DNA from: Psychroflexus salarius | GTDB taxonomy: Bacteria > Bacteroidota > Bacteroidia > Flavobacteriales > Flavobacteriaceae | Direction: 5' to 3' | Assembly (NCBI RefSeq): GCF_900129035.1 | Contig: NZ_FQTW01000001.1 | Span: 496,001 to 560,000, forward strand | DNA: 64,000 nt | Part shown: positions 1 through 64,000 of the stretch, one piece after another | Layout: every line of letters begins with the position of its first letter | How positions within the stretch are numbered: the stretch's first letter is position 1 | Program-made: the position numbers and the translations under genes | The notes under the pieces: model-generated | Seen by the model: the letters and a program-made list of their open reading frames with translations, nothing else | Told to the model about the DNA's origin: nothing | Database searches by the model: none

Positions 1-198
1 TTAAGAAATCGTTACCAGCACAAAACTGCTCGTACTATTATCAAGAATTTAAAGTCGACTACAGATAAAGCAGAAGCTGAAAAAAAATTAGCTGAAGTTT
101 ATTCAGTTGTTGACAAATTAGCGAAGAAGAATATTATTCACAGTAATAAAGCTGCTAATTTAAAATCTAGCTTAACTAAGCACGTTGCATCTTTATAA
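1..198 (+). CDS. rpsT: 30S ribosomal protein S20 (3' part)
   Basis: The window opens inside this gene. The first 65 codons read in frame 1 to a TAA and give the C-terminal two thirds of S20, a small basic protein that binds 16S rRNA in the 30S subunit. Recognisable family features are the RNRYQHKTARTIIKNL segment, the KLAKKNIIHSNKAANLKS segment and the short basic end. The N-terminal residues lie outside the window. A strong rho-independent hairpin follows 27 bases after the stop, so rpsT is probably transcribed alone or is last in its unit. Identification is from family sequence pattern. Confidence 0.93.
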   Translation, partial: LRNRYQHKTARTIIKNLKSTTDKAEAEKKLAEVYSVVDKLAKKNIIHSNKAANLKSSLTKHVASL

Positions 199-224
199 AT
201 TTGCAATTTAATTAGGTAAAATAT

Positions 225-250
225 AAGGCGGTTTTTATAACCGCCTTTTT
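225..250 (+). terminator. Rho-independent terminator of rpsT
   Basis: A nine-base perfect stem, AAGGCGGTT with AACCGCCTT, closes a short loop and runs into a T tract. It lies 27 bases after the rpsT stop. It also sits beyond the 3' end of the converging ettA gene, so it may stop transcription from both sides. Confidence 0.85.
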
Positions 251-255
251 AAGTT

Positions 256-287
256 AAAGTTGGTAAGAATTATCTTACCAACTTTTT
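256..287. terminator. Second hairpin, overlapping the ettA stop codon
   Basis: A 12-base perfect stem, AAGTTGGTAAGA at 257-268 and TCTTACCAACTT at 273-284, has a four-base loop and is followed by T residues on the plus strand. The left arm and loop lie at or beyond the ettA stop (270-272) and the right arm encodes its last residues. It is a backup terminator for rpsT read-through and may shape the ettA mRNA end. Confidence 0.65.
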
Positions 288-1958
288 GTATTTAATTCGC
301 TTTGGCATTAAATCTCCACCTAAACGCTGACGTTTATTTTCTTCATAATCACTAAAACTTCCTTCAAAAAAGTAAACTTGCGAGTCTCCTTCAAAGGCTA
401 AGATATGTGTGCAAATACGATCTAAAAACCATCGATCGTGAGATATCACAACTGCACAACCTGCAAAATTCTCAAGCCCTTCTTCTAATGCTCTTAAGGT
501 ATTCACATCAAGATCATTAGTTGGCTCGTCTAACAACAATACATTTCCCTCTTCCCTTAATGTCATTGCTAAATGCAAACGATTACGTTCACCTCCTGAG
601 AGCGTACTTACTTTTTTATTTTGCTCACTACCTGAAAAATTAAATCGGCTTAAGTAAGCACGTGAATTAACTTTTCGGCCACCCATCATAATAAGTTCTT
701 GACCATCACAGAAATTTTCCCAAATACTTTTATCTGGATCAATATTGCTGTGAGCCTGATCTACGTAAGCAATCTTAGCAGTTTCACCAACTTCAAACTC
801 ACCTTTATCAGGTGTCTCTTCACCCATAATCATTTTAAAAATGGTTGTTTTACCAGCACCATTAGGACCTATAACACCAACAATACCTGCTTGCGGTAGT
901 TTAAAGTTTAAATCTTCATAAAGTAATTTACTATCAAAAGCTTTACTAACGCCTTTTGCTTCAATTACGTTTGTACCAAGCCTTGGACCGTTAGGTATGT
1001 ATATTTCAAGTTTTTCATCAAGTTTTTCTTGATCTTGACTCATGAGTTTATCATAATTTTTTAAACGTGCCTTTTGCTTTGATTGTCTTCCTTTAGGTGC
1101 CATTTTAACCCATTCTAATTCACGCTCAAGTGTTTTTTGACGTTTAGAAGCTTGTTTCTGCTCTTGTGACATTCGTTTTGACTTTTGATCAAGCCATGAT
1201 GAGTAATTACCTTTCCATGGAATACCTTCTCCACGATCTAATTCTAAAATCCATCCTGCAACATTATCTAAAAAGTAACGGTCGTGTGTCACGGCAATAA
1301 CTGTACCTTTATATTGTTGCAAGTGATGTTCTAACCAATGTACAGATTCTGCATCTAAATGGTTAGTTGGCTCATCAAGAAGTAAAACATCAGGTTCTTG
1401 TAGTAGTAATCTACATAATGCAACACGTCGCTTTTCACCTCCAGATAATACTGAAATTTTCTTATCGGCATCAGGTGTTCTTAAAGCATCCATCGCAACT
1501 TCAAGCTTATTATCAAGTTCCCAAGCATTAGTAGCATCAATCTTATCTTGCAAGTTGGCTTGCTTATCCATTAACTTTTGCATTTTATCTGGGTTTTCAT
1601 AAACCTCAGGCAAAGCAAAATCATCGTTAATTTTATTATATTCATCTAAAATAGCAACCACATCGGCAACACCTTCTTTAACTACTTCAAGTACAGTTTT
1701 ATCAGGATCTAGTTCAGGTTCTTGTTCTAAATAGCCAACAGAGTAATCCTGAGAAAAAACCACGTCACCTTGATAGTTTTTTTCTTGACCTGCTATAATT
1801 TTCATTAAGGTAGACTTACCCGAACCATTAAGACCAAGTATCCCTATTTTAGCACCATAGAAAAAGCTGAGGTAAATATTTTTTAGTACAGGTTTATTTG
1901 CACCTGGATAAGTTTTACTCACCCCAGACATTGAAAAAATTACTTTTTTATCTTCCAT
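270..1958 (-). CDS. ettA: Energy-dependent translational throttle protein EttA (ABC-F ATPase)
   Basis: This is a soluble ABC-F protein with two ATP-binding domains and no membrane segments. EttA binds the ribosomal E site and couples the start of elongation to the ATP/ADP ratio. Visible motifs are Walker A GLNGSGKST at residues 42-50, signature LSGGE at 171-175, Walker B LLLDEPTNH at 192-200 and a second Walker A GPNGAGKTT at 364-372. A basic, charged linker rich in K, R and Q lies at about 255-315. The length of 562 residues is close to the E. coli protein (555). The closely matching length and the insert at about 95-140 (the EttA arm) favour EttA over resistance-type ABC-F proteins. The gene converges on rpsT. 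Confidence 0.9.
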   Translation of the reverse strand: MEDKKVIFSMSGVSKTYPGANKPVLKNIYLSFFYGAKIGILGLNGSGKSTLMKIIAGQEKNYQGDVVFSQDYSVGYLEQEPELDPDKTVLEVVKEGVADVVAILDEYNKINDDFALPEVYENPDKMQKLMDKQANLQDKIDATNAWELDNKLEVAMDALRTPDADKKISVLSGGEKRRVALCRLLLQEPDVLLLDEPTNHLDAESVHWLEHHLQQYKGTVIAVTHDRYFLDNVAGWILELDRGEGIPWKGNYSSWLDQKSKRMSQEQKQASKRQKTLERELEWVKMAPKGRQSKQKARLKNYDKLMSQDQEKLDEKLEIYIPNGPRLGTNVIEAKGVSKAFDSKLLYEDLNFKLPQAGIVGVIGPNGAGKTTIFKMIMGEETPDKGEFEVGETAKIAYVDQAHSNIDPDKSIWENFCDGQELIMMGGRKVNSRAYLSRFNFSGSEQNKKVSTLSGGERNRLHLAMTLREEGNVLLLDEPTNDLDVNTLRALEEGLENFAGCAVVISHDRWFLDRICTHILAFEGDSQVYFFEGSFSDYEENKRQRLGGDLMPKRIKYKKLVR

Positions 1959-1970
1959 ATTGTATATTTT

Positions 1971-2147
1971 TTAAACGCGGCCTTTTAAAGCATTAAACAC
2001 CCATGCGATGGCAAAAAAGCCAATACCAACAGCGGCAAAGCCCCAACCAGCAACTTCATTGTATCTAAATGCACCTAAAGCAATCAAGCCAAGCCCAACA
2101 ATGATCATTATAAATGTTGCCCAAGCTAAAACTGTGTTTTTATTCAT
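1971..2147 (-). CDS. Small CAL67264-type membrane protein
   Basis: A 58-residue protein starts at ATG 2147 and ends 12 bases before the ettA start, probably in one transcript with it. It has two hydrophobic helices, at about residues 6-26 and 33-54, with a short polar turn (RYNE) between them and a basic end, KGRV. The pattern matches a small family of unknown function that is common in Flavobacteriaceae; the family name is from memory. A TAnnTTTG -7 element at 2179-2172 precedes it. I infer an inner-membrane location. No function can be assigned. Confidence 0.78.
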   Translation of the reverse strand: MNKNTVLAWATFIMIIVGLGLIALGAFRYNEVAGWGFAAVGIGFFAIAWVFNALKGRV

Positions 2148-2171
2148 ATTTCTTTTTTAAATTTCGACTAG

Positions 2172-2179
2172 CAAATATA
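2172..2179 (-). promoter_or_regulatory. Putative -7 box for the small membrane protein and ettA
   Basis: TATATTTG read on the minus strand matches the Bacteroidota -7 consensus TAnnTTTG and lies 24 bases before the start at 2147. I see no clear -33 TTG at the usual spacing. Confidence 0.45.
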
Positions 2180-2295
2180 GTGATTTCTGGTTTCTTATAA
2201 TTTCAGCTATTACAGCTAATTTATAATTAAATTGTCGTCGCAATCGATTTAGTAAATCATACTAATTTGTATTTTAGCACAAAACTTTTCAGCCG

Positions 2296-3939
2296 ATGGA
2301 TATTAAATTCAATAAAAACGAAGATCACAATAAACTTTTAGTTTCAGACCTTAAACATAAGCTTAAAAAAGTTCATCTAGGTGGTGGCCAAAAGAAAATT
2401 GACAAACACCATGATAAGGGAAAAATGACCGCTCGAGAACGTATTGATTACCTTTTAGATCAACCTAAAAAAGCAATTGAAATAGGCGCCTTTGCAGGTG
2501 ATGAAATGTATCAAGAATATGGTGGTTGCCCTAGTGGTGGCGTTGTTGTTAAGATTGGTGAAGTATCCGGTAAAAAAGTTATTGTAGTTGCGAATGATGC
2601 AACGGTTAAAGCAGGTGCATGGTTTCCTATAACAGGAAAAAAGAACCTCAGGGCTCAAGAAATTTCTATTGAGAATAATTTACCGATTATTTACCTTGTT
2701 GATAGTGCTGGTGTATTTTTACCAATGCAAGACGAAATTTTTCCTGATAAAGAGCACTTTGGTAGAATTTTCAGAAATAATGCTATAATGAGTAGTAAGG
2801 GTATTACCCAAATTGCAGCTGTTATGGGAAGTTGCGTTGCTGGAGGTGCTTATCTACCTATTATGAGTGATGAAGCTTTAATTGTAGAGAAAACAGGTAG
2901 TATTTTCTTGGCTGGAAGTTACCTTGTTAAAGCTGCTATTGGCGAAAGCATCGACAATGAAACGCTTGGCGGTGCTACAACGCATTGCGAGGTTAGTGGC
3001 GTAACTGATTATAAGGCTAAAGACGATAAAGATGCGCTTGACCGAATTAAGTCTGTATTTGATAAAATTGGCGATTATGAAAAAGCTGGATTTAATCGTT
3101 CAACAGCTAAAAATCCTAAAAAAGATCAAAATGAAATTTACGGATTGCTTCCTGAAAAACGAAGTGACCAATATGATATGGTGCCAATCATAGAGCGTCT
3201 AGTCGATAATTCTGAATTTGATGAATATAAATCTGGATATGGACAAACAATTATTACAGGCTATGCCCGTATTGATGGCTGGGCTGTTGGTATTGTCGCA
3301 AATCAACGTAAAATTGTTAAAACAACAAAATCTAAAAGTAAACCAAGTGAGATGCAATTTGGCGGTGTGATTTATAGTGATTCTGCTGATAAAGCAACAA
3401 GGTTTATTGCAAATTGCAATCAGAAAAAAATACCATTAGTTTTTTTACAAGATGTTACTGGATTTATGGTAGGCAGCAAAAGTGAACATGGTGGTATTAT
3501 TAAAGATGGCGCTAAAATGGTAAATGCAGTTAGCAATTCAGTAGTTCCAAAATTTACAATCGTTATTGGTAATTCTTATGGTGCTGGTAATTATGCTATG
3601 TGCGGTAAAGCTTACGACCCAAGACTAATTGCTGCTTGGCCTAGCGCAGAATTAGCCGTAATGAGTGGTAATTCCGCAGCTAAAGTTTTACTTCAAATTG
3701 AAACTTCTAGACTAAAAGCTAAAGGCGAAAAAATTACTGAAGTGAAAGAAAAAGAACTTTATGACAAAATAAAGTCTAATTACGATCAACAAACTAGTCC
3801 TTACTATGCTGCGGCTAGACTTTGGACAGATGCTGTAATAGACCCTTTAGAAACAAGACACTGGATTTCTTCAGGTATTGAAGTTGCTAACCATGCTCCA
3901 ATCACCAAAGATTTTAATATGGGAATTATTCAAACCTAA
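2296..3939 (+). CDS. Acyl-CoA carboxylase, carboxyltransferase (beta) subunit
   Basis: This 547-residue protein is a biotin-dependent carboxyltransferase of the crotonase-like superfamily. It moves CO2 from carboxybiotin to an acyl-CoA. The stretch YLVDSAGVFLPMQDEIFPD followed by HFGRIFRNNA, and GGATTHCEVSGV, resemble methylcrotonyl-CoA carboxylase beta subunits more than propionyl-CoA ones. Two carboxyltransferase halves are visible, with the second around residues 290-530 (GFMVGSKSEHGG, GNSYGAGNYAMCGKAYDPR). The biotin carboxylase/carrier partner is not in this window, so it must be encoded elsewhere. The substrate is inferred: leucine breakdown is likely but not proven. The gene stands alone between ettA and a pseudouridine synthase. 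Confidence 0.88.
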   Translation: MDIKFNKNEDHNKLLVSDLKHKLKKVHLGGGQKKIDKHHDKGKMTARERIDYLLDQPKKAIEIGAFAGDEMYQEYGGCPSGGVVVKIGEVSGKKVIVVANDATVKAGAWFPITGKKNLRAQEISIENNLPIIYLVDSAGVFLPMQDEIFPDKEHFGRIFRNNAIMSSKGITQIAAVMGSCVAGGAYLPIMSDEALIVEKTGSIFLAGSYLVKAAIGESIDNETLGGATTHCEVSGVTDYKAKDDKDALDRIKSVFDKIGDYEKAGFNRSTAKNPKKDQNEIYGLLPEKRSDQYDMVPIIERLVDNSEFDEYKSGYGQTIITGYARIDGWAVGIVANQRKIVKTTKSKSKPSEMQFGGVIYSDSADKATRFIANCNQKKIPLVFLQDVTGFMVGSKSEHGGIIKDGAKMVNAVSNSVVPKFTIVIGNSYGAGNYAMCGKAYDPRLIAAWPSAELAVMSGNSAAKVLLQIETSRLKAKGEKITEVKEKELYDKIKSNYDQQTSPYYAAARLWTDAVIDPLETRHWISSGIEVANHAPITKDFNMGIIQT

Positions 3940-3997
3940 TTAAACCTATTTTTAATTAAAATTAAATTTCAACTACTATACTTAGCATTTACGCTTC

Positions 3998-4684
3998 ATG
4001 AAGACAAACTCCAAAAATTTAAATATTATTTATGAAGACAATCATTTGATTGTAGTAAACAAACGTGCTGGAGATATTGTTCAAGGTGATAAAACAGGTA
4101 ATATTCCTTTAAGCGAAATTGTTAAGCTATACATCAAAACTAAATACAATAAGCCAGGCAAAGTATATTTAGGTGTTGTTCACAGACTTGATAGGCCAAC
4201 AAGCGGTCTTGTTGTTTTTGCCAAAACCTCTAAAGCTTTAAGTCGGCTGAACAAAGCTTTTGCAGCACATCAACCCGTTAAAACTTATTGGGCAATTGTA
4301 AGGAAGCCTCCAGAAGACAAAGCTTCAACTTTGGTACATTATTTAAAACGTAATCACAAACAAAACAAATCTTATGCTAACATTAAACCCGTAAATGATA
4401 GTAAAAAGGCTGTTTTAAATTACAAAATATTAAAACATCTTGATAACTTCCATCTGTTAGAAATTCAATTAGAGACAGGACGCCACCATCAAATTAGAAG
4501 TCAACTATCAGCAATTGGCTCACCAATAAAAGGTGATTTAAAATACGGTGCTAAACGCAGTAATCCAGATGCTAGCATTTGTCTTCACGCCCGATTTTTA
4601 GAACTAGAGCATCCTGTCAAAAAAGAACTTATTAATTTTGAAGCAGATGTCCCTAAGGATAAACTCTGGCAGGCCTGCCTTTAA
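3998..4684 (+). CDS. RluA-family RNA pseudouridine synthase
   Basis: The enzyme converts uridine to pseudouridine in rRNA or tRNA. The catalytic motif HRLDRPTSGLVVFAKT at about residues 63-78 holds the essential aspartate of the RluA/RluC family. A second family motif, LETGRHHQIRSQLSAIGSPIKGDLKYG, is present at about 158-184. At 228 residues it is a short family member with no N-terminal S4 RNA-binding domain. The exact target uridine cannot be told from sequence. It ends 37 bases before ddl, and both probably belong to a run of plus-strand housekeeping genes. Confidence 0.9.
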   Translation: MKTNSKNLNIIYEDNHLIVVNKRAGDIVQGDKTGNIPLSEIVKLYIKTKYNKPGKVYLGVVHRLDRPTSGLVVFAKTSKALSRLNKAFAAHQPVKTYWAIVRKPPEDKASTLVHYLKRNHKQNKSYANIKPVNDSKKAVLNYKILKHLDNFHLLEIQLETGRHHQIRSQLSAIGSPIKGDLKYGAKRSNPDASICLHARFLELEHPVKKELINFEADVPKDKLWQACL

Positions 4685-4698
4685 AAATTACTTTAATT

Positions 4699-4706
4699 TA
4701 TATTTG
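4699..4706 (+). promoter_or_regulatory. Putative -7 box for ddl
   Basis: TATATTTG matches TAnnTTTG and lies 15 bases before the ddl ATG, giving a short leader of about ten bases. No clear TTG lies about 19 bases upstream, so support is moderate. Confidence 0.38.
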
Positions 4707-4721
4707 ATTAAAATTTAAAAC

Positions 4722-5699
4722 ATGAATAAAAATATAGCCATTTTAATGGGCGGTTATTCTAGTGAATTTGAAATTTCTCTAAAAAGTGGCGAAGTGGTCT
4801 ACAAGTATTTACCTAAAGAGAAATACCGAATATTTAGAGCACATATTTTAAAAAATGAATGGTATGCTGTAACACCTGAAGAAGAAAAAATCCCTATTAA
4901 TAAAGCTGATTTTTCTATTGAAGTTAATGGTGAAACTGTGAGATTTGACTGTGCATTTAACACAATTCACGGCACACCTGGTGAAGACGGACTTATTCAA
5001 GCTTATCTTCAAAATTTAGGTATACCACAAACAGCAAGCGACTATTACCAAGCTGCCTTAACCTTCAATAAACGCGACTGTATTTCAGTCTTAAAGGCTT
5101 ATGGCATAAAAACAGCTCAAAACTTTTTTGTTGATCGTGGCGACACTATTAACGAAGATGAAATTATTAATAAAGTTGGCTTACCCTGTTTTGTTAAAGC
5201 TAATCGCGCTGGTAGCAGCTTTGGTATTACTAAAGTAAAGTCTAAAACTGAAATAATTTCAGCTATTGAGCACGCATTAAAAGAAGACAATGAAGTCATT
5301 ATCGAATCATTTTTAGATGGCACAGAAGTAAGTGTCGGTGTAATTAATTGGTACGATAAAATTACAGCTTTGCCAGTAACTGAAATTATTTCAGAAAACG
5401 AATTTTTTGATTTTGATGCCAAATATAATGGGAAGTCTCAAGAAATAACACCCGCAAATATTTCAACTGAAGACACTAAAAAAGTTCAAAAAGAAGCCGA
5501 AAAAATCTTCAAGGTTTTAAAACTAAAAGGTTTAACACGATCTGAATTTATTTTTCATAACGGAGAACCTTATTTTATAGAATGTAATGCATGTCCAGGA
5601 CTTACTGAAGCTAGCATTTTACCTCAACAAGCTAAAGCGATGAATATTAGTTTAACTGAATTATTTGATCAAGCTATCATTACAGCTATGCAAGACTAA
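4722..5699 (+). CDS. ddl: D-alanine--D-alanine ligase
   Basis: Ddl joins two D-alanines with ATP to make the end of the peptidoglycan stem peptide in the cytoplasm. The 325-residue protein is of usual length. It has the N-terminal motif MGGYSSEFEISLKSG, the substrate loop HGTPGEDG at about residue 85-92, the ATP-grasp lysine segment PCFVKANRAGSSFG, and the magnesium-binding end FIECNACPGLTEASILP at about 285-301. The ECN start of this motif keeps the key Glu and Asn, although the usual form in many Ddl proteins is EVN. It sits between the pseudouridine synthase and coaD. Confidence 0.94.
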   Translation: MNKNIAILMGGYSSEFEISLKSGEVVYKYLPKEKYRIFRAHILKNEWYAVTPEEEKIPINKADFSIEVNGETVRFDCAFNTIHGTPGEDGLIQAYLQNLGIPQTASDYYQAALTFNKRDCISVLKAYGIKTAQNFFVDRGDTINEDEIINKVGLPCFVKANRAGSSFGITKVKSKTEIISAIEHALKEDNEVIIESFLDGTEVSVGVINWYDKITALPVTEIISENEFFDFDAKYNGKSQEITPANISTEDTKKVQKEAEKIFKVLKLKGLTRSEFIFHNGEPYFIECNACPGLTEASILPQQAKAMNISLTELFDQAIITAMQD

Positions 5700-5790
5700 A
5701 TTTTAAACAAGGCATAATTTGATGAATAAATCTTGCACTAAACTGATTCGTTTTAGTAAATTAGAACATTGTTTAATTTAAAAATAGAAC

Positions 5791-6252
5791 ATGAAAAGAA
5801 CAGTTTTTCCAGGTTCGTTTGATCCATTAACGCTTGGACACTACGATATTATAATGCGAGGCTTAACTTTATTTGATGAAATTATTTTGGCCATTGGGAT
5901 TAATGCCGATAAAAAATATATGTTTAGTCTCGAAGAACGCCAAGAATTTCTCGAAAAAACTTTTAAAGATGAGCCAAAAATAAAAGTCGATACCTATAAA
6001 GGTTTAACTGTAGACTATTGCAACTTTAAAAAAGCTGACTTTATATTACGTGGTTTACGGAATCCGGCTGATTTTGAATTTGAAAAGGCAATTGCCCACA
6101 CCAACAGGAAGCTTGAACAAATAGAGACTGTATTTTTACTAACATCAAGTGGTAAAAGTTACATCTCTTCCTCAATTGTTAGAGATGTTATAAGAAATAA
6201 TGGTGATTACACAAGCCTAGTGCCTGACACCGTTCGTCTAAAACCTCGTTAA
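5791..6252 (+). CDS. coaD: Pantetheine-phosphate adenylyltransferase
   Basis: CoaD makes dephospho-CoA from 4'-phosphopantetheine and ATP, the penultimate step of coenzyme A synthesis. The 153-residue length is typical. Nucleotidyltransferase motifs are visible: FPGSFDPLTLGHYDII at the N-terminus with the TxGH signature, RGLRNPADFEFE at about 88-99, and SSSIVRDV near the end. The last four bases overlap the end of the converging TonB receptor gene, so no separate terminator fits between them. Confidence 0.95.
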   Translation: MKRTVFPGSFDPLTLGHYDIIMRGLTLFDEIILAIGINADKKYMFSLEERQEFLEKTFKDEPKIKVDTYKGLTVDYCNFKKADFILRGLRNPADFEFEKAIAHTNRKLEQIETVFLLTSSGKSYISSSIVRDVIRNNGDYTSLVPDTVRLKPR

Positions 6253-8291
6253 AATTGATAATTTAGTCCTACTCCACCAAAAAATTGACGTGGTTCACCA
6301 GGATAAAAATATCTTGGCTGTGTACCACCAAAGCCCACAGCATTAGTTACAACACTTGCGGTGTAAGCTTTGTCAAAAATATTTTGAATTCCACCTCTGA
6401 CTAAAAAATCAATTTGTGGAGTTAATCTAATTTTATAGTTTAAATTCAAATGACTCACTACATAAGATTCTGTATAAACTGAATTAGCATCATTAACTGG
6501 CAGTTTTGATACGGCGTTAGTTAACAGGTTAAAGCTCAATTTTTCATAACTTGCATTTATTCCAAAATTCAATAAATGTTGAGGCACACCTGTTAAATCG
6601 TTGCCATTGTAGTTGTCTTCACCGTCTACAAAATCATCAAATTCATAAAAGTTGAAGCTTGAATTGCTAAATAGTTCAAGCCTAATTTTTTCAGCGATTG
6701 TAAAGTTTGATAATAAAGAAACTTCTAGACCTGGGTGATTTGTTGAACCTGCATTAACACCAACAAAACGATCTTCTGCAACACGTCTAGCAACAATTAA
6801 ATTTTGAACATCAATATAATAAGCTGTTAAACTAGCTTCTAGCCATTTCAGTGGTTTTGTTGAGTAAATTATTTCATATTGCCAAGCTTCTTCTGGTTTA
6901 AGATTTGTATTGAAACTACCTGTCTCAGTCAAACTCTCTTGCAAAGTTGGTACCGAAAAGCCTTTGCTTAAAGATGCTTCAATAGCATGAGTAGAATCTA
7001 TAGCATATCTTGCTATCATTTTTGGTAAAACACTTAAATCATAATTAAAATTCGATTTTCTATTTTGAAGCACATCGGTTTGTTTGAAACCAGTTTGATT
7101 AATTGCTAAACCTAAATCAAGACTTAATTGATCACTAAACACTACATTGAAGTTAGAAAAAACATCAACATAATATCTGTTTTGGTCAAATTGATTAATA
7201 CGCTCACCTTCTACACTACCCCGATTAAATTCTTCATATAAATTTTCAAAATTAGAAACTGAAACATGTTCTGACTGAAATTCAGCACCTATTTGAAATC
7301 GTGACACTAAACCAAAACTTGTAAAACTATATTCGCTTAAATGTCTTGCACCAAAACCTGCTAATTCAGTACTTAAAATATCAAAAGGTCGTGGTTCATA
7401 AGCATCAGTGTAATTGTAAAAAATAGCTGTTTCTTGATTAAAGCTCGGTTGCCAATTTGAGGCTAAAGTTAGTCCAAACACCGACTTTGTGTAATGCTCA
7501 TAACCACGTGACTGCCGCCATGTAAATGCAGCAGACTCTGGACTATTGTCTAAGTCAGTTTGGTTAAGAGAGCTTGGGATAAAAGCTTTTAAGCTAACGC
7601 CGTGAGCTAAAAACTTCAACTGATGCTCCTCACTTAATTTATGGTTAGTTGTTAATAAAAAACTTTCTCTCTGGTAATTAGAGTTTTCTCTAAAACCACC
7701 ATAACTCAAATTATTATAAGCCAACTTATATTGGTTACTCTTATTTGTGAGATTAGCTTCATAATGCTGTTTAAAATAATTATTACTACCAAAGTTTTGC
7801 TCAGTACGTGCATAATTTAGAGGTTTAGGCTCTGCATTTAAAACCACAACACCACCAAGTCTAGCACCATATTTAGTTGATTTTGGCCCCTTAAATAGTT
7901 GTAAACCGTTGAGCATTAAAACATCAAAATCGTCTATGCTTGAGGTACCATTTGCGGTTGAAATTGGAATAGAATTTAAGTACATCTTTAAGCGATTAGT
8001 TTGGTACTGAGATCTTGCACCGATTCCTCGAACATTAATTTTAGTAGTATTTAAAGCACCTTGCTGTAAATGAATTCCAGGAAGCTTTTGTAAGACAGAT
8101 GTAAAATTTTGCTGAGGACTTTCAACTAAATCTTGAGCCTTTAAACGACTAAAAACTTGAGTTAACTCATTAGCGGTCGTGTATTTTGTTTTTAAAAAAA
8201 CTTCATTTAGTTGAGTTGTATCTTCTTGACCGTAAATTGAATAATTTACCGACAATATAATCACAAATAAAAAGCGTAATATTCTCTTCAC
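6249..8291 (-). CDS. TonB-dependent outer membrane receptor
   Basis: This is an outer membrane beta-barrel receptor for energised uptake of a substrate, probably an iron complex. A signal peptide (MKRILRFLFVIILSV, cut after about YSIYGQ) precedes a plug domain with VLQKLPGIHLQQGALNTTKI, VRGIGARS and GPKSTKYGARLGGVVVLN. The rest is a barrel ending in FGGVGLNYQF with a terminal aromatic residue. No ATG starts the frame. I chose GTG 8291, which opens directly on the signal peptide; TTG 8312 would add seven residues. No SusD partner or N-terminal carboxypeptidase-like domain is present, so it looks like a siderophore- or haem-type receptor. The substrate is unknown. Confidence 0.85.
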   Translation of the reverse strand: MKRILRFLFVIILSVNYSIYGQEDTTQLNEVFLKTKYTTANELTQVFSRLKAQDLVESPQQNFTSVLQKLPGIHLQQGALNTTKINVRGIGARSQYQTNRLKMYLNSIPISTANGTSSIDDFDVLMLNGLQLFKGPKSTKYGARLGGVVVLNAEPKPLNYARTEQNFGSNNYFKQHYEANLTNKSNQYKLAYNNLSYGGFRENSNYQRESFLLTTNHKLSEEHQLKFLAHGVSLKAFIPSSLNQTDLDNSPESAAFTWRQSRGYEHYTKSVFGLTLASNWQPSFNQETAIFYNYTDAYEPRPFDILSTELAGFGARHLSEYSFTSFGLVSRFQIGAEFQSEHVSVSNFENLYEEFNRGSVEGERINQFDQNRYYVDVFSNFNVVFSDQLSLDLGLAINQTGFKQTDVLQNRKSNFNYDLSVLPKMIARYAIDSTHAIEASLSKGFSVPTLQESLTETGSFNTNLKPEEAWQYEIIYSTKPLKWLEASLTAYYIDVQNLIVARRVAEDRFVGVNAGSTNHPGLEVSLLSNFTIAEKIRLELFSNSSFNFYEFDDFVDGEDNYNGNDLTGVPQHLLNFGINASYEKLSFNLLTNAVSKLPVNDANSVYTESYVVSHLNLNYKIRLTPQIDFLVRGGIQNIFDKAYTASVVTNAVGFGGTQPRYFYPGEPRQFFGGVGLNYQF

Positions 8292-8299
8292 AATTATTG

Positions 8300-8307
8300 T
8301 ATTTTTG
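8300..8307 (+). promoter_or_regulatory. Possible -7 box for the M14 peptidase gene
   Basis: TATTTTTG matches TAnnTTTG on the plus strand, 44 bases before the ATG at 8351. It lies just upstream of the chosen GTG of the divergent receptor gene, within the segment used by the alternative TTG start. No -33 element is visible, so this is tentative. Confidence 0.28.
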
Positions 8308-8350
8308 GACAATGTACTTTATTTATTAACTTAGACTTAAAAAGCCGCTA

Positions 8351-10084
8351 ATGTTTAAACCATATTTAATACTTATTTTAATTGTTAGCCTCTTCAGTTG
8401 CCAAAATAATCATGAAAAAAGCATTGAAAAAAACTCACTCAGTATTGCTTTTGAACGCTCAAATGGAGATTCGACTTCGACTTATTTTGAAGTTATTGAT
8501 TTTTATAAGAATATAGCAAACAAAAATGCAAAAGTCAGTATTTCTGAGCACTATGAAACTGACAGCGGCCAACCTTTACACTTGGTAAAGTTTAGCTCAA
8601 ATCCTTCTGCTGAAACTCCGCTAAAAATTTTAATTAATAATGGAATTCATCCTGGCGAACCTGATGGTATTGATGCTTCTATGTTATTATTTAAAGCTTT
8701 AACAAATGGCGAGATAAAAACTGAAGTACCAGTTGAAGTTTACAGTATACCTATTTATAATATTGGTGGTGCATTGCAACGCAACTCAACTTCAAGAGTA
8801 AATCAAAATGGTCCAGCTGAATATGGCTTTCGTGGTAACGCAAAAAACTATGATTTGAATCGTGATTTTATAAAATCTGACTCAAAAAACAGTAAGGCTT
8901 TTTTTGAAATTTTTCATATTGTTAAACCGCACGTTTTTGTAGATACGCATGTAAGTAACGGCGCTGATTATCAATATACCTTAACACATTTATTTACACA
9001 GCACAATAAAATAGGACAACCTTTAGGCCAATTTTTAAATAAAGAATTTAGACCAGAAATCGAAAATAATTTAAAGAAAAAAAATTTGGAAATCACGCCT
9101 TATGTAAATGTATTTAATAGACCTCCAAATAATGGATTTACACAATTTAACGATTCGCCAAGGTACTCAACTGGCTATACAAGTTTGTACAATACACTTG
9201 GGTTAATGATTGAAACACATATGCTTAAACCTTATAAAACACGTGTAAATGGCACTTTAGAAATGCTAAAAAGTATTGTAAATATAAGTCAAAATCATGC
9301 TGAAAAAATAAAATCCTTAAAGCAGCAACAAGCTGAAAAATTTCAAAATGCCTCAACTTATGCGTTTAATTATGCTGTTGATAGTTCTAAAACTTCAAGC
9401 TTAAAATTTTTAGGCTATGAGGCCGATACCATTATAAGTCAAGTAACTGATTTACCAAGACTGAAGTATAACCGGGAAAAACCAATAACAACTAATATTA
9501 AACATTACAATTATTTTAAAGCTAAGGATTCTATTAAAATCCCTGAAGCTTATATTATACCTCAACAATACACCGAAATTATAGACTTATTGAAATGGAA
9601 TAATATTAATATTGAACGTTTTGTAACAGATACTTTAATAAAAGTTGAACGCTACACAATCGCTGACTATCATACTCGAAAATCGGCTTATGAAGGTCAT
9701 TATTTACATTTTAATACTTCAATTTCTACCGAAGTTGTAGAAGTTGAAATGACACCTGGCGATGTTTTTGTCAGCACCAAACAACCTGGCATTCGTTATC
9801 TGATTGAAACTCTTGAACCAGCAGCTGTTGATTCATTTTTCAACTGGAACTTTTTTGATGCTATCTTACAGCAAAAAGAAGGCTTTTCGCCTTACGTTTT
9901 TGAAGATTTAGCCATAAAAATATTAGAAGAAAATCCTACACTAAAAAAAGAGTTTGAGCAAATGAAAAAGACCGATAAAAGTTTTAAAAATAATTGGTAT
10001 GCTCAATTAGATTGGCTGCATAAACATTCGCCATATTATGAAGACGCACATTTAAAATACCCTATTTATCGACTGATGGAGTAA
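8351..10084 (+). CDS. M14-family zinc metallopeptidase lipoprotein
   Basis: This is a secreted zinc carboxypeptidase-like protein of 577 residues. A lipoprotein signal ends at Cys17 (SLFSC), so it is probably anchored in the envelope. Zinc ligands are H100 and E103 in IHPGEPDG and H200 in VDTHVSNGADY. R171 in YDLNRDF is the usual substrate-binding arginine, and E288 in LMIETHML is the likely catalytic glutamate. The catalytic part covers about residues 45-310. The C-terminal 260 residues have no domain I recognise. The substrate is unknown. The gene is divergent from the TonB receptor, and its last 23 bases overlap the converging Nudix gene. Confidence 0.87.
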   Translation: MFKPYLILILIVSLFSCQNNHEKSIEKNSLSIAFERSNGDSTSTYFEVIDFYKNIANKNAKVSISEHYETDSGQPLHLVKFSSNPSAETPLKILINNGIHPGEPDGIDASMLLFKALTNGEIKTEVPVEVYSIPIYNIGGALQRNSTSRVNQNGPAEYGFRGNAKNYDLNRDFIKSDSKNSKAFFEIFHIVKPHVFVDTHVSNGADYQYTLTHLFTQHNKIGQPLGQFLNKEFRPEIENNLKKKNLEITPYVNVFNRPPNNGFTQFNDSPRYSTGYTSLYNTLGLMIETHMLKPYKTRVNGTLEMLKSIVNISQNHAEKIKSLKQQQAEKFQNASTYAFNYAVDSSKTSSLKFLGYEADTIISQVTDLPRLKYNREKPITTNIKHYNYFKAKDSIKIPEAYIIPQQYTEIIDLLKWNNINIERFVTDTLIKVERYTIADYHTRKSAYEGHYLHFNTSISTEVVEVEMTPGDVFVSTKQPGIRYLIETLEPAAVDSFFNWNFFDAILQQKEGFSPYVFEDLAIKILEENPTLKKEFEQMKKTDKSFKNNWYAQLDWLHKHSPYYEDAHLKYPIYRLME

Positions 10085-10676
10085 AATAATCTTCAGTAAA
10101 TAGAAGTTTAATATTAGCATAAGACTTCTGAAGCGCCTTAATCGCTTTTTTCTTGTTTTTCCATTTCACCTTAGTTATGCCTTCTTGACGTTGTGGAATA
10201 AGTTTGCCATCATATTCAGTGTACATTTCAAACCAATGCGTGATTTTTAAACGATACTTACCTTTACGCTTCATAACATGGTAAGTTAGGTCAAGCGGTT
10301 TAACAATTTGTAAACCTTCAACTAAAGTTTCTTCTTCAACTTCTCTAATTGCCGTATCTTCAATAGTTTCACCTTTTTCAATTTTTCCTTTAGGTAAATC
10401 CCATTTTTTATTTCGGTAGATAAATAAAATTTCGCCATGTTGGTTAAACACTTTTCCACCACCGGCAACAATAGGCTTTAGTTTCCGTTTAAGATGTTTA
10501 AGAAGTTTGTGCTCTTTTTTGTGATATAAATGCAAATGGCTTAATTCGCCTTTTTCAATTTGTTTAATTAATTGTTTAATTTTAACCCCTTTAATAGGTA
10601 ATGATAAATAGCGATGGTCTATTACCTTATCAGTCGACAAAATAATTGGTACATCATTAACGAAAACTTTATACAT
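10062..10676 (-). CDS. Nudix hydrolase
   Basis: A 204-residue protein with the Nudix box GX5EX7REUXEE at about residues 97-116 (G-KIEKG-E then REVEEE). Nudix enzymes cut nucleoside diphosphates linked to another group; the substrate here cannot be inferred. The N-terminal 70 residues (MYKVFVNDVPIIL and a basic stretch) form a conserved extension. I chose ATG 10676. A longer frame exists from TTG 10709, but it would overlap pyrE and adds an unconvincing leader. The start is seven bases from the divergent pyrE start. The end overlaps the M14 gene. Confidence 0.87.
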   Translation of the reverse strand: MYKVFVNDVPIILSTDKVIDHRYLSLPIKGVKIKQLIKQIEKGELSHLHLYHKKEHKLLKHLKRKLKPIVAGGGKVFNQHGEILFIYRNKKWDLPKGKIEKGETIEDTAIREVEEETLVEGLQIVKPLDLTYHVMKRKGKYRLKITHWFEMYTEYDGKLIPQRQEGITKVKWKNKKKAIKALQKSYANIKLLFTEDYFTPSVDK

Positions 10677-10679
10677 TTG
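10672..10679 (+). promoter_or_regulatory. Putative pyrE -7 box giving a leaderless transcript
   Basis: TACATTTG matches TAnnTTTG and ends only five bases before the pyrE ATG at 10684. A TTG at 10646-10648 is a possible -33 element with a 23-base spacer. By analogy with the SRP RNA promoter in this window, transcription would start on or next to the ATG. Confidence 0.5.
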
Positions 10680-10683
10680 CACT

Positions 10684-11328
10684 ATGATTTTAACCGAGCA
10701 AACCGCCAATAAAACTGCAGAACTCTTATTGCAAATTAACGCAATAAAATTAAATCCACAAACGCCATTTACTTGGGCTAGTGGTTGGAAATCGCCAATT
10801 TACTGCGATAACCGCATTATACTTTCATACCCAAGCATTCGAAACTATATTGTTGCGGAAATGGCTAAATCGGTTGAACAAATTTATGGTCAACCAGATG
10901 TTATTGCTGGTGTAGCTACAGGTGCAATTGGGGTTGGCGCTTTAGTAGCCAATTATTTAGGTTTGCCCTTTGTTTATGTTAGACCTGAACCCAAAAAGCA
11001 TGGTCGTAAAAATCAAATTGAAGGTTTTTTAGAGCAACACCAAAATGTTGTTGTAATTGAAGATTTAATCAGTACCGGAAAAAGTAGTCTAAATGCTGTT
11101 GAAGCCTTAAAAACAGAAGCAAATGCTAATATAAAAGGCATGATGGCTATTTTTACTTATGGGTTTGAAATCGCTAAAGAAAATTTTGAAAACGCCAAAG
11201 TTGATTTACGAACCTTAGGCGATTACGACAGTTTATTAAACCAAGCATACAAAACCAATTATTTAAACGCAAAAGAACTCGAATTATTAAAAACTTGGCG
11301 CACAAATCCTGCCCAATGGAAACCATAA
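10684..11328 (+). CDS. pyrE: Orotate phosphoribosyltransferase
   Basis: PyrE adds ribose-phosphate from PRPP to orotate in pyrimidine synthesis. The protein is 214 residues, the usual size. The PRPP-binding signature VVVIEDLISTGKSS lies at about residues 121-134. Family motifs ASGWKSPIYCDNR and VATGAIGVGALVA are also clear. The conserved start (MIL, then TAELLLQINAIKLNP) supports ATG 10684. It has almost no room for a leader and probably lacks a Shine-Dalgarno site. The SRPBCC gene follows after three bases, so the two are likely co-transcribed. Confidence 0.95.
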   Translation: MILTEQTANKTAELLLQINAIKLNPQTPFTWASGWKSPIYCDNRIILSYPSIRNYIVAEMAKSVEQIYGQPDVIAGVATGAIGVGALVANYLGLPFVYVRPEPKKHGRKNQIEGFLEQHQNVVVIEDLISTGKSSLNAVEALKTEANANIKGMMAIFTYGFEIAKENFENAKVDLRTLGDYDSLLNQAYKTNYLNAKELELLKTWRTNPAQWKP

Positions 11329-11331
11329 CAC

Positions 11332-11724
11332 ATGCATTTAGAAAGTCCAAAAGTTACCGTAAAAAAATCACAAGTTGAAGTCTTTAATTTTTTAAAATCT
11401 GTTGAAAATTTTGAAAAATTAATGCCAGAGTCAATTGAAAAGTTTGAAACCCTTGAGGATGATGCCTTTTTATTTCAACTAAAAGGTATGCCAGTCATTA
11501 AATTAAAATTGAATGAAGCAAACACTCCTAAAGAAGTCATTTTAGGTGCCACAAGCGATAAATTACCGTTTACACTTAAAGGCAATATTGAAGCTTTAGA
11601 TGATTCAAGCAGTGAAGTTCAACTTATTTTTGAAGGCGAATTTAACAGTATGATGGCGATGATGATAAAAAGTCCTATCAAAAAATTCATCACCACTTTA
11701 AGTGAAAATATTAGTCAACTCTAA
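11332..11724 (+). CDS. SRPBCC (START-like) family protein
   Basis: A 130-residue protein of the helix-grip SRPBCC fold, which binds hydrophobic ligands. The pattern is an N-terminal strand (LESPKVTVKKSQ), a helix with VFNFLKSVENFEKLMPESIEKFE, alternating strands, and a long C-terminal helix. The MMAMMIKSPIKKFITTLSENI segment is that helix. No signal peptide is present, so it is probably cytoplasmic. It follows pyrE by three bases and is probably in its operon, but the link to pyrimidine synthesis is only positional. Function is unknown. Confidence 0.75.
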   Translation: MHLESPKVTVKKSQVEVFNFLKSVENFEKLMPESIEKFETLEDDAFLFQLKGMPVIKLKLNEANTPKEVILGATSDKLPFTLKGNIEALDDSSSEVQLIFEGEFNSMMAMMIKSPIKKFITTLSENISQL

Positions 11725-11746
11725 TTAAAGCTGACTCAAATTTAAA

Positions 11747-13039
11747 CTAAGCCTTGCAAAATATTTCTTGCAGGGCTTTTCCTTTTAATAAGCATTCTTG
11801 GTATTCATTTTCAGGAATAGATTGGTCTGTTATCGCACTACCAACCATGTAAGATAAGTAAGCTGTTTTTGCGTTGTAAAGTAAACTTCTAATTACAACA
11901 TTAAAATCAAAATCGCCATTAGGTGTTATATAACCAATACTACCGCTATATAAACCGCGTTTAGTGGTTTCATAGGCTTCGGCTAGTTTCATCGCTTCGA
12001 TTTTTGGTGCGCCTGTCATGCTTCCCATTGGGAATGTTGCTTCTAAAATTGAAGTGAAATCAACATTGGGTTTCAACTCACATGAAATTGTAGAAATCAT
12101 TTGATGCACTTGCTCAAAAGTATAAATTCTACAAAGTTCATCGACTTTAACACTAGCTTTAGATGCTAATTTAGATAAATCGTTTCGTACCAAATCTACT
12201 ATCATAATATTTTCTGCAAGTTCTTTAGGGTCTGTTGCAAGTTCTTTAATTAAATTTTGATCTTCAACTAAAGACTGACCACGTTTAGCAGTTCCTTTAA
12301 TAGGCTGTGAGATTAATCGAAAGTTCTTTTTGGTTAAAAATCGCTCTGGACTCGCTGAAACAACTTGAAACTCATCAAATTTTACATAAGCTGAAAATGG
12401 CGCTTTTGATTGCAGATTTAACTGTTTAAAGGCATCAAATCCACAAAATTGAGGCGTATGTGCATAAAATTCTTGACAGAAATTGATTTCATAAATATCG
12501 CCACGCTTGATGTGCGACTTTAATTGATGAACAATTGATAAGTAGGCTTCTTTTGTGAGACGTGAATCAAAAGCTAAAAACTGCTGTTTTAACTTTAAAT
12601 CAATGTTAAGTTCTTGAATTTCAATGAAATCAGTTTCTATTTCAGTTGAAGTATCTTCAGTATAAAAACATTCAAGTTTGTTGTCTATTATGGTAAAAAC
12701 TTTTTCTGGCTGAACGGCAAGGATTTGAGGAAAATTAATCCCATCAAAATTATTAGAGGTAAGATTTTCTATTGTATTTTTTAAATCATAACTCAAACAA
12801 CACATTAACCAATCATTAGATTGATTAATAAAAGTCTGCAATTTTTCTAAAGCATTATAATCAAAGGATTTTACAAGCGACCTCTTTCCTACTGCAATAA
12901 CAGCATCAAAATTTTTAAATTTAGAAGCCATTTGTTGCCCATCAAAAACCCAACAACTGTTGTGAGACGAAGCCCACTGCATTAATTGATGTTTAAATTT
13001 ATCGGGATGTTTAAGCCTAAAACTTTGATTAATTCTCAC
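11747..13039 (-). CDS. pabB: Aminodeoxychorismate synthase component I (chorismate-binding enzyme)
   Basis: This belongs to the anthranilate synthase component I / PabB / isochorismate synthase family. The chorismate-binding core covers about residues 165-425. Key motifs are RGDIYEINFCQ, SPERFL, QPIKGTAKRG, VDLVRNDLSKLA, FPMGSMTGAPKIEAM and YSGSIGYI. The lysine in PIKGTAKRG is characteristic of PabB-type enzymes, so 4-amino-4-deoxychorismate for folate synthesis is the likely product. The 430-residue length fits a PabB lacking a fused glutaminase or lyase. No trp genes are nearby. A terminator-like hairpin for the converging SRPBCC gene lies inside its last codons. Confidence 0.85.
   Translation of the reverse strand: MRINQSFRLKHPDKFKHQLMQWASSHNSCWVFDGQQMASKFKNFDAVIAVGKRSLVKSFDYNALEKLQTFINQSNDWLMCCLSYDLKNTIENLTSNNFDGINFPQILAVQPEKVFTIIDNKLECFYTEDTSTEIETDFIEIQELNIDLKLKQQFLAFDSRLTKEAYLSIVHQLKSHIKRGDIYEINFCQEFYAHTPQFCGFDAFKQLNLQSKAPFSAYVKFDEFQVVSASPERFLTKKNFRLISQPIKGTAKRGQSLVEDQNLIKELATDPKELAENIMIVDLVRNDLSKLASKASVKVDELCRIYTFEQVHQMISTISCELKPNVDFTSILEATFPMGSMTGAPKIEAMKLAEAYETTKRGLYSGSIGYITPNGDFDFNVVIRSLLYNAKTAYLSYMVGSAITDQSIPENEYQECLLKGKALQEIFCKA
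11749..11780 (+). terminator. Terminator-like hairpin inside the 3' end of pabB
   Basis: AAGCCTTGCAA at 11749-11759 pairs with TTGCAGGGCTT at 11768-11778 over 11 positions with one G-T wobble, followed by T residues on the plus strand. It lies 24 bases after the SRPBCC stop and encodes the last residues of pabB on the other strand. Confidence 0.6.
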
Positions 13040-13061
13040 AAAAAATACTTCAAAAACGGCT

Positions 13062-13069
13062 CAAATATA
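13062..13069 (-). promoter_or_regulatory. Putative -7 box for pabB
   Basis: TATATTTG on the minus strand matches TAnnTTTG and lies 22 bases before the pabB ATG at 13039. No clear -33 TTG is seen. Confidence 0.43.
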
Positions 13070-13093
13070 CAATTAGTAAATGAGTTGTAATGT

Positions 13094-13288
13094 TTAATTA
13101 ATATAAATCAAACATCGGTTTAATTCTGGATTTTTTTGTAGTAAAGGCCTTATAAATATTCGAATTTCTTCAATTTCATGTGGTTGTAAAGACCGCGTTA
13201 CTTTTGCTAATTCTTTACAGAACAATTTAGCATCAAAACTGACTTTAGCTAAGATTTGCTTAGAATACTCTAACATAGCTCGTGACAT
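13094..13288 (-). CDS. Conserved small protein of unknown function
   Basis: A 64-residue soluble protein with no signal peptide or membrane helix. The sequence starts MSRAMLEYSKQIL and is predicted mainly helical, with an acidic central stretch, PHEIEEIRIFIRPLL. I recall near-identical short proteins with the same start in other Flavobacteriaceae, which argues that it is real. The function is unknown. It lies in its own gap between pabB (55 bases downstream) and the DUF4442 gene (100 bases upstream). I see no terminator or clear promoter around it. Confidence 0.65.
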   Translation of the reverse strand: MSRAMLEYSKQILAKVSFDAKLFCKELAKVTRSLQPHEIEEIRIFIRPLLQKNPELNRCLIYIN

Positions 13289-13388
13289 AATGTAATTTTT
13301 TTGATAGGTAGTTGTGTTTTATAGGCTAAATTTTGACATAAAAATAAGACTTTAAATCATTAAACTTTGTTAAAGGTCTATTAACAAA

Positions 13389-13844
13389 TTACGACTTTAA
13401 CTTTAAAGTCCATTTAAATTTAAATTCAGAAATACAGTTTTGTTCCTCATCAAAAGCCTTTGAATTTAGCCAAACCGTTTGTCCATTTTTACTCACAACA
13501 GCATCATTAACAATAGCTTTAACTAAAGCAGCATCATTACATGTAAAAGTAATTTTACCTCTAGCCTTTTTATGAAAAACAGCAGAATTTTCAGCAACTA
13601 ACATGGAAATAGGTTGACGGCTTTCTTTTATTTCTCGCATTACTAAAACACCAGTTGTTAACTCAGCTGCCATAGCTTGAACGGCAAAATACATGCTATT
13701 AAATGGATTTTGACTTAACCATTTTAACCTCGCTTTTGCCTCAGCTGCTTCAGGCGTTAGTTTGGTTAAACGAACACCAGCAATCCAAGCAATTGGTAAT
13801 TTCAAAAACAAAAAACGATTGATATTTTGTACGGTAAACTTCAT
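13389..13844 (-). CDS. DUF4442 (hotdog-fold) protein
   Basis: A 151-residue protein resembling DUF4442, a group related to hotdog-fold thioesterases. Indicators are the N-terminal VQNINRFLFLKLPIAWIAGVR region, the NPFNSMYFAVQAMAAELTTGVLV segment, which matches the central helix of the fold, and the C-terminal strands. No catalytic residue can be assigned with certainty. It has no signal peptide. It probably acts on an acyl-CoA or similar thioester, but this is inference from fold. It is divergent from the padR cluster across 169 bases. Confidence 0.75.
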   Translation of the reverse strand: MKFTVQNINRFLFLKLPIAWIAGVRLTKLTPEAAEAKARLKWLSQNPFNSMYFAVQAMAAELTTGVLVMREIKESRQPISMLVAENSAVFHKKARGKITFTCNDAALVKAIVNDAVVSKNGQTVWLNSKAFDEEQNCISEFKFKWTLKLKS

Positions 13845-13976
13845 CTATAAATTTTACACAAAATACTTAATTATAGTGACTTTTAGCTCAGTTTTAAACG
13901 AAAAGTTAAATCTTTAAATTGTTAATTATAAGTTAAATTACACTACCTTGCATTACATAGTAACTTCTTTTAAACA

Positions 13977-13984
13977 TATCTTTG
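13977..13984 (+). promoter_or_regulatory. Putative -7 box for the padR-pspC-GIN unit
   Basis: TATCTTTG matches TAnnTTTG and lies 29 bases before the padR ATG. A TTG at 13948-13950 is too far (26-base spacer) to be a confident -33. The 169-base gap around it is otherwise AT-rich with no strong palindrome. Confidence 0.45.
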
Positions 13985-14013
13985 TATAGAATTAAGCTTA
14001 GAAATCTACTTTT

Positions 14014-14361
14014 ATGAAAATAGAAAACACAAAAGCACAAATGCGGAAAGGTATTTTAGAATACTGCATTTTGTCAGTCTTAGCTAAAAATGACGCCTAC
14101 GTGGCTGAAATTTTAGAAACACTAAAAGAGGCTAAACTTCTTGTTGTTGAAGGCACGATTTACCCTTTATTAACACGTCTAAAAAATGGAAAATTACTTG
14201 AATATCGTTGGGAAGAATCAACAGGCGGACCGCCTAGAAAATACTATAAACTAACAAACAAAGGTCAAGAATTTTTAAATGAACTTGGCGACACATGGCA
14301 AGATTTACAATTTGCTGTAAATACAATAACAACACCGAATAAAACCGACAATAATGAATAA
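14014..14361 (+). CDS. PadR-family transcriptional regulator
   Basis: A 115-residue winged-helix regulator. The N-terminal MRKGILEYCILSVLAKNDAYVAEIL opens the DNA-binding domain. The recognition and wing region is GTIYPLLTRLKNGKLLEYRWEESTGGPPRKYYKLT at about residues 48-82, which is characteristic of PadR. There is no large C-terminal dimerisation domain, as in the PadR-s2 subgroup. It overlaps the pspC gene by eight bases, so it is translated with it and probably regulates its own operon in response to envelope stress; this is inferred from context. Confidence 0.9.
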   Translation: MKIENTKAQMRKGILEYCILSVLAKNDAYVAEILETLKEAKLLVVEGTIYPLLTRLKNGKLLEYRWEESTGGPPRKYYKLTNKGQEFLNELGDTWQDLQFAVNTITTPNKTDNNE

Positions 14362-15934
14362 AACAATAAGTATTAATTTAGGAAGCATCTTTTTTCACAT
14401 CGATGAAATTGCTTTTAATAAGCTTAAGTCTTATTTAGACGACATAAAGCTTTATCTACATAACGAAGAAAGTAAAGACGAAATTATTAATGACATTGAA
14501 GTTCGGATTGCTGAAATTTTTATGGAAGAACGGCAAGATGAACAACAAGTCATTTCAGTTGAAGTTGTAGAAAAAGTTATTAAAATAATGGGTAATCCAG
14601 AAGATTATCGTGTTGATGATACAACAGATTATCAGGACTACTCAAAAGAAAATTACAAAAGTTACCGCAAATTATATCGTGATAAAGATACTAGCATTTT
14701 AGGTGGTGTTTCTGCTGGATTTGGACATTATTTTAGAATTGACGCTATTTGGATTCGTGTGATCTTTATTTTAATGGGCATTTTTAGTGCTGGTACAGGT
14801 GTAATCATTTACATCGCTTGTTGGCTTTTAATTCCGCCAGCTTTAACTACTTCTGAAAAATTAGCTATGCGTGGTAAACCCATTAATTTTTCAAATATTG
14901 AACGAAAAGTAAAAGAGAATTATGAGAAATTTACCCAGAAGATGGATGATATTGATTATGAAAAATATAAAGCTCAAACCAAGTCAGGCGCACAAAAACT
15001 AGGTAACAGTCTTTATAATATCTTTGAAGCTATCGGTAATTTTATTAAAAAATTTCTTGGTGTTATTCTTATTTTCATTGCTGGTATAGTCTTGCTTTCG
15101 CTCGTATTTTCACTTTTTGGCTTAGGCTCTTTCAGTTTTTTTGAAGATACCAACTACTATGATTTTGGTTTATCTGAACTTGATTTGCCCATTTGGGCTT
15201 ATGCCGTAATGGTTTTCTTTAGCATTGGCATACCCTTTTTTTACCTACTTATTCTAGGACTAAAATTACTTATTAATAACCTCAGAAAAATTGGTAAACC
15301 TATCAACATCAGTTTGTTTACTTTATGGATTATAGCGGTATTTAGTTTAATCTTCTTCAGTATTAAACAAAATTTAAAAGACAGTCAAAAAGTTGAATTA
15401 GTTAATGTTATAGAGACAAATTACAACAATCAAGATACCTTAAACATCAGTATGAATGAAAATTTAAGATTCAACCTAAATTCTCATAAAAACTCTAAGA
15501 ATAAAATCGTCTTTGACGAAAGCAATCAAGAGCTCACAATTGGCAACATGATTAACCTTAATTTTATTCCTTCAAACGACAGTCTTGTTAAAATACGTGT
15601 CGAAAAATCTGCTTATTCGACTTCAAAAGCAAAAGCTAAAGCATTAGCAAAACAGATTGACTATGGCATTTCAACCGAAACCAAAAACATTAAATTAAAC
15701 AATTACTTTTCAACACTTCCGCAATTTGTAAATCATAGAATTAGCATTGATGTAAGTATTCTTCTACCAGAGGGAATTCATCTTAACTTTGATGAATCGG
15801 TTAAAACCTATAAAAGTAATTACCAAAATTTCAATGAATTTAATCGTGTAAAATACAACCAATTACTTCATGCTGAAGGTAAAACACTACAATGTTTAAC
15901 TTGTCAAGAAATTGAAAACGATAGTATAAATTAA
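14354..15934 (+). CDS. PspC-domain membrane protein
   Basis: A 526-residue inner-membrane protein. The PspC domain, about residues 108-168, starts YRDKDTSILGGVSAGFGHYF and ends in a hydrophobic WIRVIFILMG to YIACWLLIPP helix. Before it lies a charged N-terminal region (about 1-100). Three further hydrophobic segments follow at about 234-256, 275-302 and 318-338. The C-terminal 185 residues are a soluble, strand-rich domain, probably periplasmic. PspC proteins belong to phage-shock type envelope stress responses; here there is no pspA. The gene sits between padR (overlapping) and a GIN-domain lipoprotein, a common flavobacterial arrangement. Confidence 0.87.
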   Translation: MNKTISINLGSIFFHIDEIAFNKLKSYLDDIKLYLHNEESKDEIINDIEVRIAEIFMEERQDEQQVISVEVVEKVIKIMGNPEDYRVDDTTDYQDYSKENYKSYRKLYRDKDTSILGGVSAGFGHYFRIDAIWIRVIFILMGIFSAGTGVIIYIACWLLIPPALTTSEKLAMRGKPINFSNIERKVKENYEKFTQKMDDIDYEKYKAQTKSGAQKLGNSLYNIFEAIGNFIKKFLGVILIFIAGIVLLSLVFSLFGLGSFSFFEDTNYYDFGLSELDLPIWAYAVMVFFSIGIPFFYLLILGLKLLINNLRKIGKPINISLFTLWIIAVFSLIFFSIKQNLKDSQKVELVNVIETNYNNQDTLNISMNENLRFNLNSHKNSKNKIVFDESNQELTIGNMINLNFIPSNDSLVKIRVEKSAYSTSKAKAKALAKQIDYGISTETKNIKLNNYFSTLPQFVNHRISIDVSILLPEGIHLNFDESVKTYKSNYQNFNEFNRVKYNQLLHAEGKTLQCLTCQEIENDSIN

Positions 15935-15958
15935 AAATAATCTCTTAAAACCAAACCT

Positions 15959-16801
15959 ATGTTAAGCTTAATGAAATATGTTATTTATGTGATAATCACA
16001 ATGAGTGTCGTGAGTTGCAATGTTGTCTCAAACCTTTCAAAAGTAAATGGCCAAGGCAAAGTTGAAACCAAAACAATGACAACAAACACCTTTACTGAAT
16101 TAAAAATTTCTAATAACTGGCAAGTTGTCTTGATACCATCAAACGAAAATAAATTGGTAGTTGAAGCGAATGAGAATTTAATTGAATTACTAACCGTAAA
16201 AAACAATGGCAATTTGTTAGAAATATCGGCAAAAGAAGCCATTGGTCAAGCTGATGCCAAACTTATTGAAGTTTATTATACAGAATCACTAACCAAAATA
16301 AGTTTTAGCGCTGGCGTAGATGTTACGGCAAACGAAAAACTAAATTTTGAAGACTTAAATTTCAATATCTCAAGCGGCGCTGAAGTCAGTTTAAACTTAG
16401 CATTTAATCAACTTGATTTAAAAGTTTCTAGCGGTGCCGAAGCAAAACTTCAGTTAAAAGGTAACGAAGTTTGGGCTTCTAGTTCAAGCGGTGCCGAAAT
16501 AGAACTCAATGCAGATGTTATTAGTATGGAAACTTCGGCTTCAAGTGGTGCAGAAATTGATATTAAAGGAATAGCAGACCATTTTAAAGCTAAAACCTCT
16601 AGCGGCTCAGAAATTGAAGCTGCTAAATTAAAAGCCAATAATATCGAAGCTTCAGCAAGTAGTGGCTCATCAATCAAAATATTTCCCATTGTAAATCTTG
16701 AGGCTACGGCTTCAAGTGGTGGCGATATTGATTATTACAATAAACCAAACGGTCAATTAAACATTAATAAATCATCTGGCGGAAATGTTTCATTACACTA
16801 A
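15959..16801 (+). CDS. Head-GIN (DUF2807) domain lipoprotein
   Basis: A 280-residue lipoprotein with Cys20 in SVVSC as the lipidation site (an alternative ATG at 15971 gives a shorter leader with the same cysteine). The mature protein is a putative auto-transporter adhesin head GIN domain. From residue 138 an SSG motif recurs eight times (glycines at 140, 159, 178, 197, 216, 236, 254 and 274), a period of about 19 residues. This is the signature of beta-helix rungs. Variants include SSGAEI, SSGSEI, SSGGDI and SSGGNV. It follows pspC by 24 bases and ends with a terminator. It is probably surface-exposed or periplasmic; the binding partner is unknown. Confidence 0.87.
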   Translation: MLSLMKYVIYVIITMSVVSCNVVSNLSKVNGQGKVETKTMTTNTFTELKISNNWQVVLIPSNENKLVVEANENLIELLTVKNNGNLLEISAKEAIGQADAKLIEVYYTESLTKISFSAGVDVTANEKLNFEDLNFNISSGAEVSLNLAFNQLDLKVSSGAEAKLQLKGNEVWASSSSGAEIELNADVISMETSASSGAEIDIKGIADHFKAKTSSGSEIEAAKLKANNIEASASSGSSIKIFPIVNLEATASSGGDIDYYNKPNGQLNINKSSGGNVSLH

Positions 16802-16827
16802 GTCTATTGGTGTTTGTTTTAGTTGTT

Positions 16828-16855
16828 AAAATCCCTTTTAAAAGAGGGATTTTTT
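16828..16855 (+). terminator. Terminator after the GIN lipoprotein gene
   Basis: AAAATCCCTTTT pairs with AAGAGGGATTTT with one wobble and runs into T residues. It lies 26 bases after the stop and closes the padR-pspC-GIN unit before the histidine kinase gene. Confidence 0.75.
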
Positions 16856-16951
16856 CATTTCATCTCAAAAAAATAACAACTCATCATTTTTAGCTTTACT
16901 TTTAGGTCTATCTCTTAGCATCTTTGTTTTCAAATTAAAACAAACAGTATT

Positions 16952-17983
16952 ATGAACGCAAAATTTAAACAAGCTATAATAAAATTCGCAATCGCATCCG
17001 CTGCCGTTTCGGTATTTATAAGATTAACCGATTTTATCGCGCAAGATTTTAATGTACAAGTATTACTAGATTTAAAAGCTTACACTATAAACTTTATGTA
17101 CGCATTTATTATTGGTCTAGTTAATATGCTAAGTTTTGCCATTATTTATAAAAAATACAATTGGTATCGAGATGTTAAAAAGATAATTTTAATTGGCGTA
17201 ATAGGCTCTGTAATTTGGTCTACAGCTGCATTTTTTTTAGCGCGATATGTCCATTTTGTCGTCATTGAAGGCCTTAGTCATAATCGATTTTTAGAAAGTC
17301 AGTTTGCTGCGACCTATATTTTTGCCATGTTGATTGCGTTTTTGGTAACTTTAATCTTTCATGCCATTTATTTTTATAAAGCTTTACAAGAATCTAAACT
17401 TCGTGAGCAAGCTTATGAAAATGCGCAAACTACTGCTCAGTATGACGCATTGAAAACTCAATTAGATCCGCATTTTTTATTCAATAGTTTAAATGTTTTA
17501 AGTGCATTGATTGATGAAAACCCAGAAAAAGCGCAAGAATTCACCACTCACCTTTCGCGAATTTACCGTTATGTGTTAGACCATAAAAGTAAAGAATTGG
17601 TAAGTTTAAATGAAGAGTTAGAATTTGCCAAACGCTACATGAAACTCATTGAAATGCGATTTGAAAACAGCGTAAAATTTGAAATTAATTCAACTGAAAA
17701 TGAAGGATATAAAATTATACCTTTATCACTTCAACTGTTAATTGAAAATGCCATTAAACACAATAAAATTTCAGAAGAAAATGCCTTGATCATTTGTATT
17801 GAAATAAATAATGAAACGCTTACAGTTTCAAATAATATCAATAAAAAACAACAGCATCAATCTAAAAGAAATGGAATTGGCCTCGAAAATATTAAACATC
17901 GCGTTTCTAAATTTACAGCTCGTCAAGTTGAAGTTATTGAAACAAAAACACAATTTTCAGTTGAAATTCCGCTAATAAAATAA
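16952..17983 (+). CDS. LytS-type sensor histidine kinase
   Basis: A 343-residue membrane kinase of the His_kinase (LytS/YehU) family. Four hydrophobic segments at about residues 8-27, 45-66, 78-99 and 120-143 form the sensor part. The phosphoacceptor motif is QLDPHFLFNSLN with H174. The N-box is ENAIKHN at about 266-272 and a glycine box GIGLENIKHRV at about 308-318. The family signals to LytTR regulators, and the next gene, four bases downstream, is one. The stimulus is unknown, but the neighbouring PspC-GIN cluster suggests an envelope signal. Confidence 0.92.
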   Translation: MNAKFKQAIIKFAIASAAVSVFIRLTDFIAQDFNVQVLLDLKAYTINFMYAFIIGLVNMLSFAIIYKKYNWYRDVKKIILIGVIGSVIWSTAAFFLARYVHFVVIEGLSHNRFLESQFAATYIFAMLIAFLVTLIFHAIYFYKALQESKLREQAYENAQTTAQYDALKTQLDPHFLFNSLNVLSALIDENPEKAQEFTTHLSRIYRYVLDHKSKELVSLNEELEFAKRYMKLIEMRFENSVKFEINSTENEGYKIIPLSLQLLIENAIKHNKISEENALIICIEINNETLTVSNNINKKQQHQSKRNGIGLENIKHRVSKFTARQVEVIETKTQFSVEIPLIK

Positions 17984-17987
17984 AGTT

Positions 17988-18740
17988 ATGATTTCTGCAA
18001 TTATTATTGAAGATGAAAAGCCAGCTGCACGACGCCTAAATAAACTGGTTTCACAGCTAGACATTAAGGTGTTAAAAACTTTACACTCAGTTTCTGAAGC
18101 CATAAATTGGTTTGAGGATAATAAGCAACCAGAATTATTGTTTTTAGATATTCAATTAAGTGACGGATTATCATTCGAGATTTTTGAACACATACAGCTT
18201 AAAAGTGCTATAATTTTTACAACGGCTTATGATGAATATGCTCTAAAAGCTTTTAAACTTAACAGTGTTGATTATTTACTAAAGCCCATAGACCAATCTG
18301 AGTTAGAGACTGCGGTTCAAAAATTTAAAATGCAAACCAAACCGCATACTTACGATCTTGAAATGATTAAAAACCTGTTTCTCGATAATATGAATCAACA
18401 AGATTATAAAGAACGTTTTACTGTAAAAGTTGGTGATCATATTAAATTGTTTCAAACCAGCAGTATTCAGTGTTTTTATAGTCATGAAAAAGCAACTTAC
18501 TTGGTTAACGAGCTTGGAAAAACTTATGTGATTGACCAAAGTCTAGATGAACTAAATACCCAGTTAAATCCTAAAAAATTTTTCAAAATCAGTCGAAAAT
18601 TTATTGTTAATATCAGTTTTATTAAAGAACTTGTATCATATTCTAATAGCAGACTAAGAGTGGTTTTAAAGGCAAAGCTTGATGAAATCCCTATTGTGAG
18701 CCGAGAAAAAGTAAAAGACTTCAAAAATTGGATTAACTAA
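17988..18740 (+). CDS. LytTR-family response regulator
   Basis: A 250-residue response regulator. The receiver domain (residues 1-120) has the acidic pair IIEDE at 7-10, phosphoacceptor D54 in LLFLDIQLSDG, and the conserved lysine in DYLLKPIDQ at about 95-103. The C-terminal LytTR DNA-binding domain covers about 142-248. It is coupled to the histidine kinase by a four-base gap. Such regulators bind pairs of short direct repeats; I could not identify such sites confidently in this window. Confidence 0.93.
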   Translation: MISAIIIEDEKPAARRLNKLVSQLDIKVLKTLHSVSEAINWFEDNKQPELLFLDIQLSDGLSFEIFEHIQLKSAIIFTTAYDEYALKAFKLNSVDYLLKPIDQSELETAVQKFKMQTKPHTYDLEMIKNLFLDNMNQQDYKERFTVKVGDHIKLFQTSSIQCFYSHEKATYLVNELGKTYVIDQSLDELNTQLNPKKFFKISRKFIVNISFIKELVSYSNSRLRVVLKAKLDEIPIVSREKVKDFKNWIN

Positions 18741-18776
18741 ACGTCTACAAATGTATAAATTAGGTTAATTGTCTTG

Positions 18777-18804
18777 TTGTTATACTTAGAAATAGCCTAT
18801 TTTG
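18777..18804 (+). promoter_or_regulatory. Imperfect promoter for the PDZ protease-like gene
   Basis: A TTG at 18777-18779 and TATTTTG at 18798-18804 are spaced by 18 bases. The -7 is one base short of TAnnTTTG. If real, transcription would begin near the GTG start at 18809. Confidence 0.3.
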
Positions 18805-18808
18805 TAAT

Positions 18809-20128
18809 GTGAATTATACCTATTCTAAATATTATTTTTGGTTTTTTTTGTTATTACTTACGCTCAAGACAAATGCGCAGTTTCAAATTTTAAATCAAAA
18901 ACGTTCTGTTAAGTTAAAGTTTGAAGTTTTTAATAATCTTATTATTATAAACGGGGAAATCAACAATCAGCCTAAGTCTTTTTTACTTGACACAGGCGTT
19001 AATAAAACCGTTATTTTTAATAGCCTTTCACCACAAATTGACACGACAAATATTAAGGAAATCAGGGTTATGAGTTTAGGTAATGAAAAATCAGTTAAGG
19101 CGTATTTAATAAATGCTACTGTAAACTTCAAAAGCTTTGTAAACCCCAAGGCAAATTTATATTACATCACTGATAAAGACTGGCAACTCAGCAATAAATT
19201 GGGCATCGACATCGACGGCATTATTGGCTACGATTTTTTTAAAAATCATATGGTGAAAATAGATTATACTAGAAAAATCATTAAACTCTACAACCCTAAA
19301 AAGTTTAGACGCCAACTCAGGCGTTACCATAAAACTTCATTTCAAATCAATGCAGGAAAGCCTTATTTAAAAGCTCAACTAACAACTGATCAAAATACAA
19401 ACAAAAACTTAGACTTGTTAATAGATTTAGGTGCAAGTGGCAGCTTTTGGCTTATTGAAACAGATTCAATTCAAAAACCTATCATTAATTATTTCGATAT
19501 TTTGGGCTATGGTTTAAATCAGCCCATTTTTGGCTATCGCTCTAAAGCAAACTCAGCAAAAATATTTGGCACTAAGTTTAAGAAACCATACTATGCTTTT
19601 GTTCCTAAATCTCAGATAAATCCAGCGAGCTTTAAAGATGGTTTAGTTGGCGCAGAGATTTTAAGACGTTTCAAACTTTTTATTAACTATCCTGAAAACA
19701 AACTATACACAAAACCCAATAAATTTATTAAAGATAACTTCAATTATGATAAAAGTGGGCTTATTTTAAATTATGCTGGAAAAACTTACACAACAGTTTA
19801 TCGGCAAAAACCTTACAGAAATACCCAAAACTTAAACAAAACACCTTATGATGATTTATCAAGTGAGAAAGACACAAGCTCATCATTTATAAGTGTAGAT
19901 AATATCATCATTATTGCTAACATTAGGCCAAATTCACCAGCTTCAAATACAGATTTAAAAATAGGAGATCGAATACTTAGCATCAATAATAAAGCTATTA
20001 GTAAGTATAATTCGCAAGAAATTAATCAATTATTTAGCCAAGATGGAAATCCTGAAATCAAGCTCAAAATTCAAAGAAAAAATAAGCGTTTAAAAGTAAA
20101 ATTTCGTTTAAAATCTATATTTGAGTAA
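18809..20128 (+). CDS. Retropepsin-like aspartyl protease with PDZ domain
   Basis: A 439-residue secreted protein with a signal peptide (FWFFLLLLTLKTNAQ). The only start that keeps the signal is GTG 18809. Two aspartyl protease-like half domains follow. The first has FLLDTGVNKTVIF with Asp61; the second has LLIDLGASGSFW with Asp206, where the usual T/S after Asp is Leu, so catalytic competence is uncertain. A PDZ domain (about residues 355-435) carries RPNSPASNTDLKIGDRILSINN, which binds peptide ends. Similar proteins are common in Bacteroidota with unproven function. It converges on the DUF1573 gene with a three-base gap. Confidence 0.82.
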   Translation: MNYTYSKYYFWFFLLLLTLKTNAQFQILNQKRSVKLKFEVFNNLIIINGEINNQPKSFLLDTGVNKTVIFNSLSPQIDTTNIKEIRVMSLGNEKSVKAYLINATVNFKSFVNPKANLYYITDKDWQLSNKLGIDIDGIIGYDFFKNHMVKIDYTRKIIKLYNPKKFRRQLRRYHKTSFQINAGKPYLKAQLTTDQNTNKNLDLLIDLGASGSFWLIETDSIQKPIINYFDILGYGLNQPIFGYRSKANSAKIFGTKFKKPYYAFVPKSQINPASFKDGLVGAEILRRFKLFINYPENKLYTKPNKFIKDNFNYDKSGLILNYAGKTYTTVYRQKPYRNTQNLNKTPYDDLSSEKDTSSSFISVDNIIIIANIRPNSPASNTDLKIGDRILSINNKAISKYNSQEINQLFSQDGNPEIKLKIQRKNKRLKVKFRLKSIFE

Positions 20129-20131
20129 AAA

Positions 20132-20509
20132 CTACTGCTTTGGTAAAACTTCACCAATTATTTTAAGGGTAATCATAGCGTTTACAGCGTCAGAATAAAC
20201 CGTAAGCGTTTTTCTGATTGGGCCAACTCTAGTTGAATCATATAACACAATAATTTCAGAAGTTTCACCAGGATTAATAGTACTTTTAGGTTCTTTTGGA
20301 ACTGTACAGCCACAAGTTGAAGAAACACGCTTAATATTTACAGGAAACTGACTGACATTTTTAAAATTAAAAACAGCCTTAGCTTCACTTTTGTAGGCAA
20401 TTTGTCCAAAATCAAAACTAGTGTTTTCAAATTTAAGCTCACCTTTATTTTGTGCTGAAATAAAATTGAAACCTACTAGTATAAAAAAAATAAATAATCG
20501 AATTGCCAT
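20132..20509 (-). CDS. DUF1573 secreted protein
   Basis: A 125-residue exported protein with an N-terminal signal (MAIRLFIFFILVGFNFISAQ). The mature part is one Ig-like DUF1573 domain with the family signature RVSSTCGCTVPKEPKSTINPGE. The CGC cysteines are typical. Related proteins are found in the periplasm of many Bacteroidota; the function is not known. Its end is three bases from the end of the upstream protease-like gene. Confidence 0.87.
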   Translation of the reverse strand: MAIRLFIFFILVGFNFISAQNKGELKFENTSFDFGQIAYKSEAKAVFNFKNVSQFPVNIKRVSSTCGCTVPKEPKSTINPGETSEIIVLYDSTRVGPIRKTLTVYSDAVNAMITLKIIGEVLPKQ

Positions 20510-20602
20510 AACTAATTTTTTATAAAAGTATAAAATAACTTGAAACCAACAAAAAAGTAAAATTATATAAACAGATATGTTTCTGAATAGACAGCGATTC
20601 TT

Positions 20603-20610
20603 TACTTTTG
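20603..20610 (+). promoter_or_regulatory. Putative -7 box for valS
   Basis: TACTTTTG matches TAnnTTTG and lies 30 bases before the valS ATG. No clear -33 TTG is seen. I see no T-box or other leader structure. Confidence 0.47.
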
Positions 20611-20639
20611 GCCTATTAATTCTATTTTAAAAATCAAGT

Positions 20640-23258
20640 ATGAGTACAGCATATAACCCCAAAGAAGCAGAAAAAAAATGGTATAACTATTGGCTAGAAA
20701 ACGGTTATTTTAAATCCGTACCAGATGAGCGGGAAGCTTACACCATCGTTATTCCACCGCCAAATGTAACAGGCATTTTGCACATGGGCCATATGCTAAA
20801 CAATACCATACAAGATGTACTTATTAGAAAAGCCCGACTAAATGGTTATAATGCTTGTTGGGTTCCTGGTACAGATCATGCCTCAATTGCTACAGAAGCT
20901 AAAGTTGTTGCTAAACTAAAAGCAGAAGGTAAGTCTAAATATGATTTATCAAGAGAAGAATTTTTAGACAAAGCTTGGGAATGGACGCACGAATACGGTG
21001 GTAAAATATTAACACAACTGCAAAGTTTAGGAGCGTCTTGCGATTGGGATCGTACAAAATTTACACTTGATGAAGATATGTACGAATCTGTTATTAAAAC
21101 ATTTATAGACTTACACAATAAAGGCTTAATTTATCGTGGATATAGGATGGTCAATTGGGATCCAGAAGCTAAAACAACACTTTCTGATGAAGAAGTCATT
21201 TACCAAGAAAAACAGGCCAAACTATATTATATCAATTACAAAATTGAAGGTTTAGACGAGCAAATTTGCATTGCCACTACTCGACCAGAAACTATTTTTG
21301 GTGATACCGCAATTTGCATTAACCCTAACGACGAACGTTTTACGCATTTAAAAGGTAAAAAAGCCATAGTTCCTATTATTGGCCGAAGTATACCTGTTAT
21401 TGAAGATGATTATGTTGATATTGAATTTGGTACAGGTTGCCTAAAAATTACACCTGCGCATGATGAAAATGATAAGATGATTGGTGACAAACATCACTTA
21501 GAAGTCATTGATATCTTTAATGATGATGCAACACTCAATAAACACGGTTTACATTATGAAGGTCAAGATCGCTTTAAAGTTAGAACTGCATTTACAAATG
21601 AATTAAAAGAAGCTGGACACCTTCAAAAAGTTGAAGCTTACACAAATAAAGTTGGACTTTCAGAACGTACAAAAGCTGTAATTGAACCAAAGCTCTCAGA
21701 TCAGTGGTTTTTAAAAATGAAAGATTTGGCAAAACCTGCACTTGATGCTGTTTTAAAATCTAGAGACATCAAGTTATTTCCTAGTAAATTTGAAAACACC
21801 TATAAACATTGGCTTGAAAACGTTAGAGACTGGAATATCTCTCGCCAATTATGGTGGGGACATCAAATCCCAGCCTTTTACTACAATGATAAGAAAGACT
21901 ATGTTGTAGCAAAAACAAAAGCTGAAGCCTTAAAACTAGCAAAACAAAAGTCAGGTCTTGACTTAACCGAAAAAGATTTGGTACAAGATGAAGATGTTTT
22001 AGACACATGGTTTTCATCATGGTTATGGCCTATTTCAGTCTTTAACGGTATTAATGAGCCAAATAATAAAGAATTCAATTACTACTACCCAACCAAAGAC
22101 TTGGTTACGGGTCCAGATATTTTGTTTTTCTGGGTCGCTAGAATGATTATGGCTGGCTATGAATACACCGACAAAAAACCTTTTGAAAATATTTATCTAA
22201 CTGGTTTAGTGCGTGATAAAAAAGGCCAAAAGATGTCTAAATCTTTAGGAAACTCTCCTGATGCTTTAAAACTTATTGACCAATACAGCGCCGATGGTGT
22301 GCGTGTAGGCTTATTATTAAGTAGCGCTGCAGGTAACGATTTATTATTTGATGAAGCACTTTGCCAACAAGGAAAAGGATTTGGGAATAAAATTTATAAT
22401 GCCTTTAAACTCATCAATTCCTGGGAAATAAATTCAGACATCCAGCAACCTGAACACTCTAAACTTGCATTGAATTGGTACACTTCAAAATTTGCTGAGA
22501 GCCTTCAACTTATAGAAGATCACTTTAGTAAATATAGAATTTCTGATGCTTTAATGGCAAGTTATAAATTAGTATGGGATGATTTCTGTTCATGGCTATT
22601 AGAAATTATTAAACCAGCCTATCAGCAACCTATCGATGCTAAAACCTATCATCGAATTATTGAACTATTTGAAAATAATTTAAAAATTCTTCACCCATTT
22701 ATGCCATTTATTACAGAAGAATTGTGGCATCAAATAAAGAAAAGAAACAAAAACGAAGCATTGATTGTTAGCGACTGGCCTTCAGCTGAAACTATAGACC
22801 AAGACCTTTTAAAAGGCTTTTCATTTTCATCTGAAGTAATTTCGAATATTCGGAACATTCGTAAACAAAAGAATATTGCATTTAAAAATCCTATCAACTT
22901 ATCAGTAATCAATTCTGAACAAACTGATCAACGCTTTGATAGCATCATCAGTAAAATGGGAAATATTGAACAACTAACTTATGTTGACTCGAAAATTGAG
23001 AATACCATCAGTTTTAGAGTAAAAACAAACGAATATTTTATTCCTATACAAGGTGCAATTGATGTTGAAGCTGAACGAAAAAAATTAAGCGAAGAACTCA
23101 ACTACTTAGAAGGCTTTTTAAAATCAGTTGATAAAAAATTATCAAATAAACGCTTTGTAGATAATGCCCCTGAAAAAGTTGTCGCTATTGAACAACAAAA
23201 AAAGGCTGATGCTGAAGCTAAAATTGAAACAGTAAAAAAGAGCTTAGAAAGCTTATAA
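20640..23258 (+). CDS. valS: Valyl-tRNA synthetase
   Basis: ValS charges tRNA-Val with valine using ATP and edits mischarged threonine. The class I signatures are HMGH at residues 48-51 and [11 protein letters not shown] in the second half of the catalytic domain. The editing domain motif [13 protein letters not shown] is present, as is [10 protein letters not shown] near residue 78. A C-terminal coiled-coil arm (about 805-872, rich in Lys and Glu, ending KKSLESL) is typical of ValS. At 872 residues it is normal. A terminator follows. Confidence 0.97.
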
Positions 23259-23265
23259 AAAATAC

Positions 23266-23295
23266 GCCAAGAATTAAATTTCTTGGCTTTTATAG
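23266..23295 (+). terminator. Terminator of valS
   Basis: An eight-base perfect stem, GCCAAGAA with TTCTTGGC, followed by TTTTAT, starts seven bases after the valS stop. Confidence 0.7.
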
Positions 23296-23367
23296 TTTTA
23301 ATACCAAATCTCCCATAAATAAGATAAATAAATAGTTGCTAATTATATTAAGTAAATCTAGTTAGCC

Positions 23368-23679
23368 TTAAAAGTCAATATATTTATAAGCTAACAAAAT
23401 ATATTTTCTTTTAGCCTCTTCTTTTGTGACGCTCTCAGCTTGAAACAAAGCATTTGCTTTAAAAGCATTTACAAGTTCTTCACCACTTTTTCCATTAACA
23501 GGAACACTGGTTATTCGCATAGAATCTGCATCACTTGTTGCTTTTTTATAATAAGCATAAAAATACAATAAAGTATCTTGTTTGAATTTGAAGTCTGTTT
23601 GACTAACAGCCTCATAAGCCTTTAAAAAAAGCTCATGTAAATCTTCAGAATTTAGTTGATTAATGGTTTGGTTAGTCAT
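23368..23679 (-). CDS. Acyl-CoA-binding protein
   Basis: A 103-residue protein of the ACBP family, which binds long-chain acyl-CoA in the cytoplasm. Recognisable features are LHELFLKAYEAVSQT, the TLLYFYAYYKKAT helix and the KEEAKRKYI helix, which holds ligand-binding Lys and Tyr. The NAFKANALFQ segment replaces the eukaryotic DAWN-like region. ACBPs are near-universal in eukaryotes but patchy in bacteria. Here the gene overlaps psd by eight bases and ends the lipid operon, so a role in delivering acyl-CoA to membrane lipid metabolism is plausible but inferred. Confidence 0.85.
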   Translation of the reverse strand: MTNQTINQLNSEDLHELFLKAYEAVSQTDFKFKQDTLLYFYAYYKKATSDADSMRITSVPVNGKSGEELVNAFKANALFQAESVTKEEAKRKYILLAYKYIDF

Positions 23680-24334
23680 TATTATGGCTTTTTGCTAATA
23701 TCGAAACAGCACCTTTAACAAGGTCGCCAATTTCAACATTAATTTCTGCATCCAAAGGTATATAAACATCTACACGTGAGCCAAATTTAATAAAACCGCT
23801 GTCGCTTCCTTGCTCAATTTTTGTGTTAGGTGTAGCATAGTTTACAATACGCCTTGCCAATGCTCCGGCAATTTGGCGGTATAATACTTCACCAAAATTT
23901 TCAGTTTTAATTACAACTGTTGTGCGCTCGTTTAGTTCACTTGATTTTGGATGCCAAGCTACTAAATATTTACCTTTATGATATTTACTGTAAACTACTT
24001 CACCTCCAATCGGGTATCGCGTAACATGAACATTTATGGGCGACATAAACACCGAAATTAAACGCATTGATTTCTGAGCATATTCAGTTTCTAAAACTTC
24101 TTCTATCGCTACAACTTTTCCATCTACTGGTGATAAAATTTGGTGATTATTTTGCTTAGCTACCCGAGTTGGATTTCTAAAAAACTGCGCGATAAGAAAA
24201 AAAATAATTAAAGTAACAGACAAAACGATATAATGAATTATAAGGTTTTGAAAAATTAAACTTGCTGCTAAATTTAAAGCAATGCAAATAAACAGTGTGA
24301 AAATTAATATTTTATGACCTTCCTTATGAAACAT
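23672..24334 (-). CDS. psd: Phosphatidylserine decarboxylase family protein
   Basis: This membrane enzyme makes phosphatidylethanolamine from phosphatidylserine. The 220-residue protein is of the short family type. Two hydrophobic segments, at about residues 10-26 and 31-52, anchor it. Conserved motifs are SPVDGKVV at 68-75, FMSPINVHVTRYP at 96-108 and FGSRVDVYIP at 184-193. Cleavage at G185-S186 would generate the pyruvoyl cofactor. It overlaps cdsA by 11 bases and acyl-CoA-binding protein by eight. Its substrate would come from the CDP-diacylglycerol made by CdsA. Confidence 0.93.
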   Translation of the reverse strand: MFHKEGHKILIFTLFICIALNLAASLIFQNLIIHYIVLSVTLIIFFLIAQFFRNPTRVAKQNNHQILSPVDGKVVAIEEVLETEYAQKSMRLISVFMSPINVHVTRYPIGGEVVYSKYHKGKYLVAWHPKSSELNERTTVVIKTENFGEVLYRQIAGALARRIVNYATPNTKIEQGSDSGFIKFGSRVDVYIPLDAEINVEIGDLVKGAVSILAKSHNND

Positions 24335-25127
24335 AGTCTACAATAATTAAAAATAGATAGACAAATGTACTAGAAAAAAGCATACTATCCATTCTATCGA
24401 AAATTCCGCCGTGGCCAGGCATGATTTTACCACTGTCTTTAACAGATGCACGCCGTTTAAATTTTGACTGTACAAGATCTCCTAAAGTGCCAAAAATACT
24501 GATTATGAATGCTATAAAAAGCCAACTTAATAAGCTTAATTCAGATACATATTTATGAATAAAAATTGATGCAATGAGAGAAAAAACTAAACCGCCAATA
24601 AAACCTTCTATTGTTTTCTTAGGTGAAATTCGTTCAAAAAGTTTATGCTTACCGATGCTCTTGCCTACTAAATATGCAAATGAATCATTACACCAAATTA
24701 AAATGAACATTCCAATTAATATTTCAGGGATATATTGTCCATCAAAAACAGGAATTAATGTTAAAAAAACAAATGAAGGCACAAGATAAAATAAAGTAAT
24801 TAAATGTTTTTTACTCGTAAAAAGTGTAATTGTTTTTGTTGTATATAAATCTTTTAGAAGATAAAATTTAATAGTCAGAGTCATAGCCATTAATGCTAAA
24901 ACTATAGCAAAATTAAAGCTGGTAAAATTAAATATTAACAATAATGAAATTAATACAAAATAAGATAGATAATTTTTGAATTGAAGTAATTCTTGTAATT
25001 CCTTCAAACAAATTAAGCCCATAATGCTAAAAAAGGCAATCAAAGCATAATGACTTAAAAAGGCTGTAGATACTATTATTGAAATATATAGGATTCCTGT
25101 TATGGAACGCTTAATAAGCTCATTCAT
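24324..25127 (-). CDS. cdsA: Phosphatidate cytidylyltransferase
   Basis: CdsA makes CDP-diacylglycerol from phosphatidic acid and CTP, the branch point of phospholipid synthesis. The 267-residue protein has seven or eight hydrophobic helices and the C-terminal family signature, GDLVQSKFKRRASVKDSG then PGHGGIFDRMDSML, near residues 216-249. It ends in VYLFLIIVDYVS. It overlaps psd, and the two steps are consecutive apart from phosphatidylserine synthase, which is not in this window. It lies four bases after the LUD gene. Confidence 0.94.
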   Translation of the reverse strand: MNELIKRSITGILYISIIVSTAFLSHYALIAFFSIMGLICLKELQELLQFKNYLSYFVLISLLLIFNFTSFNFAIVLALMAMTLTIKFYLLKDLYTTKTITLFTSKKHLITLFYLVPSFVFLTLIPVFDGQYIPEILIGMFILIWCNDSFAYLVGKSIGKHKLFERISPKKTIEGFIGGLVFSLIASIFIHKYVSELSLLSWLFIAFIISIFGTLGDLVQSKFKRRASVKDSGKIMPGHGGIFDRMDSMLFSSTFVYLFLIIVDYVS

Positions 25128-25130
25128 GTA

Positions 25131-25733
25131 TTATAAATCTTCAAGCAGCAACAAATATAGGTTTTTTGTTGTACTTCCATAGCTTAAAAAGTCAGACTTA
25201 TCATTATCATCTTTCTCAAAAGTCTTTAAAGTCGTAATATTACTCGGTATGCTGTTTTTATATTTTGATTTTAACCTAGTTAAACCTTCTCCAATAGTTT
25301 CAATAAGTTGGCTTGTTGTTGCTGTTACTATAAAGTGATAAGGCAAATCTTCAAGCTTTTTATCTCCGATTTGTTTAGAACTTATTAAAATTGCACCTGT
25401 ATTACCAATTAAATATTCACAATTTGAAATAAAAAATTCTGATGTATTATCTTTTGTAAATTCAATATCATGAGCTTCAAAGCGCTTAGCTGTTTGGTTT
25501 GAGTAATAATAGCATGGTTTATTTATCCAATTGTTTTCAGATAAAATGTTATGAAAAGTATCTTGTAACTCTTCTTCATTTTCACAATATAAAAATTTCC
25601 CACCGTTTTTTTTAAAGTTATTTAAGAACATATCATCTATCGGAAGCTTAGATTCAGGCATGAATTTGCTAACTTCTTTTTCAGATTCCTGATCTGGTTC
25701 TTTAAACTTAAAAAGCTTTTTAAAGATGTTCAT
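25131..25733 (-). CDS. LUD-domain protein
   Basis: A 200-residue protein of the LUD (LutB/LutC-like) domain family. It has an N-terminal basic part (MNIFKKLFKFKEPDQE) and a domain with SNCEYLIGNTGAILIS, VTATTSQLIETIGEGL and GSTTKNLYLLLLEDL at the end. LUD proteins are associated with lactate use, but isolated copies beside ftsH are common in Bacteroidota and have no proven function. No iron-sulfur cysteine cluster is present. It lies between ftsH and cdsA and probably shares the cdsA transcript. Confidence 0.83.
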   Translation of the reverse strand: MNIFKKLFKFKEPDQESEKEVSKFMPESKLPIDDMFLNNFKKNGGKFLYCENEEELQDTFHNILSENNWINKPCYYYSNQTAKRFEAHDIEFTKDNTSEFFISNCEYLIGNTGAILISSKQIGDKKLEDLPYHFIVTATTSQLIETIGEGLTRLKSKYKNSIPSNITTLKTFEKDDNDKSDFLSYGSTTKNLYLLLLEDL

Positions 25734-25767
25734 ATAATCATTGTGTAATGGGGTATTTGAATTATTT

Positions 25768-25775
25768 CAAATATA
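25768..25775 (-). promoter_or_regulatory. Putative -7 box for the LUD-cdsA-psd-acyl-CoA-binding protein unit
   Basis: TATATTTG on the minus strand matches TAnnTTTG, 34 bases before the LUD start. It follows directly after the ftsH terminator hairpin, as expected for a new transcript. No clear -33 TTG. Confidence 0.45.
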
Positions 25776-25816
25776 AAAAATTCTTGACACTAAATTAACA
25801 GCATCAAGAATTTTTA
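25775..25816 (-). terminator. Terminator of ftsH
   Basis: AAAAATTCTTGA and TCAAGAATTTTT form a long perfect stem with T residues on the minus strand side. It lies 23 bases after the ftsH stop, separating ftsH from the LUD-cdsA-psd unit. Confidence 0.72.
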
Positions 25817-25838
25817 AGTAGATTTATAAATATTTAAG

Positions 25839-27974
25839 TTATTTTTCTTTATCAGAAGCGCCTTTTAGACTTGAATTTTCAGATTTTTGGGTAATTGAGC
25901 CATTTTTTTCATCAGTTATATCTGATTTATCATCTTTTGACTCATCAGACTTAGGATCTGTTTCCTTTTTAGTTTTTGTTAAGTCTTCTTTGTTTTTAGG
26001 AGCTGTTTGTTTTCCATTTTTGACCATTTCAGGCTTTTTAAATGGTCTTTCCCCAAAAATTTTCTCTAAATCGTCTTTAAAAATGACTTCTTTATCAAGC
26101 AAAATTTCAGCTAGCTCAATTAGCTTGTCTTTATTTTCATTTAAAATCTGAATGGCTCTTTGATATTGATTTTCAATAATATTTGAAATTTCTTCATCAA
26201 TTAATTCAGACGTTTTATCAGAATAAGGTTTAGTGAAGTTATATTCTGATTGACCAGAAGAGTCATAATAAGTTAAGTTTCCGACTTTGTCGTTCAACCC
26301 ATAAATGGTTACCATGGCTTTAGCTTGCTTAGTGACTTTTTCTAAATCGCTTAAAGCGCCTGTTGAGATTTTATCAAATATAACTTTCTCGGCGGCTCGA
26401 CCACCCATTGTTGCGCACATTTCATCAAGCATCTGTTCAGTTCTAACAATTAAACGCTCTTCAGGTAAATACCAAGCCGCACCCAAAGACTGACCTCTTG
26501 GAACAATTGTAACTTTAACAAGTGGTGCCGCATGCTCAAGCATCCAACTTACTGTAGCATGACCTGCTTCGTGATAAGCAATGGCTTTTTTCTCATCGAG
26601 CGTCATTATTTTATTTTTTTTCTCCAAACCACCTATAATACGGTCTACAGCGTCTAAAAAGTCTTGTTTACCAACAGATTTATTACCTTTTCTTGCTGCC
26701 ACTAATGCAGCTTCATTACAAACATTCGCAATATCAGCACCTGAAAAGCCTGGTGTTTGTTTAGCTAAGAAATCTGTATCTAGTTCATCATCTAACTTTT
26801 TAAGTGGCTTTAAATGAACATCAAAAATTTCTTTACGTTCACGAAGATCTGGTAAATCAACATAAATCTGTCGGTCAAATCTACCAGCACGCATTAAAGC
26901 CTTATCTAAAACATCAGCACGGTTAGTTGCTGCAAGTACAATTACATTAGTATTAGTTCCAAAACCATCCATTTCGGTTAGGAGCTGGTTTAGTGTATTT
27001 TCACGCTCGTCATTAGACCCCGAAAAGTTACTTTTTCCTCTTGAACGACCAATGGCATCAATTTCATCAATAAAAATGATAGCAGGTGATTTGTCTTTAG
27101 CCTGTTTAAATAAATCACGAACTCTAGAGGCTCCAACACCCACGAACATTTCAACAAAATCTGAACCTGACAATGAAAAGAATGGCACACCAGCTTCGCC
27201 TGCAACAGCCTTAGCTAACAGTGTTTTACCTGTACCTGGAGGACCGACTAAAAGAGCACCCTTAGGTATTTTACCGCCTAAATTAGTATACTTATCAGGA
27301 TGTTTTAAAAAGTCTACAATTTCCTGAACTTCTTCTTTAGCACCTTCTAAACCAGCAACATCTTTAAAAGATGTCTTAATGTCTTTTTTCTCATCAAATA
27401 ATTTTGCTTTAGACTTACCGATGTTAAAGATTTGTCCGCCAGCACCTCCACCAGCACCACCACTCATTCGGCGCATGATGAATATCCAAATACCTATAAT
27501 TAAAACAAAGGGTAATAAGCTAACTAGTATATTACCCCAAAAATCTGAACGACTTTCAAAGGTTAGTCTAGTTTTTAAGTTGTTTTCATCAATTGTTTCT
27601 TTAACATTAGTTTCAAAATTAGATAAGTCACCAAATTCGAAAGTGTAATTAGGATTTTGCTGTCCAGGAAATACACTCTCGCCAACTGCTTTTTTATGCA
27701 TTGTTTTCTCTTTAGCTTCTGGAGTTAAATAAACTTCAGCTACACCAGCATTTTTAACAATGACTAATTTTTCTACATCACCAGATTTTAAGTAGTCTTC
27801 AAATTCAGCTGGGCTTGTTTTAGCTATGTCAGAAAAACCTGAACTTCCAAAAAATTGAACACCTAAAAAGATTAAAATAATACCGATATAAATCCAATAC
27901 GAATTAAATTTTGGCTTATTCGGTTTATTGGTTTTTTTAGATGAATTTGGTGTTTTATTCGTTTGTTTTGCCAT
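25839..27974 (-). CDS. ftsH: ATP-dependent zinc metalloprotease FtsH
   Basis: FtsH is a membrane-anchored AAA protease that removes damaged membrane and regulatory proteins. Two membrane helices lie at about residues 27-42 and 149-167 around a periplasmic domain. Walker A GPPGTGKT is at 244-251, Walker B IIFIDEIDAIG around 299-309, and the zinc site HEAGH at 468-472. The 711-residue length includes a charged, low-complexity C-terminal tail from about 640, rich in K, D, E and S, which is longer than in E. coli. It follows rsfS by 16 bases. Confidence 0.96.
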   Translation of the reverse strand: MAKQTNKTPNSSKKTNKPNKPKFNSYWIYIGIILIFLGVQFFGSSGFSDIAKTSPAEFEDYLKSGDVEKLVIVKNAGVAEVYLTPEAKEKTMHKKAVGESVFPGQQNPNYTFEFGDLSNFETNVKETIDENNLKTRLTFESRSDFWGNILVSLLPFVLIIGIWIFIMRRMSGGAGGGAGGQIFNIGKSKAKLFDEKKDIKTSFKDVAGLEGAKEEVQEIVDFLKHPDKYTNLGGKIPKGALLVGPPGTGKTLLAKAVAGEAGVPFFSLSGSDFVEMFVGVGASRVRDLFKQAKDKSPAIIFIDEIDAIGRSRGKSNFSGSNDERENTLNQLLTEMDGFGTNTNVIVLAATNRADVLDKALMRAGRFDRQIYVDLPDLRERKEIFDVHLKPLKKLDDELDTDFLAKQTPGFSGADIANVCNEAALVAARKGNKSVGKQDFLDAVDRIIGGLEKKNKIMTLDEKKAIAYHEAGHATVSWMLEHAAPLVKVTIVPRGQSLGAAWYLPEERLIVRTEQMLDEMCATMGGRAAEKVIFDKISTGALSDLEKVTKQAKAMVTIYGLNDKVGNLTYYDSSGQSEYNFTKPYSDKTSELIDEEISNIIENQYQRAIQILNENKDKLIELAEILLDKEVIFKDDLEKIFGERPFKKPEMVKNGKQTAPKNKEDLTKTKKETDPKSDESKDDKSDITDEKNGSITQKSENSSLKGASDKEK

Positions 27975-27990
27975 AAGTCAAATAGTCTCT

Positions 27991-28356
27991 TTAATAATTT
28001 GTTTCAATTTCAGTGATTTTTGCATCTCCCCAAAGCCCTTCAATATCGTAGTATTGTCGTGTTTCATTTTGAAAAATATGAACAACAACATTCACATAAT
28101 CCATTAAAACCCATTTTGAATTTTCTTGACCTTCTACATGCCAAGGTTTATCTTTCATGGCTTTGCTAACTTGTTTTCTGATTGAACTCTCTATTGCATC
28201 AACTTGCGTATTTGAGTTACCAGAACAAACAACAAAAAAATCACAAACTGTATTCTCTATTTCGCGTAAATCTATAAGTTTAACATTATCACCTTTAACA
28301 TCTTCTATGCCCTTGATAATGTTTGTTATTAATAAATCATTGTTGATTGTATTCAA
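27991..28356 (-). CDS. rsfS: Ribosomal silencing factor RsfS
   Basis: RsfS binds ribosomal protein L14 and blocks joining of the subunits when nutrients are low. The 121-residue protein matches the family: IKGIEDVKGDNVKLIDLREI at the start, DFFVVCSGNSNTQVDAI in the middle, and WVLMDYVNVVVHIFQNETRQYYDIEGLWGDA at the end. It is upstream of ftsH on the same strand, an arrangement common in Bacteroidota. It is divergent from birA. Confidence 0.95.
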   Translation of the reverse strand: MNTINNDLLITNIIKGIEDVKGDNVKLIDLREIENTVCDFFVVCSGNSNTQVDAIESSIRKQVSKAMKDKPWHVEGQENSKWVLMDYVNVVVHIFQNETRQYYDIEGLWGDAKITEIETNY

Positions 28357-28372
28357 TGGTATGTTTATTTTA

Positions 28373-28380
28373 TAATTTTG
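28373..28380 (+). promoter_or_regulatory. Putative -7 box for birA
   Basis: TAATTTTG matches TAnnTTTG, with a possible -33 TTG at 28347-28349 (23-base spacer). The leader to the birA ATG at 28452 would be about 65 bases. Confidence 0.4.
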
Positions 28381-28384
28381 TGAG

Positions 28385-28392
28385 CAAAAATA
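28385..28392 (-). promoter_or_regulatory. Putative -7 box for rsfS-ftsH
   Basis: TATTTTTG on the minus strand matches TAnnTTTG. Its start point near 28379 falls within the birA -7 box, so the two promoters would face each other and overlap. No -33 element at the normal distance. Confidence 0.4.
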
Positions 28393-28451
28393 ATGTTTTT
28401 TAACATCATTGTAAGCCTGTTAACAAAAGATTATTCCCACATGTTATCATA

Positions 28452-29180
28452 ATGAAAATAATCAAAATTAATGCCACTAGTTCTACCAATGAATTTATGC
28501 GCCAATTTACACTTCAAACCGAACTAAATGAAGTATACTGCGTTAAAGCAAACACACAAACAAATGGCCGTGGGCAAATGGGCACTTCTTGGCAAAGCGA
28601 AAGCGGCAAAAACCTCATAGTAAGTTATTTATTGCCTAATTTAAAGATTTGCCCTGACCATAATTTTATTATAAGTATGCTGAGTTCTTTGGCAATTATT
28701 AAAACTTTAAAGCATTTTAATTTACCTCATTTAAAAATTAAGTGGCCAAACGACATCTTGTCAGGAAGAAAAAAAATATGTGGTATTTTGATAGAAAATA
28801 ATTTCAAACAAAACCATATTAATTCTACTATTATTGGGGTTGGTCTTAATGTAAATCAAATTGATTTTTCTGAACTTCCAAAAGCGAGCTCATTACAACT
28901 TATATTAGGACAAAAAATATCTATAGATACTGTCTTTAGGTCTTTAAATCTTGAAATAGAAAAAGTTTATCAAAGCTTACTTCATCAAGAATTTGAGGGT
29001 GTTAAACAAGACTATTACGCGAAACTTTTAGGTTTTAATAAAGTACAAAGCTTTCATTTTCCAGACCAATCTATTGCAGTAGGGATTATAAAATCTGTTT
29101 CTGATCATGGCTTTCTAAAAGTTGAGTTTGAAAATGAAACTTCAGAATTTGAACTTAAGCAAATAAAACAACTATACTAA
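28452..29180 (+). CDS. birA: Biotin--[acetyl-CoA carboxylase] ligase
   Basis: This enzyme activates biotin with ATP and attaches it to carboxylase carrier domains. The 242-residue protein has no N-terminal helix-turn-helix, so it is the catalytic form and not a repressor. The biotin-binding motif NGRGQMGTSWQSESGKNL lies at about residues 38-55, and LKIKWPNDILSGRKKICGILIENN at about 95-118. The carboxylase subunit at 2296-3939 belongs to the class of complexes it serves, although the carrier is not in this window. The GLPGLI gene follows. Confidence 0.94.
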   Translation: MKIIKINATSSTNEFMRQFTLQTELNEVYCVKANTQTNGRGQMGTSWQSESGKNLIVSYLLPNLKICPDHNFIISMLSSLAIIKTLKHFNLPHLKIKWPNDILSGRKKICGILIENNFKQNHINSTIIGVGLNVNQIDFSELPKASSLQLILGQKISIDTVFRSLNLEIEKVYQSLLHQEFEGVKQDYYAKLLGFNKVQSFHFPDQSIAVGIIKSVSDHGFLKVEFENETSEFELKQIKQLY

Positions 29181-29230
29181 AAATGTGTAACCAATCTCAT
29201 AAATTGACGTCTTATAAAGAAATTATTATC

Positions 29231-30067
29231 ATGAAACATTTTTTAATCTTATTTTGTTGTGTATTTGCAACCACGATTCAATCTCAAAACTTTAAAGGCC
29301 AAGCCGTTTATATGTCTAAAACCACGGTTGACTTAGATAATTGGGGCGGTAATAAAATGAGTGAACAACAAAAGAAAATGATTATGGAACGTATGAAGAG
29401 TATGTTCGAGAAAACCTATATTTTAAATTTTACAAAATCAGAATCATTATACAAAGAAGATGAGCAACTAGAAGCACCAGGAAGTCGTGGTTTTAGTATG
29501 ATGGGGAGTTTTACCGCTGGCCCTCAATACAAAAATTTAAGTGACCAATTACTCATTCAAGAGCAAGAGTTCTTTGGTAAACGCTTTTTAATTACAGACT
29601 CCTTAGAGCAATTACAATGGAAAATGACTGGCGAAACAAAAAAAATTGGTCAATACACCGTTTTTAAAGCAATAGCTACAAAAAGTGTTGATGAATTTGA
29701 TTGGCGAAGTATGCGAAGAAAAAAAAATGACTCTGAAAAAAAGAAAGATTCAATTGCAAATAAGTCTAATCAGGACCCATTTAATCAAGTTGAAGTACCT
29801 GAAAGTATAGAAATTACAGCTTGGTACACACCTCAAATCCCAGTAAGCCACGGACCATCAACTTACTGGGGATTACCTGGATTAATTCTAGAAATTAATG
29901 CAGATAAAACCACAATTTTGTGTAAAAAAATTATCATTAATCCTCAAGAAGAGATCAACATCAATAAACCAGAAAAAGGAGATATTGTAACTCAGACTGA
30001 ATACAATAAAATTATCAAGAAAAAAATGGAAGAGATGCGCGAAATGTATCGCGGTCGTAGACGCTAA
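29231..30067 (+). CDS. GLPGLI family secreted protein
   Basis: A 278-residue exported protein with a signal peptide (MKHFLILFCCVFATTIQS). The family signature is here TYWGLPGLILEINADKTTI at about residues 212-230. An ATG 48 bases upstream would add 16 hydrophilic residues before the signal, so I take 29231 as the start. GLPGLI proteins are restricted to Bacteroidota and often sit beside a large SusC-like or TonB-type receptor, as here. The C-terminus is very basic (KKKMEEMREMYRGRRR). The function is unknown. Confidence 0.88.
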   Translation: MKHFLILFCCVFATTIQSQNFKGQAVYMSKTTVDLDNWGGNKMSEQQKKMIMERMKSMFEKTYILNFTKSESLYKEDEQLEAPGSRGFSMMGSFTAGPQYKNLSDQLLIQEQEFFGKRFLITDSLEQLQWKMTGETKKIGQYTVFKAIATKSVDEFDWRSMRRKKNDSEKKKDSIANKSNQDPFNQVEVPESIEITAWYTPQIPVSHGPSTYWGLPGLILEINADKTTILCKKIIINPQEEININKPEKGDIVTQTEYNKIIKKKMEEMREMYRGRRR

Positions 30068-30110
30068 ATAATGAAGCTACTTTTTTTATCTAATTAAATC
30101 ATTCTACCTT

Positions 30111-32816
30111 ATGAAACTATTTCTCAAACTTGCTTTATATTTTGTTTTTAGCACTTCAATCGCACAAGTTACATTTCAAGGAAAAGTAATTGATAGTCTT
30201 GGTACTCCTTTAGAAATGGCTAATGTAATAGCAATAGACACAACCACTAAATTAATGGAATCTTATGCCATCACCAATAAAATGGGAGAATTTAAACTTA
30301 GTTTAAAATCTAACCAAGTGTATAATATTCAAGCAAGTTATGTTGGCATGAAAACAGCCGAATTTAACTTAACCACCAAATCTGAACCCATTAAACGAGA
30401 CATTAAATTATACCTCGACAATGCATTAGATGAAGTACAGTTAGTTTATGAAATGCCAGTTGAAGTGCGCGGTGATACACTTGTTTATAACGCCGATTCA
30501 TTTAAAAATGGTACGGAACGTAAACTTGAAGATATTTTAAAAAAACTACCTGGAATTGAAGTTAATGATGATGGCGAGATTGAAGTTGAAGGTCAGCGCG
30601 TCCAAAAAGTGATGGTCGATGGCAAAGATTTTTTTGATGGAGACTCTAAACTTGCCTCTAAAAATATTCCTTCAAATGCTGTAGACAAAGTCCAAGTTTT
30701 GAAGAACTATGGTGAAGTTGGCCAACTTAGAGGTGTCCAAAACAACCAAGATAATTATGCCATAAACATTAAATTAAAAGAAGGTAAAGAAAATTTTTGG
30801 TTTGGAGACATTAAAGCTGGTGGTGGCTACACAGAAGCTAATGGCTTATACATTTTTCAGCCTAAACTTTTTTACTACAGCCCAAACTATAGTATAAACT
30901 TTATAGGTGATGTTAATAATTTAGGTGAAGTTGCTTTTACCCGTCGTGATTATTTTAACTTCAGTGGTGGCTTTAGAATGCCAAGTCGTCAGAGTGGCAC
31001 AAATATAGATTTAGGAGGTAACAATCTTGGATTTTTAAGTTTACAAAACAACCGTGCTGCTGATATTGAATCGCAATTTGCCGCTGCAAACTTTAGCTTT
31101 TCACCAAAAAAAACACTTGATTTAAGCGGTTTTGCTATTTACTCTGGCAATACAACGCAAATTATTGAAAACAACTCGGTGATTTACACAGATAACGATT
31201 TAAATATCCCAGACGAAATCACAAATAATAATACGTTACAAGAAAGTCAGCTAGGTATGTTGAAGTTATCGGCTAAATACAAGCCTGATGTTAATAATCA
31301 ATTAGATTATGATATTGTAACTAAAACTTCTAGAGAAGAACAAAGACAAGATTTCTTTTCTTCGGTAGTTGGTGAAATTGATCAAATTGAAGAAATTAAC
31401 CCATTTAGCATCAATCAAAACCTTAACTATTATTACACACATAATGAGGATAATATTTTTGCTTTTGAGGCACAGCATTTAATACAAGATGAAGATCCAT
31501 TTTACAATGCCATTTTACGCAATAAAGATTCATACGTTACAACGGCAAACGGTATCGGACTAGACAACCTTCAATCTAACTATAACGTAGCTCAAGAAAA
31601 ACGTGTTCAATCAAATCAGTTAGATGCAAAACTAGATTATTGGAATATTCTTAATAAAAAAAGTCATTTAAACTTAACAGTCGGAAGTATTTTGAGTAGA
31701 CAAGAGTTTAATTCAGAAATCTTTCAATTTTTAGATGATAACTCTCAATTTGAACCTGTGCCTGTCAATACAGACTTATCTAATATTAATGATATAACAT
31801 ACAACTTTACTGATTTATATCTTGGCGTACATTACAAGTTGAAGTCTGGTATTTTCACGTTCACACCAGGCTTTTCAGCTCATGCTTATAGTTGGAACAA
31901 CACACAGTTTAATGAAGAATACGAAGACGATTTTTATAGAATTTTGCCCGATTTGAACATTCGTATACAACTAAAAAAGAGTGAACGTATTATTTTTAAT
32001 TACCGAATGCAAACACAATTTACAGATGTTACTAACTTAGCTGAAGGCTTAGTACTTAATCGTTACAACTCGCTTTATTCAGGTAATAGAGCTTTAGACA
32101 ATGCATTTTCGCACAATGTAAACCTGAGTTACTTCAGTTTTAATCTATTTAATTACACCAATGTCTTTGGCAGTTTAAATTATAATAAGCGTATCGATCA
32201 AATTAGAAATTTTACAAATTTTGAAAGTGTCATCAGGACAAACTCTCCGTTTAACTCTGACTTTGCCGATGAAAACTTCTCGGCTAACGGTCGTTTTCAA
32301 AGAAGTTTTGGTAAACTTAGAGCAAGCCTTGGCGGTAATTTCAATTACTCAAAATTCAACCAATTTATACAAGGTGAACGCTCGGTTAACGAAAACTATT
32401 CGCAAACTTACAATGCTGAACTGAGAACAAATTTTAGAGATGCGCCTAACTTTGAAATTGCTTATCGATATAGCATTCAAGATAATGATCAAGGAAATAG
32501 ACGTACCAAATTTTACACAAACTCGCCTTCAGTTAGTTTTGATGCATTAATTTTTAAAACGCTAACTTTTAAAACTGATTATGCATACAATAATTTTAGT
32601 GATGAAGATGGTACTTTAAATAGTTTTGAGTTTTGGAATGCAAGCTTAAGCTATCGTAAAAATGCTGATAGTAAATTAGAGTATGAACTTAAAGCCACCA
32701 ACCTACTTGATACAGATCGTCAAAGCCAAAGTACAAATTCTAACATTTCAGTAAGCGCTAGCGAGTATTTCATACAACCACGATTTATTTCTTTTCGCTT
32801 AATTTATAGTTTGTAG
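30111..32816 (+). CDS. Outer membrane beta-barrel receptor with carboxypeptidase-like domain
   Basis: A 901-residue outer membrane protein. After a signal peptide (MKLFLKLALYFVFSTSIAQ) comes a carboxypeptidase-regulatory-like beta-sandwich (about 20-105), then a plug-like domain (about 110-210) with ADSFKNGTERKLEDILKKLPGIEVNDDGEI. The rest is a strand-rich barrel with a hydrophobic end, PRFISFRLIYSL. It follows the GLPGLI gene by 43 bases and probably shares its transcript; the pairing is common in Flavobacteriaceae. No SusD is nearby. The substrate is unknown, and it may be a porin-like assembly or export protein and not a TonB importer. Confidence 0.87.
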   Translation: MKLFLKLALYFVFSTSIAQVTFQGKVIDSLGTPLEMANVIAIDTTTKLMESYAITNKMGEFKLSLKSNQVYNIQASYVGMKTAEFNLTTKSEPIKRDIKLYLDNALDEVQLVYEMPVEVRGDTLVYNADSFKNGTERKLEDILKKLPGIEVNDDGEIEVEGQRVQKVMVDGKDFFDGDSKLASKNIPSNAVDKVQVLKNYGEVGQLRGVQNNQDNYAINIKLKEGKENFWFGDIKAGGGYTEANGLYIFQPKLFYYSPNYSINFIGDVNNLGEVAFTRRDYFNFSGGFRMPSRQSGTNIDLGGNNLGFLSLQNNRAADIESQFAAANFSFSPKKTLDLSGFAIYSGNTTQIIENNSVIYTDNDLNIPDEITNNNTLQESQLGMLKLSAKYKPDVNNQLDYDIVTKTSREEQRQDFFSSVVGEIDQIEEINPFSINQNLNYYYTHNEDNIFAFEAQHLIQDEDPFYNAILRNKDSYVTTANGIGLDNLQSNYNVAQEKRVQSNQLDAKLDYWNILNKKSHLNLTVGSILSRQEFNSEIFQFLDDNSQFEPVPVNTDLSNINDITYNFTDLYLGVHYKLKSGIFTFTPGFSAHAYSWNNTQFNEEYEDDFYRILPDLNIRIQLKKSERIIFNYRMQTQFTDVTNLAEGLVLNRYNSLYSGNRALDNAFSHNVNLSYFSFNLFNYTNVFGSLNYNKRIDQIRNFTNFESVIRTNSPFNSDFADENFSANGRFQRSFGKLRASLGGNFNYSKFNQFIQGERSVNENYSQTYNAELRTNFRDAPNFEIAYRYSIQDNDQGNRRTKFYTNSPSVSFDALIFKTLTFKTDYAYNNFSDEDGTLNSFEFWNASLSYRKNADSKLEYELKATNLLDTDRQSQSTNSNISVSASEYFIQPRFISFRLIYSL

Positions 32817-32833
32817 AATATAAATTTAAAACC

Positions 32834-32868
32834 AAAAAAAGCGCTTTTGAAATCAAAAGCGCTTTTTT
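32834..32868. terminator. Bidirectional terminator between the receptor and DUF2059 genes
   Basis: GCGCTTTTGA at 32841-32850 pairs perfectly with TCAAAAGCGC at 32853-32862, flanked by A and T runs on each side. It can terminate both converging genes. Confidence 0.85.
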
Positions 32869-32887
32869 AGTTGATAAAACTTCAGTT

Positions 32888-33292
32888 TTAATTTTGCATA
32901 TATTTTTGAAAAATTGGCATCATTTCCATAGACATTTCTTGGCCTATTTGCATAGAAGCTTGAAATATTTCATCTTGACCTTCAAGCATCTTCTTACCTA
33001 AATCTGTGCTATAAAACTCAAGCATAGCTTTAATTTCTTCATGAGAATAAACCTCAGTTGCTTTTTTTGCAAGTTTTTGATACATATCGTCTAAAACTGG
33101 CTGCAAATCCTTTTTAAAGTCATCTACTTTATCTTCTGGTATTTGCATGTAAAGTGGTTCTAATGCTGTTTCAACAGTGTTGTTGGACATCTTCATCATT
33201 TTAACGGCATCTTTTAAATGTGCAGAATCTACGTCTTGAGCAAAGCCGAAACTTGCGACGCATAACATGACTAATAGTACTAACTTTTTCAT
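32888..33292 (-). CDS. DUF2059 exported protein
   Basis: A 134-residue protein with a signal peptide (MKKLVLLVMLCVASFGFAQ). The rest is helical: FKKDLQPVLDDMYQKLAKKATEVYSHEEIKAMLEFYSTDLGKKMLEGQ is the DUF2059 core, in which the EFYSTDLGKKML stretch is the family hallmark. It is probably periplasmic. The gene lies 13 bases downstream of glyA on the same strand and may be co-transcribed. No biochemical function is known. Confidence 0.87.
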   Translation of the reverse strand: MKKLVLLVMLCVASFGFAQDVDSAHLKDAVKMMKMSNNTVETALEPLYMQIPEDKVDDFKKDLQPVLDDMYQKLAKKATEVYSHEEIKAMLEFYSTDLGKKMLEGQDEIFQASMQIGQEMSMEMMPIFQKYMQN

Positions 33293-33305
33293 GGTATAAA
33301 AATAA

Positions 33306-34592
33306 TTAAATGGTTACGTTTTCTTGAAATAATGGCTTCTCAGACATCATGTGATGAACATCCTGCTTGATTTGCTCTAAAATAGCTTCATCTTGGTAAT
33401 TCATAATTGCTTGGTCTATAAATTTCACCACTTGTTGCATATCAGCTTCAACAAGACCTCTAGTGGTAACAGCTGGTGTTCCAACTCGAATACCAGAGGT
33501 TACAAATGGCGATTGCGTATCAAATGGCACCATGTTTTTGTTAACTGTAATTCCTGCTTGACCTAAAGCAGCTTCAGCTTCTTTACCTGTAATATTCTTG
33601 TTTCTTAAATCAATTAACATCATATGGTTATCAGTGCCGCCAGAAATAAGCTGGTAATCTTTAGCAACAAACTCAGTTGCCAAAGCCTGAGCGTTTCTAA
33701 CCATTTGTTTTTGGTAATGTGAAAAATCATCAGTTAATGCCTCACCAAAAGCAACAGCTTTAGCCGCAATAATATGCTCTAAAGGACCACCTTGATTTCC
33801 GGGGAACACACCACTATCTAACAAGCTTGACATTTTTTTAAGTTTACCGCTTTTAAATTTTAGGCCAAATGGGTTTTCAAAATCCTTTCCCATTAAAATA
33901 ATACCACCTCGAGGACCACGTATAGTTTTGTGTGTAGTCGAAGTAACGATGTGGCAATGCTCAACAGGACTTTGTAACAAACCTTTTGCTATTAAACCAG
34001 CAGGATGAGCCATATCAGCTAATAATAAAGCACCAACTTCATCGGCTATTTCTCTAAAAACTTTGTAATTAATTTCTCTAGAATAAGCCGAAGCACCAGC
34101 AATAATTAATTGTGGCTTTTCTTTAAGAGCAACTTGTCTTACTTGGTCGTAATCTATAAGACCAGTATCTTTATCAACGCCGTAAAATACAGGCTGATAA
34201 AGTTTTCCTGAAAAGTTTACTGGAGAACCATGTGTCAAGTGACCGCCATGCGCTAAATCGAATCCTAGAATTTTATCGCCTGGTTTTAAAACAACCGAAA
34301 AAACCGCTGTATTAGCTTGTGAACCTGAATGAGGTTGAACATTAGCATAATCAGCATTAAATAACTTTTTAAGTCGCTCTTTAGCTAAATCCTCAACTTG
34401 ATCTACCACTTCACAACCACCATAATAGCGTTTACCTGGATAACCTTCAGCATACTTATTGGTCAAAACAGAACCAGCTGCTGCTAAAACATCTTGAGAT
34501 ACAAAGTTTTCGCTAGCAATAAGCTCTAAACCATTTTTTTGACGTTCTTCTTCGGCTACAATTAAATCTAAAACCGCTTTATCTTTCATCAT
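33306..34592 (-). CDS. glyA: Serine hydroxymethyltransferase
   Basis: GlyA converts serine and tetrahydrofolate to glycine and methylene-tetrahydrofolate with pyridoxal phosphate. The cofactor lysine is in [17 protein letters not shown] at about residue 226. Other family segments include [27 protein letters not shown] and [14 protein letters not shown]. The frame opens with two ATG codons (34592 and 34589); either could be used. The length of about 428 is normal. It is divergent from fahA, with separate putative promoters. Confidence 0.97.
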
Positions 34593-34615
34593 TATATTAA
34601 ATCGTTAATTTAATT

Positions 34616-34623
34616 CAAAAATA
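34616..34623 (-). promoter_or_regulatory. Putative -7 box for glyA
   Basis: TATTTTTG on the minus strand matches TAnnTTTG, 23 bases before the first glyA ATG. No clear -33 TTG. Confidence 0.43.
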
Positions 34624-34655
34624 AGAAAAGCATTCAGTAAATTCACATAAAATAA

Positions 34656-34663
34656 TATATTTG
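34656..34663 (+). promoter_or_regulatory. Putative -7 box for fahA
   Basis: TATATTTG matches TAnnTTTG, 37 bases before the fahA ATG. It is back to back with the glyA element. No clear -33 TTG. Confidence 0.45.
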
Positions 34664-34700
34664 AAGAAACATTAATAAATTTATAATTAAATTATAGCGT

Positions 34701-35984
34701 ATGTCTTTAGAAGCTAACAATCCTAACAGGGAAACTTGGTTAGATATTCCAGAAAACACAGACTTTCCAATTCAAAATATTCCTTTCGGCGTTTTTTTAA
34801 CACGTGATGACATTATTACGATTGGAACTCGTATTGGTGATTATGCCATTGATTTGGGTGCACTACACCAACTAGGCTATTTTGACGGAATTCCTCTTAC
34901 TGATGATATTTTTTTACAAGATACCTTAAATGATTTTATTGCCGATGGAAGAAAAACTTGGCGCTCGGTAAGAAATCGAATCGCTGAGATTTTTGATAAA
35001 AATAATGATGCCTTAAAGTCTAATGAAGAACATCGAAAAATAATTTTGTTTACACTTGATGAAATAGAAATGCAAATGCCAGTTCAAGTTGGTGACTATA
35101 CAGATTTCTACTCAAGTAAAGAACATGCTACAAATGTTGGAAAGATGTTTAGAGATCCTGACAATGCGCTTTTACCAAATTGGCTGCACATGCCAGTTGG
35201 TTATCATGGTAGAAGCTCATCTATCGTACCTAGCGGAATACCTTTACACAGACCGCAAGGTCAAAAATTACCAAAAGGCGCTGACAAACCAATTTATGGC
35301 CCATCAAGATTATTAGACTTTGAATTAGAAATGGCTTTTGTTACAACTGCTGGCAACCATCTAGGTGAACCAATTCGCGTAAATGAAGCCGAAGAATATA
35401 TTTTCGGGATGGTTCTTTTTAATGATTGGAGTGCGCGTGATATCCAAAAATGGGAATATGTTCCACTAGGGCCGTTTTTAGGAAAAAACTTTGGATCTTC
35501 TGTTTCGCCTTGGATTGTTACACTTGACGCCTTAGAGCCGTTTAGAACTGAAGGTCCAAAACCTGAACAAGAACTTTTACCTTACTTACAGAGTGAAGGT
35601 AAAAAAAGTTATGATATCGATTTAGAAGTCGCTATTAGACCTGACAAAGAACCTGAAGAAACAGTTGTTTCACGTTCTAACTTTAAATACATGTACTGGA
35701 ATATGAGTCAGCAATTAGCTCACCACACCGTAAATGGTTGTAATATTAATAGCGGAGACATGTTAGCAAGCGGAACAATTTCAGGACCTACTCCAGATTC
35801 TTATGGCTCAATGCTTGAACTAAGTTGGCGTGGCTCAAAACCATTAAAATTAAAAAATGGTCATGAAAGAAAATTTATAGAAGATCATGACACTGTAATT
35901 ATGAGAGCGCATTGCCACAATCATGAAGTAAGAATTGGCTTTGGAGAAGTTTCAACTAAAATTTTACCAGTGTTTAAAGATTAG
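34701..35984 (+). CDS. fahA: Fumarylacetoacetase
   Basis: The last enzyme of tyrosine breakdown, splitting fumarylacetoacetate into fumarate and acetoacetate. The 427-residue protein has the usual N-terminal SH3-like part and a C-terminal FAH domain. Visible family motifs are DFYSSKEHATNVG, HMPVGYHGRSSSIVPSG, DFELEMAFV (metal ligands), NDWSARDIQKWEYVPLGPF and GKNFGSSVSPW, and GSMLELSW. No other tyrosine degradation gene is beside it. A terminator follows. Confidence 0.96.
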   Translation: MSLEANNPNRETWLDIPENTDFPIQNIPFGVFLTRDDIITIGTRIGDYAIDLGALHQLGYFDGIPLTDDIFLQDTLNDFIADGRKTWRSVRNRIAEIFDKNNDALKSNEEHRKIILFTLDEIEMQMPVQVGDYTDFYSSKEHATNVGKMFRDPDNALLPNWLHMPVGYHGRSSSIVPSGIPLHRPQGQKLPKGADKPIYGPSRLLDFELEMAFVTTAGNHLGEPIRVNEAEEYIFGMVLFNDWSARDIQKWEYVPLGPFLGKNFGSSVSPWIVTLDALEPFRTEGPKPEQELLPYLQSEGKKSYDIDLEVAIRPDKEPEETVVSRSNFKYMYWNMSQQLAHHTVNGCNINSGDMLASGTISGPTPDSYGSMLELSWRGSKPLKLKNGHERKFIEDHDTVIMRAHCHNHEVRIGFGEVSTKILPVFKD

Positions 35985-36007
35985 GACATCAACTTCACTA
36001 AGTTTAT

Positions 36008-36040
36008 AAAAAATCGCCTTTAAATAAGGTGATTTTTTTT
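36008..36040 (+). terminator. Terminator of fahA
   Basis: AAAAATCGCCTT pairs with AAGGTGATTTTT, with one wobble, and runs into a T tract. It lies about 25 bases after the fahA stop. Confidence 0.75.
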
Positions 36041-36081
36041 GTTTAATCTTTACTATAATTTTAATGACAAACTAGTATTGT

Positions 36082-36089
36082 TATCTTTG
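36082..36089 (+). promoter_or_regulatory. Putative -7 box for pheT
   Basis: TATCTTTG matches TAnnTTTG, 20 bases before the pheT ATG, giving a short leader of about 15 bases. No clear -33 TTG at the usual distance. Confidence 0.48.
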
Positions 36090-36109
36090 CAATTTCAATT
36101 TAATAGCTC

Positions 36110-38527
36110 ATGAAAATTTCCTATAACTGGTTAAAACAATTTATAAAAACAGATGCTTCTGCTGAAGAAACTGAACAATTATTAACCAACCTCGGACTTG
36201 AAGTTGAAGGTATTTCAAAATTTGAATCAATTCCAGGGCAACTAAAAGGACTAATTGTCGGTGAAGTTACTGAATGCCAACAACATCCAAATGCAGATCG
36301 ACTTAAACTTACTCAAGTTAATCTAGGATCAAAAACGGTGCAAATTGTTTGTGGTGCTCCAAATGTTGCAAAAGGACAAAAAGTGCCTGTTGCTACGGTT
36401 GGTACAACATTATATAATGCTGAAGAACCTTGGACTATTAAAAAAGGAAAACTTCGTGGAGAAGTTAGTGAAGGTATGATTTGTGCTGAAGACGAAATTG
36501 GTCTTGGGTCAAGCCACGATGGCATTATGGTTTTAGAAGAAAATCTAGAAGTAGGTACACCACTTTCTGAAATTTTTGAGGTTGAAGTAGATGATGTTTT
36601 TGAAATTGGCCTAACGCCTAATCGTGCAGATGCCATGAGTCATTGGGGCGTTGCTAGAGACTTACGAGCTGGTTTAATTCAAAAAGAAATCAATACAGCT
36701 ATAGATACACCTTCAACTAGTAATTTTCATGTTGAAGATAGAAGTAAACGTATTTCAGTTGAAGTTAAAAACCCAAAACTAGCACCACGATATAGCTCAG
36801 TTAGTATTTCAGGAGTAAGTGTAAAACCTTCACCTGACTGGTTACAAAACAGACTTAAAGCAATCGGTATAAAACCCATAAACAACATTGTAGATACAAC
36901 TAACTACGTCATGCATGAACTAGGTCAACCGCTTCATGCTTTTGATGCTGATTTTATTAAAGATCAAAAAATAATTGTAAAAACAGTTGAAAAAGGGACA
37001 AAATTCACAACACTTGATGGCGTTGAACGCGAACTTGATAGCGAGGATTTAATGATTTGTGATGCCGAAAAACCACTTTGTATTGCTGGCGTTTATGGTG
37101 GTCTAAATTCTGGCGTAAAGGATAACACAACATCCGTTTTTTTAGAAAGTGCTTATTTTAATGCTGTTAGTATTCGTAAAACAGCTAAACGCCACGGCTT
37201 AAATACAGATGCTTCATTTAGATATGAAAGAGGAATCGATCCTAACATTACTAAATATGCCTTAAGAAGGGCTGCCATTTTAATTCAACAGCTTGCTGGT
37301 GGAAAAGTGAGCAGTGATGTTGATGATTTTTATCCGAAAAAAATTGAAGATTTTCAGGTTTTTTTAAGCTTTGATAAAATTAACCGATTAATTGGCGAAG
37401 ATATTCATACAGAAACAATCAAGTCTATATTAGCTTCACTAGAAATTAAAGTTAATAACGTCACTGAAAGCGGTCTTGGATTAACTATTCCTGCTTATCG
37501 TGTTGATGTGCAACGTGAAGTCGATGTAATTGAGGAGATCCTTCGGGTTTATGGCTATAACTCAATTGATACAAATAGTAAGTTTACAGTTTCAGTTGCC
37601 AACACATCTAAGTTTGATGACTATAAAATTCAAAACTTAGTTGCAAACCAACTTGTGGCTCAAGGTTTTAGCGAAACCATGGCAAACTCACTTACAAAAG
37701 CTAATTACACAAATTTATCAGAAAAAATCAATGAAGATAATAATGTAGACATCCTTAATCCGTTAAGTCAAGATTTAGGCGTTTTAAGGCAGTCCATGTT
37801 ATTTTCTGGTTTAGAATCTGTTAGCTATAATTTAAATCGAAATAACTTAGATTTAAAGTTATTTGAGTTTGGGAAAACTTACCATAAATTCAAAAACTAT
37901 GTTGAGCATAAACATTTAAGTTTGTTTTTAACAGGAAATAGAACACCCGATTCTTGGCTTAATACTCAAAAACCAACTGATTTTTTCTACTTAAAAGGTA
38001 TTATTACAAGCATTTTAGAACGGCTAAGCATTGATTTTAGTACAATAGCTTCAACTGAAAATGACTGTATTAGCGAAGGTGTTTTATTCAAATCTAAAAA
38101 AATAAAGTTAGTAGAATTTGGTCGGATAAAAACTTCAGTTTTAGAACATTTTAAAATTGAACAAACTGTCCTTTATGCTGATTTTTATTGGGATCATATA
38201 CTTGAATTAATTAAAAATCATCAATTTAAGTCAACAACCATCTCAAAGTTCCCAGCAACAAGACGAGATTTTGCTTTATTATTAGATGATGAAGTTCAGT
38301 TTAGCCAAATAGAAGAAATTGCTAAAAAGACTGACAAAAAACTATTACAATCTGTTGATTTATTTGATGTTTACACTGGTGAAAATTTACCAGAAGGTAA
38401 AAAAAGTTATGCCGTAAGCTTTAACTTTAGAGATGAACACAAGACAATTACCGATAAGCAAGTCGACAAGATTATGAATAAATTGCAACAACAATTTGAA
38501 AAACAGCTTAACGCCAGCTTACGTTAA
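36110..38527 (+). CDS. pheT: Phenylalanyl-tRNA synthetase beta subunit
   Basis: PheT pairs with PheS to charge tRNA-Phe; the beta subunit carries the tRNA-binding and editing parts. The 805-residue protein has an N-terminal EMAP-like tRNA-binding domain (VGEVTECQQHPNADRLKLTQVN, about 45-66), the B3/B4 editing core (ISGVYGGLNSG-like AGVYGGLNSGVKD), a B5 domain and the C-terminal anticodon-binding domain with FPATRRDFALLLDD. The pheS gene is not in this window, so the subunits are unlinked here, as in many Bacteroidota. The stop shares one base with the next start. Confidence 0.96.
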   Translation: MKISYNWLKQFIKTDASAEETEQLLTNLGLEVEGISKFESIPGQLKGLIVGEVTECQQHPNADRLKLTQVNLGSKTVQIVCGAPNVAKGQKVPVATVGTTLYNAEEPWTIKKGKLRGEVSEGMICAEDEIGLGSSHDGIMVLEENLEVGTPLSEIFEVEVDDVFEIGLTPNRADAMSHWGVARDLRAGLIQKEINTAIDTPSTSNFHVEDRSKRISVEVKNPKLAPRYSSVSISGVSVKPSPDWLQNRLKAIGIKPINNIVDTTNYVMHELGQPLHAFDADFIKDQKIIVKTVEKGTKFTTLDGVERELDSEDLMICDAEKPLCIAGVYGGLNSGVKDNTTSVFLESAYFNAVSIRKTAKRHGLNTDASFRYERGIDPNITKYALRRAAILIQQLAGGKVSSDVDDFYPKKIEDFQVFLSFDKINRLIGEDIHTETIKSILASLEIKVNNVTESGLGLTIPAYRVDVQREVDVIEEILRVYGYNSIDTNSKFTVSVANTSKFDDYKIQNLVANQLVAQGFSETMANSLTKANYTNLSEKINEDNNVDILNPLSQDLGVLRQSMLFSGLESVSYNLNRNNLDLKLFEFGKTYHKFKNYVEHKHLSLFLTGNRTPDSWLNTQKPTDFFYLKGIITSILERLSIDFSTIASTENDCISEGVLFKSKKIKLVEFGRIKTSVLEHFKIEQTVLYADFYWDHILELIKNHQFKSTTISKFPATRRDFALLLDDEVQFSQIEEIAKKTDKKLLQSVDLFDVYTGENLPEGKKSYAVSFNFRDEHKTITDKQVDKIMNKLQQQFEKQLNASLR

Positions 38528-38967
38528 TGGATTTACAAGACGATTTTGTAAAGAAAATGGTAGAAGAATTTGTGCCCATCCATAAATTCTTAGGTTTAAA
38601 ATTAGTTGATATTAAAACTGACTTTGCTAAAGTTAAAGTCCCTTTTAGATCTGAAGTTGTTGGTGATATTCGTAGTAATCGTTGGCATGGTGGTATTATT
38701 ACGACAATTATGGATTCGGTAGGCGGCTTAGTTGGTGGCACGCATCTAAGTTCTTTAGAAGACAAAATGTCTACCATTGATATCCGTGTAGACTTCTTAA
38801 GACCAGCTCATAATGAAGCGATTATAGTTGAAGGCGAAACTGTGCGATTAGGAAAACGCATTTTAGTTACAAAAATGAAAGCTTACTTAGCAAATGACCC
38901 AAAACAAGAATTAATAGCTGAAGGAAAAGGTGTATATAGTTTTATTAGGTTAAAAGAAAATAGTTGA
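38527..38967 (+). CDS. PaaI-type hotdog thioesterase
   Basis: A 146-residue protein of the hotdog-fold thioesterase superfamily. The central helix region NRWHGGIITTIMDSVGGLVGG at about residues 56-76 matches the PaaI-type catalytic helix, with an acidic residue (D69) in the expected place. The strands IDIRVDFLRPAHNEAIIVEGETVRLGKRI complete the fold. It probably hydrolyses an acyl-CoA, but the substrate is unknown. It starts on the last base of the pheT stop (TAATG), so it is translationally coupled to pheT. Confidence 0.86.
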   Translation: MDLQDDFVKKMVEEFVPIHKFLGLKLVDIKTDFAKVKVPFRSEVVGDIRSNRWHGGIITTIMDSVGGLVGGTHLSSLEDKMSTIDIRVDFLRPAHNEAIIVEGETVRLGKRILVTKMKAYLANDPKQELIAEGKGVYSFIRLKENS

Positions 38968-39057
38968 ATATCTATTTAATGAGTGTTAAATTTTAGTATA
39001 GGTGTTTTAAAATTTATTTTCTATACATACTTTTATACCGAATGTTGAAATTGATAT

Positions 39058-39780
39058 ATGATGCTTGCAAAAACAAATTTACAATCAAAATTAGAACGTG
39101 TAAGAAACCGTGATAATTCAGGTGAAAAGTTACTTGATCAAATTAAAACAATTTTTGACCAAGTTGAAGATAAATATAATTCTATTCAATCTAAATTAAA
39201 CAATAGTGATGATGTTGATTTTAATGATTTTGACTTAGATTTATTAGAATCTAAAAACGTATATCACATCAGCCATATTCAAAAAATCTGTATTGATTAC
39301 CGTTTGAGATTTCTTGATTCAAGCTATTTTAAAAATGAAATTCCATTTGAAGCTATTCAAAAAATCAAAAATTTAGAACAAGAACACGAAACCGAACTTA
39401 AAGGTTTCAAAATTATGGCACCATCTAAATTATTTAAACTCGAAAATGCTGATGACCCATTGTTATTTGCTCCAATCGGTAACGGTTATTATTATCTAAT
39501 TCATAAATGGGGAAATGATTTAAGTCCTTTTAGAAAATTAGCAATGTGGCCATTTAAGTGTTTTGAAAATTTTATGCTTACAGTTTTTATAACAGCACTA
39601 CTTACAACTTCACTAGTACCTAATGGATTTTTCATGGATCCTGAAAATTCAGGAACTGAATTTTTCCTATTGTTCATTTTTATGTTTAAATGGATTGGTG
39701 GTGTTGCTTTGTATTACGGTTTTGCTAAAGGAAAAAACTTTAATGAAGCTATATGGAAAAGTAAATATTATAATGCCTGA
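39058..39780 (+). CDS. Conserved membrane protein of unknown function
   Basis: I do not recognise a named family. The 240-residue protein has a hydrophilic, helical N-terminal half (about 1-120) with acidic stretches (SDDVDFNDFDLDLLESKN), a short conserved-looking segment (LFAPIGNGYYYLIHKWGNDLSPFRKLAMWPFK), and two hydrophobic helices at about 168-190 and 201-222. It ends in a hydrophilic tail. There is no signal peptide. The start has two adjacent ATG codons (39058 and 39061). It sits alone between the thioesterase gene and lysA, followed by a terminator. An inner-membrane, cytoplasm-facing protein is inferred. Confidence 0.72.
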   Translation: MMLAKTNLQSKLERVRNRDNSGEKLLDQIKTIFDQVEDKYNSIQSKLNNSDDVDFNDFDLDLLESKNVYHISHIQKICIDYRLRFLDSSYFKNEIPFEAIQKIKNLEQEHETELKGFKIMAPSKLFKLENADDPLLFAPIGNGYYYLIHKWGNDLSPFRKLAMWPFKCFENFMLTVFITALLTTSLVPNGFFMDPENSGTEFFLLFIFMFKWIGGVALYYGFAKGKNFNEAIWKSKYYNA

Positions 39781-39806
39781 TAAATAGCGGAATAATAAAA
39801 AATTTT

Positions 39807-39832
39807 AAACCCGCATTAATGCGGGTTTTTTT
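39807..39832 (+). terminator. Terminator between the membrane protein gene and lysA
   Basis: AACCCGCATTAATGCGGGTT is a self-complementary stem with a short loop, followed by TTTTT. It lies about 27 bases after the membrane protein stop. Confidence 0.87.
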
Positions 39833-39889
39833 ATGTCTTAAATACAACTTTTTTAACCTTATAACGTCTCAATTAAAAATAAATAACAA

Positions 39890-41095
39890 ATGAAACAAAC
39901 AGACCTTTTACAAGTCGCATCAGAATTTGGTAGCCCAATTTACGTATATGATAGTGAAAAAATGATTTCCCAGTATAAACGCCTTACGGATGCATTTAAA
40001 AAGGTTAAACATTTACGCTTACACTATGCTGTAAAAGCCTTGTCAAATGTTTCAGTTCTTAGACTATTCAATTCTTTAGGAAGTGGCCTCGATACCGTTT
40101 CAATACAAGAAGTCAAATTAGGATTAAAAGCTGGTGTTTCTCCAGAAAACATAATTTTTACACCAAATGGTGTTTCATTTACAGAACTTGAAGAAGCTGT
40201 TCAACTAGGCGTCCAAATCAATATTGACAACCTAATGATTCTTGAACAATTTGGTCATCAATATCCTAAAGTACCAGTTTGTATCCGAATTAATCCGCAT
40301 GTCATGGCTGGTGGAAATACAAATATCTCAGTTGGCCATATCGACTCAAAATTCGGAATTTCAATTCACCAACTACCACATGTTTTAAGAATTGTTGAAA
40401 ATACCAAAATGACTATCAACGGCGTTCACATGCATACTGGTAGTGATATTTTAGATATTGAAGTATTTCTTCATGCGGCTGAAATTTTATTTGAAACAGC
40501 AAAATCATTCAAAAATTTAGAATTCTTAGATTTCGGAAGCGGTTTTAAAGTACCTTACCATGAAAATGACATCGAAACTGATGTTGAACAACTTGGGCAA
40601 AAACTCAGTAAACGCTTTAATCAATTTTGTAAAGATTATGGTAAAGATTTAACCTTAGCCTTTGAGCCAGGAAAATTTTTAGTTAGCGAAGCAGGCTTAT
40701 TTTTAGCTAAAGTTAATGTAGTTAAACAAACCACTTCAACTGTTTTTGCACAAATTGATTCAGGCTTTAATCATTTAATTAGACCGATGCTTTATGGCTC
40801 AAAACACGAAATTATTAATATCTCGCACCCACGAAAGCAAAAGCGATTTTACTCTGTAGTAGGTTACATTTGCGAAACTGATACCTTTGCGAATAATAAA
40901 CGTATCTCTGAAATTAGTGAAGGTGATATTTTAGCCTTTAAAAATGCAGGTGCTTATTGCTATTCTATGGCTAGTAACTATAATTCTAGATTTAGACCAG
41001 CTGAAGTTTTATGGCACAATAACGAAGCTAAACTCATAAGAAAACATGAAAATTTTGATGACTTGCTTCGTAACCAAGTTGAAGTCGCCATTTAA
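39890..41095 (+). CDS. lysA: Diaminopimelate decarboxylase
   Basis: LysA makes lysine from meso-diaminopimelate, using pyridoxal phosphate. The cofactor lysine is K49 in LHYAVKALSN. Other motifs are NGVSFTELEEAVQLG, RINPHVMAGGNTNISVGHIDSKFGI, and FEPGKFLVSEAG. The segment GAYCYSMASNYNSRFRPAEVL near the end is typical of LysA. The 401-residue length is normal. The last codons lie inside a hairpin, and the gene converges on the DsbD-type gene. Confidence 0.96.
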   Translation: MKQTDLLQVASEFGSPIYVYDSEKMISQYKRLTDAFKKVKHLRLHYAVKALSNVSVLRLFNSLGSGLDTVSIQEVKLGLKAGVSPENIIFTPNGVSFTELEEAVQLGVQINIDNLMILEQFGHQYPKVPVCIRINPHVMAGGNTNISVGHIDSKFGISIHQLPHVLRIVENTKMTINGVHMHTGSDILDIEVFLHAAEILFETAKSFKNLEFLDFGSGFKVPYHENDIETDVEQLGQKLSKRFNQFCKDYGKDLTLAFEPGKFLVSEAGLFLAKVNVVKQTTSTVFAQIDSGFNHLIRPMLYGSKHEIINISHPRKQKRFYSVVGYICETDTFANNKRISEISEGDILAFKNAGAYCYSMASNYNSRFRPAEVLWHNNEAKLIRKHENFDDLLRNQVEVAI

Positions 41096-41106
41096 ATAGC
41101 GACTTC
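41081..41106 (+). terminator. Hairpin across the lysA stop codon
   Basis: GAAGTCGC at 41081-41088 pairs with GCGACTTC at 41099-41106 around the stop codon at 41093-41095. The T tract is missing, so a terminator role is uncertain; it may stabilise the mRNA end. Confidence 0.4.
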
Positions 41107-41115
41107 TAAACATTA

Positions 41116-41175
41116 CAAAAGCTTACTTTTTGAAGTTTTGCAAACCTTTTTGCAGCCAATTTAAGTAAGCTTTTG
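41116..41175 (-). terminator. Long inverted repeat inside the 3' end of the dsbD gene
   Basis: CAAAAGCTTACTT at 41116-41128 is the exact reverse complement of AAGTAAGCTTTTG at 41163-41175. The arms enclose 34 bases and include the stop codon of the dsbD-type gene at 41123-41125. There is no T tract in the minus direction. It is either a terminator-like or stabilising structure. Confidence 0.45.
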
Positions 41176-43159
41176 CATTAGGCTCATACGCCACAGGCGA
41201 ATTTAGCAATTCTAAATCTGAGTTTAACAACACATAAAACGGCTGCGAGTTATTTTTAAAATTCAGGGTTTGAAATGTTGCCCATTTATCTCCTATTGTT
41301 CTAATTTTCTTGACGCTGCCATTATCTCGCTTAAAATTAAATTGCTCGTTTTCAGGTAAATTTTGACGATCATCTACATAAAGTGAAATTAAAATATAAT
41401 CATCTTTAATACTTTCATAAACTTCAGGCACACTCCAAACTTGTTCTTCCATTTTTCTGCAATTAACACAAGCCCAACCCGTAAAATCTAATAAAATTGG
41501 TTTGCCTTGATTTTTAGCAGCTTGCACCCCTTTTTCAAAATCTTTATAAGCTTTTAAACCTAAAGGTCCGTTCGTGTCTTTAGGATAAACACTATAAAAT
41601 AGTGGTGGCGGAAAGCCGCTGAGTAGCTTCAAATTAGCATAACTTGTATTAGTTAATCCAGGTATTAAATAAACCGTAAATGCTAAACTAATTAAACCAA
41701 TAATTAAACGACTGCGTTTTAATTTTTTCTTCGGTCCATCATGCGGAAAACGTAATATTCCGAATAAATATAATGTTAGACCTATACCGACTATAATCCA
41801 TATCGCTATAAAAACTTCACGCTTTAAAATGCCCCAATGCTGAACTAAATCGGCATTTGATAAAAATTTAAATGCCAGACCTAATTCAATAAAACCTAAA
41901 ACAACTTTTACAGTATTTAACCAGCCACCACTTTTAGGAAGTGAGTTTAACCAATTGGGGAACAAAGCAAATAATGCAAATGGTAAAGCTAAAGCTAGCC
42001 CAAAACCGCCCATTCCGAAACTTAATAACATGGCGCCACCATCAGCGGTTAGTGAACCACCAAGTAAAGAACCTAAAATAGGACCTGTACAAGAAAATGA
42101 TACGATAGCTAGCGTTAAGGCCATAAAAAAGATTCCTATAATACCACCAACACTTGTTGCTTTTTGATCTAGTTTACTGCTCCAAGATACAGGCAAAGTA
42201 ATTTCATAATAGCCAAAAAATGAAAAGGCAAATGCAATAAATATGATAAAAAAGATAATGTTTAAAGTCGTGTTAGTCGAAATGTTGTTTAAAATTTCCG
42301 GATTGACTGAATCTAATAAATGAAATGGTAAACTTAATAGTACATAAATACCAAAAATAAAAGCACCATATAGCACAGCATTAATTATACCTAAGCGTTT
42401 GTTCTTAGCACTTTTAGTAAAAAAAGACACTGTTAGTGGTATCATCGGGAAAACACAAGGCGTTAAAAGTGCAATTAAACCACCTACAAAACCAAGAAAG
42501 AAGACCGTCCAAATAGTCGATTCTTCTTCGCTTGCTCCTAAATCTTTTGAGAATGATTGCGTGTTTTTTATGTCAACTTTCAATTGATTTTCTAATGAGA
42601 GATCTTCAGAAGTAACTTTAACTTTTTGGTTTTTAACTAGGGCTAATTCACCATTTTGTACTTTGTAGGTAAATCGTTTCTGGTCTTGTGGTAAACATTT
42701 TTCGTCATCACATACTGAAAATAAGAGTTCTAAATTTATAGTTGCTCCTGGATTTAGACCTTTAACTTGTTGCTTAAAAGTTACCTCACCTTCAAAATAC
42801 TTCAAGTTTGCTTGAAAGATTTCATCATAGGCTTCAATACCTTCAGGCTCTTTTGTCTCACCAATTAATTGAAAATCATCTGCATTGTAAGTAAAATTAA
42901 GTTCGGTTGGTTCTGGGCCAATTTCATCTGGCTGTAAAGGTCGTTGTGATGGTAAATGCCAACCATCAAGCATTTTAGCAGTTACTTTTATAATATAAGT
43001 AGAATCGTTAACTTGACTTACATCGCTGGAAAACGAAATTGGATTTACGGTTTCTTGTTGTTCAAATTGATTGCCAAATTGAGCAATTGCTTGTAAACTA
43101 GAAATTACAAATAGACTTAATAGTAAATACTTTAGTTGAGCCATGTTAATTTGAGACAT
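41123..43159 (-). CDS. DsbD-type protein-disulfide reductase
   Basis: A 678-residue membrane protein that carries electrons from cytoplasmic thioredoxin to periplasmic proteins. Signal peptide, then an N-terminal DsbD-alpha-like domain with CDDEKCLPQ (about 148-156). The membrane part has about eight helices (roughly 215-505), with PCVFPMIPLTVSFF and SCTGPILGSLLGG holding the transmembrane cysteines. A C-terminal thioredoxin domain (about 545-675) has the active site CVNC in GWACVNCRKMEEQ. The start at 43159 overlaps tilS by 28 bases; an ATG at 43144 fits the signal peptide better and is an alternative. It is co-transcribed with tilS. Confidence 0.9.
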   Translation of the reverse strand: MSQINMAQLKYLLLSLFVISSLQAIAQFGNQFEQQETVNPISFSSDVSQVNDSTYIIKVTAKMLDGWHLPSQRPLQPDEIGPEPTELNFTYNADDFQLIGETKEPEGIEAYDEIFQANLKYFEGEVTFKQQVKGLNPGATINLELLFSVCDDEKCLPQDQKRFTYKVQNGELALVKNQKVKVTSEDLSLENQLKVDIKNTQSFSKDLGASEEESTIWTVFFLGFVGGLIALLTPCVFPMIPLTVSFFTKSAKNKRLGIINAVLYGAFIFGIYVLLSLPFHLLDSVNPEILNNISTNTTLNIIFFIIFIAFAFSFFGYYEITLPVSWSSKLDQKATSVGGIIGIFFMALTLAIVSFSCTGPILGSLLGGSLTADGGAMLLSFGMGGFGLALALPFALFALFPNWLNSLPKSGGWLNTVKVVLGFIELGLAFKFLSNADLVQHWGILKREVFIAIWIIVGIGLTLYLFGILRFPHDGPKKKLKRSRLIIGLISLAFTVYLIPGLTNTSYANLKLLSGFPPPLFYSVYPKDTNGPLGLKAYKDFEKGVQAAKNQGKPILLDFTGWACVNCRKMEEQVWSVPEVYESIKDDYILISLYVDDRQNLPENEQFNFKRDNGSVKKIRTIGDKWATFQTLNFKNNSQPFYVLLNSDLELLNSPVAYEPNAKAYLNWLQKGLQNFKK

Positions 43160-44442
43160 TTATTTTGATTTTGTGTGACTTTAAAATGATGATCTAAACG
43201 CTTTTTAACAACCCAGACAATTTGGTTTTGATCTTCAAAAACCAGTTGTTTTAACTTTTCAAAAGTTGGGACCTTTAAATCGCGCAAAAAATGAAGAACT
43301 TTCTTTTTACCTTTCATACCAAACGGTGTAAAACTATCATTCGTATCAACAGGTCTTAAAATTAAAGGAAATTTAAGTTGACTAATGTTTATACAAACCT
43401 CATTGGCAGATTTTGGGATAGAAAAAACTTCAACTGAAGCTTTAAAATAAGGCTGAGAAACTTCAACTAAGTCTTCAAGTGAGTTAAACTGTAAAGGCTT
43501 AAATTCATCTTGAATTTTCAAATCATAAAGCCTTAATTCATCTCTGTTTTTTACGAGTTGATGCGTTTTACTTTTAATTTGCTTACCTGTTTCAGCATCA
43601 ATTAAACCTTTAATATCTTCCCAAGCTGTAAAATTAAAATCGTTTAGTAAATAAAATAATAATTCAATATAATTTGGATATTTTTTTAAGCGCTTTAAAC
43701 AAATAATATCTACATCAGGTTGCGATTTAACAACTTCATTTCTAACAGATTTGACATAATCGCGTAACAAAACTTCAGCTGAATTTAAATGAGTTAAACT
43801 GCTTGCAAAAGCATTTAAAAAGTTTGGTGTTAATTGTTCTAATTCTGGTACAATTTGATGCCTGATTCGGTTACGCAGATAAGCATGACTCGCATTAGAT
43901 TCATCCTCGCGCCAAGAAACATTTTCTTGCTGAGCAAAAGCTAGCAATTCGGCTTTGCTAAAAATTAAAAGCGGTCTTCTAATATAACTATTTTTATCAG
44001 GAATGGCTGTTAAGCCTTTAATTCCGCTACCGCGTGAAAGGTTAATTATAAAAGTTTCAAGATGATCGTTAAGGTGATGCGCCGTGAGTAAGTAATCAAA
44101 TTGATGTGTCTTCATCAACTCATCAAACCAATCATAGCGAAGATTGCGAGCGGCAACTTGTGTTGATAAACTATGCTGCTTGGCATATGCTTTGGTGTCA
44201 AATTGTTTTATAAAATAATCAACTTGTTGTGTTTTAGCATAACTAATCACAAAATCCTGATCTTTTATAGATGCCTCACGCAAATTAAAATTACAATGCG
44301 CTATACTGTAATTAAGCTGAAGTTGATGAAACAATCTTGCTAAAACCATACTATCTACACCACCGCTTACAGCAATTAACGATTTTGCCGAATTTAATTC
44401 AGGAAAATTTTTAGCTAAATGTTGTTGAAATTTTAAAACCAT
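43132..44442 (-). CDS. tilS: tRNA(Ile)-lysidine synthase
   Basis: TilS modifies the wobble cytidine of tRNA-Ile(CAU) to lysidine, an essential step that lets it read AUA codons. The PP-loop motif AVSGGVDSMVL holds SGGVDS at residues 26-31. The HHLNDHLETFIINLSRGSG segment and REDESNASHAYLRNRIRHQIVPEL are family hallmarks, as is the C-terminal domain with FGMKGKKKVLHFLRDLKVP. I chose ATG 44442; a TTG one codon upstream is less likely. A -7 element lies so close that the mRNA may be leaderless. The end overlaps the dsbD gene. Confidence 0.93.
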   Translation of the reverse strand: MVLKFQQHLAKNFPELNSAKSLIAVSGGVDSMVLARLFHQLQLNYSIAHCNFNLREASIKDQDFVISYAKTQQVDYFIKQFDTKAYAKQHSLSTQVAARNLRYDWFDELMKTHQFDYLLTAHHLNDHLETFIINLSRGSGIKGLTAIPDKNSYIRRPLLIFSKAELLAFAQQENVSWREDESNASHAYLRNRIRHQIVPELEQLTPNFLNAFASSLTHLNSAEVLLRDYVKSVRNEVVKSQPDVDIICLKRLKKYPNYIELLFYLLNDFNFTAWEDIKGLIDAETGKQIKSKTHQLVKNRDELRLYDLKIQDEFKPLQFNSLEDLVEVSQPYFKASVEVFSIPKSANEVCINISQLKFPLILRPVDTNDSFTPFGMKGKKKVLHFLRDLKVPTFEKLKQLVFEDQNQIVWVVKKRLDHHFKVTQNQNKCLKLTWLN

Positions 44443-44450
44443 CAATAAGA

Positions 44451-44458
44451 CAAAAGTA
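44451..44458 (-). promoter_or_regulatory. Putative tilS -7 box giving a leaderless transcript
   Basis: TACTTTTG on the minus strand matches TAnnTTTG. The start point by analogy would be near 44445, within three bases of the tilS ATG. A TTTG at 44478-44475 is a possible -33 element with a short 16-base spacer. Confidence 0.45.
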
Positions 44459-44536
44459 CAAACTTTAAAACTCTCAAAACTTAAATTTTGCTTAGGAAAT
44501 TTAGCGAGAACTTATTTATATTTACAAAAAAAATCA

Positions 44537-45106
44537 ATGAAGTTTTACATATTTAGTTTAATTGCTTTAATAGGTACGCAATTAGTGGCTCAAACTAAAG
44601 TTGAAGCCGAAAAACGAATTGACCATTCTGAAGTACCTGAACTCGCTTTTGACTGGCTTAATGATGCTTATGAAGGTAAAAAACGAATTAAATGGTACGA
44701 ACAACAAAGCAGAAATAAACGCGTTTACGAAGCAAAATTTAAATGGGAAGGAAAACGACAAAGTATTGAATTTGATACAATTGGAAATATAATTAATATA
44801 GAAATACAGTTGAAGTTTAGAAATATTCCTGAGAAGGCTAAAAACACGATTAACACTTATTTTTCCGAAAATTATGAAAACTACAAAATCAAAAAAGTTC
44901 AGATTCAATACTTAGGAAAACCTGACGACTTAGAGGATTTAATTGATGAAGATGAATGGGAAAATATTACCACAAATTATGAAATTGAGTTTTTAGGTCA
45001 GTCAGAAACACAGAATGATTTGTTTGAAGCTCTTTTCAGTTATACAGGTCAGTTGTTAGAACTTAGAGTTATCGAGTTACCATCTTCAGATATATTGAAG
45101 TATTAA
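44537..45106 (+). CDS. PepSY-like exported protein
   Basis: A 189-residue exported protein with a signal peptide (MKFYIFSLIALIGTQLVAQ). Two related halves are visible. The first has KWYEQQSRNKRVYEAKFKWEG then IEFDTIGNIINIE; the second has KIKKVQIQYLG then YEIEFLG and LFEALFSYTGQLLELR. This helix-then-strands pattern resembles PepSY-like proteins, which often act as periplasmic inhibitors or accessory proteins. The family call is from pattern only. It is followed 50 bases later by the DUF2490 gene, possibly one transcript. Confidence 0.65.
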   Translation: MKFYIFSLIALIGTQLVAQTKVEAEKRIDHSEVPELAFDWLNDAYEGKKRIKWYEQQSRNKRVYEAKFKWEGKRQSIEFDTIGNIINIEIQLKFRNIPEKAKNTINTYFSENYENYKIKKVQIQYLGKPDDLEDLIDEDEWENITTNYEIEFLGQSETQNDLFEALFSYTGQLLELRVIELPSSDILKY

Positions 45107-45156
45107 GCTTTAATCTCTAACAATCAAACAATAATTGCACAGTTCAAAACGCTTTT

Positions 45157-45828
45157 ATGAAACTAAAACTATTAATTGTACTTCTATTTACTTCAACTAT
45201 AATCACAGCGCAAAACCGATTTTCTGGTGGAATTATGCCAGAATTTTCAGTTGGATACTCTATTTCTGAACGTTTTAGCATTCAACATAAAATTGAATAC
45301 CAACAAGCTATGTTTGATCAGGTTGAAGATGATATCTATTTTGACCTTCAACAAGCTGATATTCAACATTTCTTAGAATATAAAATCTCACCAACTGTTG
45401 ATGTTGCAGGTGGTTATCAATCCCGATTTGAAGCTGATGGTTTTAACCATCATCGAAGCATACAACAAGTGTCATGGATAAGCAGATTAATCGGCTTAAG
45501 GATTGGTTATAGATTAAGGACCGACCAAACATTTTCAAACGATGAGTCACCATTATTTAGGTTTAGAATTAGAGCTAAATCACAATTCCCATTACAAGGT
45601 TTAGAAGTTGACCAAGGCGAACAATATATAGTTATCTCTAATGAAATAATATACATGACAAAAACACAGACCGACGATTTTGAAAACCGCTTAAATGCTG
45701 GTATTGGCCACTATTTTAATGATAATAACAAGTTTGAAATTGGTCTAGATTGGCGCACAGATGATTATTTAGAGCCTGGTTTTAGAAACCGTTTATGGCT
45801 TAAAGCAAGTTATTATTTAAGCTTATGA
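45157..45828 (+). CDS. DUF2490 outer membrane protein
   Basis: A 223-residue exported protein with a signal peptide (MKLKLLIVLLFTSTIITAQ). The remainder is strand-rich with alternating hydrophobic residues and ends in WLKASYYLSL, a hydrophobic aromatic terminus expected of outer membrane beta-barrels. The segments SIQHKIEYQ, DVAGGYQSRFEADGFNHHRSIQQ and GLRIGYRLRTDQTF match the DUF2490 pattern. It is probably a small barrel of 8-10 strands. The function is unknown. Its last six bases overlap the end of recG. Confidence 0.8.
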   Translation: MKLKLLIVLLFTSTIITAQNRFSGGIMPEFSVGYSISERFSIQHKIEYQQAMFDQVEDDIYFDLQQADIQHFLEYKISPTVDVAGGYQSRFEADGFNHHRSIQQVSWISRLIGLRIGYRLRTDQTFSNDESPLFRFRIRAKSQFPLQGLEVDQGEQYIVISNEIIYMTKTQTDDFENRLNAGIGHYFNDNNKFEIGLDWRTDDYLEPGFRNRLWLKASYYLSL

Positions 45829-47928
45829 AATATAATTCCATATCGTTTTACCCTTTCTTAATTGTTGGTAAGTTTCAATCATAACTTGATGTTCTGCTGC
45901 ATTAAAGTTAGGGTCTTGTTGAATTATTTGGTTTGCATAAGACCGTGCAAGTTTTAAAATTTGGTTATCCTTCACTAAATCAGCTATTTTTAAATTTAAA
46001 ATACCACTTTGTTGCGTTCCCATTAAATCGCCAGGACCTCGAAGTTTCAAATCAACCTCAGCCAACTCAAAACCATCATTACTTCTACACATGGTTTCAA
46101 GTCGCGTTTTAGCATCATTACTTAATTTATGTCCCGTCATTAAAATACAAAAACTTTGCTCTGCTCCACGCCCAACACGACCACGTAATTGGTGAAGTTG
46201 TGATAAACCGAAACGCTCTGCACTTTCAATCAGCATTACACTAGCATTTGGAACGTTTACGCCGACTTCAATAACCGTTGTAGCAACTAAAATCTGAGTT
46301 TTACCTTCGGCAAAACGCTGCATCTCGTAGGCTTTATCTTCAGGTTTCATTTTACCATGAACGATAGAAATTTGGTAATTTGGAGAAGGAAACTCACGAG
46401 ATATACTTTCGTAACCATCCATTAAATCTTTATAATCAAAATTCTGAGATTCTTCAATTAATGGGTAAACCACATAAGCTTGACGACCTTTTTTAATTTC
46501 ATCTTTTAAAAACTTAAAAACTTTTAAACGATTTTTATCATAACGATGAACTGTTTTAATGGGTTTTCGACCAGGTGGTAGTTCATCTATAATCGAAATA
46601 TCTAAGTCACCATACAAACTCATGGCCAAGGTTCGCGGAATTGGTGTCGCGGTCATCACCAAAACATGTGGTGGTAAATTGTTCTTCTTCCAAAGTTTTG
46701 CACGTTGTGCTACTCCAAAGCGATGCTGCTCATCGATAATGGCTAAGCCAAGGTTTTTAAATTTTACCTTATCTTCAATCAAGGCATGTGTTCCTATCAA
46801 AATATGCAAAGTACCATCTTCAAGCGAATTGTGAATTGCTTTTCGGGCTTTTGTTTTGGTTGAACCTGTTAATAATTCTACGTTCACAGGAAGCTGCTCG
46901 CAAAGTTTAGAAATACCTTCAAAATGTTGTTGTGCTAATATTTCAGTTGGCGCCATCAAACAAGCTTGAAAGTTATTATCGATTGCGATAAGCATACTCA
47001 TAAAACCAACTATGGTTTTACCAGAGCCAACATCGCCTTGTAGTAGGCGATTCATTTGGGCATTGCTCCCTAAATCTTTTCTAATTTCTTTAAGGACACG
47101 CTTTTGAGCATTCGTCAGTTCAAATTCTAAACCATTTTTATAAAATTGATTAAAAACTTCCCCAACATTATTAAACGTGTAGCCTTTAATTTTACGTTGA
47201 TGAATTAACTTTTGACGCAATAATTGAAGCTGAATAAAGAAAAATTCTTCAAATTTAAACCTGAATTGTGCTTTGTGTAATTGCTCTAAATTTTGCGGAA
47301 AATGTATAGCCTTCATCGCCGCAGGCCGAGACATTAACTTTAAATCTTCTAAAATTGAATTCGGGAGGTTTTCAGTAAATGCTGAATGATGTTCTTTTAA
47401 TAATTGAAATATTAGTTTGATCATTAATGTGTTAGAAACGCCTTTTTTGCTAAGTTTTTCAGTTGAAGGGTAAACCGGTTGCAAAGCAATTTGAGCTTTT
47501 TGTTGATGTTTACTCAACAATTCTAACTCAGGATGCGCCATACTATAGGTTTTATTAAAATAAGTTAGGCGACCAAAAACAACGTATGGCACATTTGTTT
47601 TTAAGTTTTCTAACATCCATTTATGCGCTCTAAACCAAACTAACTCCATTACGCCAGTATCATCCTCAAAATCAGCCACTAAACGCTTGCCTCTTTTTTG
47701 TTTTACAAAACGAACGCCTGTTATTTTACCGATAATTTGAACTTCAGCCGATGCCGGCGACAAATCTTTTATTTTATGGTAGTTAGATTTGTCAATGTAG
47801 CGGTTAGGAAAAATATTCAACAAATCCTGAAATGTAAATACATTTAATTCTTTATTAAACAACTCAGCCCGATTAGGGCCAACACCTTTTAAATAAGCAA
47901 TTGGTGTTTGTAAACTTGATTTAGTCAT
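45823..47928 (-). CDS. recG: ATP-dependent DNA helicase RecG
   Basis: RecG remodels stalled replication forks and Holliday junctions. The 701-residue protein has an N-terminal wedge/OB domain (about 1-240) and two helicase domains. Walker A is LLQGDVGSGKTIVG, motif II is IIDEQHRFGV, motif III VMTATPIPRTLA and motif VI QLRGRVGRG. The DLKLRGPGDLMGTQQSG segment near the end is the family hallmark. The length is normal. It is divergent from marR across 162 bases, and its end overlaps the DUF2490 gene. Confidence 0.96.
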   Translation of the reverse strand: MTKSSLQTPIAYLKGVGPNRAELFNKELNVFTFQDLLNIFPNRYIDKSNYHKIKDLSPASAEVQIIGKITGVRFVKQKRGKRLVADFEDDTGVMELVWFRAHKWMLENLKTNVPYVVFGRLTYFNKTYSMAHPELELLSKHQQKAQIALQPVYPSTEKLSKKGVSNTLMIKLIFQLLKEHHSAFTENLPNSILEDLKLMSRPAAMKAIHFPQNLEQLHKAQFRFKFEEFFFIQLQLLRQKLIHQRKIKGYTFNNVGEVFNQFYKNGLEFELTNAQKRVLKEIRKDLGSNAQMNRLLQGDVGSGKTIVGFMSMLIAIDNNFQACLMAPTEILAQQHFEGISKLCEQLPVNVELLTGSTKTKARKAIHNSLEDGTLHILIGTHALIEDKVKFKNLGLAIIDEQHRFGVAQRAKLWKKNNLPPHVLVMTATPIPRTLAMSLYGDLDISIIDELPPGRKPIKTVHRYDKNRLKVFKFLKDEIKKGRQAYVVYPLIEESQNFDYKDLMDGYESISREFPSPNYQISIVHGKMKPEDKAYEMQRFAEGKTQILVATTVIEVGVNVPNASVMLIESAERFGLSQLHQLRGRVGRGAEQSFCILMTGHKLSNDAKTRLETMCRSNDGFELAEVDLKLRGPGDLMGTQQSGILNLKIADLVKDNQILKLARSYANQIIQQDPNFNAAEHQVMIETYQQLRKGKTIWNYIS

Positions 47929-48038
47929 AACTTAAAAGCCTTCACTCAAAATATGAAAATACAGTAAAATTTGCTAACGGCTCATGTATTCACAATTTTT
48001 AAATCAAAAATTGATTGAGCTAAAAAAATTTATTCATT

Positions 48039-48058
48039 TTACTATGCATGCATAATAA
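48039..48058 (+). promoter_or_regulatory. Palindrome, candidate MarR operator
   Basis: TTACTATGCATGCATAATAA is symmetric at 18 of 20 positions; the central 12 bases at 48043-48054 are a perfect palindrome. It covers the region where the -33 element would be, just upstream of the putative -7 box at 48066-48073. This size and symmetry fit MarR-family operators, and the gene downstream encodes a MarR protein. Confidence 0.5.
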
Positions 48059-48065
48059 ATTTTAT

Positions 48066-48073
48066 TACATTTG
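48066..48073 (+). promoter_or_regulatory. Putative -7 box for the marR-fad operon
   Basis: TACATTTG matches TAnnTTTG, 18 bases before the marR start at 48091. No TTG is present at the -33 position; the palindrome sits there, and this may mean the promoter depends on or is blocked by the regulator. Confidence 0.5.
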
Positions 48074-48090
48074 AAAAGATTCTTTTTTAA

Positions 48091-48567
48091 ATGAGAGAAA
48101 AAACAATAGACTATATATTAAGGTCAACCTGGATTGCAGTTGCCAAAATGTATAATGAAGAAGCCGCAAAGAAATCAAGTACAATGGCAACTGGATTTGC
48201 TTTATTGAGTATAGATCCAGAAAATGGGACACCTTCAACTGCATTAGGCCCAAAAATGGGTGTAGAATCAACAAGTTTATCTCGTACCTTAAAAACTATG
48301 GAAGAAAAAAATCTGATAAGACGAGAAAAAAATCCGAAAGATGGTAGAAGTGTATTAATTCATTTAACCGATTTCGGAGTTGATATGAGAAATTTTTCAA
48401 AAGAAGTTGTATTAGGTTTTGATCAAGCTGTAAAAGAAAATATCAGTGAATCTGAATTGAAAACTTTTATAAAAGTTGCTGAAAAAATTCAAGATATGAT
48501 TACTGAAAAAACGATATATAAAAACAAAGTTTACAAAAGCATCAATACGTATGAAAAGAAGAATTAA
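48091..48567 (+). CDS. MarR-family transcriptional regulator
   Basis: A 158-residue winged-helix regulator. The core is at about residues 35-115: TALGPKMGVESTSLSRTLKTMEEKNLIRREKNPKDGRSVLIHLTDFG. DxRS in KDGRS is the wing motif of the family. The ends are helical and form the dimer interface. Its last 17 bases overlap the start of the fadN-type gene, so it is the first gene of the fatty-acid operon and probably regulates it, perhaps sensing acyl-CoA. This role is inferred from context; B. subtilis uses a TetR-type FadR for the same operon. Confidence 0.9.
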   Translation: MREKTIDYILRSTWIAVAKMYNEEAAKKSSTMATGFALLSIDPENGTPSTALGPKMGVESTSLSRTLKTMEEKNLIRREKNPKDGRSVLIHLTDFGVDMRNFSKEVVLGFDQAVKENISESELKTFIKVAEKIQDMITEKTIYKNKVYKSINTYEKKN

Positions 48568-50956
48568 AAAAGTAGCCGTTATTGGTTCAGGTATTATGGG
48601 AAGTGGCATTGCCTGCCATTTTGCGAATATCGGAGTAGAAGTTTTACTACTCGATATAGTACCTAGAGAACTTAATGAAAAAGAAAATCAACATGGAAAA
48701 ACTTTAAAGGACAAATCTGTTAGAAATCGTATTGTTAACCATGCATTACAGAACTCTTTAAAGTCAAATCCGTCTCCTATTTACCATAAAGACTTTGCAA
48801 AACGCATTGAAACAGGAAATCTTGAAGATGACATTGCTAAAGTTAAAAATGCAGATTGGATTATTGAAGTCGTTGTTGAACGATTAGATATCAAGCAGCA
48901 AGTATTTGAAAATCTAGAGAAATACAGAACACCAGGAACTTTAATTTCTTCAAATACGTCGGGAATTCCTATAAAATTCATGAATGAAGGCAGATCTGAA
49001 GATTTCAAAAAACACTTCTGCGGAACCCATTTCTTTAACCCACCACGTTACCTTAAGTTACTAGAAATTATTCCAGGACCTGACACTTCAACCGAAGTTT
49101 TAGATTTCCTTAATGAATATGGCGAAAAATACTTAGGCAAAACTACCGTTGTAGCAAAAGATACGCCAGCATTCATTGGTAATAGAATAGGTATTTTCAG
49201 CATTATGAGTCTATTCCATATGGTCAAAGATATGGACATGACAATCGAAGAGGTTGATAAGCTAACAGGACCAGTAATAGGTAGACCAAAATCAGCAACT
49301 TTTAGAACAGTTGATGTTGTAGGTTTAGATACTTTGGTACATGTGGCTAATGGACTTTATGAAAATGTCCCAAAAGACGAGCAACACGACCTGTTTAAAC
49401 TACCTGAGTTCATCAGCCACATGATGGAAAATAAATGGTTGGGCAGTAAAACTGGACAAGGATTTTATAAAAAAATAAAACATGACGATGGTTCTAGCGA
49501 AATTAAATCGCTTGATTTAAACACGCTTGAATACCGTTCAAAAGAGCGTGCTAAATTTGACACGCTTGACAAAACGAAATCGGTAGACGAAGTTGCTAAT
49601 CGATTTCCAATTTTAATTGAAGGAAAAGATAAAGCAGGAGAATTTTACCGTAGAAACTTCGCCGCTTTATTTGCTTACGTTCAACATAGAATTCCCGAAA
49701 TCACAGATGCGCTTTATAAAATTGACGACGCTATGAAAGCTGGTTTTGGCTGGCAACATGGGCCATTTCAAATTTGGGATGCCATTGGATTAGAAAAAGG
49801 TATTCAATTAATGAAAGACGAAGGCTATGAAATTGCTGATTGGGTCAAAAAGCTTTCTGAGTCTGATCATAAATCTTTTTATCATGTAAAATCTGGTAAA
49901 ACATATTTCTATGATATCGATAAAAAGTCACATGAAAAAATTCCTGGTCAAGATGCCTTTATTATACTTGATAACATTAGAGATAGCCAAGAAGTGTGGA
50001 GCAATAAAGATTTAGTTGCTACTGACCTTGGTGACGGCATTTTAAATATTGAATTCAGAAGTAAAATGAATTCGATTGGTGGCGATGTCCTTAATGGAAT
50101 CAACACAGCCATGGATCTAGCTGAAAAAGAATATAATGGTGTTGTAATTTCTAATACTGGAGATAACTTTTCAGTTGGTGCTAACATTGGTATGATTTTC
50201 ATGTTTGCAGTCGAGCAGGAATATGAAGAATTGAACGGCGCAATTAAATATTTCCAAGATACCATGATGCGTATGCGCTATTCTGCTATTCCAACGGTAG
50301 CTGCTCCTCATCAAATGGCACTTGGAGGTGGTTGCGAACTCTCCATGCATGCCGATAAAGTCGTTGCCCACGCTGAAACTTATATTGGTTTAGTTGAATT
50401 TGGTGTCGGTGTAATTCCTGGTGGTGGCGGTTCTAAAGAAATGACTAGACGAGCAGCTATGACCTTCCAAAAAGATGATGTTGAATTAAATCGTCTCCGA
50501 GAAAACTTTTTAGCCATAGGTATGGCAAAAGTAGCCAAATCTGCACATGAAGCTTATGATTTAAATATTCTAGAAAGCGGAAAAGACATTGTTGTTGTAA
50601 GCCGAGACCGACAATTAGCAATCGCTAAAGAGCAAGCCAAATTAATGGCTCAAAACGGTTATAGCCAGCCAGTTAAAACGAATGATATTAAAGTATTGGG
50701 GAGACAAGCTTTAGGCGCATTTTTAGTAGGAACTGACCAGATGAAAGCTGGAAAATACATTAGTGAACATGACCAGAAAATTGCTAACAAATTAGCTTAC
50801 GTGATGTCTGGAGGCGATTTATCTGAAGCCAATTATGTATCAGAACAATACCTCTTGGATCTAGAGCGTGAAGCCTTTTTATCCTTATGTGGCGAACGAA
50901 AAACTTTAGAACGTTTACAGCATATGATTAAGAAAGGTAAGCCATTAAGAAATTAA
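48551..50956 (+). CDS. fadN: 3-hydroxyacyl-CoA dehydrogenase / enoyl-CoA hydratase, FadN type
   Basis: A two-function beta-oxidation enzyme of 801 residues. The N-terminal Rossmann motif GSGIMGSG (12-19) and the ICGTHFFNPPRYLKLLEIIPG region mark the 3-hydroxyacyl-CoA dehydrogenase. The C-terminal enoyl-CoA hydratase part starts near 490, with MALGGGCELSMHAD and GVIPGGGGSKEMTRR. This order, dehydrogenase first, is that of Bacillus FadN (YusL) and opposite to E. coli FadB. The start overlaps marR. It is followed by a four-helix-bundle gene and then fadA. Confidence 0.92.
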   Translation: MKRRIKKVAVIGSGIMGSGIACHFANIGVEVLLLDIVPRELNEKENQHGKTLKDKSVRNRIVNHALQNSLKSNPSPIYHKDFAKRIETGNLEDDIAKVKNADWIIEVVVERLDIKQQVFENLEKYRTPGTLISSNTSGIPIKFMNEGRSEDFKKHFCGTHFFNPPRYLKLLEIIPGPDTSTEVLDFLNEYGEKYLGKTTVVAKDTPAFIGNRIGIFSIMSLFHMVKDMDMTIEEVDKLTGPVIGRPKSATFRTVDVVGLDTLVHVANGLYENVPKDEQHDLFKLPEFISHMMENKWLGSKTGQGFYKKIKHDDGSSEIKSLDLNTLEYRSKERAKFDTLDKTKSVDEVANRFPILIEGKDKAGEFYRRNFAALFAYVQHRIPEITDALYKIDDAMKAGFGWQHGPFQIWDAIGLEKGIQLMKDEGYEIADWVKKLSESDHKSFYHVKSGKTYFYDIDKKSHEKIPGQDAFIILDNIRDSQEVWSNKDLVATDLGDGILNIEFRSKMNSIGGDVLNGINTAMDLAEKEYNGVVISNTGDNFSVGANIGMIFMFAVEQEYEELNGAIKYFQDTMMRMRYSAIPTVAAPHQMALGGGCELSMHADKVVAHAETYIGLVEFGVGVIPGGGGSKEMTRRAAMTFQKDDVELNRLRENFLAIGMAKVAKSAHEAYDLNILESGKDIVVVSRDRQLAIAKEQAKLMAQNGYSQPVKTNDIKVLGRQALGAFLVGTDQMKAGKYISEHDQKIANKLAYVMSGGDLSEANYVSEQYLLDLEREAFLSLCGERKTLERLQHMIKKGKPLRN

Positions 50957-51011
50957 AGTATAGAATTAAGACGATAGAAATTAGATATTAGACTAAAATC
51001 GATCTAGAATT
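50957..51011. repeat. Degenerate TTAGA-type repeats upstream of the four-helix gene
   Basis: The 55-base gap is built from repeated TAGAATTA, TAGAAATTAGA and TTAGAC units. Read as the complement, it consists of TCTAA-type units like those downstream of the four-helix gene at 51369-51409. The arms are therefore roughly inverted. Confidence 0.55.
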
Positions 51012-51368
51012 ATGCATAACTATAAAGAATTAAAAATATGGAAAAAGTCAATGGATTTAGTTGAAAATATATTTCAACTCATAGCGAATTTTCCTGATTC
51101 TGAAAAGTATGGTTTAATCTATCAAATTAAGAGAAGTGCTATTTCTGTTCCTTCTAACATTGCAGAAGGTGCTGGCAGAAACAGTAATAAAGATTTCAGC
51201 AGATTCTTATCAATTTCTAAAGGATCTTTAAATGAATTAAATACTCAGCTTATCATAAGTTATCGTCTAAACTTTATAGACAGTAAAGTGTTAGACCAGT
51301 TAGACGATACCATTAATGAAATACATAAAATGATTTATAAATTTAATCAAAGCTTAGATTTTAAGTAA
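51012..51368 (+). CDS. Four-helix-bundle protein (S23 / rRNA-intervening-sequence family)
   Basis: A 118-residue protein with the family pattern: YKELKIWKKSMDLVENIF at the N-terminus, the core FPDSEKYGLIYQIKRSAISVPSNIAEGAGR, and the helix with FSRFLSISKGSLNELNTQL. The family (first found in ribosomal intervening sequences) is widespread in Bacteroidota and is related to the Avd proteins of diversity-generating retroelements. There is no reverse transcriptase here. It sits inside the fad operon between fadN and fadA, flanked by degenerate inverted repeats, which suggests later insertion. The function is unknown; RNA or protein binding is possible. Confidence 0.9.
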   Translation: MHNYKELKIWKKSMDLVENIFQLIANFPDSEKYGLIYQIKRSAISVPSNIAEGAGRNSNKDFSRFLSISKGSLNELNTQLIISYRLNFIDSKVLDQLDDTINEIHKMIYKFNQSLDFK

Positions 51369-51409
51369 GTAAAATCTTAAATCTAAGTACTAAAATCTAA
51401 ATATCAGAT
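51369..51409. repeat. Degenerate AAATCTAA-type repeats downstream of the four-helix gene
   Basis: The 41-base gap repeats AAAATCT, AAATCTAA, AAAATCTAAAT and ATCAGAT. In the opposite orientation the upstream gap has the same kind of units, so the gene is bracketed by inverted, degenerate repeats. Confidence 0.5.
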
Positions 51410-52597
51410 ATGAAAACAGCATATATAGTTAAAGGATATAGAACTGCAGTCGGAAAGGCACCAAAAGGTGTGTTTCGTTTTAAAAGACCGGATGATTTGG
51501 CTGCTGAGACAATTGACTACATGATGAAACAATTACCTGAGTTTGACAAATCAAGAATTGATGATGTTATTGTTGGTAATGCTATGCCAGAAGCTGAACA
51601 AGGTTTAAATATGGGACGATTAGTTTCGCTTATGGGGTTAAAATCTGAAGAAGTTCCCGGTGTAACAGTTAACAGGTATTGTGCCTCAGGAATCGAAACC
51701 ATCGCCATGGCTTCTGCAAAAATTCAAAGCGGAATGGCCGATTGTATCATTGCAGGTGGAGCCGAAAGTATGAGCTACATTCCAATGGGTGGTTACAAAC
51801 CAGTCCCAAATTATAAAACAGCAAAAGCTGGAAATGAAAGTTATTATTGGGGAATGGGTTTGACTGCAGAAGCTGTGGCAGAAAAGTATAACGTAAGCAA
51901 AGAAGACCAAAATGCGTTTGCTTTTCAATCTCATCAAAAGGCGATAAAAGCTCAACAAGAAAATAGATTTCAAGACCAAATTGTACCTATAGAAGTTGAA
52001 GATATTTTCGTTGATGCAAAAGGTAAAAAGCAATCTAAAACCTATACGGTAGATCAAGATCAGGGACCACGCGCAGACACGTCTGAAGCAGTCTTGAACA
52101 AACTAAGACCGGTCTTTGCAGATGGCGGCAGTGTAACTGCTGGTAACTCTTCACAAATGAGTGATGGTGCAGCCTTTGTAATGGTCATGAGCGAAGAAAT
52201 GGTCAAAGAATTGAATCTTGAACCTATTGCGAGATTAGTATCTTACGCAACAGTTGGCGTAGAACCAAGAATTATGGGGATTGGTCCTGTTAAAGCAATT
52301 CCTAAAGCGTTAAAGCAAGCGGACTTAAAGTTGAAGGATATGGATTTGATTGAACTGAATGAAGCCTTTGCTTCTCAATCACTTGCAGTGGCAAGAGAAT
52401 TAGACATTAATCAAGACATCTTAAATGTAAATGGTGGTGCTATAGCTTTAGGCCATCCATTAGGTTGCACTGGGGCAAAGCTATCTGTCCAGATTTTTGA
52501 TGAGATGAAGAAAAGAAATTTAAAGAATAAATATTCTATGGTCACCATGTGTGTTGGTACTGGACAAGGTGCAGCTGGAATATATGAAGTATACTAA
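51410..52597 (+). CDS. fadA: Acetyl-CoA C-acyltransferase (3-ketoacyl-CoA thiolase)
   Basis: The last enzyme of the beta-oxidation cycle, cutting 3-ketoacyl-CoA into acetyl-CoA and a shorter acyl-CoA. The 395-residue thiolase has an active-site cysteine in [15 protein letters not shown] at about residue 90. The second half has [17 protein letters not shown] with the catalytic His at about 349, and [13 protein letters not shown] with the second Cys near 381. It ends five bases before the acyl-CoA dehydrogenase gene, so both are in one operon with fadN. Confidence 0.95.
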
Positions 52598-52602
52598 AAA
52601 CA

Positions 52603-54417
52603 ATGAAAATGGAAACAAAAGAGAAAAAGGATAACATGATTCGCGGTGGACAATTTATCGTAACTGAAACGAAGGCAGAGGACATTTTTACGCCTGAAGA
52701 TTTTTCTGATGAACAGAAAATGATGCGAGACTCTGTTAAGGAGTTTGTTGATAGAGAAATTTGGCCTAAAAAAGAAGAGTTCGAAAAGAAAAATTACGAC
52801 TTAACTGAAGAAGTGATGCGTAAAGCTGGAGAACTCGGTTTCTTAGGTGTTGCTGTACCAGAAGAATACGGCGGACTAGGAATGGATTTTGTCTCAACTA
52901 TGTTAGTTTGTGATTATATTTCAGGAGCAACCGGTTCATTTAGTACAGCATTTGGTGCTCACACTGGTATTGGCACCTTGCCAATTACATTATATGGTAC
53001 CGAAGAACAAAAGAAAAAATATATTCCTAAATTGGCCACTGGCGAATGGTTTGGCGCTTATTGCTTAACTGAACCTGGCGCTGGTTCTGATGCCAATTCA
53101 GGAAAAACAAAAGCGGTCTTATCTGAAGACGGTACCCATTACAAAATCACAGGCCAAAAAATGTGGATCTCTAATGCTGGTTTCTGCGATTTATTTATCG
53201 TTTTCGCACGTATTGAAGATGATAAAAACATTACTGGGTTCATAGTTGAAAAAGATCTAGAAAATGGAATATCAATGGGTGATGAAGAGAAAAAACTAGG
53301 AATTCACTCTTCTTCTACCCGTCAGGTTTTCTTTAATGAGACAAAAGTTCCTGTTGAAAACATCTTAGGCGAGCGCAACGGTGGATTCAAAATCGCGATG
53401 AATGCACTTAATGTGGGGAGAATCAAACTAGCTGCTGCTTGCTTAGATGCTCAAAGACGTACAATTTCATCTGCAGTTCAATATGCCAATGATCGCGTTC
53501 AATTTAATACGCCTATTTCAAAGTTTGGAGCCATACGTTCAAAATTAGCAGAAATGGCAACAGCTGCTTATGCCGGTGAAGCGGCAAGTTATAGAGCAGC
53601 TAAAAATATTGAAGACCGTATCAATGCAAGAAAAGAACAAGGTAACTCACACCAAGAAGCAGAATTGAAAGGCGTTGAAGAATTTGCTATTGAGTGCTCC
53701 ATTTTAAAAGTAGCTGTTTCAGAAGATATTCAAAATTGCTCTGACGAAGGAATTCAAATTTATGGTGGAATGGGCTTCTCTGCAGATACGCCAATGGAAT
53801 CAGCTTGGAGAGATGCTAGAATTGCAAGAATTTATGAAGGAACCAACGAAATAAACCGAATGCTTTCGGTAGGAATGTTAGTTAAAAAAGCAATGAAAGG
53901 TCATGTAGATTTTATGGGACCAGCGCAAGCTGTTGCAGATGAATTAACAGGTATTCCTTCATTTGATACACCTGATTTTTCTGAATTACTTTCAGAAGAG
54001 AAAGACATGATTAAAAAACTTAAAAAAGTCTTTTTAATGGTTGCAGGAGCAGCAGCACAGAAATTTGGAACCGAATTAGAAGAACACCAGCAACTACTTT
54101 TAGCTTCAGCCGATATCTTAATTGAAATTTATATGGCCGAATCTGCAATCCTCAGAGCTGAAAAGAGTGCAAAAATTAAAGGTAAAGAATCTCAAAGTGT
54201 ACAAATTGCAATGGCTAAACTCAAACTTTACAATGCCGTAGAGAAAATCAACAAAAAGGCTAAGGAAGGTATCATTTCATTTGCTGAAGGCGATGAACAA
54301 AAAATGATGCTTATGGGATTAAAACGATTTACCAAATATTATAACTATCCTAATATTGTTGAGTTAAGAAATACAATTGCAGACCGAGTCGTAGAAGATA
54401 ATAGCTATAAGTTTTGA
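52603..54417 (+). CDS. fadE: Acyl-CoA dehydrogenase, FadE type
   Basis: An FAD-dependent enzyme that makes the first double bond in an acyl-CoA. The 604-residue protein has the usual acyl-CoA dehydrogenase core to about residue 430, with EYGGLGMDFVSTML, YCLTEPGAGSDANSGKT, KMWISNAGF and the helix ending MFSADTPME-like GGMGFSADTPMESAWRD. ARIYEGTNEINR lies at about 408-419, near the expected catalytic base. The extra C-terminal domain of about 170 residues (about 430-604) matches long bacterial forms such as Bacillus FadE (YusJ). It is the last gene of the operon and is followed by a strong terminator. Confidence 0.93.
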   Translation: MKMETKEKKDNMIRGGQFIVTETKAEDIFTPEDFSDEQKMMRDSVKEFVDREIWPKKEEFEKKNYDLTEEVMRKAGELGFLGVAVPEEYGGLGMDFVSTMLVCDYISGATGSFSTAFGAHTGIGTLPITLYGTEEQKKKYIPKLATGEWFGAYCLTEPGAGSDANSGKTKAVLSEDGTHYKITGQKMWISNAGFCDLFIVFARIEDDKNITGFIVEKDLENGISMGDEEKKLGIHSSSTRQVFFNETKVPVENILGERNGGFKIAMNALNVGRIKLAAACLDAQRRTISSAVQYANDRVQFNTPISKFGAIRSKLAEMATAAYAGEAASYRAAKNIEDRINARKEQGNSHQEAELKGVEEFAIECSILKVAVSEDIQNCSDEGIQIYGGMGFSADTPMESAWRDARIARIYEGTNEINRMLSVGMLVKKAMKGHVDFMGPAQAVADELTGIPSFDTPDFSELLSEEKDMIKKLKKVFLMVAGAAAQKFGTELEEHQQLLLASADILIEIYMAESAILRAEKSAKIKGKESQSVQIAMAKLKLYNAVEKINKKAKEGIISFAEGDEQKMMLMGLKRFTKYYNYPNIVELRNTIADRVVEDNSYKF

Positions 54418-54444
54418 ATTTTAATTAAAATTAAATTTAAATTA

Positions 54445-54475
54445 AAAAAGCTCACCTGTACAGGTGAGCTTTTTT
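54445..54475 (+). terminator. Terminator of the fad operon
   Basis: GCTCACCTG and CAGGTGAGC form a nine-base perfect stem flanked by A and T runs. It lies about 27 bases after the fadE stop. Confidence 0.9.
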
Positions 54476-54516
54476 ATATATTGCTATACATTTAAATGTA
54501 GCATAAACATATTAGC

Positions 54517-56835
54517 ATGAAAAATCTCTTCACTTTGGTTTTATCAATTTCTTTTGTATTTCTCGCATACACACAAGAAAATTCTTATATAAAAAAGCAT
54601 CAAGCTTATTTTGAAATACCTAGAGAGTCACTATTTATACACTTGAATAAATCAAAGCTGGTCAAACAGGAAAGTTTATGGTTAAAAGGCTATGCAATTA
54701 ATAGACAAACCGATAAGCTGCATCAAAATTTAAGGAATGTTAATTTAGCCATTTACAATTATCGTGGTGAACTATTAAATTCTGAAATGTTACTAGCTAA
54801 CGAAGGTGTCTTTTTAGGGCAAATAAAGATTGACAGCACTTATCAACCAGGGAAATATTTTTTAAAGGCCATGACAAATTACATGAATAACTTTAAAGAA
54901 CCTGATGTTTTCATTGAATCATTTGAAGTAATTGATAAAATCGATAAACCTGAACTACCAAAGCAAAAACTAATTATTAAAACAAAGCCTGAAAACCAGC
55001 ATTTAATTTATGACCTAAATAACAATTTAGGTATTCGAATTTCAAACTCAAATGGTATTGGTTTAAAAACAAGCATAGAACTCTTAGAAAATAATAAAGT
55101 TGTAAAGAAAATTAAGAGCAGTAAAAATGGTTTAGCACTTCTAAATTTTAGACCTCAGCAAGGAAAAAAATATAAAATCAGAGCTACTACTGCTGGTGGA
55201 TATAGTGAAGACCATCTAATTAGCGACATTCGTTTAAGTGGTATTTCATTGCAACTTAATAAGGTTAAGGATTACCTGTTATTTAACATTGAAGCAACTA
55301 AAGATTTAAATGAAGAAAACTTCACACTTTTTATTCATCAAGAAGAAAAATTCTTATCGAAGAAAATAAAGCTTGAAAAGTTAAACAAGAGTTTGGCAAT
55401 TTCTATAGACCAATTATTTGAAGGTTTAAATACAATCTTAATTTTAAAAGAAGGCCAGCCTGTTTTAGAACGTCTATTTTTTAATCAAACTTCAGATGTC
55501 AAAAAATTCAATGGTAATTATACAATCAATCAAATTAAAAACACAGATTCTATTCAAGTTAGCCTTAATTTCAACGAAAAAGCTAATCTTCAATTAAGTG
55601 CATCAATATTACCTAAAGATCAAATCACATATAATACAAACAATTCAATAATTAAAAACTTCAGGTTTAGGCCTTATCTAACAACTGAAAGCTATTTATT
55701 AATTAAGACACTTGATCAAAGTATCTCAATAAAAGAGTTAGATATTGCCATGATCATGAGTGAAAGTAGATACACAAAAAATATATTAAAATATCAGAGG
55801 CCTAAATTAAATTATAAAAGGCAAAACGGTGTGAAGCAAACTCTAAATATCAATCAAAAACTTAAGCCTAATGACATTTTGCTATTAGGTATTGGAACAC
55901 GTTTCAATAAAGAGTTCACTGAGTATTTAAATGACCGACGAAAATTTGAATTTGAGAACCGTTATCCAATCAATTCAGAAATTCAAAAATTTGCTATTAT
56001 CACTAAACAAAGAAATTTTAAAGCGCCGAAAATTAAGCTAAACCATAAATTTAATTTCCAAGATCACTTAGACGTCGACTTCTCTAAATATGTGACCGAA
56101 CAAGAAAAAATAGATTCAGAAACAGCTCTCTCTAGCTCTAGAATTGTTGCCAATTTCACAAATACAAATCAATTAGATGAAGTTTTAATATCAACTTCAA
56201 AAAACAGAGAAAAAAAGAAAGAAATCAAGCTAACTAGAGGCGATAAAGAAGAAATCACCGAAGATGAAGTAAAACGTTTTTTTAAGCTCTCAGTTTATCT
56301 TAGATATAAAGGTTTTAAGGTACTTGATCAGCAAGGAACTTTTAGTGTTCAAACCTTTTCTCAAAGATCAATAAGTGGTAGTAATGAAGTTGCTATTATA
56401 TTAGACGGTGCGCGTTTAACCGATACCTCATTTTTAAGCAATGTGCCTTTAAATCAGTTTGAATCTGTTACAATTAATAAAAGCGGATTTGGAGAAGGTT
56501 TATTTGGTGCTAACGGAGTTATTAAACTTGAAAGTAGAAAAACTGCAATTTATGGTGATGATAAAGATCAGTTATTTACAAGCATTAAAATTGAAGATGG
56601 CTTTGCCCCTATTAAAAAATTCAAAAACCCGAATTATACTTTTTATAACACCTTAGCATTTAAAAACTTGGGGACTATTGCTTGGTTTCCTAACCTCATA
56701 ATGAAAAGCGAAAACCCTAAACTTAGTTTTAAAATGGTTGATACTAGGTTAAAATCAGCTGTTATTTTTATTGAAGGTATTTCAAAAAATGGTCAGCTTC
56801 ATAGCTACAAAATACCTATTAAATTAACTAAATAG
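54517..56835 (+). CDS. Exported protein with TonB plug-like domain but no barrel
   Basis: A 772-residue exported protein with a signal peptide (MKNLFTLVLSISFVFLAYTQ). The first 150 residues resemble an MG2-like beta domain common in Bacteroidota (IHLNKSKLVKQESLWLKGYAIN, then YNYRGELLNSEMLL, and PGKYFLKAMTNYMNN). The middle is strand-rich. From about 550-690 a plug-like domain is recognisable: AIILDGARLTDTSFLSNVPLNQFESVTINKSGFGEGLFGANGVIKLESR. It ends with about 75 residues of strands (PKLSFKMVDTRLKSAVIFIEGIS) instead of a barrel. Function unknown; it may be a periplasmic or surface partner of a receptor. Confidence 0.75.
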   Translation: MKNLFTLVLSISFVFLAYTQENSYIKKHQAYFEIPRESLFIHLNKSKLVKQESLWLKGYAINRQTDKLHQNLRNVNLAIYNYRGELLNSEMLLANEGVFLGQIKIDSTYQPGKYFLKAMTNYMNNFKEPDVFIESFEVIDKIDKPELPKQKLIIKTKPENQHLIYDLNNNLGIRISNSNGIGLKTSIELLENNKVVKKIKSSKNGLALLNFRPQQGKKYKIRATTAGGYSEDHLISDIRLSGISLQLNKVKDYLLFNIEATKDLNEENFTLFIHQEEKFLSKKIKLEKLNKSLAISIDQLFEGLNTILILKEGQPVLERLFFNQTSDVKKFNGNYTINQIKNTDSIQVSLNFNEKANLQLSASILPKDQITYNTNNSIIKNFRFRPYLTTESYLLIKTLDQSISIKELDIAMIMSESRYTKNILKYQRPKLNYKRQNGVKQTLNINQKLKPNDILLLGIGTRFNKEFTEYLNDRRKFEFENRYPINSEIQKFAIITKQRNFKAPKIKLNHKFNFQDHLDVDFSKYVTEQEKIDSETALSSSRIVANFTNTNQLDEVLISTSKNREKKKEIKLTRGDKEEITEDEVKRFFKLSVYLRYKGFKVLDQQGTFSVQTFSQRSISGSNEVAIILDGARLTDTSFLSNVPLNQFESVTINKSGFGEGLFGANGVIKLESRKTAIYGDDKDQLFTSIKIEDGFAPIKKFKNPNYTFYNTLAFKNLGTIAWFPNLIMKSENPKLSFKMVDTRLKSAVIFIEGISKNGQLHSYKIPIKLTK

Positions 56836-56942
56836 ATTTTAGGCAAGTCATCTTTTAGTTTACAATTCAATAATATGTTAAAAAGTATTAATTAATGATT
56901 GGTTGCCTTTTTGCTTTTTAATTTTACAAAAAACTTAAAACA

Positions 56943-57761
56943 ATGAAAAAATTACAACTATCTATTTTTGCTTTAGTTATTGCTTTTACTTTTTCTTGTA
57001 AAAACAACGAAGCAGCTAAAGAGGAATCACAATCTGAAACAGTAACCGAAACTGAAAATCAGGAAGTTAAAACTGAAAAAATCAGTTTAACACCGCTTGA
57101 AGGCTCACCAGCTTATGCTGATTCAAAATTGATGCTTGACGGTGATGCAATGATTCAAGTAGATTCTGGAGAAAATACTTTTAATTTTGAAGTTGAAAAT
57201 TACGAACTTGGCATTCAAACGCCTAATGCAGGAGATAACAGTTTAGCAAATTCTGCTAAAGGTCAGCATATTCATGTGATAATGGACAACCAACCTTATT
57301 CTGCACACTATTCAACTGAGGTAAAAAAAGATATTACAGAAGGTGATCATGTAATGTTAGCATTTTTATCGCGTTCGTATCATGAATCTGTAAAAAACGC
57401 TGATGCCGTTGTTGTTAAAAAAATTACAGCTGGAAACCCTGCAGATAGTTTAAAAATGGATGTTGATTTAACGGCACCACATCTATTCTATTCAAGACCG
57501 AAAGGAACTTATACGGGCGAAGATGTTAACAAAGTATTGCTTGATTTTTATCTTGTAAATACAGAAATTAGTGAAGATGGTAATAAAGTATTAGCAATTA
57601 TTAATGGTGAAGAGTTTACAATAACTGAATGGCAACCATATGTTATGGAAGGCTTACCATTAGGTGAAAATACCATTGAATTACAGCTTGTAGATAAAGA
57701 TAATCAACCAATTGAAGGTCCATTCAATTATGTAAAAAGAAGCGTCATGTTAGAAAAATAA
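56943..57761 (+). CDS. Lipoprotein of unknown function
   Basis: A 272-residue lipoprotein with Cys19 in FTFSC as the lipidation site. After a Glu/Thr-rich linker (about 22-48), the mature part has a conserved-looking beta-domain with VENYELGIQTPNAGDNSLANSAKGQHIHVIMDNQPYSAHYS and a central SRSYHESVKN segment. Similar flavobacterial proteins are labelled phosphopeptide-binding in databases, but I see no forkhead-associated or kinase domain that would support that. It is preceded by 107 bases and followed by a terminator, so it is probably monocistronic. Envelope location is inferred. Confidence 0.7.
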   Translation: MKKLQLSIFALVIAFTFSCKNNEAAKEESQSETVTETENQEVKTEKISLTPLEGSPAYADSKLMLDGDAMIQVDSGENTFNFEVENYELGIQTPNAGDNSLANSAKGQHIHVIMDNQPYSAHYSTEVKKDITEGDHVMLAFLSRSYHESVKNADAVVVKKITAGNPADSLKMDVDLTAPHLFYSRPKGTYTGEDVNKVLLDFYLVNTEISEDGNKVLAIINGEEFTITEWQPYVMEGLPLGENTIELQLVDKDNQPIEGPFNYVKRSVMLEK

Positions 57762-57787
57762 TATTTCTTACGCTTCGTGATAAGCTA

Positions 57788-57819
57788 AAAGAGATTGTAA
57801 CTTTACAATCTCTTTTTTT
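57788..57819 (+). terminator. Terminator of the lipoprotein gene
   Basis: GAGATTGTAA at 57791-57800 pairs with TTACAATCTC at 57803-57812, followed by a run of T. It starts 27 bases after the stop and ends 20 bases before the TerB-LETM1 gene. Confidence 0.85.
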
Positions 57820-57838
57820 ATGTTTAAACTTTAAAGAA

Positions 57839-59011
57839 ATGAATCCTTCAGCAAATGCGTGGATACCAAAGTTGCTCTCTAGTCTCAATCAAGTTAATCA
57901 ACTTGATTACCAAGACTTAAGAGAATGCGGATTTATTTATGGCACAAATATTTCAACCTGCTTCAAGAGGCAAGAATCATATAACTTGAAATTATCAAAA
58001 GAAGAGCTGGCCAAAATTAATTTAGTTGCTGCACTGTATTCAATTACTCAGACTTGTAAAACATTAGATTCATCTAATTTTATAACGCACATAGTTCAGT
58101 TTTATAGCAATTTAGAAGCACCTAAATCTAAAACCTTAAGTTGGTTTAAATTAAACCAATCGGCTGAATCTAAGCTTGAGCAACTCATTGCCAAACGTGT
58201 ACAAACTAATTCTAATATCTTAGAGCGTAATTTTAGTAACATCTTAACTAATGCTTTTTTAAATATCGATGTTGAAACCTACTATCATGACACTATTTAT
58301 GGCTGTGATAGTTTAGAATTTTCAAGAAAATTTGAATCTTCATTGACTAACATCATTTCAATTGCATTACACTTAAAGTCTAAAAAAACAACTACAGAGC
58401 ATATCCTGATAAAATTACTTGAAAGCTCATTGCGATATCAGTCTAAGGCGATCGTATTTTCTCAAAAAACAGAAGAATTACAGCTTGATTTTTTGAAAAC
58501 TGAAACTTCAAAACTTTACATTGTGGATATTGCTTGTATGGCCACTTTTAGCGATGAAAAGGTTGAAGCTGCCGAGCTCAATTTTATTTATTCGCTTTCA
58601 AAACAATTAGGTTTAACAACTAAACATGCCGACTTAGCAATAGAATCTATCAAGTTATTTATTAGAAATCATAGAAGTGAAATTTCATATTTTAATACTT
58701 CAAATCCAATAAAACATTTTTATGATCGAACTTACCGAAGCACAACAACTTTGCTGGTCAGAAATAAAAAGCGACTGATAAACGAGATTTATGAAAGTAA
58801 GGAGTTATTAATTCTACTATCAAAATCAACTCATACTGAATTAACTTCAAACGAAAAACGCATAGTTAAACAGCAACTTATAGATATTTTTAAAAGCATT
58901 CCTTCTCTAGCTATTTTTGCCTTACCTGGCGGTGGCGTTTTACTTCCAATTATCATTAAATTTATACCGAAACTATTACCTTCATCTTTCAATGAAAACC
59001 TTAATGACTAA
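57839..59011 (+). CDS. TerB/LETM1-like protein
   Basis: A 390-residue protein related to LETM1-like proteins labelled biofilm-associated in flavobacteria. The N-terminal half (1-215) is helical and not recognised. The middle resembles a TerB-type helical domain, about 225-280 (LYIVDIACMATFSDEKVEAAELNFIYSLSKQLGL). The C-terminal part, from about 335, matches the LETM1 ribosome-binding region: ELTSNEKRIVKQQLIDIFKSIPSLAIFALPGGGVLLPIIIKFIPKLLPSSF. LETM1 is mainly known from mitochondria. One hydrophobic segment (about 358-378) may be membrane-associated. The function in bacteria is not proven. Confidence 0.8.
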   Translation: MNPSANAWIPKLLSSLNQVNQLDYQDLRECGFIYGTNISTCFKRQESYNLKLSKEELAKINLVAALYSITQTCKTLDSSNFITHIVQFYSNLEAPKSKTLSWFKLNQSAESKLEQLIAKRVQTNSNILERNFSNILTNAFLNIDVETYYHDTIYGCDSLEFSRKFESSLTNIISIALHLKSKKTTTEHILIKLLESSLRYQSKAIVFSQKTEELQLDFLKTETSKLYIVDIACMATFSDEKVEAAELNFIYSLSKQLGLTTKHADLAIESIKLFIRNHRSEISYFNTSNPIKHFYDRTYRSTTTLLVRNKKRLINEIYESKELLILLSKSTHTELTSNEKRIVKQQLIDIFKSIPSLAIFALPGGGVLLPIIIKFIPKLLPSSFNENLND

Positions 59012-59017
59012 ATAAGG

Positions 59018-60562
59018 CTAATCTTCAAAAATTATACTTTGGTAGGCACCTAAATTAGGCATTTGTGTTCTGTCTTCACCTAAAATATCAAGCGGCACTT
59101 GATTAGCTGTTGTTTGATTTCCAGAAATATTAGCCGCCGAATCTTGACCTATTAATAATTGGTTTTCTTGAGGACTAAAAAAATCTGGAGTTTCATTTAA
59201 AATGACATTTGTATAGATAGAAGTATCATTAAAATCATATAAGGCTTCATCTGCAAAGCTATTATTAAAGTCGTTAAATCTTAGTAAGCTATGATCTATA
59301 TTAATATTGAAGGCTGCATTTTCATTAGCATTAAATTGAAACTCAATATTTTCATTTCCATAAATTATACAGTTAGAAAAACTAGCATTTAAATCGGCTA
59401 CAAATACTTGCTCCTGGGTTTCAAGTTCATTTTCTATTAACACAGCTGGAAAATTTCTAAAGCTATTTTGCCAATAGTTGACTAAAGTACAATGTTTAAA
59501 ATTGTATGTTCCACCAAGTGATAAGTTTAATGCTGCCTGGCCTGCATTATTAATGACCAAATTTTCAGCTGTAATATGACCTGTGCGCGCCAACATGCCA
59601 ACATTAGATGAATTATAAATTTGTGTGTTTTTAAGTTGTAAAGTTGGGTTAGAAGTACCATCATTAGAGTCCATTAAAATTCCCACTGTTGCATTTTTAA
59701 TCGTGACATGTTCAAACATATGGTTTGTACTTCCTGCAGTTAACCAAATGCTATTCCATTGTCCTGGCACATCCGAAAATCCTGGTTCTAGACGATCGCT
59801 TTCAAAGATAATTTCGTTTTCTAAGTCTTCAGTTGAACTATAATCACCAATCGCATGAACACTAGCGTTATTGGCTGCAATTAAGCCACTACCATCATGA
59901 AAGTGAAGTCTTGCACCTGGTTGAATTTCTAATGTTTTATTACTCGGGACAGCGGCGAAACCATAAATAACATAAGGCTTTTCATTGGTCATGATCAACT
60001 CTTCATCAGAGAGAAAAAAGCCTTCAATTAATACCTCATCACCATTTGCGTTTTGACCAAGTGATAAAGTTTCGGTGGTACCATCAGAAAAACGCTCGGG
60101 ATATAAAAAATGGGCATCTTTTATTAAACTGACTAATTCAACTTCCTGAGTTTGATTTGTTGATGTGAAGTTTATTTGATCGGTATAAAGAAATTCTAAA
60201 CTGTTTTGGGCAACTTCAGTGATATCTGCAGTCACTTCAACGAAAACAAAAATGCTGTCTTTGGCTAAAATTTCAACATTGTTGATAAGTTTTCCAGACC
60301 TACCATTAACATTTAGCCTAAATTTAGAATTTTCGCCCTTAGCCAATGAGACTTGTGGAATACTGATATCATCCTCTGAATTATTGTAAACTTTAAATTG
60401 ATAACTACTTGAACCGATATTAGTAAAAACCGTATCTAAATAGACTGTATCTTTTGAAAAGTTAAGGTTTCCTGAATTTATTGAAGTTGAAAAATCTTCA
60501 CGACATGAACTAGCTCCTATTATAAAAAGTAAGATTAAACTAAATTTAAAAATATCTTGCAT
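59018..60562 (-). CDS. Beta-helix lipoprotein
   Basis: A 514-residue lipoprotein with Cys20 in GASSC. The first 150 residues form beta-sandwich-like domains (FTNIGSSSYQFKVYNNSEDDISIPQVSL), resembling DUF1573-like regions. The rest shows irregular repeated strands typical of a right-handed parallel beta-helix (IYGFAAVPSNKTLEIQPGARLHFHDGSG, HVTIKNATVGILMDSNDG, LVINNAGQAALNLSLGGTYNFKHCTLVNYW). A similar protein class is common in Bacteroidota and may bind polysaccharide or be surface-exposed; this is not proven. It is followed by the cyclotransferase gene upstream, with only a base between them. Confidence 0.8.
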   Translation of the reverse strand: MQDIFKFSLILLFIIGASSCREDFSTSINSGNLNFSKDTVYLDTVFTNIGSSSYQFKVYNNSEDDISIPQVSLAKGENSKFRLNVNGRSGKLINNVEILAKDSIFVFVEVTADITEVAQNSLEFLYTDQINFTSTNQTQEVELVSLIKDAHFLYPERFSDGTTETLSLGQNANGDEVLIEGFFLSDEELIMTNEKPYVIYGFAAVPSNKTLEIQPGARLHFHDGSGLIAANNASVHAIGDYSSTEDLENEIIFESDRLEPGFSDVPGQWNSIWLTAGSTNHMFEHVTIKNATVGILMDSNDGTSNPTLQLKNTQIYNSSNVGMLARTGHITAENLVINNAGQAALNLSLGGTYNFKHCTLVNYWQNSFRNFPAVLIENELETQEQVFVADLNASFSNCIIYGNENIEFQFNANENAAFNINIDHSLLRFNDFNNSFADEALYDFNDTSIYTNVILNETPDFFSPQENQLLIGQDSAANISGNQTTANQVPLDILGEDRTQMPNLGAYQSIIFED

Positions 60563-60563
60563 G

Positions 60564-61595
60564 TTACTTTTTAATTAATTCAATTTCAAATAATTTGTCC
60601 CAGTTTTTACCAGTTACAAACAGTTGCTTTGTATTTTTATTGTAAGCAATACCATTTAAAACGTCAAGTTGGTCATGTTGGGTTACCTTCTTTTTAAGTC
60701 CGCGTAGGTCTATTAAGCCTTCAACAGCTCCAGTTTCTGGGTCAATAATAACAATACCATCTTTCAAATAAGTATTGGCATAAATTTTACCGTTAATATA
60801 TTCTAATTCGTTTAAGCGGTTTAAAACAGCCGAATGTGTTACGGCCTGAATATAGTCAACTTCTTCAAAAGTTTCTTGGTCTAACCTCCAAATTTTAGTA
60901 GAACCATCGCTTTTGTAAAGCCACTGATGATCATGTGTTAATCCCCAACCTTCTTTGCTGGCATTGTACTTAAACTTACCTATTTTTTCCATATCTAAAT
61001 TATAGATTAAGCCTTCATTAGATTGGTAAGTTAACTGAATAATTTTTTCGTTAAAAATAGTTAGGCCTTCACCGAAATAAAACTGATCTAAATCAACTTT
61101 TTTATAAATCTCTCCAGTTTTGTAATTAACTTTTCTTAGCGACGATTTTCCGCGTAAACCTGTACTTTCATACAAGGTGTCTCTATAAAACTCTAAACCT
61201 TGCGTATAAGCTTTTATATCGTGTGGATACGTATTAATAATGTTGTAAGTATAAAGTTGAGGCTTTTTGCTATTGTAAACTGTAAAGGAAGTTTTTACCT
61301 CAACCGATTTACCTTCTGAAAATACTTCAACTGAAATAGAATTAACGCCTAATTTTTGCTCACTAAGTTGAAGTTCAAAAACAGATTTAGCTGCTATTTT
61401 TTTGGTGGAATTCCCATCAACTAATTTTATGGAGTCTATGCTGAAGTCATTCGGATTAATTAGTTTCAACTTTAATGTTGATGCTTGAGTGAGTTGATCA
61501 GGATTAAGCACTTTCAATTTGAATTGATCTGAAGAAATATCTTTACAGCCTATTAAAATTAATGCTAATAAAATGACAGTCAGTTTTTTAAACAT
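60564..61595 (-). CDS. Glutaminyl-peptide cyclotransferase
   Basis: A 343-residue lipoprotein (Cys17 in LILIGC) of the beta-propeller glutaminyl cyclase family. After an Ig-like N-terminal part (about 20-115), the catalytic propeller covers about 116-343. Family features are YPHDIKAYTQGLEFYRDTLYESTGLRGKSSLRKVNYKTGEI and the later GWGLTHDHQWLYKSDGSTKIW and DQLDVLNGIAYNKNTKQLFVTGKNWDKLFEI. The enzyme makes pyroglutamate at the N-terminus of secreted proteins. It lies one base upstream of the beta-helix lipoprotein gene, so the two are probably co-transcribed. Confidence 0.92.
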   Translation of the reverse strand: MFKKLTVILLALILIGCKDISSDQFKLKVLNPDQLTQASTLKLKLINPNDFSIDSIKLVDGNSTKKIAAKSVFELQLSEQKLGVNSISVEVFSEGKSVEVKTSFTVYNSKKPQLYTYNIINTYPHDIKAYTQGLEFYRDTLYESTGLRGKSSLRKVNYKTGEIYKKVDLDQFYFGEGLTIFNEKIIQLTYQSNEGLIYNLDMEKIGKFKYNASKEGWGLTHDHQWLYKSDGSTKIWRLDQETFEEVDYIQAVTHSAVLNRLNELEYINGKIYANTYLKDGIVIIDPETGAVEGLIDLRGLKKKVTQHDQLDVLNGIAYNKNTKQLFVTGKNWDKLFEIELIKK

Positions 61596-61654
61596 CTTAA
61601 TAATTTGAGAATAAAATTAATAACGCTAAAATAGGGAATTTAGTAGAATTGAGC

Positions 61655-61685
61655 CTTGCTAAAATTAAATTTGATTGTATATTTG
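61655..61685 (+). promoter_or_regulatory. Promoter of the SRP RNA gene
   Basis: A TTG at 61656-61658 and TATATTTG at 61678-61685 are spaced by 19 bases, matching the Bacteroidota consensus TTG/N19/TAnnTTTG. The RNA starts six bases after the -7 box. This is the best promoter in the window and calibrates the start-point distance used elsewhere. Confidence 0.75.
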
Positions 61686-61690
61686 CAGTC

Positions 61691-61790
61691 GGCAAGTCCT
61701 ACACAACCAGCTCCTGTCGAATCCTCCAGGGCGGGAACGCAGCAAAGGTAGATGGTCGTAGCGGTGTGATGTAGGTCGCTTGCCTTTTTT
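61691..61790 (+). ncRNA. ffs: Small signal recognition particle RNA (SRP, 4.5S-type)
   Basis: The RNA component of the signal recognition particle, which with Ffh directs membrane and secreted proteins to the membrane. The ends pair, GGCAAG with CTTGCC and CCTACA with TGTAGG. The conserved apical stem has a GGAA tetraloop in GCGGGAACGC, followed by AGCAAAGGTAGA, matching bacterial small SRP RNA. The mature RNA probably ends near 61784, with the T run to 61790 forming the terminator. It has its own promoter and is not inside an operon. Confidence 0.93.
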
Positions 61791-61865
61791 TATTTTTGAT
61801 CATCATTTCTCTTTCTTTCACTTTTTTCTTATCTTGATTTATTAGATATTTGCGCAAAAATTATC

Positions 61866-62672
61866 ATGGCGCAAGATATTGTTTTTATTACTGGAGCCTC
61901 ATCAGGAATAGGTAAATCAATCGGCGAATATCTTGCAAAACATAACTACAAAGTTTACGGTACAAGCCGAAATCCTAAACACTCAGAGAAAAACGGTATC
62001 AACTTTATAAAATTAGATGTGACATCTTCTGAAAGTATAAATAATGCTATTAATGAGATTATCAAACAAGAATCTAAGATTGATGTTTTAATTAACAATG
62101 CAGGTGTTGGCATTACTGGTCCGGTTGAAGAAATACCCAACAAAGAAACACTCAATGTTTTTCAAACTAATTATTTTGGACCTGTACAAATAATCAATAC
62201 TGTTTTACCCTTCATGCGTCAACAAAACAAAGGTTTTATCATCAACATAACATCTATTGCTGGATTTATGGGCTTACCTTTTCGAGGCCACTATTCAGCA
62301 AGCAAAGGCGCATTTGAAACCATTACAGAAGCCTATCGTTTAGAGTTAAGAAACACAAATATTAAACTAACTAATATCGCTCCAGGCGACTTTGCAACAA
62401 ATATTGCCTCTGGTCGTTATCACACACCTGTTAACGAAAAATCATTTTATAAAAACACTTATCAAAAGTCCTTAGATTTAATGAATGAACACGTTAATCA
62501 TGGTTCAAACCCTGATCAAATGGCAAAAAAAGTTCTTCAAATACTTCAAAAATCAAACCCTAAAATTCACTATAAAGTTGGTAGTTTTTTACAAAAACTA
62601 TCGCCTTTTTTAAAGGCTATTTTACCAGATAAAACCTACGAAAATTTATTAGCAAATCATTATAAACTTTAA
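61866..62672 (+). CDS. SDR-family oxidoreductase
   Basis: A 268-residue short-chain dehydrogenase. The NAD(P)-binding motif is TGASSGIG at about residues 10-17, NNAG at about 77-80, and the catalytic YxxxK in [10 protein letters not shown] at about 142-151 with a serine (NITSIAG) before it. The C-terminal part, 190-268, is longer and lacks a strict substrate signature, so the substrate cannot be inferred. The class is the classical SDR type. It is followed by the transaldolase gene after 11 bases and probably co-transcribed with it. Confidence 0.9.
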
Positions 62673-62683
62673 ATTCACAACAC

Positions 62684-63337
62684 ATGAAATTTTTTATTGA
62701 CACAGCAAATCTTGACCAAATTAAAGAAGCTCAAGATTTAGGCATTTTAGATGGCGTAACTACTAATCCTTCACTGATGGCTAAGGAAGGAATAACTGGT
62801 GAAGAAAATATTATTAACCACTACAAAGCTATTTGTGAAATTGTAGACGGCGATGTCAGTGCTGAAGTCATCGCAACTGATTTTGATGGTATCATTAAAG
62901 AAGGCGAAGCTTTAGCTAAGCTACACAACCAAATCGTTGTAAAAGTGCCGATGATTAAAGACGGTATAAAAGCCATAAAATATTTTTCTGATAAAGGAAT
63001 TAAAACTAACTGCACATTAGTTTTTTCTGTTGGTCAAGCTATTTTAGCCGCTAAAGCTGGAGCAACTTATGTCTCTCCTTTTATAGGTCGACTTGATGAC
63101 ATTTCAACGGATGGCCTTAACTTGATTGAAGAAATAAGACTAGTTTACGACAACTACATGTTTGAAACCGAAATTCTTGCTGCTTCTGTAAGACATACAA
63201 TGCACGTTGTTGACTGTGCTAAAATTGGTGCTGATGTAATGACTGGCCCATTATCTTCTATTGAGGGTTTGCTTAAACATCCTCTAACCGACATTGGTTT
63301 AGAAAAATTCTTAGCCGACCATCATAAAAACAAATAA
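62684..63337 (+). CDS. fsa: Fructose-6-phosphate aldolase / transaldolase-like protein
   Basis: A 217-residue member of the small transaldolase family (FSA/TalC). The Schiff-base lysine is K87 in [10 protein letters not shown]. Other motifs are [68 protein letters not shown] and [25 protein letters not shown]. Members of this family act in the pentose phosphate pathway as transaldolase or cleave fructose 6-phosphate; I cannot separate the two from sequence. A terminator follows. Confidence 0.93.
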
Positions 63338-63390
63338 CTTACCCGTTTATGAGTTAACGATTTAAAACGCTTAGATTACCATAAAACTCT

Positions 63391-63421
63391 AAAGCTCTGA
63401 AATTATATCAGGGCTTTTTTA
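63391..63421 (+). terminator. Terminator of the SDR-transaldolase operon
   Basis: AAAGCTCTGA and TCAGGGCTTT pair with one wobble and run into TTTTTT. It lies about 54 bases after the transaldolase stop. Confidence 0.72.
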
Positions 63422-63447
63422 TTTTCAAGTGCTTTTATTTAATTTTA

Positions 63448-63479
63448 TTGCTTTAAAATTATTTTTATTGCTACTTTTG
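63448..63479 (+). promoter_or_regulatory. Promoter of the secreted fibronectin-type gene
   Basis: TTG at 63448-63450 and TACTTTTG at 63472-63479 are spaced by 21 bases, close to the Bacteroidota consensus. The start point would be near 63485, giving a leader of about ten bases before the ATG at 63495. Confidence 0.55.
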
Positions 63480-63494
63480 AATAAATACTTAATC

Positions 63495-64000
63495 ATGAAT
63501 CGAATAATTACTCTTCTATCCTGCCTATTTTTGTTATTCAGCATTAAAGCAAATGCGCAATGCTCAACAACACCATCACAAGTTTCAAGTATTAATCTAA
63601 GTGTAAATGCTGGTTCACTTTCAGTTAGTTGGAACGAAGTCAGCACTGATGCGCGTTATTTAGTTATTGGTCGTGAAACATCAGAAACAACATTTACTCC
63701 TGTAGACGGAACAGCATACACAGCAGGAGCTAGCTTAAATTTTGCAACAGCTGCAATTGTAGGTGTTGACGATTCAAAACTTTTAGCAAATACTTCAAAT
63801 GAAAATGTTAATATAAGTGGTCTAGAAGAAGGTACAACTTATCACATTTCCATATTTGCATTTTGTGACAATGGCCTTTTATATAATACTTCACTTACAA
63901 ATGAAGCCAATTCAGATTCAATTTTATTCACGCTTAATTATTGCTCTATAGGTTCAAATATTGCTAGTGATACCGATATAAATAGTATCTCTACAAATGG
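63495..64000 (+). CDS. Secreted fibronectin type III-like protein (5' part)
   Basis: The window ends inside this gene; about 168 codons are present. A signal peptide (MNRIITLLSCLFLLFSIKANAQ) is followed by a beta-sandwich with the look of a fibronectin type III domain: SSINLSVNAGSLSVSWNEVS then YLVIGRET and, near 105-120, ISGLEEGTTYHISIFAFC. After it begins LNYCSIGSNIASDTDINSIST, like the start of a second module. Many such proteins in Flavobacteriaceae carry a C-terminal secretion (type IX) sorting domain, but that end is outside the window. The function is unknown. Confidence 0.78.
   Translation, partial: MNRIITLLSCLFLLFSIKANAQCSTTPSQVSSINLSVNAGSLSVSWNEVSTDARYLVIGRETSETTFTPVDGTAYTAGASLNFATAAIVGVDDSKLLANTSNENVNISGLEEGTTYHISIFAFCDNGLLYNTSLTNEANSDSILFTLNYCSIGSNIASDTDINSISTN

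Follow-up and report, generated by a model that had tools for sequence, protein, structure and literature searches.

Among the closest described counterparts of the element reported here is the intervening sequence (IVS) of the Coxiella 23S rRNA, an insert with complementary borders and an S23 open reading frame (ORF) inside, which is excised by RNase III, as set out in PMC4990558. In its account of rRNA IVSs, the same source describes a patchy distribution and decay of the ORF, and gives the function of S23-type proteins as not known (PMC4990558). The protein falls into the sequence family PF05635/TIGR02436, represented by the structures 2GSC and 2RLD (five chains in each), and the family description concerns the protein. 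PF05635 is described as structurally akin to Avd (PMC10053308), a component of diversity-generating retroelements (DGRs) to which S23 shows a distant kinship in sequence. Tandem heptamers between genes were described by MacGregor in 2015 (PMC4679880); that paper follows one unit, TAACTGA, mentions other heptamers in some Bacteroidetes gaps, and reports that close relatives have shorter gaps there, free of repeats, and its main text contains neither "S23" nor "four helix". MITEs and REP elements are likewise small, often palindromic and intercistronic. Cyanobacterial STRRs, too, are intergenic tandem heptamers. In the open-access literature, we found no description of repeats that flank S23 genes as arms; an older or closed paper might contain one.

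Here, we analyze an S23 gene that lies between fadN and fadA in a 64-kb stretch of the Psychroflexus salarius genome (the window). On balance, we favor the view that this feature belongs to a dispersed kind of intercistronic element, which would be for operons what the S23-bearing IVS is for 23S rRNA. The element consists of an S23 ORF between two arms of short, mostly 7-nt tandem repeats, with a locus-specific unit common to both arms. It shares with the rRNA IVS the S23 ORF, the matched arms and the layout, but it sits between protein genes in operons, has tandem heptamer arms with a locus-specific unit, occurs in several copies per genome and exists in a direct-arm version. It has intergenic heptamers in common with the TAACTGA repeats, for which only one unit was followed, and, unlike MITEs and REP elements, it has no terminal sequence common to its copies and carries a conserved ORF of its own.

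An S23 gene within the fad operon

The operon, delineated from the ORF list of the window and profile searches, comprises on the forward strand a MarR gene (48,091-48,567), a fadN-type gene for 3-hydroxyacyl-CoA dehydrogenase/enoyl-CoA hydratase (48,551-50,956), a fadA-type thiolase gene (51,410-52,597) and an acyl-CoA dehydrogenase gene (52,603-54,417). Between the upstream host cistron fadN and the downstream host cistron fadA lie, on the same strand, a left arm of 55 nt with degenerate 7-nt repeats of the TTAGA type (50,957-51,011), the S23 or four-helix-bundle gene encoding 118 amino acids (51,012-51,368), and a right arm of 41 nt with degenerate 7-nt repeats of the TCTAA type (51,369-51,409). 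The arrangement first described by a sequence-only reading, with an S23-type gene separating fadN from fadA and flanks of exactly 55 and 41 nt, is correct in its coordinates, and the flanks are indeed unlike the other spacing in the operon (a 17-nt overlap between MarR and fadN, 5 nt between fadA and the acyl-CoA dehydrogenase gene). In relatives, the fad operon has its other S23 site at the latter junction.

The S23 ORF, the sole ORF of the element, matches PF05635 (E=1e-40, 138.7 bits, curated cut-off 33.8) and TIGR02436 (E=2.5e-38, 130.6 bits, cut-off 24), and its matches to Avd are weak and under the curated cut-offs (PF22296, E=2e-4; NF033474, E=5e-6). Its orthologues are under purifying selection, with dN/dS of 0.07-0.18 in six of ten pairs; the other four, all of which involve L216, range over 0.15-0.47, and dS is close to saturation in several pairs. 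The protein thus matters to the element or to its host. Rfam gave no match at the element at gathering thresholds. The only gathering-score match in the 64-kb window is the Bacteroidales small SRP RNA at 61,683-61,789.

Matched arms across the S23 family

To place the window copy among its relatives, we assembled a first set of 85 loci, five from the window genome and 80 from public genomes, the latter being the best among 568 relatives confirmed there, a choice weighted toward close relatives. Neighbor genes were chosen by a simple ORF rule and S23 starts are approximate; 82 of 97 S23 gene rows were usable (15 were dropped for a short ORF or flank, and L005 gave no row). The reverse complement of each left flank was compared with the cognate right flank and with right flanks from other loci. 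Complementarity averaged 32.7 for cognate and 14.9 for non-cognate arms over the 82 loci, and the summed cognate score of 2683 far exceeded the permuted mean of 1236 (sd 51) and the highest of 10,000 permutations (1511). Inverted complementarity was in the top 5% for 60/82 loci, and RNA duplex energies were -36.7 kcal/mol for cognate arms versus -18.7 for non-cognate ones (z -22.5). For control genes from the same loci (n=41), the corresponding scores were 16.1 versus 15.2 (z 2.2), and scores of 30 or more were reached at 44/82 S23 loci versus 0/41 control genes. Direct arm similarity was raised too (1718 versus 1086, sd 36).

The flanks have a common period. In S23 flanks, self-match is highest at lags of 7 and 14 nt (0.43-0.46, versus 0.30-0.32 in control intergenic regions), and the heptamer periodicity decays across ~150-200 nt away from the gene. 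The unit varies by locus, TCTAAAA, CTCAATA, ACTCACA, CTAACGA, TCTTGTT and CTATACG being among those found, and, read by eye, the left RNA arm often shows G/U-A-G every seven bases. The expectation that other family members would be flanked by the same TCTAA-type units is therefore borne out in kind and not in letter: period-7 repeats with a unit common to both sides are present, but TCTAA is not shared, and a common TCTAA border for all members is rejected because arm units differ by locus.

Co-variation of the arms also holds within single sites. It was found at fadN-fadA (26 of the 28 loci used; z 9.2; 0/20,000 permutations), where the 26 include two loci from a paa-type operon (L178, L202) and five of the window's clade, near-identical orthologues not being independent, and in the fadA-acyl-CoA dehydrogenase class (n=22 of 23, z 8.5, 0/20,000). 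At loci labeled as outside Bacteroidota (13 usable of 18), cognate arms scored 45.4 versus 16.1 (0/20,000) and 12/13 were in the top 5%, with the caveat that labels of metagenome-assembled genomes can err and that of L029 is doubtful. PF05635 matches were present in 116/148 sampled Bacteroidota genomes. Layout and spread are thus directly seen.

Arms might also come to match by mutation and not by selection, template switching between inverted arms correcting one from the other. Such a process would produce units that differ by locus and yet match across arms, and quasipalindrome correction is a known process. However, at L141, where the arms are of the direct kind, each arm is uniform in its unit and the units on the left and right differ slightly, so that arms can homogenize separately. 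We therefore hold template switching to be a possible but doubtful account of the co-variation.

The window element as a probable worn copy

In the window itself, the clearest regularity of the flanks is the 7-nt period, which is stronger than the TTAGA/TCTAA units. The lag-7 self-match is 0.48 in the left arm (dinucleotide-shuffle p 0.022, top 0.58% of the window) and 0.59 in the right arm (p 0.002, top 0.03%). The 96 nt of flanks hold four exact units, two TTAGA on the left and two TCTAA on the right, a count that is reached by 8% of dinucleotide shuffles of these flanks and by only 0.14% of 96-nt stretches in the 64 kb. Describing the flanks as almost entirely composed of such units was an overstatement.

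In type, the right arm is the reverse complement of the left one, and the longest ungapped complementary arms span 28 nt at 71%. This inverted pairing is not significant in the window copy, either against non-cognate pairs (rank 0.30) or as a duplex (-10.6 kcal/mol, letter-shuffle p 0.114), and the RNA fold of the whole window element is unremarkable (z -0.99). Four orthologues at fadN-fadA (L116, L117, L118 and L216) have arms whose pairing beats letter shuffles (p<=0.01); the comparison with non-cognate arms singles out just two of them, L116 and L117 (ranks 0.03-0.04), while L118 and L216 rank at 0.21-0.22. Left arms akin to that of the window occur in the orthologues L089, L090, L097 and L101. 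The proposal that inverted repeats bracket the gene is thus upheld by the shuffle test in the four orthologues and lacks significance for the window copy taken alone, and we take the window element to be a worn example of a pattern that is real.

Direct arms, orientation and S23-less repeats

PF05635 matches occur in 26/27 genomes of the genus, with up to at least 12 matches each, many of which are fragments. Around the stronger matches, 110 distinct ORFs were read, of which 90 were used for arm scores and 89 for the comparison of lineage and site. Over 90 pairs, both direct similarity (32.2 versus 15.2) and inverted similarity (23.4 versus 14.3) of the arms are elevated. Since direct arms are as strong as inverted ones in this set, a hairpin cannot be a universal feature of the element. 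The orientation of the gene in operons is seen just as directly: between codirectional neighbors, S23 genes point in the same versus the opposite direction at 77:0 in the first set and 95:4 in the genus set, versus 56:11 for control genes (Fisher p 1e-4 and 0.011, respectively).

The arms were then related to S23 lineage and to site. At the same site, arm scores average 41.5 for close S23 genes (97 pairs) and 16.8 for far ones (100 pairs); at different sites, they average 20.1 (48 pairs) and 15.1 (3454 pairs), with some of the different-site assignments resting on short ORFs (L143, L190, L192). The excess of the different-site/close class over the same-site/far class is modest (p=0.017), and only 25% of the 48 related-S23 pairs at different sites share arms at a score of 25 or more. 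At S23 identities of at least 70%, arms are shared in 4/4 different-site pairs, three of which come from the trio L142, L143 and L146, where a like TAAGCC-type unit is found at three sites. These sequence comparisons suggest that the arms track S23 lineage somewhat more than site.

Repeats also occur without the gene, as S23-less copies in which arms persist. At nrdB-nrdA, sampled in one genus at 25 loci (L244-L268) and read by eye, seven loci have S23 with CTATGGT-type arms, five have repeats without S23 (L244, L246, L263, L264 and, weakly, L266), 12 have neither and one is unreadable; at the arginase-DHS junction, four loci (L272, L274-L276) likewise show, by eye, repeats but no S23. L244 and L245, the best pair for this comparison, have NrdA fragments of 214 residues that are 100% identical. 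The nrdB-nrdA gap measures 763 nt with S23 in L245 and 80 nt in L244, and both ends of the shorter gap match the ends of the L245 insert region. The difference reads as a probable deletion between repeats. Reading fadN-fadA, nrdB-nrdA and other junctions by eye for target-site duplication yielded no clean insertion pair, and no fresh insertion of the element was found among the junctions read.

Because S23-less repeats exist, arrays might precede the gene: slippage would build heptamer arrays between operon genes, and S23 would settle in one or be sheltered by it, splitting the array in two. The S23-less repeats at nrdB-nrdA and arginase-DHS and the many direct-arm loci in the genus agree with such an order of events, as do two alike heptamer arrays at L004:3048-3289, which do not adjoin S23 and lie ~1.2 kb off it. 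However, splitting a simple array gives direct arms, which is at odds with the many first-set loci that rank highly for inverted complementarity, and one S23 lineage carries a like unit to three sites (the trio above). In addition, a strict scan for heptamer arrays gave no hit in the window or in a 400-kb sample of its genome, which includes the L003 S23 locus. The same scan over 13 kb of L002-L005 returned six arrays, the two of L004 and four that adjoin S23, two at L002 and two at L005. Strict arrays thus flank 2/5 S23 loci of the window genome, whereas the arms at the other three (window, L003, L004) are under the strict threshold, which counts against our favored reading. On balance, an origin in pre-existing arrays appears unlikely.

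Patchy occupancy of the fadN-fadA junction

The junction survey started from 59 genomes matching fadA, of which 30 gave loci. Of the 23 readable fadN-fadA junctions in the genus, nine contain a PF05635 gene, eight of them close and one distant (G014); the G014 gene scores to PF05635, and labeling it "bAvd-like" was wrong. The remaining 14 junctions comprise 11 with a GC-rich palindrome and three others (43 nt, 27 nt and an extra ORF). In six other genera, the junction holds S23 in two cases, a gap of 4 nt in one, a gap of 63 nt in another and gene-less repeat hairpins in two (L111, L115). The comparison of relatives that the sequence-only reading had proposed accordingly finds the gene absent from most junctions read, with gaps of 27 and 43 nt in the genus and of 4 nt in another genus. 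Neither of the two outcomes that this reading had named as refuting it was therefore seen, since flanks of other family members do have such repeats. An S23 gene downstream of fadA is present in at least 10/30 loci, and L098 has both, with the distant one before fadA.

In the S23 tree, which is built on few columns and has several unsure forks, sequences group mostly by site, and some lineages are found at several sites. Grouping by site is what inheritance in place would give, a point against our favored reading. Three S23 lineages are nevertheless found at fadN-fadA, one of them very distant (forks between two of the three are not all well supported), and there were therefore at least two separate arrivals. 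The view that the feature forms a unit and brings its borders with it gains from all three lines of evidence: its directly observed patchiness (9/23), these arrivals and the leaning of the arms toward S23 lineage.

A stem between fadN and fadA could also be useful to the host, with selection keeping it for mRNA stability and S23 being a passenger or an autoregulator. The GC-rich palindrome in most S23-less genus junctions and the repeat hairpins without a gene in L111 and L115 would fit such a role. The commonest palindrome form occurs once per genome in 10/27 genomes, and eight of these ten copies are at the fad junction; with this single match in each genome (<=2 mismatches), a dispersed REP element is rejected, and the palindrome may be an alternative intercistronic hairpin. 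However, the short gaps of 4, 27 and 43 nt occur too, direct-arm loci exist, and the same layout is found in operons of unrelated function, making a host-selected stem an improbable explanation for the element. The class assignment of the palindrome junctions (L087, L088, L092-L096, L099, L105, L107 and L108) was made by eye.

Mobility partners and class membership

Profile search of the window element identified no nuclease domain, the only matches being PF05635 and the sub-cut-off bAvd match, and the window genome contains no match to the reverse transcriptase (RT) PF00078 or to the transposase Y1_Tnp (PF01797). Of the notion that the unit is mobile or homing-like, the patchy distribution fits movement, which we infer from that distribution, and the homing part is not supported, no nuclease domain having been found. 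By the same observations, assignment to the homing endonuclease elements finds no support, nor does assignment to the DGRs, there being no PF00078 match in the window genome. The element departs from the insertion sequences and MITEs in that no terminal repeats are common to the copies and the arm unit differs by locus. Its position between fadN and fadA sets it apart from the 23S rRNA IVSs by location, and its TTAGA/TCTAA-type flank units from the TAACTGA heptamers.

RT matches are absent from 11/27 genus genomes, including that of the window, and three such genomes (G004, G005 and G016) each have 11-12 PF05635 matches. RT-free genomes that keep many PF05635 matches imply that RT is not needed for S23 upkeep, and a present dependence on RT across the genus is excluded. 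Retroelement-like spread, in which S23 as an Avd relative would be moved by RT in trans, has in its favor the weak sub-cut-off matches to PF22296 and NF033474 and the stated resemblance of PF05635 to Avd (PMC10053308), but given the absence of RT from the window genome and ten other genus genomes, a finding that touches present need and not past spread, we consider it very improbable. Among genus members, RT matches number 15 in G010, 13 in G025 and 0-2 in the others.

A working model for the operon element

Since its layout matches that of the Coxiella 23S IVS, we take the intercistronic S23 element to work like an IVS outside the rRNA class. As a plausible course of events, the element would have entered the fadN-fadA gap as an ORF with its arms and then been passed on within part of the genus. 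In copies with inverted arms, the arms would fold into a stem in the transcript, as in the rRNA IVS, where RNase III could cut; by analogy with the rRNA case, such processing in operons may allow the host cistrons to tolerate the element. The repeats would also allow the element to be lost through slippage or recombination, with a short remnant left in place. In the least supported step of this model, the S23 pentamer might act on the RNA or the DNA of the arms.

A wider reading, which we put forward tentatively as a speculative possibility, is that a large unrecognized class of S23 IVSs resides in operon mRNAs, both in Bacteroidota and in several other phyla, each with an S23 gene and two tandem-heptamer arms, whose units are reinvented per lineage with both arms changing together. 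The pentameric S23 ring would read regular spacing and not a fixed sequence, in line with the G/U-A-G rhythm of many left RNA arms, and would protect, process or spread the element, and the rRNA IVSs would be the small part of the class that landed in rRNA. Some of the Bacteroidetes gaps described by MacGregor (PMC4679880) may be of the S23-element kind. The association of S23 proteins with matched arms offers a concrete handle on their possible targets and a link to the rRNA IVSs, both of which are open to testing in common operons, which allow deletion of the element with the ribosome left intact.

Other arm arrangements

Several loci depart from the simple heptamer layout. At L119 and L141, highly regular 8-nt arrays (AACTGGTC type, ~15 copies in L119) lie beside S23. 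In the paaA-paaB gaps of L292 and L303, distant S23 relatives have apparent 6-nt inverted arms of the TTGAAG type, so that the arm period may not always be 7; gap bounds at this junction are off by up to ~57 nt, as the query begins ahead of the usual start, and no gap lengths are taken from it. At eight further loci (L015, L021, L031, L036, L039, L043, L049 and L055), S23 genes lie both upstream and downstream of the thiolase gene, and the repeat units of the two are mostly different.
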